A program made the translations under genes and the position numbers. The notes under the pieces were generated by a model, which worked only from the letters and a program-made list of their open reading frames with translations, had not been told where the DNA came from and ran no database searches. From positions 1 through 46,500 of the forward strand of contig CADACC010000005.1 in assembly GCA_902786275.1 (NCBI GenBank): a stretch of DNA of 46,500 nt. The letters run 5' to 3'. The stretch comes from an uncultured Erysipelotrichaceae bacterium. GTDB lineage: Bacteria; Bacillota_I; Bacilli_A; RF39; UBA660. This document shows positions 1-46,500 of this stretch, piece by piece. Each line of letters opens with the position of its first letter. Position 1 is the first letter of the stretch.

Positions 1-99
1 AAATACACAAAAGTATGCCAGCCAATTTGGATATGCCACACATTTGCAAGTTTGTGTCATTAAGCAACCCTTATGGGAATTGAAGTCTTTATTTTGTGT
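1..99. repeat. Left copy of 99-nt direct terminal repeat
   Basis: Bases 1-99 are identical to 46402-46500. A perfect 99-nt overlap at the ends is typical of a circular contig closed by assembly overlap, so one copy is probably redundant. A true short terminal repeat of a linear virion genome cannot be excluded from sequence alone. Confidence 0.95.
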
Positions 100-280
100 A
101 TTTCGTGTGATTTGTGGTGATGTGAGTTTGCCCTTTAAAATCAATGCTTTAAGTTATGTATATAAAGGGGGGTCTAAAAAAACTTATTTTTTTGTTTTTT
201 TTCAAGGGTCATTTTTTATGAAAAACTATTATTTTATGCCACATAGAACTTAAATACACAAAGTAAATACACATTATAAA
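1..280. other. Non-coding region downstream of the leftward gene at 281 (continues across the junction)
   Basis: No convincing gene was found on either strand. Together with 46015-46401 it forms one gap of about 670 nt between the leftward gene ending at 281 and ssb. It contains a weak A-tract/T-tract hairpin (AAAAAAA CTTA TTTTTTT near 176-194) and a CCCTTATGGG short hairpin near 68-77. Read leftward, the strand is rich in A and C and poor in G. It may hold an origin or a leader; see the entry at 46015. Confidence 0.6.
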
Positions 281-556
281 TTATATATTATACTCTATAA
301 TTTCACATCCTCTCTCTTGTGCTAATCTTTTTAATTGAGTTTGTATTTTACTAGTTGTCGTACTATATTTGTGTGTATTGATATGTAATTTGCCATCTTC
401 CCAAAATGCTATAATTGTATTATAATTTATTAATTCTAGTCCATTTGTTTTAAGGGTTTGTCCTTTGTAAACATAAACACCATTAACAATATCTCTTGTT
501 GGTGTGTGTCCTGCTCTCTTGTCTAAAAATTGTAATATAACTTTTTCATTACTCAT
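281..556 (-). CDS. Hypothetical small phage protein, 91 aa
   Basis: I do not recognise this protein. It is a 91-residue soluble protein with a central stretch of short alternating hydrophobic segments (GVYVYKGQTLKTNGLELI) that reads like a small beta-rich domain, and a charged C-terminal helix. The ATG at 556 follows GAAAGAAGG at a good distance. It is the last leftward gene before the non-coding region at the genome junction, and it shares a transcription unit with the gene at 577-891. Position in the early leftward block suggests a host-takeover or regulatory accessory protein, but that is inference only. Confidence 0.75.
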   Translation of the reverse strand: MSNEKVILQFLDKRAGHTPTRDIVNGVYVYKGQTLKTNGLELINYNTIIAFWEDGKLHINTHKYSTTTSKIQTQLKRLAQERGCEIIEYNI

Positions 557-576
557 AAAATATACCTTCTTTCTTA

Positions 577-891
577 TTATTCAAAACTTATTGTTATTTC
601 TTGTACTTGTTTTAATATGCTTTCTTGATTAAGTACTTGTTTTAATATCTTTATTATTTTATTGATTATGTCATCACTTGCAAATAATATCTCTATTATA
701 AGAGTGTTTTCTTGTGTGATATCGCCATTGTCGTGCTTATAAAGTCCTTTGCCTTGATAGATAGTATAACCACTTAGTCCATTATTAAGTAAAGTGTTTT
801 CTACTATCTTATATGCTTCTATGCTATCAATTTTTTGAATTTTTGTGTCTTTGTCATTTAATCCTACATTTAAAATATACTTTTTTTCCAT
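577..891 (-). CDS. Hypothetical small phage protein, 104 aa
   Basis: This is a 104-residue protein with no signal peptide or membrane segment. Its middle (GYTIYQGKGLYKHDNGDITQENTLIIEILFA) reads as beta-hairpin and strand with an E-N-T-L turn. This is loosely like small ferredoxin-fold DUF3574-type proteins, but the match is weak and should be tested by profile search. The ATG at 891 is preceded by AAAGGAAGA. It lies directly upstream of the 281-556 gene in the leftward early block and close to the triple promoter, so it is likely among the first genes transcribed. Confidence 0.75.
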   Translation of the reverse strand: MEKKYILNVGLNDKDTKIQKIDSIEAYKIVENTLLNNGLSGYTIYQGKGLYKHDNGDITQENTLIIEILFASDDIINKIIKILKQVLNQESILKQVQEITISFE

Positions 892-909
892 TTCTAAAAA
901 TCTTCCTTT

Positions 910-984
910 CTAATTATTATTGATTATGTCTAATATAGCAAGTAAATTGTCTTTGAAATCTTGTAAAGTTGGTTGTTTATTCAT
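910..984 (-). CDS. Possible 24-aa leader or early peptide
   Basis: A short frame encodes MNKQPTLQDFKDNLLAILDI followed by INNN. AAAGGG lies 8 nt before its ATG at 984. It is the first possible gene downstream of the leftward triple promoter and sits just after a hairpin at about 1002-1020. It may be a small early protein or a translated leader. The length is too short for certainty and there is no family evidence. Confidence 0.35.
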   Translation of the reverse strand: MNKQPTLQDFKDNLLAILDIINNN

Positions 985-1433
985 TTTATCATCCCTTTCT
1001 TAAAGTCCATAATAGACTTTATTAAGCATACTATAAACGAATTATAATATGCTTTAAAAACCTATTATTTTTTCCTTTCCCTATTGCCCTCGTTCATTTG
1101 ATACTATTTTTTGTTGTGCCTTAATTACCTAGACGAACCATTACATTTCACTATCTAGGACAAGTCATTATCTTATAAGGTTGTAGTGTATGATGTTTTT
1201 GATAATGTTGCTCTTTTAGGTATGCCCACAAGTACTTGTATTGATAGGGTGTTTACTTGTGCCTTTATGCATATCTTTTCGGCAAGTATCCAGCAAATAA
1301 TTAAATTGTCAAAGAGTGATAACACTGTTAGGATTTATTTCATACCTATTGTAGTAAAGTGTTATTGTTATGCTTTTTTTACTTAGCAAGTTTATAAATT
1401 ATATTTGTTAGAAAAGTCTTTTTCGCTTTTCTT
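985..1433 (-). other. Long leftward leader with inverted repeats; no gene seen
   Basis: About 450 nt separate the nearest leftward promoter start from the first gene. I see no convincing coding frame. Seen directly are several inverted repeats: AAAGTC CATAATA GACTTT (about 1002-1020), AAGCATA...TATGCTT (about 1024-1054), CCTAGA...TCTAGG (about 1129-1159), and the perfect palindrome ACAAGTACTTGT at 1228-1239. The last contains the same AAGTACTT core found at the three promoters. The region could be a structured 5' leader, an operator field or both. Confidence 0.55.
1285..1312 (-). promoter_or_regulatory. Possible fourth leftward promoter
   Basis: On the minus strand TTGACA (complement of 1307-1312) is followed after 16 bp by GATACT (complement of 1285-1290), a 5/6 match to TATACT. 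It lies downstream of the triple promoter and points the same way. It lacks the long A-tract upstream element of the other three and is less certain. Confidence 0.35.
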
Positions 1434-1439
1434 GATATA

Positions 1440-1502
1440 AGTATATCATATAATTTATATCTTGTCAAGTACTTTTTTTAATTTTTTTAATTTTTTTTTT
1501 CT
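1440..1502 (-). promoter_or_regulatory. Leftward promoter P1 of a tandem set of three
   Basis: On the minus strand TTGACA (1463-1468) and TATACT (1440-1445) are separated by exactly 17 bp. Upstream (1469-1502) is an A-rich tract interrupted by TT steps, like an UP element. The palindrome AAGTACTT (1467-1474) overlaps the -35 box. Predicted start is near 1433. It should drive the leftward early genes beginning at 984 or 891. Confidence 0.85.
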
Positions 1503-1530
1503 TAGTTTCTTTTTTTCTTTTTGTGATTTA

Positions 1531-1592
1531 ATTGTAACACACAATTTTTTAAATGTCAAGTACTTTTTTTAATTTTTTTAATTTTTTTTTCT
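1531..1592 (-). promoter_or_regulatory. Leftward promoter P2 of a tandem set of three
   Basis: TTGACA (1554-1559) and TACAAT (1531-1536) are 17 bp apart on the minus strand. The upstream A-tract and the AAGTACTT palindrome (1558-1565) are almost identical to those of P1. Predicted start is near 1524. Confidence 0.85.
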
Positions 1593-1631
1593 ATTGTCTT
1601 TTTTGTGTGTGCTTTTCTCAGTTGCAAATTA

Positions 1632-1692
1632 ATTGTAGCATATAATTTTTTTAAAGTCAAGTACTTTTTTTAATTTTTTTTTAATTTTTTTC
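1632..1692 (-). promoter_or_regulatory. Leftward promoter P3 of a tandem set of three
   Basis: TTGACT (1655-1660) and TACAAT (1632-1637) are 17 bp apart on the minus strand. The upstream A-tract (slightly longer in one run) and the AAGTACTT palindrome (1659-1666) match P1 and P2. The three copies are spaced about 91 and 101 bp apart and look like a duplicated early promoter module. Confidence 0.82.
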
Positions 1693-2050
1693 TTTTTTCT
1701 TTTTTCCTTTCCTTATTATATAGGAATTAATTTTTTTGTGTTTTGTTTGTGTTTTGTTCGTGTTTTATCTAGTGATTACAAACATACGAATATTTTTTTG
1801 GCGAACTTTTTTTCGTTGGAATTTTTTTCTTATTTTTTTGGGGGGTGTGTTTTTTTGGCGAACTAAAAGCGAACAGGGGGAAGGTAAGAGTATGCGGGCG
1901 GGGGAGCGGGGAGATATTATTAAGAACGCACTTATTCCTCCTCTCCACACACAAATAGCCCCCCCTATATAAACCCAAACAAATGTTCACACCCCCACCC
2001 CCTATTTTTCTACCATATTACCTCCCCTAATCTATACATAACCCCAAAAA
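1693..2050. other. Gene-free divergent region with strong strand asymmetry and a 15-bp direct repeat
   Basis: No gene is supported here; the open frames read as low-complexity artefacts. The plus strand is T/G-rich up to about 1910, then abruptly C/A-rich from about 1935. The 15-mer TTTTTTTGGCGAACT occurs at 1793-1807 and 1850-1864, with a related AAGCGAAC at about 1867-1874. G-runs follow (six G near 1840, then four runs of 3-5 G between about 1874 and 1912). It sits between the leftward promoters and the rightward genes, a plausible place for an origin or a regulatory hub. Confidence 0.5.
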
Positions 2051-2080
2051 TATGTTATAATTATATTGGTGATAATAAAT

Positions 2081-2476
2081 ATGAAAGACGTTACTCAAAA
2101 ACTTATCCACGATTTCCAAATCTTAGAACTTGGCTATGACTTTATGGGTTACCAACCCCAATCCAAAGACCTCTTAACCTACCACCACTTGCTAATCCCC
2201 AGACGTTACGGAGGACCATACTCATATCAAAATGGAGTTATCCTCTATACCACCCCTCATTCTTACTTACACGTCATTGAATCAATCTCCCCAGAGCACT
2301 TCCACTACCTAACAGCAGAAATGTTTGATATGAAATGTTCCCAAACCCTTTCCCCATCCTCACTCCATAATATAGACCAGATTCTCACAGACTTTGAAGC
2401 CCGTTACTCAGACCACCGCACCTCAAAGAACAAAGTTTTAATTAAACAACCCTATTTGAACCGAAGACATTTTTAA
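2081..2476 (+). CDS. Small HNH-like protein with foreign base composition
   Basis: A 131-residue protein with an HNH-like core: His-His at residues 35-36 followed by LLIPRRYGG, then an Asn-Gly at about 51 and His-x3-His at 60 and 64 (TPHSYLHVIE). This order resembles compact HNH nuclease folds, although zinc-knuckle cysteines are absent. TTG (2066) and GTG (2069) codons precede the chosen ATG (2081). A TATAAT at 2056-2061 would start the transcript near 2068, so translation may be nearly leaderless. Codons are rich in C (ACC, TAC, CAC, ATC, CTC), unlike the rest of the phage, which avoids C. The gene looks recently acquired. It lies immediately upstream of an independent structured RNA. HNH assignment is moderately sure, function unknown. 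Confidence 0.7.
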   Translation: MKDVTQKLIHDFQILELGYDFMGYQPQSKDLLTYHHLLIPRRYGGPYSYQNGVILYTTPHSYLHVIESISPEHFHYLTAEMFDMKCSQTLSPSSLHNIDQILTDFEARYSDHRTSKNKVLIKQPYLNRRHF

Positions 2477-2548
2477 CCCTCTCCCTCCTCCCTTAACTTT
2501 CGTACCACAACACCCCACTTTGTTGTACAAAAGTAAATCCCCTTCCCC

Positions 2549-2577
2549 TTGACAAACTCTCCTGCCTATGATATAAT
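2549..2577 (+). promoter_or_regulatory. Consensus promoter for the structured RNA
   Basis: TTGACA (2549-2554), 17-bp spacer and TATAAT (2572-2577) form a perfect vegetative sigma-factor consensus. No gene with a ribosome binding site follows closely; a highly structured, terminated stretch follows instead. Confidence 0.88.
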
Positions 2578-2583
2578 ACTTTT

Positions 2584-2812
2584 ACATTTAACTTGTAGAG
2601 CGGAAACTTTCGAAGCCCGTCTCCCGAGATTGGTTGGAGGACGGATTTGGCAGATTTTAGGAAATAAATCCGAGGCTCACACTTAATTATTCTCCATCGG
2701 AGAGTAATTTAAGCGGGATGCTGAAGTCAAGATAGGACGCTTTCTTGAAGTGCTGCATAAAAAAACACATAAAACGCACGGGTTGCTCCGTAAACGACTA
2801 TGTGATTTTTTA
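2584..2812 (+). ncRNA. Unassigned structured RNA, about 230 nt
   Basis: Bounded by a consensus promoter upstream and an intrinsic terminator downstream, with no credible reading frame inside. Successive helices can be drawn: CCGTCTCC with GGAGGACGG (one bulge), GGATTT with AAATCC, a hairpin of about 14 bp around TTCTCC-ATC-GGAGAG (roughly 2683-2714), TCAAGA with TCTTGA, and the terminal CACATA/TATGTG stem. Dense GC in helices contrasts with the AT-rich genome. I do not recognise a known family: it is not tRNA or tmRNA, and I see no group I intron core. Candidates are a phage regulatory RNA, a decoy or a guide-like RNA partnered with the adjacent HNH-like protein. All of these are inference. 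Confidence 0.7.
2766..2812 (+). terminator. Intrinsic terminator of the structured RNA
   Basis: Outer stem CACATA (2766-2771) with TATGTG (2799-2804), inner stem ACGG/CCGT, followed by ATTTTTTAT. This defines the 3' end of the upstream RNA. Confidence 0.75.
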
Positions 2813-2816
2813 TACC

Positions 2817-2845
2817 TTGACAACAACACCTACATATGCTATACT
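2817..2845 (+). promoter_or_regulatory. Promoter upstream of the small membrane peptide and tRNAs
   Basis: TTGACA (2817-2822), 17-bp spacer, TATACT (2840-2845). It begins 5 nt after the U-tract of the preceding terminator. Predicted start is near 2852. Confidence 0.8.
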
Positions 2846-2851
2846 TATATA

Positions 2852-2941
2852 TGTGATGTGTTTCTTCATTCACATCATCAATAATCACAAATCAACTTTA
2901 TACCCCCTGTCAGGACAATGTTCATCTTGACAGGTCTTTTG
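2852..2941 (+). ncRNA. Short two-hairpin RNA or attenuated leader
   Basis: From the predicted start, the RNA folds into TGATGTG/CACATCA (10-nt loop) and then CCTGTCA (2906-2912) with TGACAGG (2928-2934) followed by TCTTTTGTTTT. The second hairpin resembles an intrinsic terminator. Either a 90-nt RNA is made, or the hairpin attenuates transcription into the 28-aa peptide and the four tRNAs downstream. Confidence 0.5.
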
Positions 2942-2945
2942 TTTT
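2906..2945 (+). terminator. Terminator-like hairpin in the leader of the tRNA operon
   Basis: A 7-bp perfect stem CCTGTCA/TGACAGG with a 15-nt loop, then TCTTTTGTTTT. It lies between a promoter and the downstream peptide and tRNA genes, so partial read-through must occur if this promoter expresses them. Confidence 0.55.
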
Positions 2946-2974
2946 GTGGTATATTCATCCTAGAGGTGCATAAT

Positions 2975-3061
2975 ATGTTCATATTAGGTTTATTTATTGG
3001 TTTTTTAATCGGAGCATTTATGATGGCATCTTTCGTTTGCTCTAAAAATGATAATCATTAA
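2975..3061 (+). CDS. 28-aa single-span membrane peptide (DUF3789-like)
   Basis: The frame begins MFILGLFIGFLIGAFMMASF and ends VCSKNDNH. It is one glycine-rich hydrophobic helix followed by a short polar tail. AGAGGTG precedes the ATG at 2975. Size and pattern (hydrophobic GLFIG...GAFMM) match the very small DUF3789-type membrane peptides found in many Gram-positive phages, whose function is unknown. It is immediately followed by four tRNA genes. Confidence 0.6.
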   Translation: MFILGLFIGFLIGAFMMASFVCSKNDNH

Positions 3062-3062
3062 T

Positions 3063-3136
3063 ATAGGTTTGGTGTAGTGATAACACATCGGTCTCCAAAA
3101 CCGAGGACAGTGGTTTGATTCCATTAACCTGTGCCA
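3063..3136 (+). tRNA. tRNA-Trp (CCA)
   Basis: Acceptor ATAGGTT (3063-3069) pairs with AACCTGT (3126-3132) with one G-U. The anticodon arm TCGGT-CTCCAAA-ACCGA gives anticodon CCA. The T arm is AGTGG-TTTGATT-CCATT. The 3' end carries GCCA in the DNA. It reads UGG; no UGA-reading tRNA is present. Confidence 0.93.
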
Positions 3137-3139
3137 TAT

Positions 3140-3214
3140 TGCAGATTGGTGAAGCGGTAACACAGATGACTTTGACTCATTTATTCAGTGGTTCGAATCC
3201 ATTATCTGCAACCA
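3140..3214 (+). tRNA. tRNA-Gln (TTG)
   Basis: Acceptor TGCAGAT pairs perfectly with ATCTGCA. The anticodon arm GATGA-CTTTGAC-TCATT gives anticodon TTG (reads CAA). ACCA is encoded at the 3' end. It lies 3 nt after tRNA-Trp. CAA is the dominant Gln codon of this phage. Confidence 0.93.
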
Positions 3215-3215
3215 T

Positions 3216-3291
3216 AGTAGAGTAGTTCAACGGTTAGAGCACTCGGCTTATATCCGAGGAGTTGTGGGTTCAAATCCTACCTCTACTACCA
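3216..3291 (+). tRNA. tRNA-Ile (TAT)
   Basis: Acceptor AGTAGAG pairs perfectly with CTCTACT. The anticodon arm CTCGG-CTTATAT-CCGAG gives anticodon TAT, reading AUA directly. ACCA is encoded. Only one base separates it from tRNA-Gln. AUA is common in the phage genes, so this is a likely codon-supply function. Confidence 0.92.
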
Positions 3292-3298
3292 TTATTAT

Positions 3299-3372
3299 GT
3301 ACCCCTAGCCAAAAGGTAAGGCAGAGGACTGCAACTCCTCGATTACAGGTTCGACTCCTGTGAGGTACTCCA
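3299..3372 (+). tRNA. tRNA-Cys (GCA)
   Basis: Acceptor GTACCCC pairs with GAGGTAC (one C-A mismatch). The anticodon arm GAGGA-CTGCAAC-TCCTC gives anticodon GCA. The T arm is ACAGG-TTCGACT-CCTGT. TCCA is encoded. It is last in the tRNA cluster. Confidence 0.9.
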
Positions 3373-3413
3373 AATTTAAGATAATTCCGAAGACGTAAAT
3401 ACCTTCTTTATAA

Positions 3414-3470
3414 CCCCTCTATCTTGTCGCTGTTTTCCCGACAACTCCTTTCTAAGAGGGGCTTTTTTAT
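3414..3470 (+). terminator. Terminator after the tRNA cluster
   Basis: CCCCTCT (3414-3420) pairs with AGAGGGG (3455-3461), enclosing a second hairpin TTGTCG/CGACAA, followed by CTTTTTTATTTTAT. It separates the tRNA unit from the late promoter. Confidence 0.85.
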
Positions 3471-3519
3471 TTTATCTTTTTCCAGTTTATTCCAGTTTTT
3501 TCTAGTTTTCTCATTTTTC

Positions 3520-3548
3520 TTGCACAAACACATATTCTATGATATAAT
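3520..3548 (+). promoter_or_regulatory. Promoter for the packaging and structural genes
   Basis: TTGCAC (3520-3525), 17-bp spacer, TATAAT (3543-3548), about 50 nt before the small terminase. The -35 is a 4/6 match to TTGACA. It is the first promoter of the long rightward block. Confidence 0.75.
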
Positions 3549-3597
3549 TATGGTGTAAACAAATACACAAAACACCTAAAAGAGGAGGATAAATCTT

Positions 3598-4041
3598 ATG
3601 TTGACAATTAAAGAAAGACAATTTATTTCTAACTATATACAAACTTTGAACGATAGAAAAGCACAAAAAGATGCTGGTTTTACACATTATGACCCAGATT
3701 TAATTCATAAACCAGACGTAGCACGTGCCATCTCAGAAAAACTAGAACAACATTTCGCTACATTGGACATTACAGATGAGTATATCTTAGCAAATATCAA
3801 AGAAGTTGCTGAATCAGCCTCTAGACCTGTACCTCGTTCAAAAATAGACAAAGATGGTAATCAGATTTACTATTATAGCGAGGATGGTAAACCTATATTT
3901 GATAGAGATTACGGCTCTCAACTAAAAGCCCTAGAACTTTTAGGACGTTATAGAGCACTATTTACTGATAAACAAGAAGTAGATGTAACAACCGACTTCG
4001 AGAAATACATTTCTGACGTGTCATCAGAGAGCGAGTGGTAA
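3598..4041 (+). CDS. terS: Terminase small subunit
   Basis: A 147-residue DNA-recognition subunit of the packaging motor. The N-terminal part (ERQFISNYIQTLNDRKAQKDAGF) matches the helix-turn-helix start of Terminase_2-type small subunits. The centre (residues about 58-75, TDEYILANIKEVAE) and the later LKALELLGRYRALF helix are typical of the family's oligomerisation core and tail. AGAGGAGG lies 8 nt before the ATG. It is the first gene after the late promoter. Its stop overlaps the open frame of a GIY-YIG endonuclease that has no conventional start, raising the possibility of coupled translation. Confidence 0.88.
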   Translation: MLTIKERQFISNYIQTLNDRKAQKDAGFTHYDPDLIHKPDVARAISEKLEQHFATLDITDEYILANIKEVAESASRPVPRSKIDKDGNQIYYYSEDGKPIFDRDYGSQLKALELLGRYRALFTDKQEVDVTTDFEKYISDVSSESEW

Positions 4042-4042
4042 T

Positions 4043-4630
4043 ATCAAAAAGTATATTGTTTACTGCCATATATTTCCTAATGGGAAAAGATATGTTGGTA
4101 TTACTTCACAAAAACCATCGGAAAGATGGAGAAATGGTCGAGGATATAAAGGTTCTACTGCTGTTTATAGAGCCATCAATAAATATGGATGGGAAAATAT
4201 AGAACATAGAATTTTATTTACGGATTTAAGTAAATCTGAAGCCGAAAAAACAGAAATAAGACTGATTAAAGAATGGAACACGTTATCGCCTAATGGTTAT
4301 AATTTATGTAAAGGTGGTAATTTAGTTACAGGACACAAAGTGTCAGAGAAAACCAAAAAACATTTGCGAGACCTCAATAAGGGTAAGAAATACTCTAAAG
4401 AAGTCAAAAAGAAACAAACCATCGCTCATACTGAGAAAATCGTTTGCTTGGAAACAGGTAAAATTTATGATGGATGTAGAGAAGCAGCACGATTAACAGG
4501 AGGAGATAAAGATGGTATTCGTCTATGTATAAAAGGTGTATATAAACAAACTCACGGAACACACTGGGTTAAACTAGACGATTTGATTAAAGGAGGTGAT
4601 TTGTCGTGTCTCAAGAAAAACAACGTATAA
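4043..4630 (+). CDS. GIY-YIG homing endonuclease between the terminase genes (start uncertain)
   Basis: The frame gives KKYIVYCHIFPNGKRYVGIT, the GIY and YIG strands, then SERW with the conserved Arg, an Arg/Tyr/Trp-rich helix, AEKTEI with the metal-binding Glu and YNLCKGGN with the closing Asn. A basic linker (about residues 95-125) and a NUMOD-like DNA-binding module (CLETGKIYDGCREAARLTGG) follow. The frame is open from 3989 but has no ATG or GTG before the catalytic core. The first such codon is GTG at 4340, which would remove the nuclease domain. Possible starts are CTG 4013, ATC 4043 or ATT 4055, or a +1 shift from terS near its stop. The 3' end overlaps the terL start by 25 nt. It is a likely mobile, free-standing gene. 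Confidence 0.8.
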   Translation: MKKYIVYCHIFPNGKRYVGITSQKPSERWRNGRGYKGSTAVYRAINKYGWENIEHRILFTDLSKSEAEKTEIRLIKEWNTLSPNGYNLCKGGNLVTGHKVSEKTKKHLRDLNKGKKYSKEVKKKQTIAHTEKIVCLETGKIYDGCREAARLTGGDKDGIRLCIKGVYKQTHGTHWVKLDDLIKGGDLSCLKKNNV

Positions 4631-6305
4631 ACATTAAAAAATATATCGAGAATTTCGTTAAAATTCGTAATAAAAATTCAGATATAGTACCTTTGGTCTT
4701 GAATAAACCTCAACAAAAACTATATGACGTAATACGCACCCAGAAAGAACAAGGTAAACCAGTGCGTATTATTATTTTGAAGGCACGACAACGGTGCAAA
4801 TGGGGTTCTCAACAGTTACAGGAGGACTAATTCTGTCTCAGACAGCCACACATAAAAATAAACAGGCTGCTATCGTTGCTCACCAAGAGGACTCAACAAC
4901 TAACTTATTTAATATGTATAAGTTGATGTACGAGAACTTACCTGATGCCCTAAAACCATCACAAAAAGCATCAAATGCTAAGGAGTTAGTATTTAACAAT
5001 AAATCTAACACGGGTTTGAACTCCAGAATACGTTGTATGACGGCTGGAACAGGTGGAGTAGGACGTTCGTTCACTATTAACTACTTACACATTTCAGAGT
5101 TAGCCTTCTGGAAGGGCGATGTAAAAGAAACAATGCTTGGTTTGATGCAGGCAGTACCCAATACACCTGATAGTATGGTCATAATCGAGTCTACTGCCAA
5201 CGGTTATGAAGAATATCAAGAAAGATGGGAGGCTGCTGTTAAAGGTGAGTCAGATTTCTACCCACTATTCGTAGGATGGAATGAACTATCAGAGTATCAG
5301 ATGCCGTACAGTGGTTTCGAGTTGACAGAAGAAGAAAAAGAACTTCAGAAAACTTACCACCTATCACTAGACCAGTTAGAATGGCGTAGATGGTGTATCA
5401 AGAATAACTGTGGTGGAGATATATCACTATTTAAACAGGAGTATCCAATATGTCCAGAAGAAGCGTTCTTGACAACAGGTAACTGTGTGTTCGACCAAGA
5501 GAAGATAATGGAGAGACTCAAAAATATTCCTGAACCACTATATACAGGTTACTTCTCATACGACTATGATGATACACGTGCTGGTAAAGATAAACTTCAG
5601 AATCCAGTATTCAACAAAACTGATAGAGGATATATAAGGATATATAAAGAACCTAAAGAAGGTCGTACATATACTTTATCAGGAGATACAGCAGGAGATA
5701 CACAAGGAGACTATTTTGCAGCCCACGTTATTGATAATACAACTTGTGAGGAGGTAGCAGTGTACCACAATATGACAGACGAAACATTGTTCGCTAGACA
5801 GATGATATGTTTAGGGTATATGTATAACACAGCATTGATAGCGATAGAGGCTAACTTCTCGACATATCCGAACAAAGAGATAGCGAGGTTAGAGTATCCT
5901 AATATATATGTTCGTGATAGAGAAGATGACTATCGTGGTGGAATTTACTCAGCATACGGGTTCAAGACAACTCAGATTACAAGACCACTATTAATATCTT
6001 CATTAGTTGATATAATAAGAGACCACTGTGAGTGTATAAACGATAGGTTGACTTTACACGAGTGTTTGACGTTCATAACAAATGAACACGGACGTAAAGA
6101 AGCGATGCAGGGTAAGCACGATGACTTAGTTATGAGTTTGGGTATAGGTTACTATGTAAGAAATTCACATTATTTCCAAGTAGCGTACACACAACCTGAA
6201 CTAAAGAAATTATTTAAGTGGAGTGAAGATTTAAAACAAGATTATTATAAAGCAGATAAAGAAACTAGAAGAAGAATGGAGGAGAAATATGGACGAGTTA
6301 ATTAG
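4606..6305 (+). CDS. terL: Terminase large subunit, frame broken by 8 nt inside the P-loop
   Basis: ATPase and nuclease of the DNA packaging motor. Frame A (4606-4830) carries the N-terminus and the first half of the P-loop (IIILKARQ). Frame B (readable from about 4794 to 6305) carries the rest (MGFSTVTGG), the Walker B region (YLHISELAFW), the coupling motif (IIESTANGYEE), and the RNase H-like nuclease with Asp in SGDTAGD, Glu in AIEANFS and Asp in KHDDLVM. Removing 8 nt (for example CAACGGTG, 4789-4796) restores the exact family motif KARQMGFST. A GTG at 4794 with GAAGG upstream could start frame B alone, but would lack the P-loop lysine. The start at 4606 is GTG after AAAGGAGG. Alternatives are an assembly error, a defective genome, or a recoding/bypass event with matching CAA codons on both sides. 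Confidence 0.9.
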
Positions 6306-8178
6306 ATGGCAGGAGAAATATCAAGAAGCACACGATAACTATGCTGGTATTCTTGCCAACGGAAAAGATAACGAGTTAGCATATGAAGGAAAGAGAAAAA
6401 TAAAAAGTCCAGATGGTACTGATGCAGAAAAACAAGGTTCGGTATCTCGTAAAATGTGCTTTGAATTAACTGAAACTCAAGCAGATATATCAATTCCTAT
6501 GCCTAGAGTTATCTCTAAAAGAGGTAACGAAGATAGAGCCATAATGATAGAGAATGTCTTGAGAACTGAATTAGATGCTATGAATATGGAGGAGATGGTT
6601 GATGAACAAGCCAGATTAACTCCTATATGGGGTGGCTCAATATTTATGGCTGAATGGGATAATACTTATAGAGATTCATTCGGTGTAGGTAGATTAACAA
6701 TTAAAAACTTACATCCATCTCAAGTAATACCTCAACCAGGTGTATATAAACTTGATGAAATGGACTACTTATTCATTACTTTTGAACAAACTAAAGACTA
6801 TATTAAAAGAACATATGGTGTTGAGGTTGAGGAAGAAGGAGACCAGAACCAAGATGGTGAGGTCTATGAACATATGAGAACACACGTTTACTGTTATTAT
6901 AGAAACGATGATGGACACATAGGACTAATCAGTTGGGTAGGTAATACTAAGGTTCAAGACTATGAAGATTACTTCGCACGTAAACAAGAAGTTTGTGAGA
7001 AGTGTGGAGCAGTAAAAGACCCATTTGAAGACGAATGTATCGAATGTGGTGGTAAGAAATTTAGAACTGAAAATAAAAAGTATGAGAAAATTACTTATGA
7101 TGTTCAGATTACAGACCCAATGACAGGAACACCTACGATAGTTCAGAAAACAGCCGAGGTTAAATATTATGTACCTAAAGTTTATCCGATAGTAATTCAT
7201 AAAAATGTTGGTGATATTAAGAGTTTCTTAGGTCGTTCAGATATTGACTTTATTAAAGACCAACAAAACGATATGAATATTTATATGAACAAGATTAGGG
7301 AAAAACTTTTAAAAGGTGGCTCATATATGACACTTCCAGATGGTGTTGATGTTGAAGCCTCTGATGAAGAATTAAAAATTGTTAGATTAAAAGACCCTGC
7401 TCAAAAGAGTATGATAGATGTAACTACTGTTCAACCTAATATAGCAACAGACCTTGAGATACTTAATTTTAACTATCAGATAGGTAGACAAACACTAGGT
7501 ATTACTGATAGTTATCAAGGACGTGAAGATAGAACTGCCACATCAGGTAAGGCTAAACAAATTGCCGTTGAACAAAGTGCTGGTAGACTTAAATCTAAAC
7601 AAACAATGAAGGATGCTGCATTTGCTGATTTATATAAATTAATGTTCCAGTTCTTACTGGCATACACTGATGAGAAAAGACCATATATTCAAGAAGATAG
7701 CGATGGTAAATTAGAATATAAATGGTTTGATAAGAGATTCTTTGTTGAAGAAGATGATAAAGGCGAACTATTTTACGATGATGAGTTTGTATTTAGTGTT
7801 GATGTATCAGGAACACTTGCTAATGATAGACAAGCGATGTGGCAGGAAACTCGTAGCAACTTTGAAAGTGGTGCTTACGGAGACCCTACACAACTTGATA
7901 CACTTGAGATGTACTGGACAACAATGAATAAACTTCATTATCCTTGTGCTCCAGATGCTCTTAAATTAATTGCTCAAAGAAAACAAGAACAATATCAAAT
8001 GATGCTACAACAACAAGCACAAGAAACTGCTATTCAAGCGATGAATGATGCTCAGACTAAGAGATTGTTAGCCGAGAATATTGACCAACAAAATCAACTA
8101 AATAGACAACAAAATGAACTTAAACAAATAAAAAGTCAAACTAAAGCACCTGTGACTAGTAAAAAGGAGGAAGAATAA
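6289..8178 (+). CDS. Portal protein with a zinc-ribbon insert
   Basis: A 629-residue portal, the dodecameric ring through which DNA enters and leaves the capsid. Placement directly after terL (17-nt overlap), the length, the N-terminal helical part, the SIFMAEWDN and PSQVIPQPG segments and the Gln-rich C-terminal coiled tail (residues about 560-615) fit P22-like long portals of podoviruses. Residues 236-253 contain CEKC...CIEC, a two-knuckle zinc-ribbon insert that is uncommon for portals. The ATG at 6289 follows GGAGG. The stop overlaps the next start (TAATG). Confidence 0.85.
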   Translation: MDELIRWQEKYQEAHDNYAGILANGKDNELAYEGKRKIKSPDGTDAEKQGSVSRKMCFELTETQADISIPMPRVISKRGNEDRAIMIENVLRTELDAMNMEEMVDEQARLTPIWGGSIFMAEWDNTYRDSFGVGRLTIKNLHPSQVIPQPGVYKLDEMDYLFITFEQTKDYIKRTYGVEVEEEGDQNQDGEVYEHMRTHVYCYYRNDDGHIGLISWVGNTKVQDYEDYFARKQEVCEKCGAVKDPFEDECIECGGKKFRTENKKYEKITYDVQITDPMTGTPTIVQKTAEVKYYVPKVYPIVIHKNVGDIKSFLGRSDIDFIKDQQNDMNIYMNKIREKLLKGGSYMTLPDGVDVEASDEELKIVRLKDPAQKSMIDVTTVQPNIATDLEILNFNYQIGRQTLGITDSYQGREDRTATSGKAKQIAVEQSAGRLKSKQTMKDAAFADLYKLMFQFLLAYTDEKRPYIQEDSDGKLEYKWFDKRFFVEEDDKGELFYDDEFVFSVDVSGTLANDRQAMWQETRSNFESGAYGDPTQLDTLEMYWTTMNKLHYPCAPDALKLIAQRKQEQYQMMLQQQAQETAIQAMNDAQTKRLLAENIDQQNQLNRQQNELKQIKSQTKAPVTSKKEEE

Positions 8179-8561
8179 TGTTAAGAATAGATTCTGATGA
8201 TAATACAACAATTCACTTGACTAGAGGGGATAGAGGAACATTTAGAGTGTATTTAAAGGATAGTAAAACTCATCAAAAATACACTTTCCCTGCTGGGTGC
8301 TTTGTTGAGTTTGTTATTAAAAATAAAAAAGGGTATACTGGAGAAGATTTACTTAGAAAAAGAATATATTTAGGTGAAGATACTACTGATATTGAGTTCA
8401 CTTTAACAGAAGAAGATACAAAAATAGGTGAAATGATTGATAAAAAAACAAAATATTGGTATAATATAGTTGTAAATAACGACCTAACTATTGTAGGTAG
8501 TGATGAAAATGGAGAAAAAATATTAATTCTTTATCCTGAAGCAGGAGAGAATAATAAATAA
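8178..8561 (+). CDS. Baseplate or fibre-anchoring protein, BppU N-domain-like
   Basis: A 127-residue protein opening with HLTRGDRGTFRVYLKD, the pattern of the N-terminal domain of BppU-like baseplate upper proteins, followed by alternating beta strands (CFVEFVIKNKK, DIEFTLTEEDT, YWYNIVVNND). In siphophages such domains link the receptor-binding organelle to the tail. Here it is coupled to the portal (TAATG) and lies just before a tail fibre gene, so it probably anchors that fibre. AAGGAGGAAG precedes the start. The absence of the long C-terminal part makes it a domain-only version. Confidence 0.65.
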   Translation: MLRIDSDDNTTIHLTRGDRGTFRVYLKDSKTHQKYTFPAGCFVEFVIKNKKGYTGEDLLRKRIYLGEDTTDIEFTLTEEDTKIGEMIDKKTKYWYNIVVNNDLTIVGSDENGEKILILYPEAGENNK

Positions 8562-8578
8562 TAAGGAGATGAAAATAT

Positions 8579-10852
8579 ATGAATGATAACAATAATACAG
8601 AAAGTGTATTATATGCTGTAGGTACTAGAGGATATAGTGCTTACGAAGTTGCTGTTCAAAATGGTTTCGTAGGAACAGAACAAGAATGGTTGGATAGTTT
8701 AGTTGGACCAGAAGGACCTCAAGGTCAACCGTTCGATGAATTAACACCTGAACAAAAGGCTGAAATAACAGGACCAGAAGGTAAAAGTGCATATGAAGTA
8801 GCAGTTGAAGAAGGATTTGAAGGAACAGAAGAAGATTTTGTTAATAGTTACATTAATGCAGACAATTATTATAATAAAACTTATATAGATGAGAATTTGA
8901 ATAATATTTCTTCTAAAATAACTAGAGAAGAAAACGAAAGAAAGACTAGTGATAATAATCTTCAATCTCAAATAAATGGACTAGAAAATGGTACTCCTTT
9001 ACCTGCTTCGTCAACATCTGAAATGACAAATACAAGTAGAATATATGTAAATACTACTGATGGATATTGCTATTATTACAATGGAAATAATTGGGTACAA
9101 GGTTGGATTTATCAATCTTCTATAAATCAAGAAGTAATAGATGCCAGAGAAAACTTTAATGGTGTATCTTATAAAAACCTAAAAGACCATTTGAATACAC
9201 AATTTAGTTCTTTATATAATGATAATATGTTTAAAATAACATATGAAGATTTACAATGGAGAAATAGTTATATAAATGAACAAGGAAGTTATTCTAATGT
9301 TCACGATTATTTATTAACAACAGGAGTTGCATTATATGCTAAAAAAGGCAGTTCAATAAAAATTGGTTCTGATTATGTATTTAGAGTATATCGTTATACT
9401 AATAATAGGGCAGCAGATACAAGTAATTTTATAGATAGAACAGAGCAAATAAAAGAATATGTATTTACTGAAGATAGTTATTTCAGGATTATGTGTTTAA
9501 AAGGTATGACAGCCGAAGATGATTTATGGACTAATGGTGAAATTAATGAACTTGGTCAAGATTTAATTTCTTCTTTGGAATTAAATATTTATATTGTCGG
9601 TAACGAATTAAAAGAATTTAAAAAAACGATAAATCCATTCTTTTATATTGGTAATTTATCAAATACTAATGGCGGTGTTAATTGGACTAATGTAACTAGA
9701 TTAATTTCTGGATTATATAAAATTAATAAATGTATAATAATAAATAATAGTTCTTTATATAGTTTTACTGTTGGAATGTATGATAAAAATAAGAATTATT
9801 TGGGTTATAAAGACTTTAACGATAATTTATATTTTTATAACATAGATAATGTTAATGTTCGTTATATTAGAGTAGGAATTAGGAACTATCCAAATAGTTA
9901 TTTTGATTTTTCTACTTTAACCCAAGAAGAAATAGACGATATATCCAACAAGATAACAATATATACTAATGATATTGATTATACAGATATAATAAGCGAT
10001 AATTTATCAAATAATTTCTTAGGAGAAAACATTATAACTCAAAAGTATATACCTAAAAACTTAATAAAAGAAAGAGAAATTAAATTGGATACATTTGATA
10101 TTGTAAATTCATCATCTTTTACTCACGATACTAATGTCGCAACTCAAGGATTAACTAGTGACAAAAAAAGATATTTATATGTGACAATTGACAATGATGA
10201 CACAAATCCTTGTGGTTTATTGAAATATGATTTGTTGAAAGATGAAATAGTAAATCATATTTATGAAACAAATTATGGTCACGGTAATGGAATAACTTAC
10301 ATTGAAAACAAAAAGGAACTATGGATTGCATCGTTCAATTATGATTCTTTAACAGATTTGTCGAGAATCAGTAAGGTTGATTCAGATACATTAGAATTTA
10401 AAGAACATATTGATTTACAAGAAATGCTAGATACCTACTTTGAAAATGTTTTCGAAGAAGTAAATGGAATAGGTGCTTTGACATACAATAGTATTCACAA
10501 TAATGTAGTATATTTAATTAGGTCATCTACGGGTAAAGATGCTGCACAACATAGAGCATTATTAATATGTGATATAAATAATAACCCTATTAAACACGTA
10601 CTTATTGATAATGTATTTGCAGGCGGTATCGAAAGTGATTCAAATTATATTTATGTTAATAGACCTGCTAATTCATATATTGATGTTTATGATTGGAATC
10701 TAAATTATGTTGAAAAAATAACTTATAATATGCCTGGAGAATCAGAAGGTTTAGTTATAATGGATAAAAATATATATTCAAATGCAAATATTGGAAACGG
10801 AGAAATTGCTTTATATAAATTAAAAGCAACCGATTATGAGTTTATAGACTAA
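8579..10852 (+). CDS. Tail fibre / receptor-binding protein with beta-propeller-like C-terminus
   Basis: 757 residues. The N-terminus holds two copies of a fibre motif (SAYEVAVQNGFVGTEQEWLD and SAYEVAVEEGFEGTEEDFVN) separated by short collagen-like GPEGPQG and GPEG segments. Coiled-coil segments follow (ISSKITREENERKTSDNNLQ) and then a beta-rich middle. The last third (from about residue 515) has repeated strands of the type RYLYVTIDNDD, KELWIASFNYD and NVVYLIRSS, resembling the blades of a beta-propeller. The domain order fits a host-recognition fibre. Propeller identity is inferred from pattern only. AAGGAG precedes the ATG. Confidence 0.8.
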   Translation: MNDNNNTESVLYAVGTRGYSAYEVAVQNGFVGTEQEWLDSLVGPEGPQGQPFDELTPEQKAEITGPEGKSAYEVAVEEGFEGTEEDFVNSYINADNYYNKTYIDENLNNISSKITREENERKTSDNNLQSQINGLENGTPLPASSTSEMTNTSRIYVNTTDGYCYYYNGNNWVQGWIYQSSINQEVIDARENFNGVSYKNLKDHLNTQFSSLYNDNMFKITYEDLQWRNSYINEQGSYSNVHDYLLTTGVALYAKKGSSIKIGSDYVFRVYRYTNNRAADTSNFIDRTEQIKEYVFTEDSYFRIMCLKGMTAEDDLWTNGEINELGQDLISSLELNIYIVGNELKEFKKTINPFFYIGNLSNTNGGVNWTNVTRLISGLYKINKCIIINNSSLYSFTVGMYDKNKNYLGYKDFNDNLYFYNIDNVNVRYIRVGIRNYPNSYFDFSTLTQEEIDDISNKITIYTNDIDYTDIISDNLSNNFLGENIITQKYIPKNLIKEREIKLDTFDIVNSSSFTHDTNVATQGLTSDKKRYLYVTIDNDDTNPCGLLKYDLLKDEIVNHIYETNYGHGNGITYIENKKELWIASFNYDSLTDLSRISKVDSDTLEFKEHIDLQEMLDTYFENVFEEVNGIGALTYNSIHNNVVYLIRSSTGKDAAQHRALLICDINNNPIKHVLIDNVFAGGIESDSNYIYVNRPANSYIDVYDWNLNYVEKITYNMPGESEGLVIMDKNIYSNANIGNGEIALYKLKATDYEFID

Positions 10853-10875
10853 TATAATTAAAAGGAGGAAAGAAT

Positions 10876-11151
10876 ATGGAATTTATAACTTTAGATATGT
10901 TATTATCTTTGGCTGGATGTGTTATGATAGTTGCAATAGTTACAGAGGCATTGAAAAAGTATTTTGCTAATATCAATGCCTTGTGGCTTAACTTCATTTG
11001 TTCACTAATTATAGGTATTTTAAGAATATTTGTTGTAAATGATTTCACAGCAAATGGTATTATAACAGGTATCTTAAATATATTTGTAATTATGTTAGCA
11101 GCAGGTGGAGGATATGATACGGTTAAATCTATTTTAAAGGGGAGTGAATAA
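10876..11151 (+). CDS. Holin
   Basis: A 91-residue protein with about three hydrophobic segments (residues about 8-25, 36-53 and 63-82) and a charged C-terminus (KSILKGSE). Holins form membrane lesions that release or activate the endolysin. It lies just before an M23 endolysin gene and after the fibre gene. AAAGGAGG precedes the ATG. The exact holin family is not certain. Confidence 0.75.
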   Translation: MEFITLDMLLSLAGCVMIVAIVTEALKKYFANINALWLNFICSLIIGILRIFVVNDFTANGIITGILNIFVIMLAAGGGYDTVKSILKGSE

Positions 11152-11152
11152 T

Positions 11153-11221
11153 GTGGAAGATATTAATATTATGAAACCAACTGAAGAAGTAAAAGAAGAA
11201 GATTATAAGGAGGAAGTGTAA
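11153..11221 (+). CDS. Possible 22-aa acidic peptide between holin and endolysin
   Basis: A GTG-initiated frame encodes a 22-residue Glu-rich peptide ending in EEDYKEEV. GGGGAG lies upstream, and its stop overlaps the endolysin ATG (TAATG). It may only be a translated spacer carrying the endolysin ribosome binding site (AAGGAGG). Confidence 0.3.
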   Translation: MEDINIMKPTEEVKEEDYKEEV

Positions 11222-12096
11222 TGGCAAGACCTTGTAGAGTATTGGAACCTCTTAGATGTGAAATAACTCAAGATTATAAAGCAGGTGTTCATAATGGTAT
11301 TGACCTTGTTGGACCAGGATATACTCTTGCTTGGGAAATAGCCCATAGCGATGGTGTAGTAGTTGCAACAAGAAACGACTGTAATTGGTTTGAAAACGGT
11401 TCTTATGGTAACTATGTTAAAGTTAGACACGATAATGGCTATTATACTTTATATGCTCACGGTGCTTATAATACAGTTCAAGTAAGTGTAGGACAAAGAG
11501 TTAAACGTGGTCAAAGACTTATGTATATGGGAAATACTGGAATGAGTTATGGTGGTCATCTTCATTGGGAAGTCAGAACACCTAATGATACAAGAATAGA
11601 CCCAACTCCTTATCTTGATGCAGATTTGCCTAATAGTGGACCAAATAAAGAAGTTAATGTTTATTATCAAGTTAAAACAGAAAGAGATGGATGGCTTCCC
11701 GTTGTTAAGAATTTAGAAGATTATGCTGGCTGGGCTGGAAGTCCAATAATTAATGTTGCTTTGAGAGTTGATAAAGGTTCTGTTTGGTATCAAGTTCATA
11801 TCAAAGAACAAAAAGATGATGAAGGCAACGTAATAGTTAAAGGTAGATGGCTAGGAAAAGTAACTGGATGTGATATTAACGATTATTATAATGGTTATGC
11901 TGGAAATGATAAAAATCCTATTGATGCGATTAGAATATACTATAATACACCAAGTGATATTAGACCATTCAAAAAGGCAAAATATAGAGTAAACAATTAT
12001 CCTTATGTTTATGATACAGAACCTTGTTCAAACGGTGATGATTTCGCTGGAGAATATGGTGTTGATGCAACAGAATTAAGGGTAACTATTGAATAG
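11221..12096 (+). CDS. Endolysin, M23 zinc metallopeptidase with C-terminal wall-binding domain
   Basis: A 291-residue lytic enzyme cutting peptidoglycan peptide cross-links. The M23/LytM domain spans about residues 10-135, with zinc ligands H24 and D28 (HNGID) and H115 in HLHWE; H113 in the same motif is the catalytic/ligand pair, and H80 (YAHG) is the conserved accessory His. A linker (NSGPNKE) leads to a C-terminal beta-rich domain (about residues 145-285: VYYQVKTERDGWLPVVKNLEDYAGWAG...), the pattern of cell-wall-targeting domains paired with Gram-positive hydrolases. There is no signal peptide, so release depends on the holin. Confidence 0.92.
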   Translation: MARPCRVLEPLRCEITQDYKAGVHNGIDLVGPGYTLAWEIAHSDGVVVATRNDCNWFENGSYGNYVKVRHDNGYYTLYAHGAYNTVQVSVGQRVKRGQRLMYMGNTGMSYGGHLHWEVRTPNDTRIDPTPYLDADLPNSGPNKEVNVYYQVKTERDGWLPVVKNLEDYAGWAGSPIINVALRVDKGSVWYQVHIKEQKDDEGNVIVKGRWLGKVTGCDINDYYNGYAGNDKNPIDAIRIYYNTPSDIRPFKKAKYRVNNYPYVYDTEPCSNGDDFAGEYGVDATELRVTIE

Positions 12097-12104
12097 GTGA
12101 TACT

Positions 12105-12446
12105 ATGACAGAAACTATAATTAAAACAGGAATTTCTTTCTTGGTAACAGGTGCTCTAGGATATTTAATTGGGCAATTGAAAAATTACAAAAAGAAATTA
12201 AAAGATAAAGAAGAAGAACACGCATTAATAAAAGAGGGGTTGATGACTTTGTTTCAAACTAATATGACTAACACATTTTATGCTTATGATAAATTGGGAG
12301 ATGTTCCAGACTATGTTTATCAAAGCTGGTGTAATAGTTTAAACATCTATGAAAAATTTGGTGGGGATGGATATATTCATACTTTAGATGCTAAAATGAA
12401 ACAAAAGCATTTTACTAAAACAGATATATTAAAAGTGGAGGATTGA
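12105..12446 (+). CDS. Single-span membrane protein of the lysis region
   Basis: 113 residues: one N-terminal membrane helix (ISFLVTGALGYLIGQL), a Lys-rich basic stretch, then a soluble helical part (EEHALIKEGLMTLFQTNMTNTFYAYDKLG...). This topology occurs in small phage proteins encoded next to endolysins and sometimes annotated as a second holin or lysis accessory. The function is not shown. The ATG at 12105 follows AGGTGATACT. It is co-transcribed with the endolysin. Confidence 0.7.
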   Translation: MTETIIKTGISFLVTGALGYLIGQLKNYKKKLKDKEEEHALIKEGLMTLFQTNMTNTFYAYDKLGDVPDYVYQSWCNSLNIYEKFGGDGYIHTLDAKMKQKHFTKTDILKVED

Positions 12447-12450
12447 GGAT

Positions 12451-12654
12451 ATGAAAAATAAAGATTTAGCAAGTCAAATAATTTGTAGACAATTTTGGAT
12501 AATTATTATCTTAATTGTTGGATTGATTATAAGTAATGGTATTTGGATTTGGTATATTAATCAATTTGATTTTAATAGTGAAACAACAACTTTAGATGGA
12601 AACGGTGTAAATAACTATATAGGAAATAACGGAGATATAACAAATGGCGATTAA
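12451..12654 (+). CDS. 67-aa single-span membrane protein
   Basis: A short cytoplasmic-type N-terminus, one strong hydrophobic helix (FWIIIILIVGLIISNGIWIW, about residues 15-34), then a polar Asn/Asp/Gly-rich tail ending NGDITNGD. This resembles a common small membrane protein encoded after endolysins in gut phages; its role is unknown. GAGGAT precedes the ATG. It overlaps the next gene by 11 nt. Confidence 0.7.
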   Translation: MKNKDLASQIICRQFWIIIILIVGLIISNGIWIWYINQFDFNSETTTLDGNGVNNYIGNNGDITNGD

Positions 12655-12790
12655 AGTTCAAAAAGTATCTGTTACACATAGACCTAAAACAACAAAAGAA
12701 TTAAAAGGTAGAGGTACTACATCAAGAAGAACTGCAACAAGAAGGAATGCAAATGTTAAATCCAAAAGGGTTGCAACTAGAATCAAGTAA
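12644..12790 (+). CDS. 48-aa highly basic protein
   Basis: A short frame rich in Lys, Arg and Thr (KTTKELKGRGTTSRRTATRR...). GGAGAT lies 8 nt before its ATG. It overlaps the membrane protein upstream by 11 nt and the HTH protein downstream by 38 nt, in different frames. The charge suggests nucleic acid binding, possibly a virion or nucleoid-type peptide. It could alternatively be chance coding in a dense region, but spacing and ribosome binding site favour a real gene. Confidence 0.55.
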   Translation: MAIKVQKVSVTHRPKTTKELKGRGTTSRRTATRRNANVKSKRVATRIK

Positions 12791-13004
12791 AAAACATTGG
12801 GATTTCCAATTTACCGATAACGAATACGATTATTTTATGAAGAATGCAAGACTTACTAAGATTGAAAAACAAGTTCTTGAACTAAGAAGACAAGAAGAAA
12901 CAATAACAGCAATTGCTTATAAATTAGGAACTTGTGAAAGTAATGTAAATAAAATAATTAGAAAAATTAAAAATAAAATTATCCGTTGTGTAGTATTTGG
13001 ATAA
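12753..13004 (+). CDS. HTH regulator, sigma-70 region 4-like
   Basis: An 83-residue protein whose C-terminal half (LTKIEKQVLELRRQEETITAIAYKLGTCESNVNKIIRKIKNKI) is a clear sigma region 4 / LuxR-type helix-turn-helix. It should bind promoters or act as a phage activator, perhaps of late transcription. Two ATGs are possible (12747 and 12753). AAGGA at 12742-12746 leaves no room before the first and 6 nt before the second, so 12753 is preferred. It is the last gene before a strong terminator. Confidence 0.75.
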   Translation: MLNPKGLQLESSKKHWDFQFTDNEYDYFMKNARLTKIEKQVLELRRQEETITAIAYKLGTCESNVNKIIRKIKNKIIRCVVFG

Positions 13005-13014
13005 TTATAGTTTC

Positions 13015-13050
13015 AGAGTAGAAACATTATAGGTTTCTACTCTTTTTTTA
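13015..13050 (+). terminator. Strong intrinsic terminator
   Basis: A perfect 11-bp stem AGAGTAGAAAC (13015-13025) / GTTTCTACTCT (13033-13043) with a 7-nt loop, followed by TTTTTT. It ends the portal-lysis-HTH transcription unit. Confidence 0.93.
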
Positions 13051-13071
13051 TGTCATAATTAATACAGAAAG

Positions 13072-13122
13072 GAGAGAAATATACAAAGAGTAATGTGATA
13101 TAGGTATATATTCTCTCTTTTT
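13072..13122 (+). terminator. Second hairpin with U-tract, just upstream of a ribosome binding site
   Basis: GAGAGAAATATAC (13072-13084) pairs with GTATATATTCTCTC (13104-13117) with one bulge, followed by TTTTTG. An AAAGGAGAG sequence lies at its 5' edge. It may be a tandem terminator or a leader element for the gene at 13144. Confidence 0.55.
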
Positions 13123-13143
13123 GCTTTAGGAAGGAGAATGAAA

Positions 13144-13290
13144 ATGAAAATAGAAGATTTATTTGAAGATAACATATCGTGTGATGATATTTGGATTATT
13201 TCTTTGATATTGTTAGCACTGTTTAATAACGATAAAAAAGCAGATACGATTATAAATGTATATATAAATGGAGATAAAGTAGGTGAATAA
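13144..13290 (+). CDS. 48-aa hypothetical protein
   Basis: A 48-residue frame with an acidic N-terminus (MKIEDLFEDNISCDDI), a short hydrophobic helix (WIISLILLALF) and a polar tail (INGDKVGE). AAGGAG is 7 nt before the ATG at 13144; an in-frame ATG at 13138 is too close to it. The pattern resembles small phage proteins next to capsid-region genes. It overlaps the GTG of the following frame, consistent with coupling. Confidence 0.55.
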   Translation: MKIEDLFEDNISCDDIWIISLILLALFNNDKKADTIINVYINGDKVGE

Positions 13291-13291
13291 T

Positions 13292-13810
13292 ATGTATAAC
13301 AATCCTTATATGAATTATCAACAAAATTATAATCAACAAAGTATGAATGATAGAATTGATAATCAAATAGCACAATTACAACAAATGAAGGAACAAATGA
13401 AACATCAACAGCCCACAAGTATTAATCAAACTTTTCAATTAGCACCTCAACAAAGTGGAATGAGATATGCTAACTCGCTTGATGATGTTAATAAGGAAAT
13501 GGTATATGCTGATACACCATTCTTTAGTAAGGATATGTCGGTTGTATGGATTAAAAATAACAAGAATGAGATTAGAACATACGAGTTAAATGAAATAGTG
13601 CCAAAAGATGCTAAAGATATGCAAATAGAATATTTACAGGCTCAAATACAAGAGTTGAAAGGAATGATAAAGAATGATGCAAATGTTTCAAATGTTAATG
13701 CAAAACAAAATGCAACAAATACCGAAGCAGATGATGGGGCAACTGGAACAACAGTTAAAAAGAGCAAATCCTCAAATGTTTCAAAAGTATCAGGAAGCCA
13801 AGAAGAATAA
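13292..13810 (+). CDS. Asn/Gln-rich structural-type protein of gut phages
   Basis: 172 residues: an MYNNPYMNYQQNYNQQ N-terminus, a Gln-rich coiled coil, a conserved-looking core (MRYANSLDDVNKEMVYADTPFFSKDMSVVWIKNNKNEIRTYELNEIVP), a second coiled coil (IEYLQAQIQELKGMI) and a disordered Ser/Asn/Thr tail. Proteins of this design commonly occur near capsid genes in gut phages and are of unknown function. The start at 13292 is favoured over an upstream GTG because AGGTGA is well spaced. The last 137 nt are overlapped out of frame by the next gene. Confidence 0.7.
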   Translation: MYNNPYMNYQQNYNQQSMNDRIDNQIAQLQQMKEQMKHQQPTSINQTFQLAPQQSGMRYANSLDDVNKEMVYADTPFFSKDMSVVWIKNNKNEIRTYELNEIVPKDAKDMQIEYLQAQIQELKGMIKNDANVSNVNAKQNATNTEADDGATGTTVKKSKSSNVSKVSGSQEE

Positions 13811-13919
13811 CAATCCAAATGACTTACTAAATGAAACAGTAAATGGTTTTAACCCTCAACAAAGACAACAATGGGATTCAATGATGGGAATGTTTAATAA
13901 CGGTATTAACTCTAAATAG
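13674..13919 (+). CDS. Met/Gln-rich helical protein, overprinted on the previous gene
   Basis: 81 residues starting MMQMFQMLMQNKMQQ, with a C-terminal part (NPQMFQKYQEAKKNNNPNDLLNETVNGFNPQQRQQWDSMMGMF) typical of small phage helical proteins that follow the NPY/Q-rich gene in related gene orders. AAAGGA lies about 10 nt upstream. Its first 137 nt overlap the disordered tail of the preceding gene in another frame. Function unknown; a structural or assembly role is inferred from position. Confidence 0.65.
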   Translation: MMQMFQMLMQNKMQQIPKQMMGQLEQQLKRANPQMFQKYQEAKKNNNPNDLLNETVNGFNPQQRQQWDSMMGMFNNGINSK

Positions 13920-13954
13920 AGTTGATATATAAAATTGAAGAAAGGAGAGATAAA

Positions 13955-14860
13955 ATGAACGGTTCACAAGGAATAACTCCGACTATTGAATTAGCAACTA
14001 CAAACGGAAACGGATATCCATATCCAGTATATCCTATGGGTAACGGATTTGGAAATAACGGTTTCTTAGGTGGAGACGGAATTTGGGCTATCTTACTATT
14101 CGCATTACTATTTGGTAATGGTGGATGGGGTAATGGTGGATTTGGATTCGGTGGTAATGCTTTTGATAATGGCTATGCTTGGTTAAGCAATGGTCAAAAA
14201 GAAATAATGCAAAACACTAACAACGGATTTGACACATTACATTTGAGTAACCAAATTGAAGGTGTTAGAGATGGTGTATATGGACTATCTAACCAAATGT
14301 GTAACAGCACAAGTGATGTCATAATGGCATTGAATAGTGGTTTTGCAAATGCTGAAACAAGTGAAAATGCTAGACAAATTGCTAATATGAATCAAGCATT
14401 CAATAGTCAAATTTCTACACTTCAAGGATTTAATGGTTTACAAAAATCATTAGATAATTGTTGTTGTGAAAACAGACTTGGTATTGCCAACTTAGGTTCT
14501 GATATTGCTCGTGAGGCTTGTGCTACAAGAACTAACGATACTCAAAACACTCAATCTATACTTAACGTAATTAATGGTGGAATTCAGTCTATAAAAGATG
14601 AAATTTTCAGAGATAGAATTGATGAAAAAGATTCAAAGATAGCAGACCTTCAAAGACAATTATCTATGGCTGATTTAAAAGCAAGTCAAACTGCTCAAAA
14701 CGCATTTATTTCAAATTCATTAAATAATGAAATTGATTTGATGTACAATCGTCTAGTTAATTGCCCTATTCCATCAACACCAGTCTACGGAAGAACTCCA
14801 ATATTCACTTGCAACGGTGGATGTGGATGTGGTTTAAATACTACAAGTCAATTTATTTAA
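13955..14860 (+). CDS. Gly/Asn-rich conserved gut-phage protein, probable virion or assembly protein
   Basis: 301 residues: a Gly/Asn/Pro-rich N-terminus with a short hydrophobic patch (GIWAILLFALLFGNGGWGNGG), a long helical middle with repeated polar heptads (NGFDTLHLSNQIEGVRDGVYGLSNQMCNSTSDVI...), a Cys cluster (DNCCCENR) and a Cys/Gly C-terminus (FTCNGGCGCGL). This arrangement is common in gut-phage capsid-region genes without assigned function. ATG 13955 is chosen because AAAGGAGAG lies 7 nt upstream; an upstream start at 13922 lacks a site. It is followed by a terminator. Confidence 0.75.
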   Translation: MNGSQGITPTIELATTNGNGYPYPVYPMGNGFGNNGFLGGDGIWAILLFALLFGNGGWGNGGFGFGGNAFDNGYAWLSNGQKEIMQNTNNGFDTLHLSNQIEGVRDGVYGLSNQMCNSTSDVIMALNSGFANAETSENARQIANMNQAFNSQISTLQGFNGLQKSLDNCCCENRLGIANLGSDIAREACATRTNDTQNTQSILNVINGGIQSIKDEIFRDRIDEKDSKIADLQRQLSMADLKASQTAQNAFISNSLNNEIDLMYNRLVNCPIPSTPVYGRTPIFTCNGGCGCGLNTTSQFI

Positions 14861-14930
14861 TAGCATAGAGTAGAATACTACATACTCGATTACGAGAACT
14901 TGCTAACAATTTCCCTTTATAGGGAAAACG

Positions 14931-14965
14931 AGAGATAGGCATAGTTCTATCTCTTATTTTTATTA
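14931..14965 (+). terminator. Intrinsic terminator
   Basis: GAGATAG (14932-14938) / CTATCTC (14947-14953) with an 8-nt loop and TTATTTTTATT. Just upstream is another short hairpin, TTTCCCT-TTAT-AGGGAAA (about 14909-14927). Confidence 0.85.
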
Positions 14966-14968
14966 AAA

Positions 14969-15040
14969 ATGCACAATAATTGTGAAAATAATGTGTTTTT
15001 AACAACACAAATGCACAACAAAATACATTCTATTGTGCAA
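14969..15040. promoter_or_regulatory. Cluster of inverted repeats (possible operator or RNA element)
   Basis: Three nested elements occur within about 70 nt: CACAATAATTGTG (14972-14984), GTGTT-TTTAAC-AACAC (about 14993-15008) and TGCACAA (15012-15018) with TTGTGCA (15033-15039). The half-site TGCACAA recurs. No good -35/-10 pair is visible. It lies between a terminator and the gene at 15064, so it could be an operator, a processing site or a leader structure. Confidence 0.45.
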
Positions 15041-15063
15041 AAATGAAAGGAGAACGATAAAAT

Positions 15064-15525
15064 ATGATACAAAGCGTACAAGAACTTCCATTAGTATTAT
15101 CTACAAATACAAGCGATATTACTTTTTCTAACGATGAATTAAGGACTAGAAGTGCAACTTGTCAAGGTTGGTTAAATCACACTGAAGGAACTGCACAATA
15201 CACTATTCTAGGAAACGGAAACTGTTGTCAACCAAGTGTTTATGAAGTTACATTCAATGCCAATGTTACTGGTGCTGAAGCAGGACCAATTGAAATTGGA
15301 TTAAAAGAAAACGGAACACCTGTTGTTGGTGCAAGTGCTAACGAGGTGGTAGTTGTAGATGAATATCAAAACATTTCATTTACTAAGTTAATAAGACTAT
15401 GCCCTAGAGAGAATGTAACATTAACTATCGGTTCTATTCCAGCAGTTAGTGGTGTAGTACCAGCAGTTGAAACGGTTGCTCCAACAGTTAAAAATGCTAA
15501 CCTTATCATTAGAAAGATAGTATAA
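15064..15525 (+). CDS. Small beta-rich protein, possible capsid decoration or jelly-roll protein
   Basis: 153 residues of predicted beta strands: an N-terminal segment (ELPLVLSTNTSDITFSND), a Cys motif (GNGNCCQPSVYEVTFNANVTG) and strands around GPIEIGLKENGTPVVGASANEVVVVDEYQNISFTKLIRLCPRENVTLTIGS. The pattern resembles TNF-like/BclA-type jelly-roll domains found in phage decoration and fibre proteins. AAAGGAGAACG precedes the start. It is the first gene of a four-gene coupled cluster (15064-16617). Confidence 0.6.
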   Translation: MIQSVQELPLVLSTNTSDITFSNDELRTRSATCQGWLNHTEGTAQYTILGNGNCCQPSVYEVTFNANVTGAEAGPIEIGLKENGTPVVGASANEVVVVDEYQNISFTKLIRLCPRENVTLTIGSIPAVSGVVPAVETVAPTVKNANLIIRKIV

Positions 15526-15710
15526 TGAAAAGCAATACTGTTGATAATGTGTCTTTGTTTTTACAAGCATTGAGTTTACAAATATTATTTCAAGATTATA
15601 ACAACACTGATTTAATGCAAGAATTACAAAAACAAGACAAACAATATTTCGAGAAGATTATTAAAAATCAAGAAGAAATATTAACTCTTTTAAGAAAGGA
15701 GGAAAAGTAA
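15525..15710 (+). CDS. 61-aa helical hypothetical protein
   Basis: A short helical protein (LFLQALSLQILFQDYNNTD, then LQKQDKQYFEKIIKNQEEIL). Start and stop overlap its neighbours by 1 nt (TAATG type), showing translational coupling in the 15064-16617 cluster. Such short helical proteins are common between decoration-type and YGR-rich genes in gut phages. Function unknown. Confidence 0.7.
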   Translation: MKSNTVDNVSLFLQALSLQILFQDYNNTDLMQELQKQDKQYFEKIIKNQEEILTLLRKEEK

Positions 15711-16240
15711 TGGACGAAAAAGAAAAAGAATTAAATAAGAAACTTAAAGAAGATATACACGCATTGAAAGAAAAAATATCTACTGATGGTATTCAATCAG
15801 GAAATAACCTTGAACACCTATATAAATTGGTAGATATTGAAAAAGATTTATGTGAAATAGAAAAAGGAGGAGAAAGTATGAACGGATACGGAAGATATGA
15901 TTATAATGACTACGGAAACTATAATGACTACGGTAGAGGTGGATACGGTAGAGATGAATATGGTCGTGATGAATATGGTAGAAGAAGTAGAGATAGTCGT
16001 GGAAGATACACTGAAGGTTATGGACATTTAGATAGAATGTATAGCGAATATGGTCGTTATGAAGAAGGTAGGGAACAATATAATAGAGGTAACTATAATG
16101 CTAAACAAGACACTATGAAAAGTTTAGAGTATATGCTAGAATCTATGGTTGACTTTGTCAAAATGTTAAAATCTGACGCAAAATCTCAAGAAGAAGTAAA
16201 TCTAATCAAAGAATATACTCACAAAATAAGTGAAATGTAA
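15710..16240 (+). CDS. Tyr/Gly/Arg-rich phage protein with coiled-coil ends
   Basis: 176 residues. N-terminal coiled coil (KELNKKLKEDIHALKEKI), a low-complexity middle with repeated YGR/DYG/GYGRDEY units (about residues 57-110), and a C-terminal helix (SLEYMLESMVDFVKMLKSDAKSQEEVNLIKEYTHKISEM). An internal AAAGGAGGAG plus ATG (about 15878) could start a shorter product MNGYGRYDYNDYG.... The Tyr/Arg repeats could mediate assembly or RNA binding, but no activity is shown. Confidence 0.72.
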   Translation: MDEKEKELNKKLKEDIHALKEKISTDGIQSGNNLEHLYKLVDIEKDLCEIEKGGESMNGYGRYDYNDYGNYNDYGRGGYGRDEYGRDEYGRRSRDSRGRYTEGYGHLDRMYSEYGRYEEGREQYNRGNYNAKQDTMKSLEYMLESMVDFVKMLKSDAKSQEEVNLIKEYTHKISEM

Positions 16241-16617
16241 TGTATAAGTTTTTGAATAGAAATACACATCAAAGATTTGTTGACGATTGTACTGTCAGGG
16301 CAATAAGTTTGGCTGAGAATAAGACTTGGAATGAAACTTATGACAAACTGAGTGATATGGCTAGGTCAAGAGGGATGATGTTTAATAGTGTAGAATTCAT
16401 TGAAGATTATCTGGACTATAATTATTTGAGGCAGTGTCATTATTCTAAAACGGTAGGTGAATTTGCTAATGAAAACCCAAGAGGAACTTATCTTGTTACT
16501 ATGCCTAATCATATAACAGTTGTTATTGATGGAACAATTTATGACACCTTTGATTGTTCTGATAGACCAATGAGATGTGCTTGGAAAATACCTGTTGACA
16601 ATAGAACAAATATATGA
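16240..16617 (+). CDS. Papain-like cysteine peptidase-fold protein (predicted)
   Basis: 125 residues with DDCTVRAISLA near residue 16 (a Cys at a helix start), then NHITVVIDG near residue 87 (a His on a strand) and DTFDCSD shortly after. The order Cys, His, acidic residue, plus the W..TYDKLSDMARSRG helix, fits a compact papain-like or C39-like cysteine peptidase fold. Activity as peptidase or transglutaminase-like enzyme is not proven. It is the last gene of the coupled cluster before a terminator and precedes the scaffold gene, so a role in head maturation is possible. Confidence 0.6.
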   Translation: MYKFLNRNTHQRFVDDCTVRAISLAENKTWNETYDKLSDMARSRGMMFNSVEFIEDYLDYNYLRQCHYSKTVGEFANENPRGTYLVTMPNHITVVIDGTIYDTFDCSDRPMRCAWKIPVDNRTNI

Positions 16618-16698
16618 TATAATGTAGACGTATCGAGAGATACTCCACTTATAAACTGAATTATCAACCCCCTTAACCGATAATAAAGTTAAACTCGT

Positions 16699-16728
16699 AA
16701 AAAAACCAAATAAATGTTGGTTTTTTTA
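16699..16728 (+). terminator. Intrinsic terminator
   Basis: AAAAAAACCAA (16699-16709) pairs with TTGGTTTTTTT (16717-16727) around a 7-nt loop. It is directly followed by the next promoter. Confidence 0.82.
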
Positions 16729-16729
16729 T

Positions 16730-16758
16730 TTGACTAAAACTTGTTTGTGTGTTATAAT
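16730..16758 (+). promoter_or_regulatory. Promoter for the capsid operon
   Basis: TTGACT (16730-16735), 17-bp spacer, TATAAT (16753-16758). The -35 overlaps the end of the terminator U-tract. It drives the small basic protein, scaffold, decoration and capsid genes. Confidence 0.85.
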
Positions 16759-16857
16759 TAGTTTGTAAATAAATGTTGTAAATTTTGCAAATATATTATA
16801 TAATATATATGAGTGATACAAAAACATATGTATCATTGAAAGGAGAGTGTAGATTTT

Positions 16858-16989
16858 ATGGCAAGTTATGCTGGTAAAATTCAAAATAGGGGTTCTCAAA
16901 AAGTTGAATCACTATTCAAAACACCTGCTTCTAAAAAACCTACTGTTAAAACAGGTGGGGATTTAAGAGCAAAAAAGAGCAGTAAGTAA
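16858..16989 (+). CDS. 43-aa basic protein at the head of the capsid operon
   Basis: Starts MASYAGKIQNRGSQKVESLF, followed by a Lys-rich tail (KKPTVKTGG...RAKKSSK). AAAGGAGAG lies about 9 nt before the ATG. It is encoded between the capsid promoter and the scaffold gene. A small basic protein here could be a virion or nucleic acid-binding peptide. I do not recognise a family. Confidence 0.6.
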   Translation: MASYAGKIQNRGSQKVESLFKTPASKKPTVKTGGDLRAKKSSK

Positions 16990-17069
16990 TCACTACACTT
17001 ACAAAATGAAAAGACTGCAAAACGGAAACCCACCGCAATTCGTCTAAAAATAAGGTAAGGAGAAAAATA

Positions 17070-17891
17070 ATGATTAAGGTAAATACACTAAAGAAGTTTA
17101 ATACTTTTGATATTCAATTATTTGCCGATGAGGCTGATAATGCGGATGAAGTTGAAGATACTGAACTTGACGAAGACGAAGTAGATTTAACTGATTCTGA
17201 TGCTGAGGACGCCATCAGCGATGAGCAAGATGATAATGATACAAAAAAATCTACGAAGGAAGTAGATACAACCAAAGCATTTAGCGATAGATTAAAAAAG
17301 AAAACTCAAGAAATTGAGAAAAAGTACAACGATAAGTTGACTAATATTGCTAAAAACAAAGGTTATGATAGTTGGGAAGAATTTGAAAAAGCAATCAACA
17401 GAGATGCTCTTGTTGAGGCTGGAGTAGAAGACCCAGATAAATTCAGTGATGTATTAAATAGGATGATTAAAGAATCTCCAGAAGTTGTTAAAGCAAGAGA
17501 AATCATTGAGAAACAACAAGAAGATGAACAAAATGCTAAAATGGAACAAGAATTAAAATTAATTCACGAAATAGATGATAGTATTGAAACATTAGATGAC
17601 ATCTCTAGGATGGATAATTGTGATGATGTTATTGAAAAATTAAATAGAGGTTATAGTTTGTATGATGCTTATGTGTTATGTAATATGAATAAAATATCAC
17701 AATTAAATAAAGAGAAAAAAGAAAAGCATCAAGCAGACAATACCAATAGCAAAAATCATATGAAAAATACTAGAGGTGCTTCAGGAAACTATGTTGAAGT
17801 TCCTGCTGATGTTTATGCAATATATAAAAAGAATATGCCTAATTGGACGGACAAACAAATCCGTGAACATTATGCAAAAAATAATAATTAG
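17070..17891 (+). CDS. Capsid scaffolding protein
   Basis: 273 residues: an N-terminal FDIQLFAD motif often seen at the start of phage head proteins, a very acidic stretch (residues about 20-60), a long coiled coil (FSDRLKKKTQEIEKKYNDKL and the later EKQQEDEQNAKMEQELKLI) and a basic/helical C-terminus (PNWTDKQIREHYAKNNN). This composition is typical of scaffolds that template procapsid assembly and bind the capsid protein through their C-terminus. It precedes the decoration and major capsid genes. Confidence 0.83.
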   Translation: MIKVNTLKKFNTFDIQLFADEADNADEVEDTELDEDEVDLTDSDAEDAISDEQDDNDTKKSTKEVDTTKAFSDRLKKKTQEIEKKYNDKLTNIAKNKGYDSWEEFEKAINRDALVEAGVEDPDKFSDVLNRMIKESPEVVKAREIIEKQQEDEQNAKMEQELKLIHEIDDSIETLDDISRMDNCDDVIEKLNRGYSLYDAYVLCNMNKISQLNKEKKEKHQADNTNSKNHMKNTRGASGNYVEVPADVYAIYKKNMPNWTDKQIREHYAKNNN

Positions 17892-17902
17892 GAGGAAATA
17901 AA

Positions 17903-18256
17903 ATGGCTAAAAAGAATGATGAAATTAAAGAAGAAATTAAAATAGAAGGTGTTAATGAAATACCTGAAAATGCTGATGTAGTCAATGAAGTTGAAATTGA
18001 AACTCCTGATGAAGTTTCTGAAGAAGTTGTTCAAGCAGTTGCTCAAGGTATTGTTGAAGAAGCAGAAGAACAAGGCAAAACAGTTGAAAATATTGTTGAT
18101 GAAATTGTTAAAGAAGCAAAAGATTACTGTGGAGATTTAAGAGGTTTCAAGACTTACGAAGAAATGGTTAATTATCCTAATACAGAAGAATTTAAAAAAT
18201 TAGATATCGGTTGCCAAGTCGAATATAAAAATTGGCTAAAAAATAATGTATTATAG
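17903..18256 (+). CDS. Acidic hypothetical protein of the head operon
   Basis: 117 residues, strongly acidic (Glu/Val-rich, EEVVQAVAQGIVEEAEEQGKT region), with a C-terminal folded part (KDYCGDLRGFKTYEEMVNYPNTEEFKKLDIGCQVEYKNWLKN). AGGAGG precedes the ATG. Position between scaffold and decoration genes suggests an assembly or head-completion role. The family is not recognised. Confidence 0.7.
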   Translation: MAKKNDEIKEEIKIEGVNEIPENADVVNEVEIETPDEVSEEVVQAVAQGIVEEAEEQGKTVENIVDEIVKEAKDYCGDLRGFKTYEEMVNYPNTEEFKKLDIGCQVEYKNWLKNNVL

Positions 18257-18267
18257 GAGGAATGAAT

Positions 18268-18651
18268 ATGTTTAAATTACAAAGAAAAGGCAGTGCTGCT
18301 ACTGAAGCATTAGAATATATAATCGGAACTGCTTCTGAAGCAATTACTGTTGGTGAATTGTTAAAATTATCTAGTGGTAAATTAACAAAAGCATCTGGAA
18401 CAGATGTACCTGAATTTGTTGCTGAAGGTTCAGGAAACGGTACTATAATTCCCGTAAAAAGAATTTATGAAGACGAAGTATATCAAGCACCTTTATCTGC
18501 TGCTGGAACAAGTCTAAATATTGGTGATAAAGTTACTATCGGTTCTGATGGTAAAACTTTAACTGCTACAACTACTGATGGAGTAGCATTAATCACTGAA
18601 ATACTTGGAACTGCAAGTGGCGATAAAGTTAATGTTATGTTTAGAAGATAG
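18268..18651 (+). CDS. Head decoration protein (predicted)
   Basis: 127 residues with beta-rich periodicity: SEAITVGELLKLSSGKLTKASGTDVPEFVAEG, then IIPVKRIYEDEVYQAPL, SLNIGDKVTIGSDGKTL and a closing strand NVMFRR. This is the pattern of small trimeric decoration proteins that stabilise HK97-fold shells, and it lies immediately before the major capsid gene. ATG 18268 is preferred over 18262 because AGGAGG needs about 7 nt of spacing. Confidence 0.72.
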   Translation: MFKLQRKGSAATEALEYIIGTASEAITVGELLKLSSGKLTKASGTDVPEFVAEGSGNGTIIPVKRIYEDEVYQAPLSAAGTSLNIGDKVTIGSDGKTLTATTTDGVALITEILGTASGDKVNVMFRR

Positions 18652-18666
18652 GAGGAGAAATAAGAA

Positions 18667-19668
18667 ATGGCTCAAATTATATTTGGTAAAATGTCAGGAT
18701 TAAACGACTCTATTTATGGTAAGTCAGTTGCTCCAATCAAAGCATTCCTTGAAGAAAGCATTAAGGCTTACACAGATATGAGTTTCGTTGAAAAAATCTT
18801 TAAAATGGTTGATAGTGACAACTATGCTGAAAAATTCACTAGTTTAACTTCATTAGCACAAGGTTTCTTACCTGTTGGTGAAGGTGGAGCATATCCTAAA
18901 GACGAAAGACAAGAAGGATACTCTAAAACATTAGAACACGAGACTTGGAAAGACTCATTCACAGTAACTCAAGAAATGGTAGAAGATTCTAAGTTACTAG
19001 ACTTAAATAGAACAGGAGCAAGAGGATTTATTGATGCTTACGCATTAACAAGAGAAAAATATGGTGCTCAATTATTAGTTGGTGCTATTGCTGGTACAAC
19101 TACTACATTCAGAGGAATGACTATGGATTGTACTTGTAACGATGGTTTAAGTATTTTCTCTACTGCACATACATCTGCAACAGGAAATACTGGAACTCAA
19201 TCTAATAAATTCAGTAATGCTTTCAGTGATACAAACTTAGGTTTAGTTGAAACTGCTATGCAAAACTTCACTGATGATAATGGAGACGTATTAACAGTTG
19301 CTCCAGACACAATTGTTATCGCAAATGATGCTGCTATGAAAAAGGCTGTATTTGCTGCAATTGGTGCTGATAAAGACCCTAACACTGCTAATAACGCATT
19401 CAACTATCAATTTGGTAGATGGACAGTTATTGCTACTCCATACTTAAATGGATTACCTAGTGGTGCTTGGTTCTTAGTTGATAAGAAATACAACGACAAC
19501 TACAATGGTCTATTATTCTGCGATAGAATTCCATTAACTGTAAGTTCATATGTTGATGAAAATACAGATAACAATGTATGGAAAGGACGTTCAAGATTCG
19601 TTGCTGGATGTAACGATTGGAGAGGTATTGCAGTTGCTGGTGTTGCTGGCGGAACAACTTTACAATAA
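18667..19668 (+). CDS. Major capsid protein, HK97-fold type
   Basis: 333 residues, following scaffold and decoration genes and ended by a strong terminator. Features typical of HK97-fold shells: an N-terminal arm and helical region (SVAPIKAFLEESIKAYTDMSFVEKIF), an E-loop-like segment (AYPKDERQEGYSKTLEHETWKDSFTVTQEMVED), a spine helix (ARGFIDAYALTREKYGAQLLVGAI), and P- and A-domain strands (DTIVIANDAAMKKAVFAAIGAD; NYQFGRWTVIATPYLNG; ...SRFVAGCNDWRGIAVAGVAGG). Codons are highly optimised for the phage. Confidence 0.9.
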   Translation: MAQIIFGKMSGLNDSIYGKSVAPIKAFLEESIKAYTDMSFVEKIFKMVDSDNYAEKFTSLTSLAQGFLPVGEGGAYPKDERQEGYSKTLEHETWKDSFTVTQEMVEDSKLLDLNRTGARGFIDAYALTREKYGAQLLVGAIAGTTTTFRGMTMDCTCNDGLSIFSTAHTSATGNTGTQSNKFSNAFSDTNLGLVETAMQNFTDDNGDVLTVAPDTIVIANDAAMKKAVFAAIGADKDPNTANNAFNYQFGRWTVIATPYLNGLPSGAWFLVDKKYNDNYNGLLFCDRIPLTVSSYVDENTDNNVWKGRSRFVAGCNDWRGIAVAGVAGGTTLQ

Positions 19669-19678
19669 TAAATGCTCT

Positions 19679-19712
19679 ACGGAGAGTCCTGATAGGGCTT
19701 TCCGTTTTAATT
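19679..19712 (+). terminator. Terminator after the capsid gene
   Basis: ACGGAGAG (19679-19686) pairs with CTTTCCGT (19698-19705), one G-U, followed by TTTAATTTATTT. It would raise capsid mRNA over downstream genes. Confidence 0.8.
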
Positions 19713-19716
19713 TATT

Positions 19717-19737
19717 TACTACCTTTTATAGGTAGTA
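19717..19737 (+). terminator. Second hairpin after the capsid gene
   Basis: TACTACC (19717-19723) / GGTAGTA (19731-19737) with a 7-nt loop. It lacks a long U-tract, so it may be an RNA-stabilising hairpin rather than a terminator. Confidence 0.45.
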
Positions 19738-19822
19738 CACTGATGATATGGTTGAAGCCTTTAGTTCCACTAAAAATAGTACATATCGTTGGTGTAGTGC
19801 TTATAAAATAAAGGAGGCTCAT

Positions 19823-20320
19823 ATGAAAGAAATTTGGAAAGATATTCCTGATTATGAAGGATTATATCAAATTAGTAATTTGGGGAATGTTAGAAGTATA
19901 AAAAATGATATTTATACTTTAAAACAAAATGACGATGGAAAAGGATACAAAAAAGTAAGATTATGCAAAAATGGAAAGATTAAATCTTTTAGAGTTCATA
20001 GATTAGTTGCTCAAGCCTTTATTGATAATCCAAATAATTATCCTGAAGTTAATCACAAAGATTATAATCGTTCTAACAATGCAATATATAATTTAGAGTG
20101 GTCTAATAGAAAAGATAATATGGAATATTCTGTTAAAGCAAATAGATTTCATAATAAACCTGTTATTTGTAAAAACAATAATACAGTGATTATATTTAAT
20201 TCTATTGAGGAAGCATCTTGCAAAACAGGTGTAGATAGAACTAATATTGGTCGTTGTTGTAATAATAAACGTAAAAAAGCAGGTGGTTATAATTGGGCTT
20301 TTTTGAAAGGAGAGATTTAA
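19823..20320 (+). CDS. HNH homing endonuclease with NUMOD domains
   Basis: 165 residues: NUMOD4 (EIWKDIPDYEGLYQISNLGNVRSI, residues 3-26), an HNH core (FRVHRLVAQAFIDNPNNYPEVNHKDYNRSNNAIYNLEWSNR; His pair, Asn, Asn-Leu-Glu-Trp) and a C-terminal NUMOD1-like DNA-binding part (NSIEEASCKTGVDRTNIGRCC). ATG 19823 is chosen because AAGGAGG lies 6 nt upstream; the frame stays open further upstream without a site. It is a free-standing homing endonuclease inserted between the capsid and adaptor genes, 1 nt before the next start, so it probably arrived by mobility. Confidence 0.9.
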   Translation: MKEIWKDIPDYEGLYQISNLGNVRSIKNDIYTLKQNDDGKGYKKVRLCKNGKIKSFRVHRLVAQAFIDNPNNYPEVNHKDYNRSNNAIYNLEWSNRKDNMEYSVKANRFHNKPVICKNNNTVIIFNSIEEASCKTGVDRTNIGRCCNNKRKKAGGYNWAFLKGEI

Positions 20321-20321
20321 A

Positions 20322-21278
20322 ATGGCAAGTTATACTTGGGGGCAAATTAAACTTGAAAGTATAAAAAAGATGTTTTTGAACAATGATAATATTTATGAAA
20401 AAGATTTACGAAAGATGAAGAATGACAACAAATACAAAATATATATCAATGGTATGGCACAAGCAGCAAACGAAGCAATTGCTGAATGTGTTAAAAGAGG
20501 CAGACCTTTTATTAAAACATTCGAGTTCACACAAAGACCTATTGAAAATGCACTTGGTAATAATTTTGAAACTAAATATTATTTAGGTGATGAAATTGAA
20601 TTTGAAAGTGAAAATGCAACTGCTTATTATTTTGAAGTAGATAGTAAAGCAATTGTTGATGTATATTATCTTGATGAAAATAATGTATGGACACTTCAAG
20701 AAACTATTGAAAACAAAGGTTCTCAACCTGGAAAATTTACTGCATACAAAAATTATTCTAACAATATTGGTATTAAGTTAATATTTAAAGGTTCAACAGT
20801 TTATTCGTATAGAAATGTTGCTTTATATACAAGAAATTATCAAGTTAAAGAAGGAGATATTTCTTATATACCTGACTACAAACCTTACTTCATATATAAT
20901 ATAGATGAACTAATACCTGATTTCTACAAAATAGATAAATTATATTTTGAAAATTACTCTCACGAGTTAATCAATCGAACAGATTATATCTTAGAAGATG
21001 CACATACATTAGTTATTGATGATAAATTAGTTGGTAATTTCATAATGAAATATCAAAGTTATCCTGTTAAAATAGATGATGATACTGATGACGATGATGA
21101 AATTGATTTACCAGAAGAAGTGGCTTGTATCTTACCGTTATACATAGCAAGTCAATTATACAAAGATGATGATATTGCATTGGCAACAGCATATAGAAAT
21201 GAATTTGAAATCGCAGTTGAAAATTTATATCCTAGAAAAGACGATACTAAATTTGTAAGTAAAACAGGTTGGATTTAG
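20322..21278 (+). CDS. Head-tail adaptor / tail tube A-like connector (predicted)
   Basis: 318 residues. The N-terminal helical part (WGQIKLESIKKMFLNND...AQAANEAIAECVKRGRPF) and the C-terminal helical part (EEVACILPLYIASQLYKDDDIALATAYRNEFEIAVENLYPR) match the helical fold of podovirus adaptor proteins that bind under the portal. A beta-rich insert lies between (residues about 70-190: FEVDSKAIVDVYYLDENNVWTLQ...). Position after the capsid gene and before the nozzle gene agrees. An acidic DDDTDDDDE run precedes the C-terminal domain. Assignment rests on architecture and context. Confidence 0.68.
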   Translation: MASYTWGQIKLESIKKMFLNNDNIYEKDLRKMKNDNKYKIYINGMAQAANEAIAECVKRGRPFIKTFEFTQRPIENALGNNFETKYYLGDEIEFESENATAYYFEVDSKAIVDVYYLDENNVWTLQETIENKGSQPGKFTAYKNYSNNIGIKLIFKGSTVYSYRNVALYTRNYQVKEGDISYIPDYKPYFIYNIDELIPDFYKIDKLYFENYSHELINRTDYILEDAHTLVIDDKLVGNFIMKYQSYPVKIDDDTDDDDEIDLPEEVACILPLYIASQLYKDDDIALATAYRNEFEIAVENLYPRKDDTKFVSKTGWI

Positions 21279-21288
21279 GAGGTGCTAA

Positions 21289-24200
21289 ATGGCTCAATTT
21301 AAAATACCAGAAAGTCCTACATTTAATTATTTAGACTTAAATAATCTACAAGGTATGGACTCTTGGGATACTAATCCTAACATAATGCGTTCAAGCGATA
21401 TGCTTAATATTGTTAAAAAAGAAGGATTACATCAAGTTAGACACAATATAAGACAATCATATTTAGTAGGTAATTATTCAGAAGTTCTAAGTGAAGACGA
21501 TGATATTCTATATCCTATTAAATATGTTGGTAAAATAGAAGAATATGATGATAACGGAAACACTGTTCCTTATTATATCAAAATATCTGAATACTTAGGT
21601 GAATATCAAAAAGTAAATGATTCTAGAATTTGTATTTCTGTCTGGGCTACACCTAATGTAAAAAATGTTAAATATGATATGACACAAATGCAAGGTTTTG
21701 AAAATTATCGTATTTCATATAAAATGATACCTTTTACAAATTATGGTAAAAGTGGAAACAGACAAGGACTTTATGAACACATTGAATTTGATGGTAAAGA
21801 AAGAGTGTTTACACCTATCGGAATATTATCATTCAATTGTTCTACTGTAAATACAACTGAGGTTGTAGGAGATGAAGTAAGAGATATTAAACAATTAAAC
21901 TTTGAAATTGAGAATGTTCTTGATAATCCTTACATACCTACTATTATTTATGGTTCAACTCCAGATGGTTTGGATTTTACTAAGTATGAATCAATTAACT
22001 TACTTAGTGATAAAAGAAAAGCACAATTTCTTGGTGATGGTACTTCAACAAATTATAAATTACCAGAACAAGACCTTGATGCTAGTTATTGCAAAGTAAG
22101 AATACTTCAAGCAGATGGTTCATTTAGTGATTTAACAAGTGGCTTTTCATTAGATGGAGATACAGGAGTAGTTACTTTCGATAATCCACCTAGTGCATCA
22201 CCAATTGACGGTAGAGATAATGTTATAATCGAATATAAAAAGAAACAAAGATTATCTCAAGCAAACACTATTGATTTTAGTACAACAGCAGGAGATAATA
22301 TGTTCGTGATGGATGTAAGTATTACTAATTCAGGAACAGACCCTAACGATAACACACAAACTTTGTTGACTATAACAACAAAATATTATGGCGGTTCTAA
22401 TTTTGATAATACGAAACACAACTTAACAAAAGGCAGCATAAAATTAACTTTACCTGGAAAAAATTATTTATTCAATATGACTTCTAGTAGTAGAGCAACT
22501 GTAAACAGTGGTGGAGAAGCAACTGAAACTCATACAACAGGTGTTAAAACAGATAAATTAACAGATGACTTTATGTGGAAAGCACAGTTTACAGCAACTT
22601 ATGTTGATAGTTCAAGTAGTACATCAAGCACAAATCAAGGTTCTGTTGCTGAAACAATAAGTAAAGGAGAAACTAATGTTCAAGGCTCAGGATTAAGTTG
22701 GATAGGTTTTAGATTAAGTGCTACGGCTAAAGGTACTGTTGGAACTAAAACTGATGGTTCTGATTCTTATTGGACTGTTACTGAAAATGTTCAGTTATGG
22801 GTGTCAAGAGCAGAATATTTACAATGTAACGCTGGAGATTTGTATGGTATAATTGATGGTTCAGAAATATATGCTGGCTCAACAGGTAATATGTATGGTA
22901 GTTCAACAATTTATCCGTCTAGTTCATTAAATGTATCTAAAAAGATACCTTATAGTTCTACTAAAACGAGTGCAAGTTTATCGGCTAAATTAAACTTTAA
23001 TCCGTATGTTGATTTAAGTGGAGTTAGATATTATTCTTTATCAGGTGGTTCAACTTCTATAGATTTACCTGAAATAACATTACCTACTACATCTCAAACT
23101 CAAACCGATGTAACTTTAACCGATGTTGGTACTACAACATATAGTGAAACAAATAAACCTATTACCAAAATAACTTATGAAAATATTGTGCCTGGTTCTG
23201 CTAGATTAGGATGTTATTATGGTGCTAAAGCAGTAACAGTTTATGGTTATGAATCAGATAGACGTGTGTTCGTTAGTGATGGAACAAATAAAGATACTTA
23301 TAGTGGTGTTACTTTAGATGGAACATCTTCAATATACTACTTCCCAGACGATAATTATAATGTTCTTGGTGAAGATACTGAGATACTAGGATATGCTCAA
23401 AAGCACGGATATTTATTGACATTCAAACGAGGAGAAGATTCAGTTTATGTCAGATATGGAACAACAAGAAATAATGATACGATATTCCCATCAACAGCAG
23501 TTACTAGAAATCTTCAAGTATTATCTAGACCAATTCAAATAAACGATGAAGTCTTAGTTGTAACTAGAAACGGTATTAAATCAGTAAACTTTATCAATAA
23601 CGAGGTTAGAGCAGAACTTAGAAGTTACTTTATAAATAACTATTTTGAGTTAAGTGCAGACTACAATTATGATAAAATGAGTTGGTTTGTTGATGATACT
23701 TTACTTCACATCTATCTTGACAAATACGAGTTCACTGCTGATTTAGTAGGAAAAAGTTATGTTAAAGAAGGTGTAGGTGCATCAGGAACAAGTAGTGCAT
23801 CAACGTTAGACTTCCAATACGAATGGTATGTATCAGAATATAATTGGATTGATAATAGACAAGTGCCTCAAATGGTAATATATCAACCTAAAGACTTTGA
23901 AAGACAAAACGAAGGTATTGTTTATGAAAGTCAAAGAGCAATTGGTTATGCTCCTGAAGGTATATATGAGTTCTTCTACAATGACTATAAAGTAGATGTA
24001 TTATTGAAAGCAAACAATAATCAACTTGAATATTATTATATTCCAATAAAGGCTCACTACATAACACCTTTCTTAAATATGGGTGCAATCAATGTTGCAA
24101 AAACAATCAAGTATGTTTATGTTGATACTCGTTCAAAAAACGGAGATATGTTCGCTATTGGATATATTGATGAGAACGGTGTTACAGAGACAATGCAAAA

Positions 24201-24444
24201 AGAATATACTCAAATTAATGATTATGAAACTAAATTTAGAAATAGTCAAATACCTTTCCCTAAATTAATTCAAATCAAGAGCAAAATAAGAAAGTTTATG
24301 AATGTTAAGTTATATCTTCAAAACCAAGCAGAATATGATAATGTTGATTATATTAAACAAGAAAATATTGCTAATTATGGTAATATGACATTCGATAGAA
24401 TCTTAATTCAATATCAAGTTGCTGGTAAATATAGAGGTGAATAA
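21289..24444 (+). CDS. Tail nozzle / stabilisation protein, 1051 aa (predicted)
   Basis: A large beta-rich protein following the adaptor gene. The N-terminus (FKIPESPTFNYLDLNNLQGMDSWDTNPNIMRSSDMLNIV) and the late repeats (GRDNVIIEYKK; SDRRVFVSDGTNKDTYSG; YFPDDNYNVLGED...ILGYAQKHGYLLTFKRGEDSVYVR) resemble podovirus tail-tube B/nozzle proteins with propeller-like strands. A Ser/Thr-rich section (residues about 340-620) looks like an inserted surface domain. The stop overlaps the next ATG. Function is inferred from size, composition and order (adaptor, nozzle, then ejection proteins). Confidence 0.65.
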   Translation: MAQFKIPESPTFNYLDLNNLQGMDSWDTNPNIMRSSDMLNIVKKEGLHQVRHNIRQSYLVGNYSEVLSEDDDILYPIKYVGKIEEYDDNGNTVPYYIKISEYLGEYQKVNDSRICISVWATPNVKNVKYDMTQMQGFENYRISYKMIPFTNYGKSGNRQGLYEHIEFDGKERVFTPIGILSFNCSTVNTTEVVGDEVRDIKQLNFEIENVLDNPYIPTIIYGSTPDGLDFTKYESINLLSDKRKAQFLGDGTSTNYKLPEQDLDASYCKVRILQADGSFSDLTSGFSLDGDTGVVTFDNPPSASPIDGRDNVIIEYKKKQRLSQANTIDFSTTAGDNMFVMDVSITNSGTDPNDNTQTLLTITTKYYGGSNFDNTKHNLTKGSIKLTLPGKNYLFNMTSSSRATVNSGGEATETHTTGVKTDKLTDDFMWKAQFTATYVDSSSSTSSTNQGSVAETISKGETNVQGSGLSWIGFRLSATAKGTVGTKTDGSDSYWTVTENVQLWVSRAEYLQCNAGDLYGIIDGSEIYAGSTGNMYGSSTIYPSSSLNVSKKIPYSSTKTSASLSAKLNFNPYVDLSGVRYYSLSGGSTSIDLPEITLPTTSQTQTDVTLTDVGTTTYSETNKPITKITYENIVPGSARLGCYYGAKAVTVYGYESDRRVFVSDGTNKDTYSGVTLDGTSSIYYFPDDNYNVLGEDTEILGYAQKHGYLLTFKRGEDSVYVRYGTTRNNDTIFPSTAVTRNLQVLSRPIQINDEVLVVTRNGIKSVNFINNEVRAELRSYFINNYFELSADYNYDKMSWFVDDTLLHIYLDKYEFTADLVGKSYVKEGVGASGTSSASTLDFQYEWYVSEYNWIDNRQVPQMVIYQPKDFERQNEGIVYESQRAIGYAPEGIYEFFYNDYKVDVLLKANNNQLEYYYIPIKAHYITPFLNMGAINVAKTIKYVYVDTRSKNGDMFAIGYIDENGVTETMQKEYTQINDYETKFRNSQIPFPKLIQIKSKIRKFMNVKLYLQNQAEYDNVDYIKQENIANYGNMTFDRILIQYQVAGKYRGE

Positions 24445-24740
24445 TGAACAATAAAACTTTTACACCAAAATATGACAATGATTTAATACCTAAATGGTAT
24501 TTTGAACAAACAATTGATAAAGAGATATTTATGGTGGGTGAAATAAGAACAATAATGGGTTCAATAATTCCCGATGGTTGGTTATTATGCAATGGAGATG
24601 AGATTTCAAGAACTCGTTATAAAAAATTATATAATGTAATAGGAACTTTATACGGAACGGGAGATGGTGTTTCAACATTTAATCTCCCTGAGTATGAAGA
24701 TGAAATAAATGTATTAGGTTATAAAATAATTAAATATTAA
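24444..24740 (+). CDS. Short tail collar-domain protein
   Basis: 98 residues. The core VGEIRTIMGSIIPDGWLLCNGDEISRTRYKKLYNVIGTLYGTGDGVSTFNLPE is a textbook phage tail-collar domain (PDGWLLCNG, Y..LY...GT.YG.GDG..TFNLP). The domain usually sits in tail-fibre tips; here it stands alone in a short protein coupled to the nozzle gene (start in its stop). It may cap the tail or bind a fibre. Confidence 0.85.
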   Translation: MNNKTFTPKYDNDLIPKWYFEQTIDKEIFMVGEIRTIMGSIIPDGWLLCNGDEISRTRYKKLYNVIGTLYGTGDGVSTFNLPEYEDEINVLGYKIIKY

Positions 24741-24752
24741 GGAGGAAAAAAT

Positions 24753-25571
24753 ATGGCTAGTACAGCAGCAGATATAATTGCTAGTGCTAAAGCTGAGGCT
24801 GAGGCTGCTAGACAAAGTGCAGTGGCTCAATTGAGTGGTTTAGGTACTGATTTAACAAACGCCTATAATACTCAACAACAAGCGACATCTGCTCTATATC
24901 AAAATCAATTAAATCAATTACAAAATGCTTACAATGCAGGAACAAAATCTGCCTATGGAAACTATATGGGCGAAAGACAACAATTGAATAATCAATTAAC
25001 TAGACTAGGACTTCAAAATACAGGTTATGGAGTAAGTCAAGGTTTACTATCAAGTTCTGCATACTCTAAAAATTTAGCAGGATTACAAAATGCTTATATG
25101 ACTAATCAAGCAAATTTAGGAGTTAAAGAACAACAAGCATTGGCTGATTTATATAGTGGCTATGCTAAGAATAAACTTAGTCTTGACCAATATATTTATG
25201 AGGCTGGAAGAAGTGCTTATGATAGAGCATATGCTAACTCATATCAAGCACAACAAGATGCTTTGAATTACGCCCTTCAACAACAAGCCCTATACGCTAG
25301 AAGTTATAGTGGTGGAGGAAGTTCTGGAGGAAGTTACAGTGAACCTGATTTAGGACAAAATAATGGCGATTGGTTTACAAACAATTTCGGTAGTTATGAA
25401 AACGCAAGAAAAATGGGTAGAGAAAAAGTAGCAACTATCTTAGAAAGTGGACTATCAAATGGATACATTAACCAGTCTCAAGCAGAAGAAATTATACGTA
25501 GAATTGGTTATAGCACTCCAGGAGGAGGAGGCAAAAGTTTCTCTGGCGGCGGTGGCGGCGGTGGAAGATAA
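24753..25571 (+). CDS. Ala/Gln-rich helical protein, probable internal or ejected virion protein
   Basis: 272 residues: an Ala-rich N-terminus (ADIIASAKAEAEAARQSAVAQL), long Gln/Asn/Ala-rich helices (YNTQQQATSALYQNQLNQLQNAYNAGT...), then a Gly/Ser-rich flexible region and a poly-Gly C-terminus (GGGGKSFSGGGGGGGR). The composition resembles podovirus ejection proteins stored inside the head that assemble a conduit during infection. It is placed between the nozzle and a 1735-residue protein, like small/large ejection protein pairs. AAGGAGG precedes the ATG. Confidence 0.62.
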   Translation: MASTAADIIASAKAEAEAARQSAVAQLSGLGTDLTNAYNTQQQATSALYQNQLNQLQNAYNAGTKSAYGNYMGERQQLNNQLTRLGLQNTGYGVSQGLLSSSAYSKNLAGLQNAYMTNQANLGVKEQQALADLYSGYAKNKLSLDQYIYEAGRSAYDRAYANSYQAQQDALNYALQQQALYARSYSGGGSSGGSYSEPDLGQNNGDWFTNNFGSYENARKMGREKVATILESGLSNGYINQSQAEEIIRRIGYSTPGGGGKSFSGGGGGGGR

Positions 25572-25581
25572 GGTGATATAA

Positions 25582-28500
25582 ATGAGTTGGATAAGAGATA
25601 GATTAGGATTGAAAGAATCAAAATCACAATCTAATGAAGATAAATACGGAATTAGAGCCAGATTAGGCTTGTCAAATTTTGCATCGAGAAATCAAAATGT
25701 GGACAACTTATCATCTCAACGCAATTTCGCTGCACAAAAATTAGAGGAATCTCGTAAGAAATATCAAGATTATTTACAAGAGGAGACCAAAGACACGAGA
25801 GCGTTGAAAGCGTCTCCTTTTTCAACACCTGTTCAAGATTTGACTAAACAACAAACACCTCAAATGGTTGAAATTGCTCAAAAACAAGCACAAGCATTAG
25901 ACCAAGCAGTCAAAAGTCAACAGGCTCAAGAACTTAAACAAGATATAAGAGAAAAACAAAGTGAATATAATTATGCTAATTATTTGAAAAATGTTCAAGA
26001 TGTTGAAAATATGGATGTTAATGTAGGACAAAAAATACTTAACCCCGTTACATCAGCAGCACGAGATTTATTGAACCTAGATAAACTTGACCCCGAGTCA
26101 CAATACTATTATGATAAACAAGGTAACAAAAGTTATCTTCCTACAAAACAAAGTTTAAAACAACAAAAGATTAAATCTGAAACAACTTCAAAAATAGGTA
26201 AAGTTTATGACCAAGTTGTTTATAATATAAGTAAATCAGCAATATCAAAAGGTATTGATTTGGTTGCTCCAGGTGCAGGTAGTTTAATGTACTACGGAGA
26301 TATCTTCTTAGATTCAACTGACGAAGCCAAGCAACAAGGATTCAACAATGCTCAAGCCATTGGATATGCAACAGGTGTAACATTCTTTGCACACGAGTTA
26401 GATAAAGTAATTGGTACAATGGGTGGTTTAAGCACAGGAAATGAAAACGCTTTAACTCAAGGTATGGATAAATTAATATTCAAATTAACTAAGAATAAAG
26501 CCGTATCTACTATTTTAAGTAATATGGGTAGTGAAGCAATTAGTGAATTTGCAGAAGAATATGCAGACAATAATCTCAAATACTTGATTAATGCAGATGC
26601 TAGTGATTATGATTCTTTCTTTGATATGTTAGGTAAAACTTTTCCTGATGCAGTACACGCAGGTTTAATTGGTGGTATTTCAGGTGGTGTTGGTGGAGTA
26701 TTTGAAAACATATCTAATGCAGAAGAAATGAGAGAAAGAAAACAAGCCCTAGATGATTATGCAGAAACTTTAAAAGAGTTAAAACCTCAAACTCCACTTG
26801 AAGCCGAGTTCAAAGAAAATGAACTTGCTAAAGTTGAAGAAGCACAACGAGAGATTAATCAAAGAGAACAAGAAGTTACAGAACAATCACAAGAAGACTT
26901 AACTAAATTAAGTGATGACGAACTTAAAAATTTAAGATATCAATCAGAGTTGTTTGGTCAAGATATAGGTGATATTGAAAACGAATTACAAAGTAGACAA
27001 CAACCACAAGAAGCAAAAACAGAAGAAACTGCGTCTAAAGAAGAAACAACAAGCAAGGTTGCATCTAAGGAAGAACAAAAAGAAAAATCTACATTAGAAA
27101 AAGCAAAAGAAACAGGTTTAATATCAGAAGAACGAGAACGAAATATTAAAATACAAGATGCACATCTTAAAACTCAAGCAGAAAGAATAATCAAACAAAA
27201 TAATTCTTTAGAACCTGTTGAAGGTGGTTTAACTTATAAAGAATTAGAGCAAGTAAAAAAGAAATTGACTAGTAATTATAAAGGAAAAGAAGTAATTGTT
27301 GACGGTAAAGAAGCAAAAGTAAAAAGTACACAATATGGTAAAGTTACTGTTGAGTTTAAAGATGGAACAACCAAAACAGTATTAAAAGATGATATCAAAA
27401 GCAATTTAAATGCTAAAATAGATATTAATTCATTAGTGTTTAATAATGAAAAAGTCAAGGATATTAATAATGAAATTAAACAAAAATCAAAACCTAAAAC
27501 TGATATCAAAAACGGTGAAAAAGTAATTGATAATATTGCCAAAAATGACAAAGAAAAAGAAACTTTAACTAAAATGTTTTCTGAGCCATCAAAGAATAAA
27601 ACAACAGTTACTGTTGACGATACAAAAATAATAACTCCATCAGAAACAATTAGAAATGCAGATGAAGCAACTGTTGAGAAAGCAATTAAAGATACTGTAT
27701 CTGAAAGTGAACGTAAACAAGTAGAAAAAGAAGATAAAGGTAGACGTGAAAGTCTTCAAAAGATATATGATAAATTAGTAAAAGAAGGCAACGAAGAAGG
27801 TGCTGCCTATGCTAAAGACCAATTAGAGAATAACTTATATGATGTTAGACATAGTAGATACGAAGTTTTCAAAGAGAAATTAAAGATGATGGAAGACCCA
27901 GAAGATTATTACAAAAAATTTCGCGAGGACTTCAATAAAGCACTTGAAAAAGGAGATTTAACTGTTAAAGAAACACAACAATTTCAAGATAAAATTATTG
28001 CTTTAACAAGTTATTTCGGAAATTATGGTTCTAAATCATACAACGGAACTATTGCCAATGAGTTAAACACTCAATTTGGTGAACTAGGTACTACCCCTGC
28101 TCAAATACTAGAAGCAAGAAGACAATTCTATAATGAACATCCTGAATATATTGCTAGAAAAGTTAGTCACGTTTTAAAGAATATGTATAATGAGCAACTT
28201 AAAAAACACGAAGGAGATATTGCTTGGAAACAAGCAAACAACCCTTTGAATGAGAACTCACCATATCACTTAAACGATAGTCAATTTGGTTTTCTTGAAA
28301 AAGAAGGAAATGAGTTGGCTAAAATAGAAGATAAAACATCTTTAGAGTATTTAAAGAAAGAAACTGCATTAAATAATTATATTCAAGACCTTTATCGTGA
28401 TACTGAATATGGTAATAAATTAGATTCTATTACAAAAAAGATTAAAGGAATAACTATTACAAATGTATTAGCATCTCCTCGTATATGGGTTCAAAATATT

Positions 28501-30789
28501 AAGGGAAACTTCGTAAATATGGCTCAATTCAAAATATTAGATAATCTACCTGCTGTCTTAACGGATAAAATAATATCTTCTAAAACAGGTATTAGAACAA
28601 GAGGTATAAGTTTTCAAGGAGATGTTGTTGAAGGTTCACGAGCATTTAAACAAGGTGTATTTGATTCTTGGTATGAATTCAAACACGATGTAAGTTTATC
28701 TAAATTTGCTAGTAAATATACAAATAAAAAGACAGGTTCTCTAGGAGATAAAGATTTCGGAAGAACTTTTGATAACGATACTAAAGTTGGAAAAGCACTT
28801 AATGATTATCAAAGATTTGTTAATTTTGCTTTAACACTTGGAGATAGACCTTTTGCTAATATGTATTATGAACAATCAATCTATAATCAAAGAATGAGTA
28901 ACGCTTTAATTGCTGCTCAAAAGAATAGTAAAAATACTATTTATAAAGATAATTATGAAATAGACAATGAATTACATAAAGTTTCTTATTATGACCAAGA
29001 TGGTATGCTTCACAGTGGAGAAGTAATGAATGATTCTCAATACAAAGAGTTTATGAAAACAGCAGAAGTTCAAGATATTACAGTTGAAATGTGCGAAATT
29101 GCTGAAAAAGAAGCACTTGAAAATACATATCAAAATGATAATAGTGTTACAAGAGCAGCATTAAAAATGAAAAGTGCATTGAATGATGTATTTCATATAG
29201 GTAATTATGGTTTCGGTGATATGTTACTTAAATTCACTAGAACAGGTAGTAATATGGCTAAAGCACTATATGAACATTCTCCTTTAGAAGCAATTACTGT
29301 TTATAAAGACATTAAAGCATATAATGCAAATGTTAAAAACGGAACAGTTACTCCACAACTTCAACATAAATTAGCCAGTGATATTGGTAAATTAATCGGT
29401 GGAGCGATGACTACAACTATTGTAGCAGCATTGAATTGGAGTATGGGTATTGAAGATGACGAAGATAAAGATAAAATTAAATCATTCAAAGAATCAACAC
29501 TAGGTTCAAGAAGTTATTCTGTTAAATTGCCAGGACTTAACTACAATTACAAAATAACATCTGATAGTACAATTGGTTCATTAATGCGTTTAGGTATTGA
29601 TGCACAACAACTTTACGATAGAACAGGTTCTGCTCTTGATACTTTCTTTGGTTCAGCCACTCCATTTATGAATGAACTTATTGATAACTCATTTATGGAG
29701 AGTATATTAGGATTAGGAACAAGTTATTCTGACCCTCTTGATAATATTGCTAGAAAAATAGCATCGCAACCTGCTAACTTAATACCTTCTGCGGCTAAAG
29801 ATTTATCTTATGCTTTCGATGGTTTTATAGATAGAACTACATACGATAAAAACGTAGGTCAATATATGATAAATCAAATAGTAAATAGGACGCCTTTAAG
29901 AAAGCATACTCTATCTGCTAAAAAGACTGCTTGGGGAGAAAATAAAAAAGTAGGTGGTGATATTCTTGCCTCTGCTTGGAATACTTTCTTACTTGGAGAT
30001 AGTTTAGCAAAAGTCAAAGATGACCCTATTGCTCAAGAAGTAGTTAATATTTATGTTGCAACAGGAAAAACAGATGCTATGCCTAACTTAAATAAACCAG
30101 ATAAAACAATAAAATATAACACTGAAGATATTGAACTAAACGAAAAAGAAAGAGATAAATATCAAACTACTTACGGTAGAACTGCTTATTCCGCTGTTAA
30201 AAAAGTAATGAATACATCTCAATACAAAAATGGAGATGAAGAATATAGATATAAATTATTGACTGAAGCCTACGATTATGCTAAAGAAAAAGCAACTCAA
30301 GAACTTATTGAAAGCAAAGGTAAAACTTTCTACAATGCTACTAAAAAAGACAATAAATACACTGAATATAAAAAGACAGTATATGAGGAAATTGTTGATA
30401 ATGACATTAGTGTAGAAGAAGCACAATATAAAAGAAATTATAGTGATTCATATAAATTAAAAACAAGTATAACTAAATGGGATAATTACAATACTATTGT
30501 TGAAGACATAAAAGCAATAAAAGAACAATATAGTACAGACAACGGATATGATTATAAAACAAGAAGTTATGCTGTTAAAACATATATCAGTAGATTACAA
30601 AATATGACACCTACTCAAAAAGCGATGTTATCTAAGTTAGAAAACAACAAAGGAGATTATACTTCTTATGATAATTCTATACTTAATTATTTGAAGACAT
30701 TAAATCTAACAGAAGACGAATTCAAATATATGTATGATAAACTTGGATTAGGTGGATATTGGAAGCAATACTACTACACTAAAAAATAA
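25582..30789 (+). CDS. 1735-aa probable internal virion / ejection protein
   Basis: The largest gene. The N-terminus contains a doubled motif (IRDRLGLKES, IRARLGLSNF), then Gln-rich helices (residues about 50-140), a hydrophobic Gly/Ala-rich region (about 225-375, AGLIGGISGGVGGVF), a charged coiled-coil linker (about 380-530) and a small SH3-like beta segment (about 565-605, GKEVIVDGKEAKVKSTQYGKVTVEFKDG). A long helical second half carries one membrane-like helix (IGGAMTTTIVAALNWSMG, about 1273-1290). No transglycosylase or peptidase motif was found. Size, mixed amphipathic helices and terminal position of the late block fit a large ejection protein. It ends at a shared bidirectional terminator. 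Confidence 0.65.
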   Translation: MSWIRDRLGLKESKSQSNEDKYGIRARLGLSNFASRNQNVDNLSSQRNFAAQKLEESRKKYQDYLQEETKDTRALKASPFSTPVQDLTKQQTPQMVEIAQKQAQALDQAVKSQQAQELKQDIREKQSEYNYANYLKNVQDVENMDVNVGQKILNPVTSAARDLLNLDKLDPESQYYYDKQGNKSYLPTKQSLKQQKIKSETTSKIGKVYDQVVYNISKSAISKGIDLVAPGAGSLMYYGDIFLDSTDEAKQQGFNNAQAIGYATGVTFFAHELDKVIGTMGGLSTGNENALTQGMDKLIFKLTKNKAVSTILSNMGSEAISEFAEEYADNNLKYLINADASDYDSFFDMLGKTFPDAVHAGLIGGISGGVGGVFENISNAEEMRERKQALDDYAETLKELKPQTPLEAEFKENELAKVEEAQREINQREQEVTEQSQEDLTKLSDDELKNLRYQSELFGQDIGDIENELQSRQQPQEAKTEETASKEETTSKVASKEEQKEKSTLEKAKETGLISEERERNIKIQDAHLKTQAERIIKQNNSLEPVEGGLTYKELEQVKKKLTSNYKGKEVIVDGKEAKVKSTQYGKVTVEFKDGTTKTVLKDDIKSNLNAKIDINSLVFNNEKVKDINNEIKQKSKPKTDIKNGEKVIDNIAKNDKEKETLTKMFSEPSKNKTTVTVDDTKIITPSETIRNADEATVEKAIKDTVSESERKQVEKEDKGRRESLQKIYDKLVKEGNEEGAAYAKDQLENNLYDVRHSRYEVFKEKLKMMEDPEDYYKKFREDFNKALEKGDLTVKETQQFQDKIIALTSYFGNYGSKSYNGTIANELNTQFGELGTTPAQILEARRQFYNEHPEYIARKVSHVLKNMYNEQLKKHEGDIAWKQANNPLNENSPYHLNDSQFGFLEKEGNELAKIEDKTSLEYLKKETALNNYIQDLYRDTEYGNKLDSITKKIKGITITNVLASPRIWVQNIKGNFVNMAQFKILDNLPAVLTDKIISSKTGIRTRGISFQGDVVEGSRAFKQGVFDSWYEFKHDVSLSKFASKYTNKKTGSLGDKDFGRTFDNDTKVGKALNDYQRFVNFALTLGDRPFANMYYEQSIYNQRMSNALIAAQKNSKNTIYKDNYEIDNELHKVSYYDQDGMLHSGEVMNDSQYKEFMKTAEVQDITVEMCEIAEKEALENTYQNDNSVTRAALKMKSALNDVFHIGNYGFGDMLLKFTRTGSNMAKALYEHSPLEAITVYKDIKAYNANVKNGTVTPQLQHKLASDIGKLIGGAMTTTIVAALNWSMGIEDDEDKDKIKSFKESTLGSRSYSVKLPGLNYNYKITSDSTIGSLMRLGIDAQQLYDRTGSALDTFFGSATPFMNELIDNSFMESILGLGTSYSDPLDNIARKIASQPANLIPSAAKDLSYAFDGFIDRTTYDKNVGQYMINQIVNRTPLRKHTLSAKKTAWGENKKVGGDILASAWNTFLLGDSLAKVKDDPIAQEVVNIYVATGKTDAMPNLNKPDKTIKYNTEDIELNEKERDKYQTTYGRTAYSAVKKVMNTSQYKNGDEEYRYKLLTEAYDYAKEKATQELIESKGKTFYNATKKDNKYTEYKKTVYEEIVDNDISVEEAQYKRNYSDSYKLKTSITKWDNYNTIVEDIKAIKEQYSTDNGYDYKTRSYAVKTYISRLQNMTPTQKAMLSKLENNKGDYTSYDNSILNYLKTLNLTEDEFKYMYDKLGLGGYWKQYYYTKK

Positions 30790-30822
30790 AAAGAACAAGA
30801 AATTAATCTTGTTCTTTTTTTC
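30788..30822. terminator. Bidirectional terminator between converging transcription units
   Basis: AAAAAGAACAAG (30788-30799) pairs with CTTGTTCTTTTT (30808-30819), with A/T tracts on both sides, so it works in both directions. The stop of the leftward gene (30803-30805) lies inside the loop and the stop of the rightward gene (30787-30789) touches the stem. Confidence 0.92.
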
Positions 30823-32686
30823 TCCACGTCCTTATTTTACCCGTCTCAGTTGTTTCCATTTCAATTGTTAAATCGGTTTCGTGTCTTAATATTTCTTCAA
30901 TAAATTTATTGACTTTATAAGGTGAAGTATTATTTTTAACACAATACAAACAATAGTTTGCATAAGTTTTTGTTACATCTTTATCTATAATAGGAGGAAC
31001 TTCACTAATATATGACAATACATTATTATTTGCTATTTCATATTTATCTATTTCCATTTTAACTTCATCTGGAATAGTAAATTGTTTATTTTTGATTAAT
31101 CTCTTTGCCGCTTTAATTGCAAGATTAAGAATATAACTTTTGGCTTCCTCAGTACATACTTTTTCACTTATCAATGGGTCATAATCTTCATCAGTAGGCA
31201 AGAATTTTGCATTGAAAGGTATAATAGTCATTCTTCTCATAAATCCATTTGATTTATCGGAAGATGGTGGTAAGTTATTTGCACTGAAAATCATTTTTGC
31301 TCTATTTTGATAACTAAATGGCTGTCCGTGTTTAAATTCTAAAGTAATAGGGTCTCCTGTTACTAACTTTTTGAATATTGCTGTGTTTTTAAGTAAGTCT
31401 GCTCCAGAATCATCACCTATATTTACCATTTTTCCTACGAGTTGAGATGGTCTAAATCTATCACTCAAATCTTCAAGTGCAAGACTACTACAATTCTCAG
31501 TACCTAACCAATTAACTATCATATCTAGGAATACTGATTTACCATTAGCACCTTCTCCAAGCAATATAAATGACTTTTGAAATCTACAATCTCCTATCAA
31601 GACATATCCTAACATTTCTTCAAGCAAAGTTCTAATTGCTGCATTTTTACAACTAACATTATCAAGCAATCTATCAACATATTTACAAGTAATATCTGGG
31701 TTATAAGTGCAATTCATTTGATTTAAAGAGAATATATTCGGTGTATGAGGTCTAAATTCGTCTTTATCTAAATCGTATAGACCATTTTTCATATTGATTA
31801 CTAGAGGACATTCGTTTGGATAACCTTCTTCTGCTCTTAATCTTAGATTTTGATATACTTCTCTTTGGTCTTTATCTTTTAAATTAGGTAATTTAGTTAT
31901 CATTGTTAATTTAATTTTTGAGTTCTTTTCATCGTCTTCCCAATATTTACCTTTACTGTAAGTATAAAGAACACCACCATATTTACGATAGTCATTGTTT
32001 TCCATCATCCAATCGGCAAAGATATTGTGTTGAAAACTTTTTCCTTCATAAAACCCTACTTGCTTTTCTTCAAATACTTTATTGTTATCGAACATTTTTG
32101 CAATCTCTCTACTTTTAAGAGGTTCTGCAAAAACATAAGAGTTAATCATATTGAAGATGTATTGAATTTGTTGCTTATTATAACCTTGTTGCATTAAAGG
32201 CATTATACAAGAGAATAAACCTGCATCTCGACCATCGCCTTCTTTTAATCCGTATAAATCTCGTTTCCACTTCATTGGCTTTAACCAATAAGGTAGTTCA
32301 TCGATTATGTCATCAGTTTTTATCCACTCTCTCCATTTACCTTTTAGTTTAACAGTAACCATACTCTTTTTACCCCAAGATTTAATATCTGTTCTTAAAG
32401 TAATTGGAGTATTAATATCAATGTTGTTTGTCAAAGGCATAATACTTTTGAACCAAAAGTGTCCACCACGATTAGTTTTCAATATTCTAGTTCTTATACC
32501 ATAATCTTTGACTATTTCTAATAAGCAGTTAAAATGTTCTTCGGAATCAATATCTAATACAACATACGGTTCTTCCACTAATAAAGCCAAGTTATCTTCA
32601 TCTTTAACCTCATCATACGATTTAGGAGAGTCTAAACTATGTTTCGGTGTTTTGTTTTCATCAATAATGATGTACTGTCCTTTCAT
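30803..32686 (-). CDS. Primase-helicase, D5/SF3 type
   Basis: 627 residues. The N-terminal part (about 30-200) has archaeo-eukaryotic-primase features: LDIDSEE (D45, D47) and GGHFWFK (H76). Then comes a D5_N-like region and an SF3 helicase: Walker A GEGANGKS (377-384), Walker B-like MVNIGDDSG (about 420-428), sensor KMIFSANNLPP (about 464-474) and an RR finger (about 484). It synthesises primers and unwinds DNA at the fork. The stop lies in a shared terminator loop. It is the last gene of the leftward replication block, next to the DNA polymerase. Confidence 0.9.
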   Translation of the reverse strand: MKGQYIIIDENKTPKHSLDSPKSYDEVKDEDNLALLVEEPYVVLDIDSEEHFNCLLEIVKDYGIRTRILKTNRGGHFWFKSIMPLTNNIDINTPITLRTDIKSWGKKSMVTVKLKGKWREWIKTDDIIDELPYWLKPMKWKRDLYGLKEGDGRDAGLFSCIMPLMQQGYNKQQIQYIFNMINSYVFAEPLKSREIAKMFDNNKVFEEKQVGFYEGKSFQHNIFADWMMENNDYRKYGGVLYTYSKGKYWEDDEKNSKIKLTMITKLPNLKDKDQREVYQNLRLRAEEGYPNECPLVINMKNGLYDLDKDEFRPHTPNIFSLNQMNCTYNPDITCKYVDRLLDNVSCKNAAIRTLLEEMLGYVLIGDCRFQKSFILLGEGANGKSVFLDMIVNWLGTENCSSLALEDLSDRFRPSQLVGKMVNIGDDSGADLLKNTAIFKKLVTGDPITLEFKHGQPFSYQNRAKMIFSANNLPPSSDKSNGFMRRMTIIPFNAKFLPTDEDYDPLISEKVCTEEAKSYILNLAIKAAKRLIKNKQFTIPDEVKMEIDKYEIANNNVLSYISEVPPIIDKDVTKTYANYCLYCVKNNTSPYKVNKFIEEILRHETDLTIEMETTETGKIRTWRKKEQD

Positions 32687-32687
32687 A

Positions 32688-34409
32688 TTAACCTCCTATA
32701 AAATCTTTAATTCTGTTCTTTGCTTCTCTAATATACCAATATTTATCGACATCGTCAATATTCATTGTTGATATTTCTTTATTATACACTAAACAATGCT
32801 CAGGCAAACTAGCAATTGTATCTCTACGACCATTTTGTTTAATCTTTAATAGTTTACCGTATCTATCATCTTTTGATGCAAATACACGATTAACATTATT
32901 AGTATCTACTTCTTTACCATCAACTTCCCAAATAACTCTTTTATATGTTGGACCTTTCTTAGTTGTTATTTGAAATCTCATTGGGTCGTTGCAATTAAAT
33001 ATAGTGTCTTCAACAGGTATTTGATATAACAAGTTTTTAACGATTGCTTCATCAATAATTGTCATTGAATTTGATACGAAATTTCCGTGCTTTTCTTTAC
33101 CTTTTTTGATGCTATAATTCTTAACATATCCACCTTTGGTTTTAATATCTCCATTAGTTTCAAGCATAATATAATTATTAACATCTTTTTGATAAATTTC
33201 TTCAACTTGTTCTTCTTCCATTGTAAGACCTGTTTTGTCCTCCCATAAGCGGACTATTTCTCGACATCTTTCAATATTTTCCGTTTGGAACAAGACACCA
33301 TCTGTATTTGATTGAACCAAGTTTATATACGGCTTTAATTTTTCAAGTAAATCAATAAGTAATAATTGACCTGTTATACATACTTGTCTATTCATTTTTA
33401 AATCATAAAGTTTATTATAAATATAACCCATCGCACCAAATTTAGTGTTAAGAATTAATTTATAAGCATCTGCCAAACTGTTACCTTGTTTTTTATAAAC
33501 AAATCTATCATCTCTTATTTGTTTATATAAATGTTTCTTTTCGTTCGGTATATTTCTCGACATAAAATCGAAAGCAATTATCATTGAAGGATAATACGAA
33601 TTAACATCAAAGTTAAATAGATTTCCTTTAAAATGTGATTGTTCGATTGCTCCGTGCAAACCACCATAAGCAATAGTATGTGGCACACCACAAATGTCTT
33701 TGTCTAAATGTCTTGAAGCATCTTGAGGATTTTCAAAGAAAGCAAGAACTTCTCTATCTTTAACATCCACGCAAGATGGCATATCATAAATATTTTCATC
33801 ATAATATTTTCTTTTTCTAGCACCCATAACTTCTGCTGTCAATTGAGCATTAGTCATAGATATACACGTAATAGGTAATTTAAACGCATTTATAATTTGT
33901 AATTTTGACTTGATATAATCAAATCTTTCATAATATAATCTCTCAGTTGCATCGACATCGTGTTTACAATAAAATTCGGTTTCCTTAATTTCATCACTAG
34001 TAAGTTTTCTATCAATATCGAATGATACATTTGATTCTTCAATACTCATACCAAGATTACTTTCGACTTCTTTTAAAGATATTCCTACACCACCAGGTAT
34101 ATCAGCCATAAGGTCTAAACTTAGAAAGAATATCTTATTTAGTCCAGGAAACTCCCAACCTTGTTTTCCGTCAGTTATTATCCAATCATTAACAACTTTA
34201 GGATTCACCCCTGATAATATTGCTTTTAAAATAAAATCATCATAGTGTCTATTGTTGAAACCAACGAATATGTCGTTTTTGTGTTGATTAAAGAACCTAG
34301 CAAGTTCATCATCATTATTATAAATCACAATGTGTTCTTTACCAGGTTCTTTAAATACAACTAGCCAATCGAAGTTAAATACCTCGAAGTCATATAGTAT
34401 AAATTTCAT
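32688..34409 (-). CDS. Family B DNA polymerase
   Basis: 573 residues. Exonuclease: Exo I DFE (D7, E9), Exo II with N52 and D57 (FVGFNNRHYDD), Exo III YCKHD (Y147-D151). A YGG linker motif lies at 248-250. Polymerase: motif A DVNSYYPS (268-275), motif B KLILNTKFG (317-325) and motif C NTDG (368-371), with N in place of the usual Tyr-Gly-Asp lead. The length equals that of protein-primed enzymes, but no terminal protein gene or terminal inverted repeat is seen and a primase is encoded next door. RNA-primed replication is therefore more likely. Confidence 0.88.
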   Translation of the reverse strand: MKFILYDFEVFNFDWLVVFKEPGKEHIVIYNNDDELARFFNQHKNDIFVGFNNRHYDDFILKAILSGVNPKVVNDWIITDGKQGWEFPGLNKIFFLSLDLMADIPGGVGISLKEVESNLGMSIEESNVSFDIDRKLTSDEIKETEFYCKHDVDATERLYYERFDYIKSKLQIINAFKLPITCISMTNAQLTAEVMGARKRKYYDENIYDMPSCVDVKDREVLAFFENPQDASRHLDKDICGVPHTIAYGGLHGAIEQSHFKGNLFNFDVNSYYPSMIIAFDFMSRNIPNEKKHLYKQIRDDRFVYKKQGNSLADAYKLILNTKFGAMGYIYNKLYDLKMNRQVCITGQLLLIDLLEKLKPYINLVQSNTDGVLFQTENIERCREIVRLWEDKTGLTMEEEQVEEIYQKDVNNYIMLETNGDIKTKGGYVKNYSIKKGKEKHGNFVSNSMTIIDEAIVKNLLYQIPVEDTIFNCNDPMRFQITTKKGPTYKRVIWEVDGKEVDTNNVNRVFASKDDRYGKLLKIKQNGRRDTIASLPEHCLVYNKEISTMNIDDVDKYWYIREAKNRIKDFIGG

Positions 34410-34819
34410 TACGCAATAGGATTAACACTAATGTTTCTATATACTTGGTCATTGGTTTTAGATTGAGATGATTTAATAGTTAAAGTTACTGGTACATCAA
34501 GTAAGTGTTCTAGTTGTCCTTTAATGTGTTCAATTGAATCACATTCAATACCAAACTTCTCTAAATCAGTAGTCAATCTTTTCATATTTTCAGGTTTATT
34601 TAATACTGTATATTTCCATTCGTGTTTGTTAGCATAATCTTCATCAGTATAAATAAATTCCCATTTAAACATCAAGTTACCACTTGTTTTTGATTCAGTA
34701 AATTCTACTCCATAAATTATTGCTTCATAAGTTCCATCAGGAACATCACTAAAATCGTCTACCTTAACATCTGCACTTGCTTCTAAAAGTGCTTGTAATT
34801 CCTTATCCATATCGTTCAT
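34409..34819 (-). CDS. DUF669-like single-strand-binding or recombination accessory protein
   Basis: 136 residues. The core VPDGTYEAIIYGVEFTESKTSGNLMFKWEFIYTDEDYANKHEWKYTVLNKPENMKRL is typical of the DUF669 group of small beta-rich proteins next to phage polymerases, thought to bind single-stranded DNA. It is coupled by a 1-nt overlap to both the polymerase and the 88-aa gene upstream. Position beside a RecA-like ATPase suggests a role in replication and recombination. Confidence 0.7.
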   Translation of the reverse strand: MNDMDKELQALLEASADVKVDDFSDVPDGTYEAIIYGVEFTESKTSGNLMFKWEFIYTDEDYANKHEWKYTVLNKPENMKRLTTDLEKFGIECDSIEHIKGQLEHLLDVPVTLTIKSSQSKTNDQVYRNISVNPIA

Positions 34820-35085
34820 TATCTATTTACCTCCACTTCTTTATTTTTTGATAATGCTTCAATAACTTCTTTTGGGGCTTTTTCAATTCCCATTTCAGCA
34901 TCAAATGCTTCTTCTTGTTCTAATTGGTCTAATGTTTTGTTTAATTCAAACATATCCATAAACATTCTACCAATTTCTTTGTTTTCAATTGTTGTATTTG
35001 CTATAATAGCATACCCTTCGTCAATTTTGTTTTTGATTAAATCAATCATTTTTTGTTTGTCAATATAACTATTTTTTCCTAACAT
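34819..35085 (-). CDS. 88-aa hypothetical protein of the replication operon
   Basis: A helical, charged protein (IDKQKMIDLIKNKIDEGYAI..., EQEEAFDAEMGIEKAPKEVIEAL) with no recognised family. GAGGAG precedes the ATG at 35085 and its stop overlaps the next gene's start. A 45-nt AT-rich spacer separates it from the RecA-like ATPase. Confidence 0.72.
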   Translation of the reverse strand: MLGKNSYIDKQKMIDLIKNKIDEGYAIIANTTIENKEIGRMFMDMFELNKTLDQLEQEEAFDAEMGIEKAPKEVIEALSKNKEVEVNR

Positions 35086-35130
35086 ATCAATCTCCTCTTT
35101 CTTTATTATATTACTTTTTTATATTAAAAT

Positions 35131-35850
35131 CTAGCCCTTAATTGCTTTAACTAGATTGTCATAAGATAATTCGATGTTATCAACTTTGATTGTTGGTATT
35201 TTATTACCACCATATTGTTCTTTATTTGCACTAAGTTGTAACACTCTTGAGTCAACAGGTTCTCCATTTTCGTCTGTTTTGGACACAGAACTAATTCTTC
35301 CTGTTATTTCTACCATACCTGATATTTTCTTTGCTACTTTATCAGGCAACGCAGTTTTGAATACTGTCGTCTCCCTACCAATTCTATCTTTGATAGTTTC
35401 TGTTTCTTCGTGTGATATAAACACTATATTATAAGGTGCATTAACTAACTTTCTAAGTGCTATTAAATAATTATTTCTAATTATATCATAACCTTTAGCA
35501 TAACCAAGTTCACTTTCGTGGTCGATTTTTAACTTCTTACAATAATAGTTTCTAGCATATTGATATACATCTTCAAGTAAGTCAACTACGATTGTTTTGT
35601 AAGTGTGTCCACCTTTAACGATAGTATCTATAAGGTCAATAAATACTTCCCACGGGTCTTTTGTGTCATCACCAACAAGTGTAACAACTGGAGCATCTAC
35701 ATACTTGTAGTTACCATCAGTGTTAATCATAAGTGGGTCTGGAAATTGGTTTGCAAAAGTTGTCTTACCTATATTCGGTGTACCATAAATCCAAATCTTT
35801 ATTGATTTTGTTCCGTCACGTTGTACTCTTTTATTCTCTGGTAAAATCAT
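35131..35850 (-). CDS. RecA-like ATPase (Sak4/AAA_24 type)
   Basis: 239 residues. Walker A GTPNIGKTT (residues 23-31), Walker B TIVVDLLED (about 85-93), a sensor-like NIVFISHEE segment and a C-terminal domain with NKEQYGGNKIPTI. This is the compact RecA-core architecture of phage Sak4/AAA_24 proteins, which act in single-strand annealing and recombination-dependent replication, usually with an SSB partner. Here an ssb is encoded at 45637 and a DUF669 gene lies just downstream. Confidence 0.82.
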   Translation of the reverse strand: MILPENKRVQRDGTKSIKIWIYGTPNIGKTTFANQFPDPLMINTDGNYKYVDAPVVTLVGDDTKDPWEVFIDLIDTIVKGGHTYKTIVVDLLEDVYQYARNYYCKKLKIDHESELGYAKGYDIIRNNYLIALRKLVNAPYNIVFISHEETETIKDRIGRETTVFKTALPDKVAKKISGMVEITGRISSVSKTDENGEPVDSRVLQLSANKEQYGGNKIPTIKVDNIELSYDNLVKAIKG

Positions 35851-36085
35851 TAATAATCTCCTCCAAATCCTTTCTTATTTTTTCTAATTCTTCATCGTTA
35901 ATTTCAACTCCGTCATAAGGGTTTACTACTTTGATAGTTAATTTAACTTTGTTGTCTTTTGGCTCTTCTTTGACTTCTTCTTTAGAATATTCATCGTGTA
36001 TCAAATCTAGTAATACTCTGTGTGCTTCTTCTACGTGAGCAATTGCTTCTTTAAGTTTTTCTTTATTTTCCTTCATTTTCTTCAT
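35831..36085 (-). CDS. 84-aa charged hypothetical protein
   Basis: Lys/Glu-rich: an N-terminal helix (KENKEKLKEAIAHVEEAHRVLLDLIHDEY), then a short beta segment (KVKLTIKVVNPYDGVEIND) and a C-terminal helix. Ends overlap both neighbours by about 20 nt, typical of coupled genes. Possibly a subunit or partner of the ATPase encoded next to it; no family recognised. Confidence 0.68.
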   Translation of the reverse strand: MKKMKENKEKLKEAIAHVEEAHRVLLDLIHDEYSKEEVKEEPKDNKVKLTIKVVNPYDGVEINDEELEKIRKDLEEIINDFTRE

Positions 36086-36305
36086 CTCCTTTCATTTTTT
36101 CAAATAGTTTTTTTCTTACTGCTGTAATAGCCATCATATTTTGTAAACTATAACTGAACATATACATTCCGTTATCTTCGTGACCATTTTCTTTCATCAC
36201 TTGTTTCATATCATTATCCAAATCTTCAAGGACTTCAATTTCAGCGTTACTAAATAGTTCTTCTATTTCTTCAAGAGTATAATTATTCTCCTTCATTTCT
36301 TTCAT
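36063..36305 (-). CDS. 80-aa hypothetical protein
   Basis: An acidic helical protein (NYTLEEIEELFSNAEIEVLEDLDNDMKQVMKENGHED...MFSYSLQNMMAITAVRKKLFEKM). Starts inside the end of the nuclease gene and overlaps the next gene by 23 nt. GAAGGAGATG precedes the ATG. Function unknown. Confidence 0.68.
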   Translation of the reverse strand: MKEMKENNYTLEEIEELFSNAEIEVLEDLDNDMKQVMKENGHEDNGMYMFSYSLQNMMAITAVRKKLFEKMKGDEENEGK

Positions 36306-37116
36306 CTCCTTCTTCCTTTATTTCATATAACAACTCGGCATCTTTTTCTCGCATACACAAGTTTAAATAAGGACACTTTCCATAACAACTACAAGCACTT
36401 AAATTCTTCGTGTATCTTTTTGTGTTGTTTATCATATTCATATCGTATATTAAATCTTCTTTTTCTTCTTCAAGTTGTTCTTTTGTTCTTGTTAATTCAA
36501 AGTATTGGATACTATCTTCGTCTTCAGTTATTTTTTCAACAAGTCTTTCTCTAAATTGCTCTAAAGTTTCGCCATTCTTTTGTCTTAACAAAGGTTTCTT
36601 TGCTACATAATATTCAATCTTTTTAACTTTCTTTCCTAACTCTTGTTCTATTGCTAAACAATATCTTGATATTTGGTCATTGAACTCAAGTTTATTAATA
36701 TAAATATCGTCAATTCTACTTGCTGTTTTATATTCTCTCAAGATAAGTCCATCAGGTTCTTCAACAATTGCATCTGCATACATAATAAATTCATTATCAC
36801 CAAAATTAGTTTTGATTTCAACCTCGTGTTTAACATTTCCTTCATTGTGGTGAGGGAATTTATTAAAGAATGCTTCAACCATTGCAAGTACGATAACTTT
36901 ATTTGTTTCTGTTCCTTCATCAAGAAAATCTTGATTATTGTCTAATTCTTTTTCAAGTTCATTTACATCTCCAAGTTCAATACCTCTATGAAATGCTTTA
37001 CCGAGAATTAAACTTGTTGAATCTCCGTCAATAGGAAATAAATGTTTAATATATTTATATTCAAATTGTTTCGGACAAGTCTTAAAACAATTTATTCTTG
37101 AATGGCTGAATCGCAT
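36283..37116 (-). CDS. Fe-S PD-(D/E)XK nuclease, Cas4/RecB-like
   Basis: 277 residues. The start MRFSHSRINCFKTCPKQFEY carries the family's S-x-x-x-C-P-x-x-F/Y motif. The core contains D115 (YADAIVEE), E128 and K130 (REYKT) and a later Gln (DQISRY). The C-terminal CSCYGKCPYLNLC (C242-C254), together with C10 or C15, is the four-Cys iron-sulfur cluster pattern of Cas4/AddB-type exonucleases. ATG 37116 is used; a TTG at 37134 lies inside the ribosome binding site. Likely role is end processing in recombination or replication. Confidence 0.86.
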   Translation of the reverse strand: MRFSHSRINCFKTCPKQFEYKYIKHLFPIDGDSTSLILGKAFHRGIELGDVNELEKELDNNQDFLDEGTETNKVIVLAMVEAFFNKFPHHNEGNVKHEVEIKTNFGDNEFIMYADAIVEEPDGLILREYKTASRIDDIYINKLEFNDQISRYCLAIEQELGKKVKKIEYYVAKKPLLRQKNGETLEQFRERLVEKITEDEDSIQYFELTRTKEQLEEEKEDLIYDMNMINNTKRYTKNLSACSCYGKCPYLNLCMREKDAELLYEIKEEGDERNEGE

Positions 37117-37355
37117 TTTTCTTTCTCCTTCCAAAATTGTTTACATAATATATCAAGTCCATTTGCAATTTCTTCATCATATTCAGCATCAAAATCATCA
37201 AGTGTTTTATTATATAAATCCATCCAATCAATATAGTCATTATGATTATACGATATCGAATAATGTTGATAGTGCATATGATTTTCTTTTGTAATTGTTA
37301 TTTGTACCGATTTTTCATCAAAACAATAGTACATATCAATTTTTCTTTTATACAT
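37092..37355 (-). CDS. 87-aa hypothetical protein
   Basis: A small protein with a beta-rich N-half (MYYCFDEKSVQITITKENHMHYQHYSISYNH) and an acidic helical C-half (LDDFDAEYDEEIANGLDILCKQFWKEKEKCD). Coupled: start overlaps the stop of the helicase gene, and its end overlaps the nuclease gene start. Function unknown. Confidence 0.7.
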   Translation of the reverse strand: MYKRKIDMYYCFDEKSVQITITKENHMHYQHYSISYNHNDYIDWMDLYNKTLDDFDAEYDEEIANGLDILCKQFWKEKEKCDSAIQE

Positions 37356-38641
37356 TATTTATCACATCCTTCCAAATATTTTTCAAACATTCTTTCATCG
37401 AAATCTTTACCTTCAAGTAATGAACCCCAAGTTGCTTCTTCCACTGTGTCTTTACATATCAAGTAATAGAATAGTGGTTTCTTTGTTTGTCCTATTCTAT
37501 CAAGTCTCTTTTTACTTTGAATAAAGTTAATGTATTCATTAGTTAAACTATAAAATACACAAATGTTAGCAACAACTAAATCATTGATACCAGTTGATGC
37601 ACTTTTGTATTGACATAAGATAACACTTCGTTCATTTTCTTTAAAGTTATCAAATGATTTCTTTCTTCCATTGTACTCATCATAAGGTATTTTCTTTTTA
37701 TCAAGTAATGTAATTATTCTATCACGTTCAACATCAAAGTTGTAAAATATAACTACTCTATCATTGACACATTCGAGAAAATCACTTAACCATTGAATCT
37801 TTTGGTCATCAACTTCATATTCTTGAATGTTTCCTGAACATATACTTCTCAAAGTAAATTGTAGTTTACCCATATTGTCAGCAACATAATCTTTGAATAC
37901 TCTTACTTTTCTAAAAGCATCGTATGCTTTAGGTTTATCGAACCACTGAACAATATCTTCTGGTATTAATTCTTCATCTGGTTTTCTTTCATAAAAGATA
38001 CAATTGTCTCTAATCAATTTTTCAAGTTCTTTCTCGTGTCTATATCCAATTAGTTCTTTTACTCTAAAACCATTGTAAAATCTATCTTCGTAGATACAAT
38101 AATCATCCTTAAATTGTTTAAAGGACATCTTCATTATATCACAAAAATATAGTTGATTGTAGTAATCAATATAACCTTGACTTTGTGGAGTTCCTGTTAA
38201 GATAAGTTTATACTTTGTTCTACTACTGAGTAATCTACAAAATCTACCGACTTTAGAAGTAGGATTTTTGATTAAATGACTTTCATCAATTAATACAGTA
38301 GTATTGTTATCTACCCATTTCAATAGGTTATCACATCTCCACGCACTTTCAAAGTTCACAATAAAAGCCGTTACATATCCAGAGTTTGCTACTAGTTGTT
38401 TATTTTTAGTAGAACCTTTGTTTAATATAACGGCATCAATATTACATTCTTCTTGCAAGTCTTGTTTCCAATCTTTCATTTTACTGATAAGACAAATAAT
38501 AAGTATTTTTTGTGTTGGTTGATTTTTGAACACATTTAAAGATGTTACTGTCTTTCCAGTACCCATTCCCATAAATAATGGTACACTAGGTGTATCAATA
38601 TTGTCAACAATGTCTTGCTGATACTTAAATAATGTTTTCAT
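37355..38641 (-). CDS. SNF2-family DEAD-like helicase
   Basis: 428 residues. Motif I GMGTGKT (25-31), motif II DESH (119-122), motif III LILTGTPQ, then the C-terminal helicase domain with VVIFYNFDVERD, the STGIND segment (motif V) and motif VI QSKKRLDRIGQT. This is the compact SNF2-type translocase of Gram-positive phage replication modules, usually next to VRR-NUC as here. The start is ATG 38641 after GGAGTGG; an upstream TTG at 38659 has no site. It overlaps the nuclease gene by 17 nt. Confidence 0.9.
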   Translation of the reverse strand: MKTLFKYQQDIVDNIDTPSVPLFMGMGTGKTVTSLNVFKNQPTQKILIICLISKMKDWKQDLQEECNIDAVILNKGSTKNKQLVANSGYVTAFIVNFESAWRCDNLLKWVDNNTTVLIDESHLIKNPTSKVGRFCRLLSSRTKYKLILTGTPQSQGYIDYYNQLYFCDIMKMSFKQFKDDYCIYEDRFYNGFRVKELIGYRHEKELEKLIRDNCIFYERKPDEELIPEDIVQWFDKPKAYDAFRKVRVFKDYVADNMGKLQFTLRSICSGNIQEYEVDDQKIQWLSDFLECVNDRVVIFYNFDVERDRIITLLDKKKIPYDEYNGRKKSFDNFKENERSVILCQYKSASTGINDLVVANICVFYSLTNEYINFIQSKKRLDRIGQTKKPLFYYLICKDTVEEATWGSLLEGKDFDERMFEKYLEGCDK

Positions 38642-38987
38642 TTCCACTCCTAAACTCAATGTAGCCTTCGCCGTTAAACTCTACTTGATAATCTCTATTT
38701 TCAATAAGATTATCTATTAATTTTTTTAAATCTTCATACCCACTAGGATATGCAAGAACCCCTATTCCACCTGCTTTACCGATATTCAAAAGGTGCATTT
38801 TTTGAAGTAATGATGGTTTACCTTTCTCTTGCTTAACTTCTATTCCTACAAATCTTCCGTTGATAGAACATAAAATATCAGGAATACCACTTGAAGTATA
38901 AGCATTAGCAAAGAATTTCACGAACCAACAATTATTTTTTTCTAAATATTTTTTGATTCTATTCTCAAAATTCTTCTCGGCAGCCAT
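38625..38987 (-). CDS. VRR-NUC domain nuclease
   Basis: 120 residues. The core GIPDILCSINGRFVGIEVKQEKGKPSLLQKMHL contains PD, E-x-K and the following Gln of the PD-(D/E)XK fold in its VRR-NUC form, with an N-terminal Glu-containing helix (EKNFENRIKKYLEKNN). Such stand-alone nucleases resolve branched DNA and are nearly always next to the SNF2-type gene in phages, as here. The start overlaps the upstream stop. Confidence 0.92.
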   Translation of the reverse strand: MAAEKNFENRIKKYLEKNNCWFVKFFANAYTSSGIPDILCSINGRFVGIEVKQEKGKPSLLQKMHLLNIGKAGGIGVLAYPSGYEDLKKLIDNLIENRDYQVEFNGEGYIEFRSGNENII

Positions 38988-39343
38988 TATTCACCCATAT
39001 CAAATACCCAAAAGTAAGTGTTTTTCTTTAATTTGTTACTATGATTAACTCTTGCTTTAGGAAAATACTTTCTGATAACTGAGTTAAGCATTCTTACTGA
39101 TAGTAAATCTTCTCCGTTTTCAGTGTATCTTCTACGATAATTAATATATTTATCGAATACTTCTTTAGTTGTTAGATAACTAATATCGTGTTCATCTAAA
39201 GTTTTAACGAAATCAATTGCATATCTATCAACATTTGCTGGTAGTTTTGCTTGAATTAATTCGCTTTGTTGTTCCTCCAATATTTTAATCGTATTTTTTA
39301 AGTTTTCATATTCTTCTTCTGTGTATAATTTTTCTTCTTCCAT
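38987..39343 (-). CDS. 118-aa protein, possible winged-helix DNA-binding
   Basis: An N-terminal coiled coil (EEEYENLKNTIKILEEQQSELIQA) and a C-terminal part (YLTTKEVFDKYINYRRRYTENGEDLLSVRMLNSVIRKYFPKARVNHSNKLKKNTYFWVF) with a helix-helix-wing pattern similar to the C-terminal DNA-binding domains of phage primases. AAGGAG precedes the ATG at 39343, which has its own promoter just upstream. May recruit the following nuclease and helicase to DNA. Confidence 0.65.
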   Translation of the reverse strand: MEEEKLYTEEEYENLKNTIKILEEQQSELIQAKLPANVDRYAIDFVKTLDEHDISYLTTKEVFDKYINYRRRYTENGEDLLSVRMLNSVIRKYFPKARVNHSNKLKKNTYFWVFDMGE

Positions 39344-39363
39344 AATAATCTCCTTTCTCTATA

Positions 39364-39392
39364 ATAATATCACATTAGATAAATTTTGTCAA
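39364..39392 (-). promoter_or_regulatory. Internal leftward promoter for the replication module
   Basis: On the minus strand TTGACA (complement of 39387-39392), a 17-bp spacer and TATTAT (complement of 39364-39369). It lies across the stop of the 39389 gene and fires toward the nuclease, helicase, polymerase and primase genes. Confidence 0.75.
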
Positions 39393-39607
39393 CAATAAAA
39401 TGTTTCTAAATCAAGTGAACTTGTATCTTCTATACAATGAAACTGTTCATCAAGATAATTCATTGTTGCTGCAATATTAAAATTACGTTCAGCACAAATA
39501 TTAATTGCTTTCATTATCAATTCTCTATCTATTTCTCTACTTAACATAATAATAACTTCTTCTGTATTCTCAGTTTCTCCACCTTTTTTAAGTTTAAATA
39601 CTCTCAC
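39389..39607 (-). CDS. 72-aa hypothetical protein
   Basis: Starts at a GTG overlapping the preceding stop (GTGA). The sequence has a short basic N-terminus and a helical core (IDRELIMKAINICAERNFNIAATMNYLDEQFHC). Last gene before the internal promoter at 39364. No family recognised. Confidence 0.6.
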   Translation of the reverse strand: MRVFKLKKGGETENTEEVIIMLSREIDRELIMKAINICAERNFNIAATMNYLDEQFHCIEDTSSLDLETFYC

Positions 39608-39831
39608 TTTTTCATCACTCCTTTCAACTTATCTTTAAACTCGGCTTCTTTGCTTATATATACATAATGTCCACAATTTTTACAAATCTTTTTATCAATC
39701 TTTTCAAATGGATAAATTATATTTGACCAACCACAATGTGAACAAAAATGTTTGTATTTCAACCTTTCGTTTGCCAACCGTTCCTCCTCAATAGGGGCTT
39801 TACCCCAATTTCGATGAGGAAGTTCGCTCAT
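39604..39831 (-). CDS. Zinc-ribbon protein sharing a WGKxP motif with its neighbour
   Basis: 75 residues. N-terminal RNWGKAPIEEERLANERLK is followed by a zinc ribbon with CSHC and CKNC knuckles (about residues 30-55). The upstream gene has a similar NWGK-like segment (EIWGKEPSDVERSLMDENNK), so the two probably share a short interaction motif. ATG 39831 is chosen; an upstream TTG at 39855 is possible. Likely a small nucleic acid or protein-binding adaptor. Confidence 0.68.
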   Translation of the reverse strand: MSELPHRNWGKAPIEEERLANERLKYKHFCSHCGWSNIIYPFEKIDKKICKNCGHYVYISKEAEFKDKLKGVMKK

Positions 39832-40117
39832 AATAATCGTCCAACTCCTTCTCAATTTCTCTAAGAACTAATAATGCTTCACGATAACTTTTGATAACTG
39901 GAACACTATGCTCTCTATTTGTTTTCTTCAAATTAACTTCAATTGCTGTTTTAACTATTGATTTAATTTGCTCAATTGTATAGCAAGCATTGTCTAATAA
40001 ATCATCAGTATTAATAAGTTTCATTTTAAGTTTATTGTTTTCATCCATTAAACTTCTTTCAACATCACTTGGTTCTTTTCCCCAAATTTCTTCATCACTT
40101 AAAAATAAATCATTCAT
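39800..40117 (-). CDS. 105-aa helical protein with WGKxP motif
   Basis: N-terminal LSDEEIWGKEPSDVERSLMDENNKLKMKLI, a long helix (LLDNACYTIEQIKSIVKTAIEVNLKK), and a C-terminal coiled coil (REALLVLREIEKELDDYYE). Overlaps the zinc-ribbon gene by 32 nt. Function unknown; see the shared motif with the 39604 gene. Confidence 0.68.
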   Translation of the reverse strand: MNDLFLSDEEIWGKEPSDVERSLMDENNKLKMKLINTDDLLDNACYTIEQIKSIVKTAIEVNLKKTNREHSVPVIKSYREALLVLREIEKELDDYYERTSSSKLG

Positions 40118-40193
40118 TTTTATTCTCCTCTCTTAATTTTTGAATGTATCTAATTACTTCAGATAACTTACCTTTAATTACAAAACTATTCAT
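40110..40193 (-). CDS. Possible 27-aa peptide
   Basis: A short frame MNSFVIKGKLSEVIRYIQKL followed by REENKNE, with ATG at 40193 overlapping the stop of the Cys-rich gene and GAGGA just upstream. It ends inside the start of the next gene, so it fits the coupled layout. Too short for certainty. Confidence 0.45.
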   Translation of the reverse strand: MNSFVIKGKLSEVIRYIQKLREENKNE

Positions 40194-40392
40194 ACTCGTC
40201 CTCATCTTCCCAATCACATTCATTACAATAATTATAATTATCGTTTGGTATATGTTCTTCTTTAACAATAACCATATTTTCATCACATAAATAATCTCCT
40301 TCACCAATATAAATACAATTAGCACAGGTATCACAACATTTTGGTTTTTCTCCCGATAATATTTTTTTAACAAATTTCTTATAATTTTTCAC
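40186..40392 (-). CDS. Cys-rich small protein (zinc-binding)
   Basis: 68 residues with CCDTCANC, a lone CDE and CNEC (about residues 19-59), a likely four-Cys zinc site, between basic and acidic ends (WEDEDEYE). GTG start at 40392 with GGAGG upstream. A longer frame on the same strand (to 40373) is out of frame and hydrophobic, and is not favoured. Function unknown. Confidence 0.65.
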   Translation of the reverse strand: MKNYKKFVKKILSGEKPKCCDTCANCIYIGEGDYLCDENMVIVKEEHIPNDNYNYCNECDWEDEDEYE

Positions 40393-40663
40393 TATTACCC
40401 TCCTTTATTTCGTTCATTTTGTCTAAAATATCAATCTTTCGTAATACTTGAAAATATAAATCTGGTTTTTCATCTTTTACATCTTGCATTACCCATTCTT
40501 CTAACTCATTCCAATTGTTAGTTGATTGGTCTAATTCATCTTTATACTTAAATTCTAATTTTAGATGGCTTTCTAATTCTCTTTGAAGTGTCTTTTTATC
40601 TAATGCAGTTATATTCTCTAACATTGCTTTTCTTGCACTATTTATTATCATTTTTTCTAACAT
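40379..40663 (-). CDS. 94-aa helical hypothetical protein
   Basis: Charged and helical (INSARKAMLENITALDKKTLQRELESHLKLEFKYKDELDQ; WNELEEWVMQDVKDEKPDLYFQVLRKIDIL). Overlaps both neighbours by a few nt. No family recognised. Confidence 0.68.
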   Translation of the reverse strand: MLEKMIINSARKAMLENITALDKKTLQRELESHLKLEFKYKDELDQSTNNWNELEEWVMQDVKDEKPDLYFQVLRKIDILDKMNEIKEGNSEKL

Positions 40664-40932
40664 TGACTATCACTTCCGTTTTGTAATAATGTAATACCCA
40701 TAGCACATAACATTCTTGCTTTTGTATCTTCATAAAAGTCTAAATTTTCTAATTGGTATTTAAAATATTCACTTGCTTTTTCACAACGAGATTTGTAATC
40801 TTCTTTTTCTTGTTGCAAATTAGTTATTAAATCTAATATTTCATCAGCAATTCCAAATTGTGAAAATGCTATTCCATTATTAATAAATGTTAAACTTTTA
40901 TTTGCTTTATTTATTTTTATTTCATCGTTCAT
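40657..40932 (-). CDS. 91-aa hypothetical protein
   Basis: A short beta N-terminus (KINKANKSLTFINNGIAFSQFGIAD), then a coiled coil (ILDLITNLQQEKEDYKSRCEKASEYFKYQL) and a small C-terminal part (ARMLCAMGITLLQNG). The ATG at 40932 follows GGTGAATTAGATG. Function unknown. Confidence 0.68.
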   Translation of the reverse strand: MNDEIKINKANKSLTFINNGIAFSQFGIADEILDLITNLQQEKEDYKSRCEKASEYFKYQLENLDFYEDTKARMLCAMGITLLQNGSDSQC

Positions 40933-41277
40933 CTAATTCACCTTATATTGCATAGAACTAAATTGTTCTTTTGTTACTATTGATTTAATATGATTTGCAT
41001 TGTGTAATATATTAGTTTCACTAAAACGAATGACTTTAAATTCTTCTGAATAATCAAATATGTAATCAATAAATGTGTCTATTACTTTCTTACCATTAAC
41101 ATAATCTCCAACTTCTATTAAATCTATTATGTTTGTGCTTGATTTAACTATTTGTTGAAAATAATAAAGTTTGTTATTATAATCTAATTCATATCTTTTT
41201 TCTTCTTGTGCAAAATTATCGTCTATAATTTTACCAATTACTCCGTCATAAGTTCTTACATAATCTCCAACTTTCAT
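40933..41277 (-). CDS. Beta-rich protein with two SH3-like segments
   Basis: 114 residues: two similar segments, MKVGDYVRTYDGVIGKIIDDNF...YELDYNNKLYYF and IEVGDYVNGKKVIDTFIDY...FKVIRFSET, each like a small SH3-type barrel with VGDYV. The repeat suggests internal duplication or a tandem KOW/SH3 fold. Such proteins are common in Gram-positive phage early regions, often of unknown function. Confidence 0.68.
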   Translation of the reverse strand: MKVGDYVRTYDGVIGKIIDDNFAQEEKRYELDYNNKLYYFQQIVKSSTNIIDLIEVGDYVNGKKVIDTFIDYIFDYSEEFKVIRFSETNILHNANHIKSIVTKEQFSSMQYKVN

Positions 41278-41279
41278 TA

Positions 41280-41432
41280 TTACTCACCTTTGCTTTCTAA
41301 ATAAGTAATAATTTCGTTGATTTTTTCTGCTAATTCTCTTTGGTTTCCTCTTTCAAAGTCATATTCATCTAATTTTTCAGGTGGTGTATTTTTTAACCAT
41401 TCTTCAAATTCAATCAATTCTTTATCCGTCAT
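41280..41432 (-). CDS. 50-aa acidic hypothetical protein
   Basis: Starts MTDKELIEFEEWLKNTPPEK; helical, acidic, ending INEIITYLESKGE. AGAGGAG precedes the ATG. The start overlaps the upstream gene by 11 nt and it ends 2 nt before the next start. Typical of tightly packed early genes. Function unknown. Confidence 0.65.
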   Translation of the reverse strand: MTDKELIEFEEWLKNTPPEKLDEYDFERGNQRELAEKINEIITYLESKGE

Positions 41433-41598
41433 TTTTCTTCTCCTCTTTCTTTAAAACTTTCTTCTTTGCTTCTAAATCTTCAATATGAACTTCTTTGACA
41501 TACGGTTGTTCATATACTTCAATTAGTTCAGCTGAAATATACTCTTCTCGTTCTAATACGATTGTATTATATGTTGTCGTTATTGTTATTCGGTACAT
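41422..41598 (-). CDS. 58-aa hypothetical protein
   Basis: Starts MYRITITTTYNTIVLEREEY; a short beta N-terminus, then a charged helix ending KKKVLKKEEKKNDG. AAAGGAAATG precedes the ATG at 41598. Its Lys/Glu tail overlaps the ribosome binding site and start of the next gene. Function unknown. Confidence 0.62.
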   Translation of the reverse strand: MYRITITTTYNTIVLEREEYISAELIEVYEQPYVKEVHIEDLEAKKKVLKKEEKKNDG

Positions 41599-41822
41599 TA
41601 TTCATTTCCTTTCTTTAAGGTTTTATATAATTCTTCATAAACTTTTTCTCTGTTATTACGAGCATTTAAGTTATTATATGTTAATTTTAAAATATTACCC
41701 GTTTTTAAGTGTATTATTAACCAATATGTTTGACCTATTGTTCCACTATCTTTTGCTTCAATATAATCAATATTATTTGGATTTAACAAATAACTACCTT
41801 CGTTATCTTCAATTTTTATCAT
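41598..41822 (-). CDS. 74-aa beta-rich hypothetical protein
   Basis: MIKIEDNEGSYLLNPNNIDYIEAKDSGTIGQTYWLIIHLKTGNILKLTYNN shows strand-turn-strand spacing like a small PH- or SH3-type barrel, with a C-terminal helix (REKVYEELYKTLKKGNE). Coupled to both neighbours by short overlaps. Function unknown. Confidence 0.68.
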   Translation of the reverse strand: MIKIEDNEGSYLLNPNNIDYIEAKDSGTIGQTYWLIIHLKTGNILKLTYNNLNARNNREKVYEELYKTLKKGNE

Positions 41823-42021
41823 TTCTCCTCCTTTGTTTTAATATTTCCCAATATATTCGTTCATCCATAGTTATATCTCCCTTTTCATACATTCTATCAA
41901 TTGTCGGTTGAGGTATGGATGCGAATATATTAACAAATCTTTCGTATTTTTTTCTTTGTTTCTCTCTATCTTCAAGTAATTTGTCTATTCTATCAACTAG
42001 TTCCTGATATGTATTAAACAT
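41809..42021 (-). CDS. 70-aa helical protein downstream of the PemK-like gene
   Basis: Begins MFNTYQELVDRIDKLLEDRE, a helical charged protein with IPQPTIDRMYEKGDITMDERIYWEILKQRRR. Its start overlaps the stop of the PemK-like gene. It is a candidate cofactor or antitoxin by position only; there is no antitoxin motif. Confidence 0.6.
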   Translation of the reverse strand: MFNTYQELVDRIDKLLEDREKQRKKYERFVNIFASIPQPTIDRMYEKGDITMDERIYWEILKQRRRNDKN

Positions 42022-42386
42022 TATATCTCACTTAGCATTTGTCTATTAATCTCTGATAAAAAGTTATGTGTAGTGATATATACTTTCTTAAATGTGTTAG
42101 GTGATAGTTTACCAATTACTCTACTGATTTGATGTTTATGTAATGTGTGAATTTTACTACAACTTGCTAGACAAGGTGCATTTAAAAATGGGTTTTCTTC
42201 TATATTAACATTAACTGTATAATTACCTACCATATCAAATTGTGTTGTAAGTTTTATTGCTGTGAAGTTTATTGTACCTCTATTTGATGGGTCAAATTGT
42301 TCGTCTTGTAATACAACGAATAGTGCTCTTTTTGCTTTCCCTTCAAAATTTATATAATCACATATAACTACTGTTCCTGCTTTCAT
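42021..42386 (-). CDS. MazF/PemK-like protein
   Basis: 121 residues. MKAGTVVICDYINFEGKAKRALFVVLQDE matches the MazF/PemK opening (G-x-V-x-x-x-x-F-x-G-x-x-x-R-x-x-x-V-x). Later INFTAIKLTTQ is the threonine-bearing strand, and SKIHTLHKHQISRVIGKLS matches the closing strand and helix of the toxin fold. These proteins are usually sequence-specific mRNA endoribonucleases. ATG 42386 follows AAAGGAGA; upstream extension is a different gene. No antitoxin was identified in the flanking genes. It may help in host mRNA shut-off or be an inactive binder. Confidence 0.65.
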   Translation of the reverse strand: MKAGTVVICDYINFEGKAKRALFVVLQDEQFDPSNRGTINFTAIKLTTQFDMVGNYTVNVNIEENPFLNAPCLASCSKIHTLHKHQISRVIGKLSPNTFKKVYITTHNFLSEINRQMLSEI

Positions 42387-42604
42387 TAATAAGGTCTCCT
42401 TTTCTTTTCTACTATTTTTAAACATAATAAATAAAACAATTCTAATGGTATTAACAAAATATCTAAAACTAAAGTTAATGGTGTTAAACATATTACTAAT
42501 ATTAATAACATTGCCATTTCTTCATCGGAATAATCACTTGTTCTACCAAAATTAAAGGGATATAATTTATAGTCATAATCTCTCCACATATTTAAAGTAA
42601 GCAT
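42386..42604 (-). CDS. 72-aa membrane protein
   Basis: A soluble Tyr-rich N-terminus (WRDYDYKLYPFNFGRTSDYSDEE) and one to two hydrophobic segments (MLLILVICLTPLTLVLDILLIPLELFYLLCL), ending in a basic KKRRPY. Coupled to the PemK-like gene (1-nt overlap). May anchor a complex to the membrane; function unknown. Confidence 0.65.
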   Translation of the reverse strand: MLTLNMWRDYDYKLYPFNFGRTSDYSDEEMAMLLILVICLTPLTLVLDILLIPLELFYLLCLKIVEKKRRPY

Positions 42605-42810
42605 TATATACTATTCAACTCCTTACTTAATTTTAAGTTTTCTTTTTCTAAATCTCTGATTTGTTTGTCTAATTTTTTAATAAACTTGTCTTTTTCTTTT
42701 ATTGTTTTTTCTCTTTTTTCTATTTCTTTGAATTGTTTTTTAATTGTTACTTGATATTCTTTATTTAGTGCAAGTAAAGTATCAAGGTTATATGCTTTAC
42801 CTCTCATCAT
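42604..42810 (-). CDS. 68-aa coiled-coil protein
   Basis: Almost entirely a Lys/Glu heptad coiled coil (LNKEYQVTIKKQFKEIEKRE...KDKFIKKLDKQIRDLEKENLKL). Its start overlaps the end of the glutamine amidotransferase gene. Possibly an adaptor. Confidence 0.65.
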   Translation of the reverse strand: MMRGKAYNLDTLLALNKEYQVTIKKQFKEIEKREKTIKEKDKFIKKLDKQIRDLEKENLKLSKELNSI

Positions 42811-43757
42811 TAAAATATCATCTCCTCTCCATTTTCGTCATATATCATAGCATTACTACCTACATACTCATAATCTCCCATACTATTTACTTCATATAGT
42901 ATGCCATAATAGAAATCATATACTAAATTTTTATCTCCTACTTTTTCAAATTCTTTTTCTTCTACACTATAATACCAGTTTGGTTCTAGTATTATCTCAC
43001 TATCGTACTCGGGGTCATACTCGTTAGTAAATTCTTCTTTTAAAAAGTCCTCGTTCTTTTTCTCTATGTCTTTTTTAGTTTTCTTATAATAATCTTCCCA
43101 GTATGAATAGTCATCATAGTATCTATCATAAAGTCCATAATACTTAGAATAGTCGTATGGTTTATAATTTGAATTACTATATTTAACTCCGTCCTCATCA
43201 GTTTGGAAGTCTCCAACTAAATATATATTATCACATTTATCTAAAAATGCCAACTTAGAACCTGTAATATCTTCTAGTCCATCCATAATATACTTATTTT
43301 TATAAAACTTTCTATAATGTTTATATAGTGGATACACATATTTGATAATAAAGTTTTGAGTGTCATTTGTTGTCTTATCTCCTACTGGTGGGTTGTAATT
43401 GTGAATTATGCCATTATGTGCCATACCTAGTGATGTCTTATAATATGTTTTGTGTAATACTTCTTTATCATAACTGATAGGGTATGGATGTGTGTTTTCT
43501 CTTGAGTTTGCTCCTGCTGTTCCTATTCTAAAGTGCATAACTAGTGATTTGTTCACAAAGTCATTGTATTTTTTACATAATTTTTTATATCTTTTGTTAA
43601 AACTTTTATATGTCATATAACCTTTATCAATTACTACTTGATTTGTGTTATCAACATACATAAAGCCTGCTCCATCTGGGTTGTTTGTAAAACAATTCTT
43701 TAAATATTCCTCTCTCGGTAATTTAGTCATTTTATCTTTTGCTACAATTATACACAT
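42810..43757 (-). CDS. Class II glutamine amidotransferase (Ntn hydrolase)
   Basis: 315 residues. Cys2 is the N-terminal nucleophile after Met removal (MCIIVAKD). Further class II signatures are DGAGFMYVD (about 28-36), HFRIGTAG with R77, NTHPYP (about 89-94), AHNGII (113-118) and NDTQ (131-134) in place of SDTE. The enzyme releases ammonia from glutamine. It is translationally coupled to the adjacent amidoligase (1-nt overlap), so ammonia is probably channelled to that ligase. A long Tyr/Asp/Glu-rich C-terminal half (about 190-315) is not part of the catalytic core. Confidence 0.88.
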   Translation of the reverse strand: MCIIVAKDKMTKLPREEYLKNCFTNNPDGAGFMYVDNTNQVVIDKGYMTYKSFNKRYKKLCKKYNDFVNKSLVMHFRIGTAGANSRENTHPYPISYDKEVLHKTYYKTSLGMAHNGIIHNYNPPVGDKTTNDTQNFIIKYVYPLYKHYRKFYKNKYIMDGLEDITGSKLAFLDKCDNIYLVGDFQTDEDGVKYSNSNYKPYDYSKYYGLYDRYYDDYSYWEDYYKKTKKDIEKKNEDFLKEEFTNEYDPEYDSEIILEPNWYYSVEEKEFEKVGDKNLVYDFYYGILYEVNSMGDYEYVGSNAMIYDENGEEMIF

Positions 43758-45328
43758 TATTTACCAAGCCTCCTTTTGATTGATGCTAATGATTGTTTAT
43801 CGTATTCCAAGTTATTATAATCTAGTGGCTGCATATTGTCTAAGTCATATACAATACTATTTAGATTTGATAACTCATTATTTAATTTGCATATAAAGTT
43901 AAAAGTTTCTTTTACTTTTTGATATGTTTTATTCTTTTGTCTTGCTCTATTTGATATATCTTTTAATATCTCTTGAATTAAATCTTCTACTTCAAGTCTT
44001 AGTGTGTCTTTATCTTTGTTGTATTCTATCAATAATTCTTTAGAGTAGTCAATTATCGGTTTATCACATTGTAAATTATGTTCTTCAATATAATGTGGTA
44101 AGAATTTGCCCTGTGATGTTATCTTTGTCCAAGTCAATTCTTCTACTGGTAAATTTAAGTTGGATGCAAAGTGTACTAAGTTATTTACAAATTCAAAGTC
44201 AGCCATAAATGTTTCATATTTTAATGTACCTTTGAAAAATCTAAACTCTATTGTCTTTGAATTTGTTAAATTTAGTGCTTGGTATCTATCGCAAGTGTCT
44301 TTATTATTGACAATATAATCTAGTGATTTAATAACTTTTGGATTTACTCCTGTTCTTTTATCACTTAGAAATCGTGCCCACCTATTTAGTTCACTAGTAG
44401 AACTTCTTCTAGATATTTTAAATATTTCTTCTTTGTATGTTTCCATAAATAAGATAATTCTATCAATAACTTGTGAGTTCGTAGGTCTAGTTATGTGAAA
44501 GTGTAGTCCACAAGTTGATGTATTATGTGATTTATAACCTAAGTTTGTTAAGTGGTCAAACAATTGTCTATATTTATCTTCCTGTGCTAACATATATTTA
44601 TATGATAGTGGGTGTGATATAAACTCTATACCCTGGTCGGAAAGTGAACCGTCGTGCATACATATACCATCTACCTCGTTGATTGCCTCGACTGCTCCTG
44701 GCATATCATCTCCATCATCAATTTCTAGTTCGTGTCCTATATAAAACTCGGGTTTGTTCTCGTTTGTTTCTTCGGGTAGGTTGTGTAATCTCCAATCTCT
44801 AAAACTATGATAGTCATATAATAAGTTTTGTTCGTGGTAGTGCTCATCCCAGCAACTCTCACAATAGTAATTATCACAGTCATCACAGTAAGTGGCATCA
44901 TTACAATTGATTAATTGTCCACAACTATAACATTCTACATAGTCATTATCTCTACAATGCTCACATACATTGTATCCCTCGTTTGTTTCGTATGTGTCGT
45001 AAGTGTCATCATAGTATTCATTACAATGTTCACAAAAGAAGTAGTTTGATGAGCAATTCTCACATACATAAAAGTCATCATTTCGTGAATTAATGTAAGA
45101 GTAGTAATCAGTATATTCTCCACAATCAGGACATTTAATTACATCCCAAAAGTTTATATTATTCTCTTGTAATTTATTTTTAACATCTATGTGTGCATAT
45201 GATACCTCAGTGTTATCAAGTATAAAACATAACACATAGTCATCATTTAAAAAGTAATTATCTCCTAAAATTTCTAGTGCCTTATCTTTGTCAGTGTCGG
45301 CAATTTGTATAAATTTTAAATTATTCAT
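43757..45328 (-). CDS. Amidoligase (ATP-grasp/GS-like carboxylate-amine ligase) with zinc-ribbon array
   Basis: 523 residues. The N-terminus (residues 66-159) has eight C-x2-C-type pairs (C66/C69, C89/C92, C99/C102, C122/C125, C133/C136, C148/C151, C156/C159 and a lone C142), an array of treble-clef or ribbon zinc sites. The catalytic domain follows with GHELEID (198-204), DGSLSDQGIE (226-235), STCGLHFHI (271-279) and TIEFRFFKGTL (359-369), matching Amidoligase_2 enzymes predicted to form amide or peptide-like bonds. A C-terminal helical part extends to 523. With the coupled glutamine amidotransferase it forms a predicted amidation system; the substrate is unknown. Confidence 0.86.
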   Translation of the reverse strand: MNNLKFIQIADTDKDKALEILGDNYFLNDDYVLCFILDNTEVSYAHIDVKNKLQENNINFWDVIKCPDCGEYTDYYSYINSRNDDFYVCENCSSNYFFCEHCNEYYDDTYDTYETNEGYNVCEHCRDNDYVECYSCGQLINCNDATYCDDCDNYYCESCWDEHYHEQNLLYDYHSFRDWRLHNLPEETNENKPEFYIGHELEIDDGDDMPGAVEAINEVDGICMHDGSLSDQGIEFISHPLSYKYMLAQEDKYRQLFDHLTNLGYKSHNTSTCGLHFHITRPTNSQVIDRIILFMETYKEEIFKISRRSSTSELNRWARFLSDKRTGVNPKVIKSLDYIVNNKDTCDRYQALNLTNSKTIEFRFFKGTLKYETFMADFEFVNNLVHFASNLNLPVEELTWTKITSQGKFLPHYIEEHNLQCDKPIIDYSKELLIEYNKDKDTLRLEVEDLIQEILKDISNRARQKNKTYQKVKETFNFICKLNNELSNLNSIVYDLDNMQPLDYNNLEYDKQSLASIKRRLGK

Positions 45329-45635
45329 ATTTCCAATTCCTTTCTTTCATTAAATTTTTATAGTCAGTATCATCATAAGTTGTTGTATTTTCATAATCTT
45401 TTGATATTCTTATTATAGATTTGTTTTGTATATCATTTATCATATCATAACAACTAAAATCTCGTGTTGTTAATATACAATCATCAAAATTTGTATTTTT
45501 AAATTCTTCAATAAATTGTTTTAAGTCTTTTTGTGTAAAGGGCTCTTGTGTTACCCAGTACAATATTTCTTTGTATGCACAACATACTTTGTATCTCATT
45601 TCATATGGTATATTATCTTCCTTTATTGTTGTCAT
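45321..45635 (-). CDS. 104-aa hypothetical protein
   Basis: Sequence MTTIKEDNIPYEMRYKVCCAYKEILYWVTQEPFTQKDLKQFIEEF with a later acidic Tyr/Asp segment. It lies between ssb and the amidoligase (8-nt overlap with the latter). No family recognised; position suggests the early auxiliary cluster. Confidence 0.68.
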   Translation of the reverse strand: MTTIKEDNIPYEMRYKVCCAYKEILYWVTQEPFTQKDLKQFIEEFKNTNFDDCILTTRDFSCYDMINDIQNKSIIRISKDYENTTTYDDTDYKNLMKERNWKYE

Positions 45636-45636
45636 A

Positions 45637-46014
45637 TTATATCTCTCCTTCGTTTAGTGGGTTAGTTTGTGGTGTATCAGTGGATGTGTTTGTTTGTGGG
45701 TTGGGGTTGGTGTTTGCTGATAAGAATGTTACTTTATCAGCAACGACTATTAGTTTAGTATTTTGTGTGTCGTTGTATACATTTTCAAGTCTACCTTTAA
45801 CTCCTATCAAGTCGCCTCGTCTTGTATATTCTACAAGTGAGTGTGCTATTTCATTATATACCATAACAGGTATAAAATCAGTTTCGTATTCTCCATCAAC
45901 ATTTTTGTATGGTCTTGTTATTGCTAATGTAATTCGTGCATATTTTTGATTTGTTTCAGTGTGTTCTAGTTGTGGTGTGGTAGTAAGTCTACCTACTAAC
46001 ATTATATTATTCAT
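45637..46014 (-). CDS. ssb: Single-stranded DNA-binding protein
   Basis: 125 residues. MNNIMLVGRLTTTPQLEHTETNQKYARITLAITRPYKNVDGEYETDFIPVMVYNEIAHSLVEYTRRGDLIGVKGRLE is the full OB-fold signature of bacterial/phage SSB (GRL, FxLA-type strand, DFIPV, GDLIGVKGRLE). The tail is Asn/Thr/Pro-rich and ends NEGEI rather than the canonical DDDIPF, so partner binding may differ. AGGAAG precedes the ATG at 46014. It protects replication intermediates; first gene after the non-coding junction region. Confidence 0.92.
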   Translation of the reverse strand: MNNIMLVGRLTTTPQLEHTETNQKYARITLAITRPYKNVDGEYETDFIPVMVYNEIAHSLVEYTRRGDLIGVKGRLENVYNDTQNTKLIVVADKVTFLSANTNPNPQTNTSTDTPQTNPLNEGEI

Positions 46015-46401
46015 TATTTATCTTCTTCCTTTCTTTTTTTAATTTATATCGTGTGATTTAGGTGGTAGGTTTTGTGGTTATTTTATGTTATGTGGTGTAT
46101 TTGTGGTGCTTTAAGTTTTCTAAGTTGTGTAAAAGTCGCAATCCCTTTTGGAATAAGGGTTATTTCAGGACACACAAAACTTTATATAAAATCATTAAAT
46201 GGTATTGTTTGGCGAGTTATGTTATGTGTTGTAAGTTGTGTGTATCGTGAACGATAGAATAAGGGTTAGATTAGGTCATTTGGTGTGAGATGTGTGTAGT
46301 GGTGTGTGTGATTTTGTGATTATGCTGTGATTTGATGTGATTTGTGTGAGTTGTTAGCAAGTAAAATGAGAATGTGGAGTAATTTATAAGCAAATAATAG
46401 C
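46015..46401. other. Non-coding T/G-rich region upstream of ssb (candidate origin or leader)
   Basis: No gene with a credible ribosome binding site or family match is present. The plus strand is rich in T and G (minus strand A/C-rich, G-poor), with many TGTG runs. GAATAAGGGTTA occurs twice (about 46152-46163 and 46257-46268, allowing the first base to vary), and a related CCCTTATGGG lies at about 68-77 past the junction. Such repeated units in a gene-free asymmetric region beside ssb are consistent with an origin or a long untranslated leader. Confidence 0.5.
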
Positions 46402-46500
46402 AAATACACAAAAGTATGCCAGCCAATTTGGATATGCCACACATTTGCAAGTTTGTGTCATTAAGCAACCCTTATGGGAATTGAAGTCTTTATTTTGTGT
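46402..46500. repeat. Right copy of 99-nt direct terminal repeat
   Basis: Identical to 1-99. See the left copy. Confidence 0.95.

Follow-up and report, generated by a model that had tools for sequence, protein, structure and literature searches.

The RNA gene and its surroundings

The window analyzed here is an entire contig of 46,500 b from a bacterial genome of ~1.1 Mb in 68 contigs. Since both of its ends carry the same 99-bp direct repeat, the window is probably the complete assembly of a circular phage of 46,401 bp. The rightward arm contains the TerS, TerL, portal, capsid and tail genes, the genes of the leftward arm look like replication functions, and the RNA gene discussed here is found where the two arms diverge.

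The RNA gene is located in a slot bounded by the terminase genes on one side and by a conserved G-rich element on the other, and the cargo of this slot varies between the phage and its relatives. In the window, the slot holds an orphan ORF (2093-2476), the RNA, a second promoter-RNA-terminator unit and four tRNAs. The second unit (2817-2945, + strand) consists of a promoter matching 11/12 motif positions (2817-2845) and a short structured RNA (fold z -3.56) with a terminator-like hairpin, CUGUCA/UGACAG. It is followed by a promoter at 2927-2955 and, from motif and tRNA calls, genes for tRNA-Trp, -Gln, -Ile(UAU) and -Cys (2927-3372, + strand). The tRNA-Ile (3216-3291), with its UAU anticodon, would read AUA directly, which is unusual in bacteria. 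TerS (3598-4041) has its own promoter (3521-3548, + strand), as it also does in the relatives that were read.

The relatives L002-L009 were collected by TerL searches, and a TerL profile extended the set to 80 phage loci. Their slots hold a short RNA and the homologous RNA (L004), a short RNA and tRNA-Gln (L002), or a short RNA and a calcineurin-like phosphoesterase identified by Pfam (L003 and L005), and the slot of L006 is empty. The short RNAs are promoter-driven and terminator-ended (L002 6826-6900, L004 248-300, L005 4725-4800, window 2817-2945), and their inner sequences are unrelated among the relatives. The slot thus appears to be a place of rapid ncRNA turnover. The differing cargo and the separate TerS promoter imply that the RNA is independent of its neighbors and not needed for packaging. 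Judged from these arrangements, the RNA is a stand-alone accessory cargo, neither a leader nor essential for packaging. A TerS leader was rejected both on account of the TerS promoter and because the RNA is missing from most close relatives.

The original prediction described a perfect TTGACA-17-TATAAT promoter followed by about 230 nt of stable structure with high local GC, no reading frame and an intrinsic terminator, and each of these features is recovered in our analysis. The promoter (2549-2577, + strand) matches the sigma-70/A motif at 12/12 positions, has a TG-extended -10, and is one of two perfect TTGACA-17-TATAAT sites in the 46.5-kb window. It is from this promoter alone that a high abundance of the RNA may be inferred. 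The start of the predicted non-coding RNA (2584-2815, + strand) was placed 6-7 nt past the -10, and the expected transcript runs from about 2584 to about 2815. The GC content of the RNA region is 0.42, vs 0.305 for the window. The RNA contains short ORFs only, and in none of them are a ribosome-binding site and a start codon shared by the two phages that carry the RNA; a small peptide product was rejected as the short frames lack a ribosome-binding site or a conserved frame.

The terminator is a hairpin at 2757-2813 with an A/U-tract base followed by U6 (-15 kcal/mol), and its z of -4.2 is the same in the window and in L004. It is absent from the + strand list of a simple terminator scanner, probably because of the internal loops of the hairpin. 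The complete RNA folds with an MFE of -66.6 kcal/mol, compared with -52.0 +/- 4.5 for dinucleotide shuffles (z -3.27), and none of 200 shuffles folded as well; the L004 copy has a fold z of -3.91. However, a scan of the whole window showed that many windows reach a fold z of -3 to -4. As such values are not rare in the phage, the fold score alone is weak evidence, and conservation is the stronger argument for the RNA.

Conservation and covariation

A single independent homologue was found, on the phage contig L004, whose TerL is 91% identical. A covariance model (CM) built from the window sequence alone detects it at L004 385-562 with 127 bits (E 1e-30), and the two RNAs are 75% identical over 194 positions. 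In L004, the RNA is preceded by a promoter, TTGACA-17-TACACT, and followed by TerS, and it ends in a terminator of its own; in both phages, the terminase genes come shortly after the RNA. The non-coding sequence immediately on either side of the RNA cannot be aligned between the window and L004, whereas the ~75% conservation of the RNA equals that of the start of the TerS gene. Such a pattern points to a selected element. The proposal of a dedicated ncRNA gene is supported by the lack of an Rfam match, by this conserved homologue, which is equipped with a promoter and a terminator, and by the compensatory changes.

All parts of the RNA described below are on the + strand. The 5' extension (2603-2617) carries GAAACTTTCGAAGCC and is missing in L004. 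The same sequence is found in the short promoter-driven RNA of L002 (6842-6856), and this 15-nt match (E 0.59) is suggestive only. Folding predicts a 5' hairpin, CCGUCUCC/GGAGGACGG (2617-2644), which is specific to the window and competes with the P2 helix. P2, CRGAUUU/AAAUCYG (2642-2672; 2642-2648 with 2666-2672), has one compensatory A-U/G-C change. The P3 hairpin (2676-2720) has diverged in sequence and kept its pairing, with six double changes including its base. In the P4 hairpin, UCAAGA-YAGGACGCUU-UCUUGA (2727-2748), the loop is invariant except for Y, and the AGGACGC motif is thus fully kept. The terminator hairpin P5 (2757-2813) has an outer helix that covaries with two double changes around an interior of 26 nt, ACGCACGGGUUGCUCCGUAAACGACU (2774-2799), that is invariant between the window and L004. 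A shared fold in P2, P3 and P5 is likely. P1, GCAG/CUGC (2650-2756; 2650-2653 with 2753-2756), is a hypothetical pseudoknot helix predicted by folding; its 5' strand sits inside the P2 loop and the helix has 6 bp in L004. P1 is invariant and so shows no covariation.

In an alignment fitted to the structure, 9/43 pairs are doubly changed and one singly, and 2/85 cells are unpaired. Shuffles gave 4.6 +/- 1.4 double changes and slid structures 0-2, all counts resting on two sequences. The covariation check that accompanied the original prediction is thus answered in part: compensatory changes are present, but two sequences are too few for significance at the level of R-scape. Since the fitted alignment leans towards the structure, a structure-blind control was added. 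This alignment has three double changes. Its RNAalifold energy, -32.3 kcal/mol, ranks at about the best 2% when compared with 444 control windows taken from coding regions of the two phages, and the result is only suggestive. The structural alignment reached -42.2, lower than all 444 controls, which were not themselves structure-aligned.

The complex fold ending in a terminator could also be read as a cis-acting attenuator or riboswitch that governs readthrough into the downstream genes. An alternative helix of 4 bp between the P4 loop and the P5 3' arm, with one double change, would fit such a switch. However, the downstream genes differ between the phages, with a short RNA and tRNAs in the window and TerS in L004, and every downstream unit has its own promoter, which makes a cis-acting role improbable.

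The original prediction left the RNA unassigned, and it matches no known family. A search of the window against Rfam 15 returned only tRNAs at the gathering score, with no meaningful match to the RNA at E up to 10, and permissive thresholds gave nothing meaningful for the L004 RNA either. Several exact patterns searched in 2.9 million viral contigs found L004 and otherwise chance matches, and one exact pattern searched in GTDB genome contigs found no further copy, although exact patterns could miss more divergent copies. The CM had a real match only in L004 among 81 related phage loci, and only chance matches among 385 genomes of the order. Searches by blastn of phages, plasmids and the host family likewise gave L004 and chance matches. 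The best chance match of all these searches, in G051 (E 0.0065), falls within a coding gene and was rejected. A TerL profile scan of genome contigs gave no relative. On these comparisons, the RNA appears genuine and very rare, a new orphan family with two members so far.

Proposed function and known systems

With a promoter and a terminator of its own, a conserved structure and no ORF, and with covariation from two sequences, the RNA would be grouped with stand-alone structured phage RNAs, a kind already accepted from ROOL and GOLLD. These are structured phage or prophage RNAs of unknown function, often found beside tRNA clusters, and cow rumen is the source of one ROOL member (PMC12286853). 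A closer kinship, with an abundant and possibly oligomeric RNA near tRNA islands, would fit the stand-alone structure and the adjoining tRNA cluster in the window. ROOL and GOLLD are, however, ~600-800+ nt long with elaborate folds, whereas the ~230-nt RNA is about one third of that length and has no sequence or CM match to them. Additionally, the L004 homologue is not beside tRNAs, none being found on its contig, and we consider this kinship rather implausible.

We propose that the phage carries here an accessory gene whose product, a compact structured ncRNA, works in trans as a decoy or scaffold, a reading to which we assign a probability of roughly one half. Host RNA polymerase with the main sigma factor would transcribe the RNA without a phage factor, which would allow it to accumulate early. 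The core of the folded transcript would contain a pseudoknot and present two hairpins, one with the AGGACGC loop and one with the 26-nt motif in the terminator hairpin. Loops that stay constant while their stems vary are well suited to being recognized by a protein or ribonucleoprotein, and the invariant motifs may bind such a partner from host or phage. As a trans decoy or scaffold, the RNA would favor infection in some hosts and be dispensable in others. A more specific version, in which the P4 loop and terminator-interior motifs of this new two-member family capture a host defense or translation component, is tentative and considerably less probable.

The stand-alone promoter-terminator layout is also typical of antisense regulatory sRNAs, whose conserved loops would pair with host or phage mRNAs. 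The conserved single-stranded loops and several GGA/SD-like motifs point in this direction. On the other hand, pairing of the loops to 44 phage translation starts was no better than for shuffles, and the conserved parts lie in structured internal loops, including that of the terminator, and not in a free seed. We find an antisense function rather unlikely. The GGA motifs, UUAGGA in the P2 loop and AGGA in the P4 loop, also resemble the GGA-bearing hairpin loops of CsrB/RsmZ sponges, but the RNA has only three conserved GGA motifs. A CsrA sponge was rejected since no CsrA was detectable in the host genome, where search controls were positive.

A location in an accessory cargo slot would also suit an RNA that inhibits host defense, for example as an RNA anti-CRISPR or by mimicking a type III antitoxin. 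The RNA anti-CRISPRs (Racrs) are similarly small phage RNAs without cas genes, and a stand-alone phage ncRNA with a strong promoter is the layout of RacrIF1 (PMC10651486). RNA mimicry by phage phiTE is a further precedent (PMC3475682). However, while Racrs mimic the CRISPR repeat (PMC10651486), no repeat-like unit was seen in the RNA, and Cas1, the one cas gene searched for, was not found in the 90%-complete host genome. We give defense inhibition of this type a low probability, and no support was found for any CRISPR-related reading.

The suggestion of a guide-like RNA gained no support, as neither a nuclease nor any other partner gene is conserved beside both copies, and the terminase genes are the only shared neighbors. 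A type III antitoxin acting with the ORF at 2093-2476 was rejected as well; this ORF matches nothing in Pfam or PHROG and has neither viral relatives nor a counterpart near the L004 copy. Like the pRNA of phi29-type phages, the RNA is small, structured and beside packaging genes, but the window phage has TerS and TerL, and close relatives with the same terminase lack the RNA.

Catalogues of phage RNAs that lack a protein partner are poor, and a function is known for only a few of these RNAs. With its compact, self-contained form and a natural second version, the proposed trans-acting RNA would be easy to express, probe and pull down. The variable slot, with its tRNAs, short RNAs and enzymes, is a place where more host-interaction RNAs of phages of small-genome bacteria might be sought.

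Other elements of the phage

A PemK/MazF-like toxin gene (42021-42491, Pfam PF02452) is found in the leftward gene arm. In the rightward arm, TerL is apparently split into two ORFs (4606-4830 and 4794-6305) at 4780-4800, where ~8 nt are inserted relative to the relatives, directly behind KARQ, and the reading frame changes close to the Walker A region. Just upstream of the split lies a homing endonuclease-like gene (~4040-4630; NUMOD1-like, PHROG homing endonuclease). Recoding, a decayed site or an error of assembly could each account for the split.

The G-rich, GC-skewed non-coding element that borders the slot, GCGAACAGGGGGAAGGTAAGAGTAYGC...GGGGAGATATTATTAA, is conserved near TerS in all close relatives (window 1857-1920; L002 6716-6785; L005 4610-4680; L006 40-95; L004 135-200). 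Contig L006 ends right at this element, which is a candidate packaging or replication site.

A second non-coding element, on the minus strand (window 1080-1345; L002 5880-6140; L005 4035-4310; also in L003), is more widely conserved than the RNA and has no Rfam match near any gathering score. Two promoters on the minus strand, at 1559 and 1468, lie upstream of the element, which may be an early-gene leader RNA or another ncRNA. Within its larger fold is a covarying hairpin, in which 5/8 pairs are doubly changed in L005.
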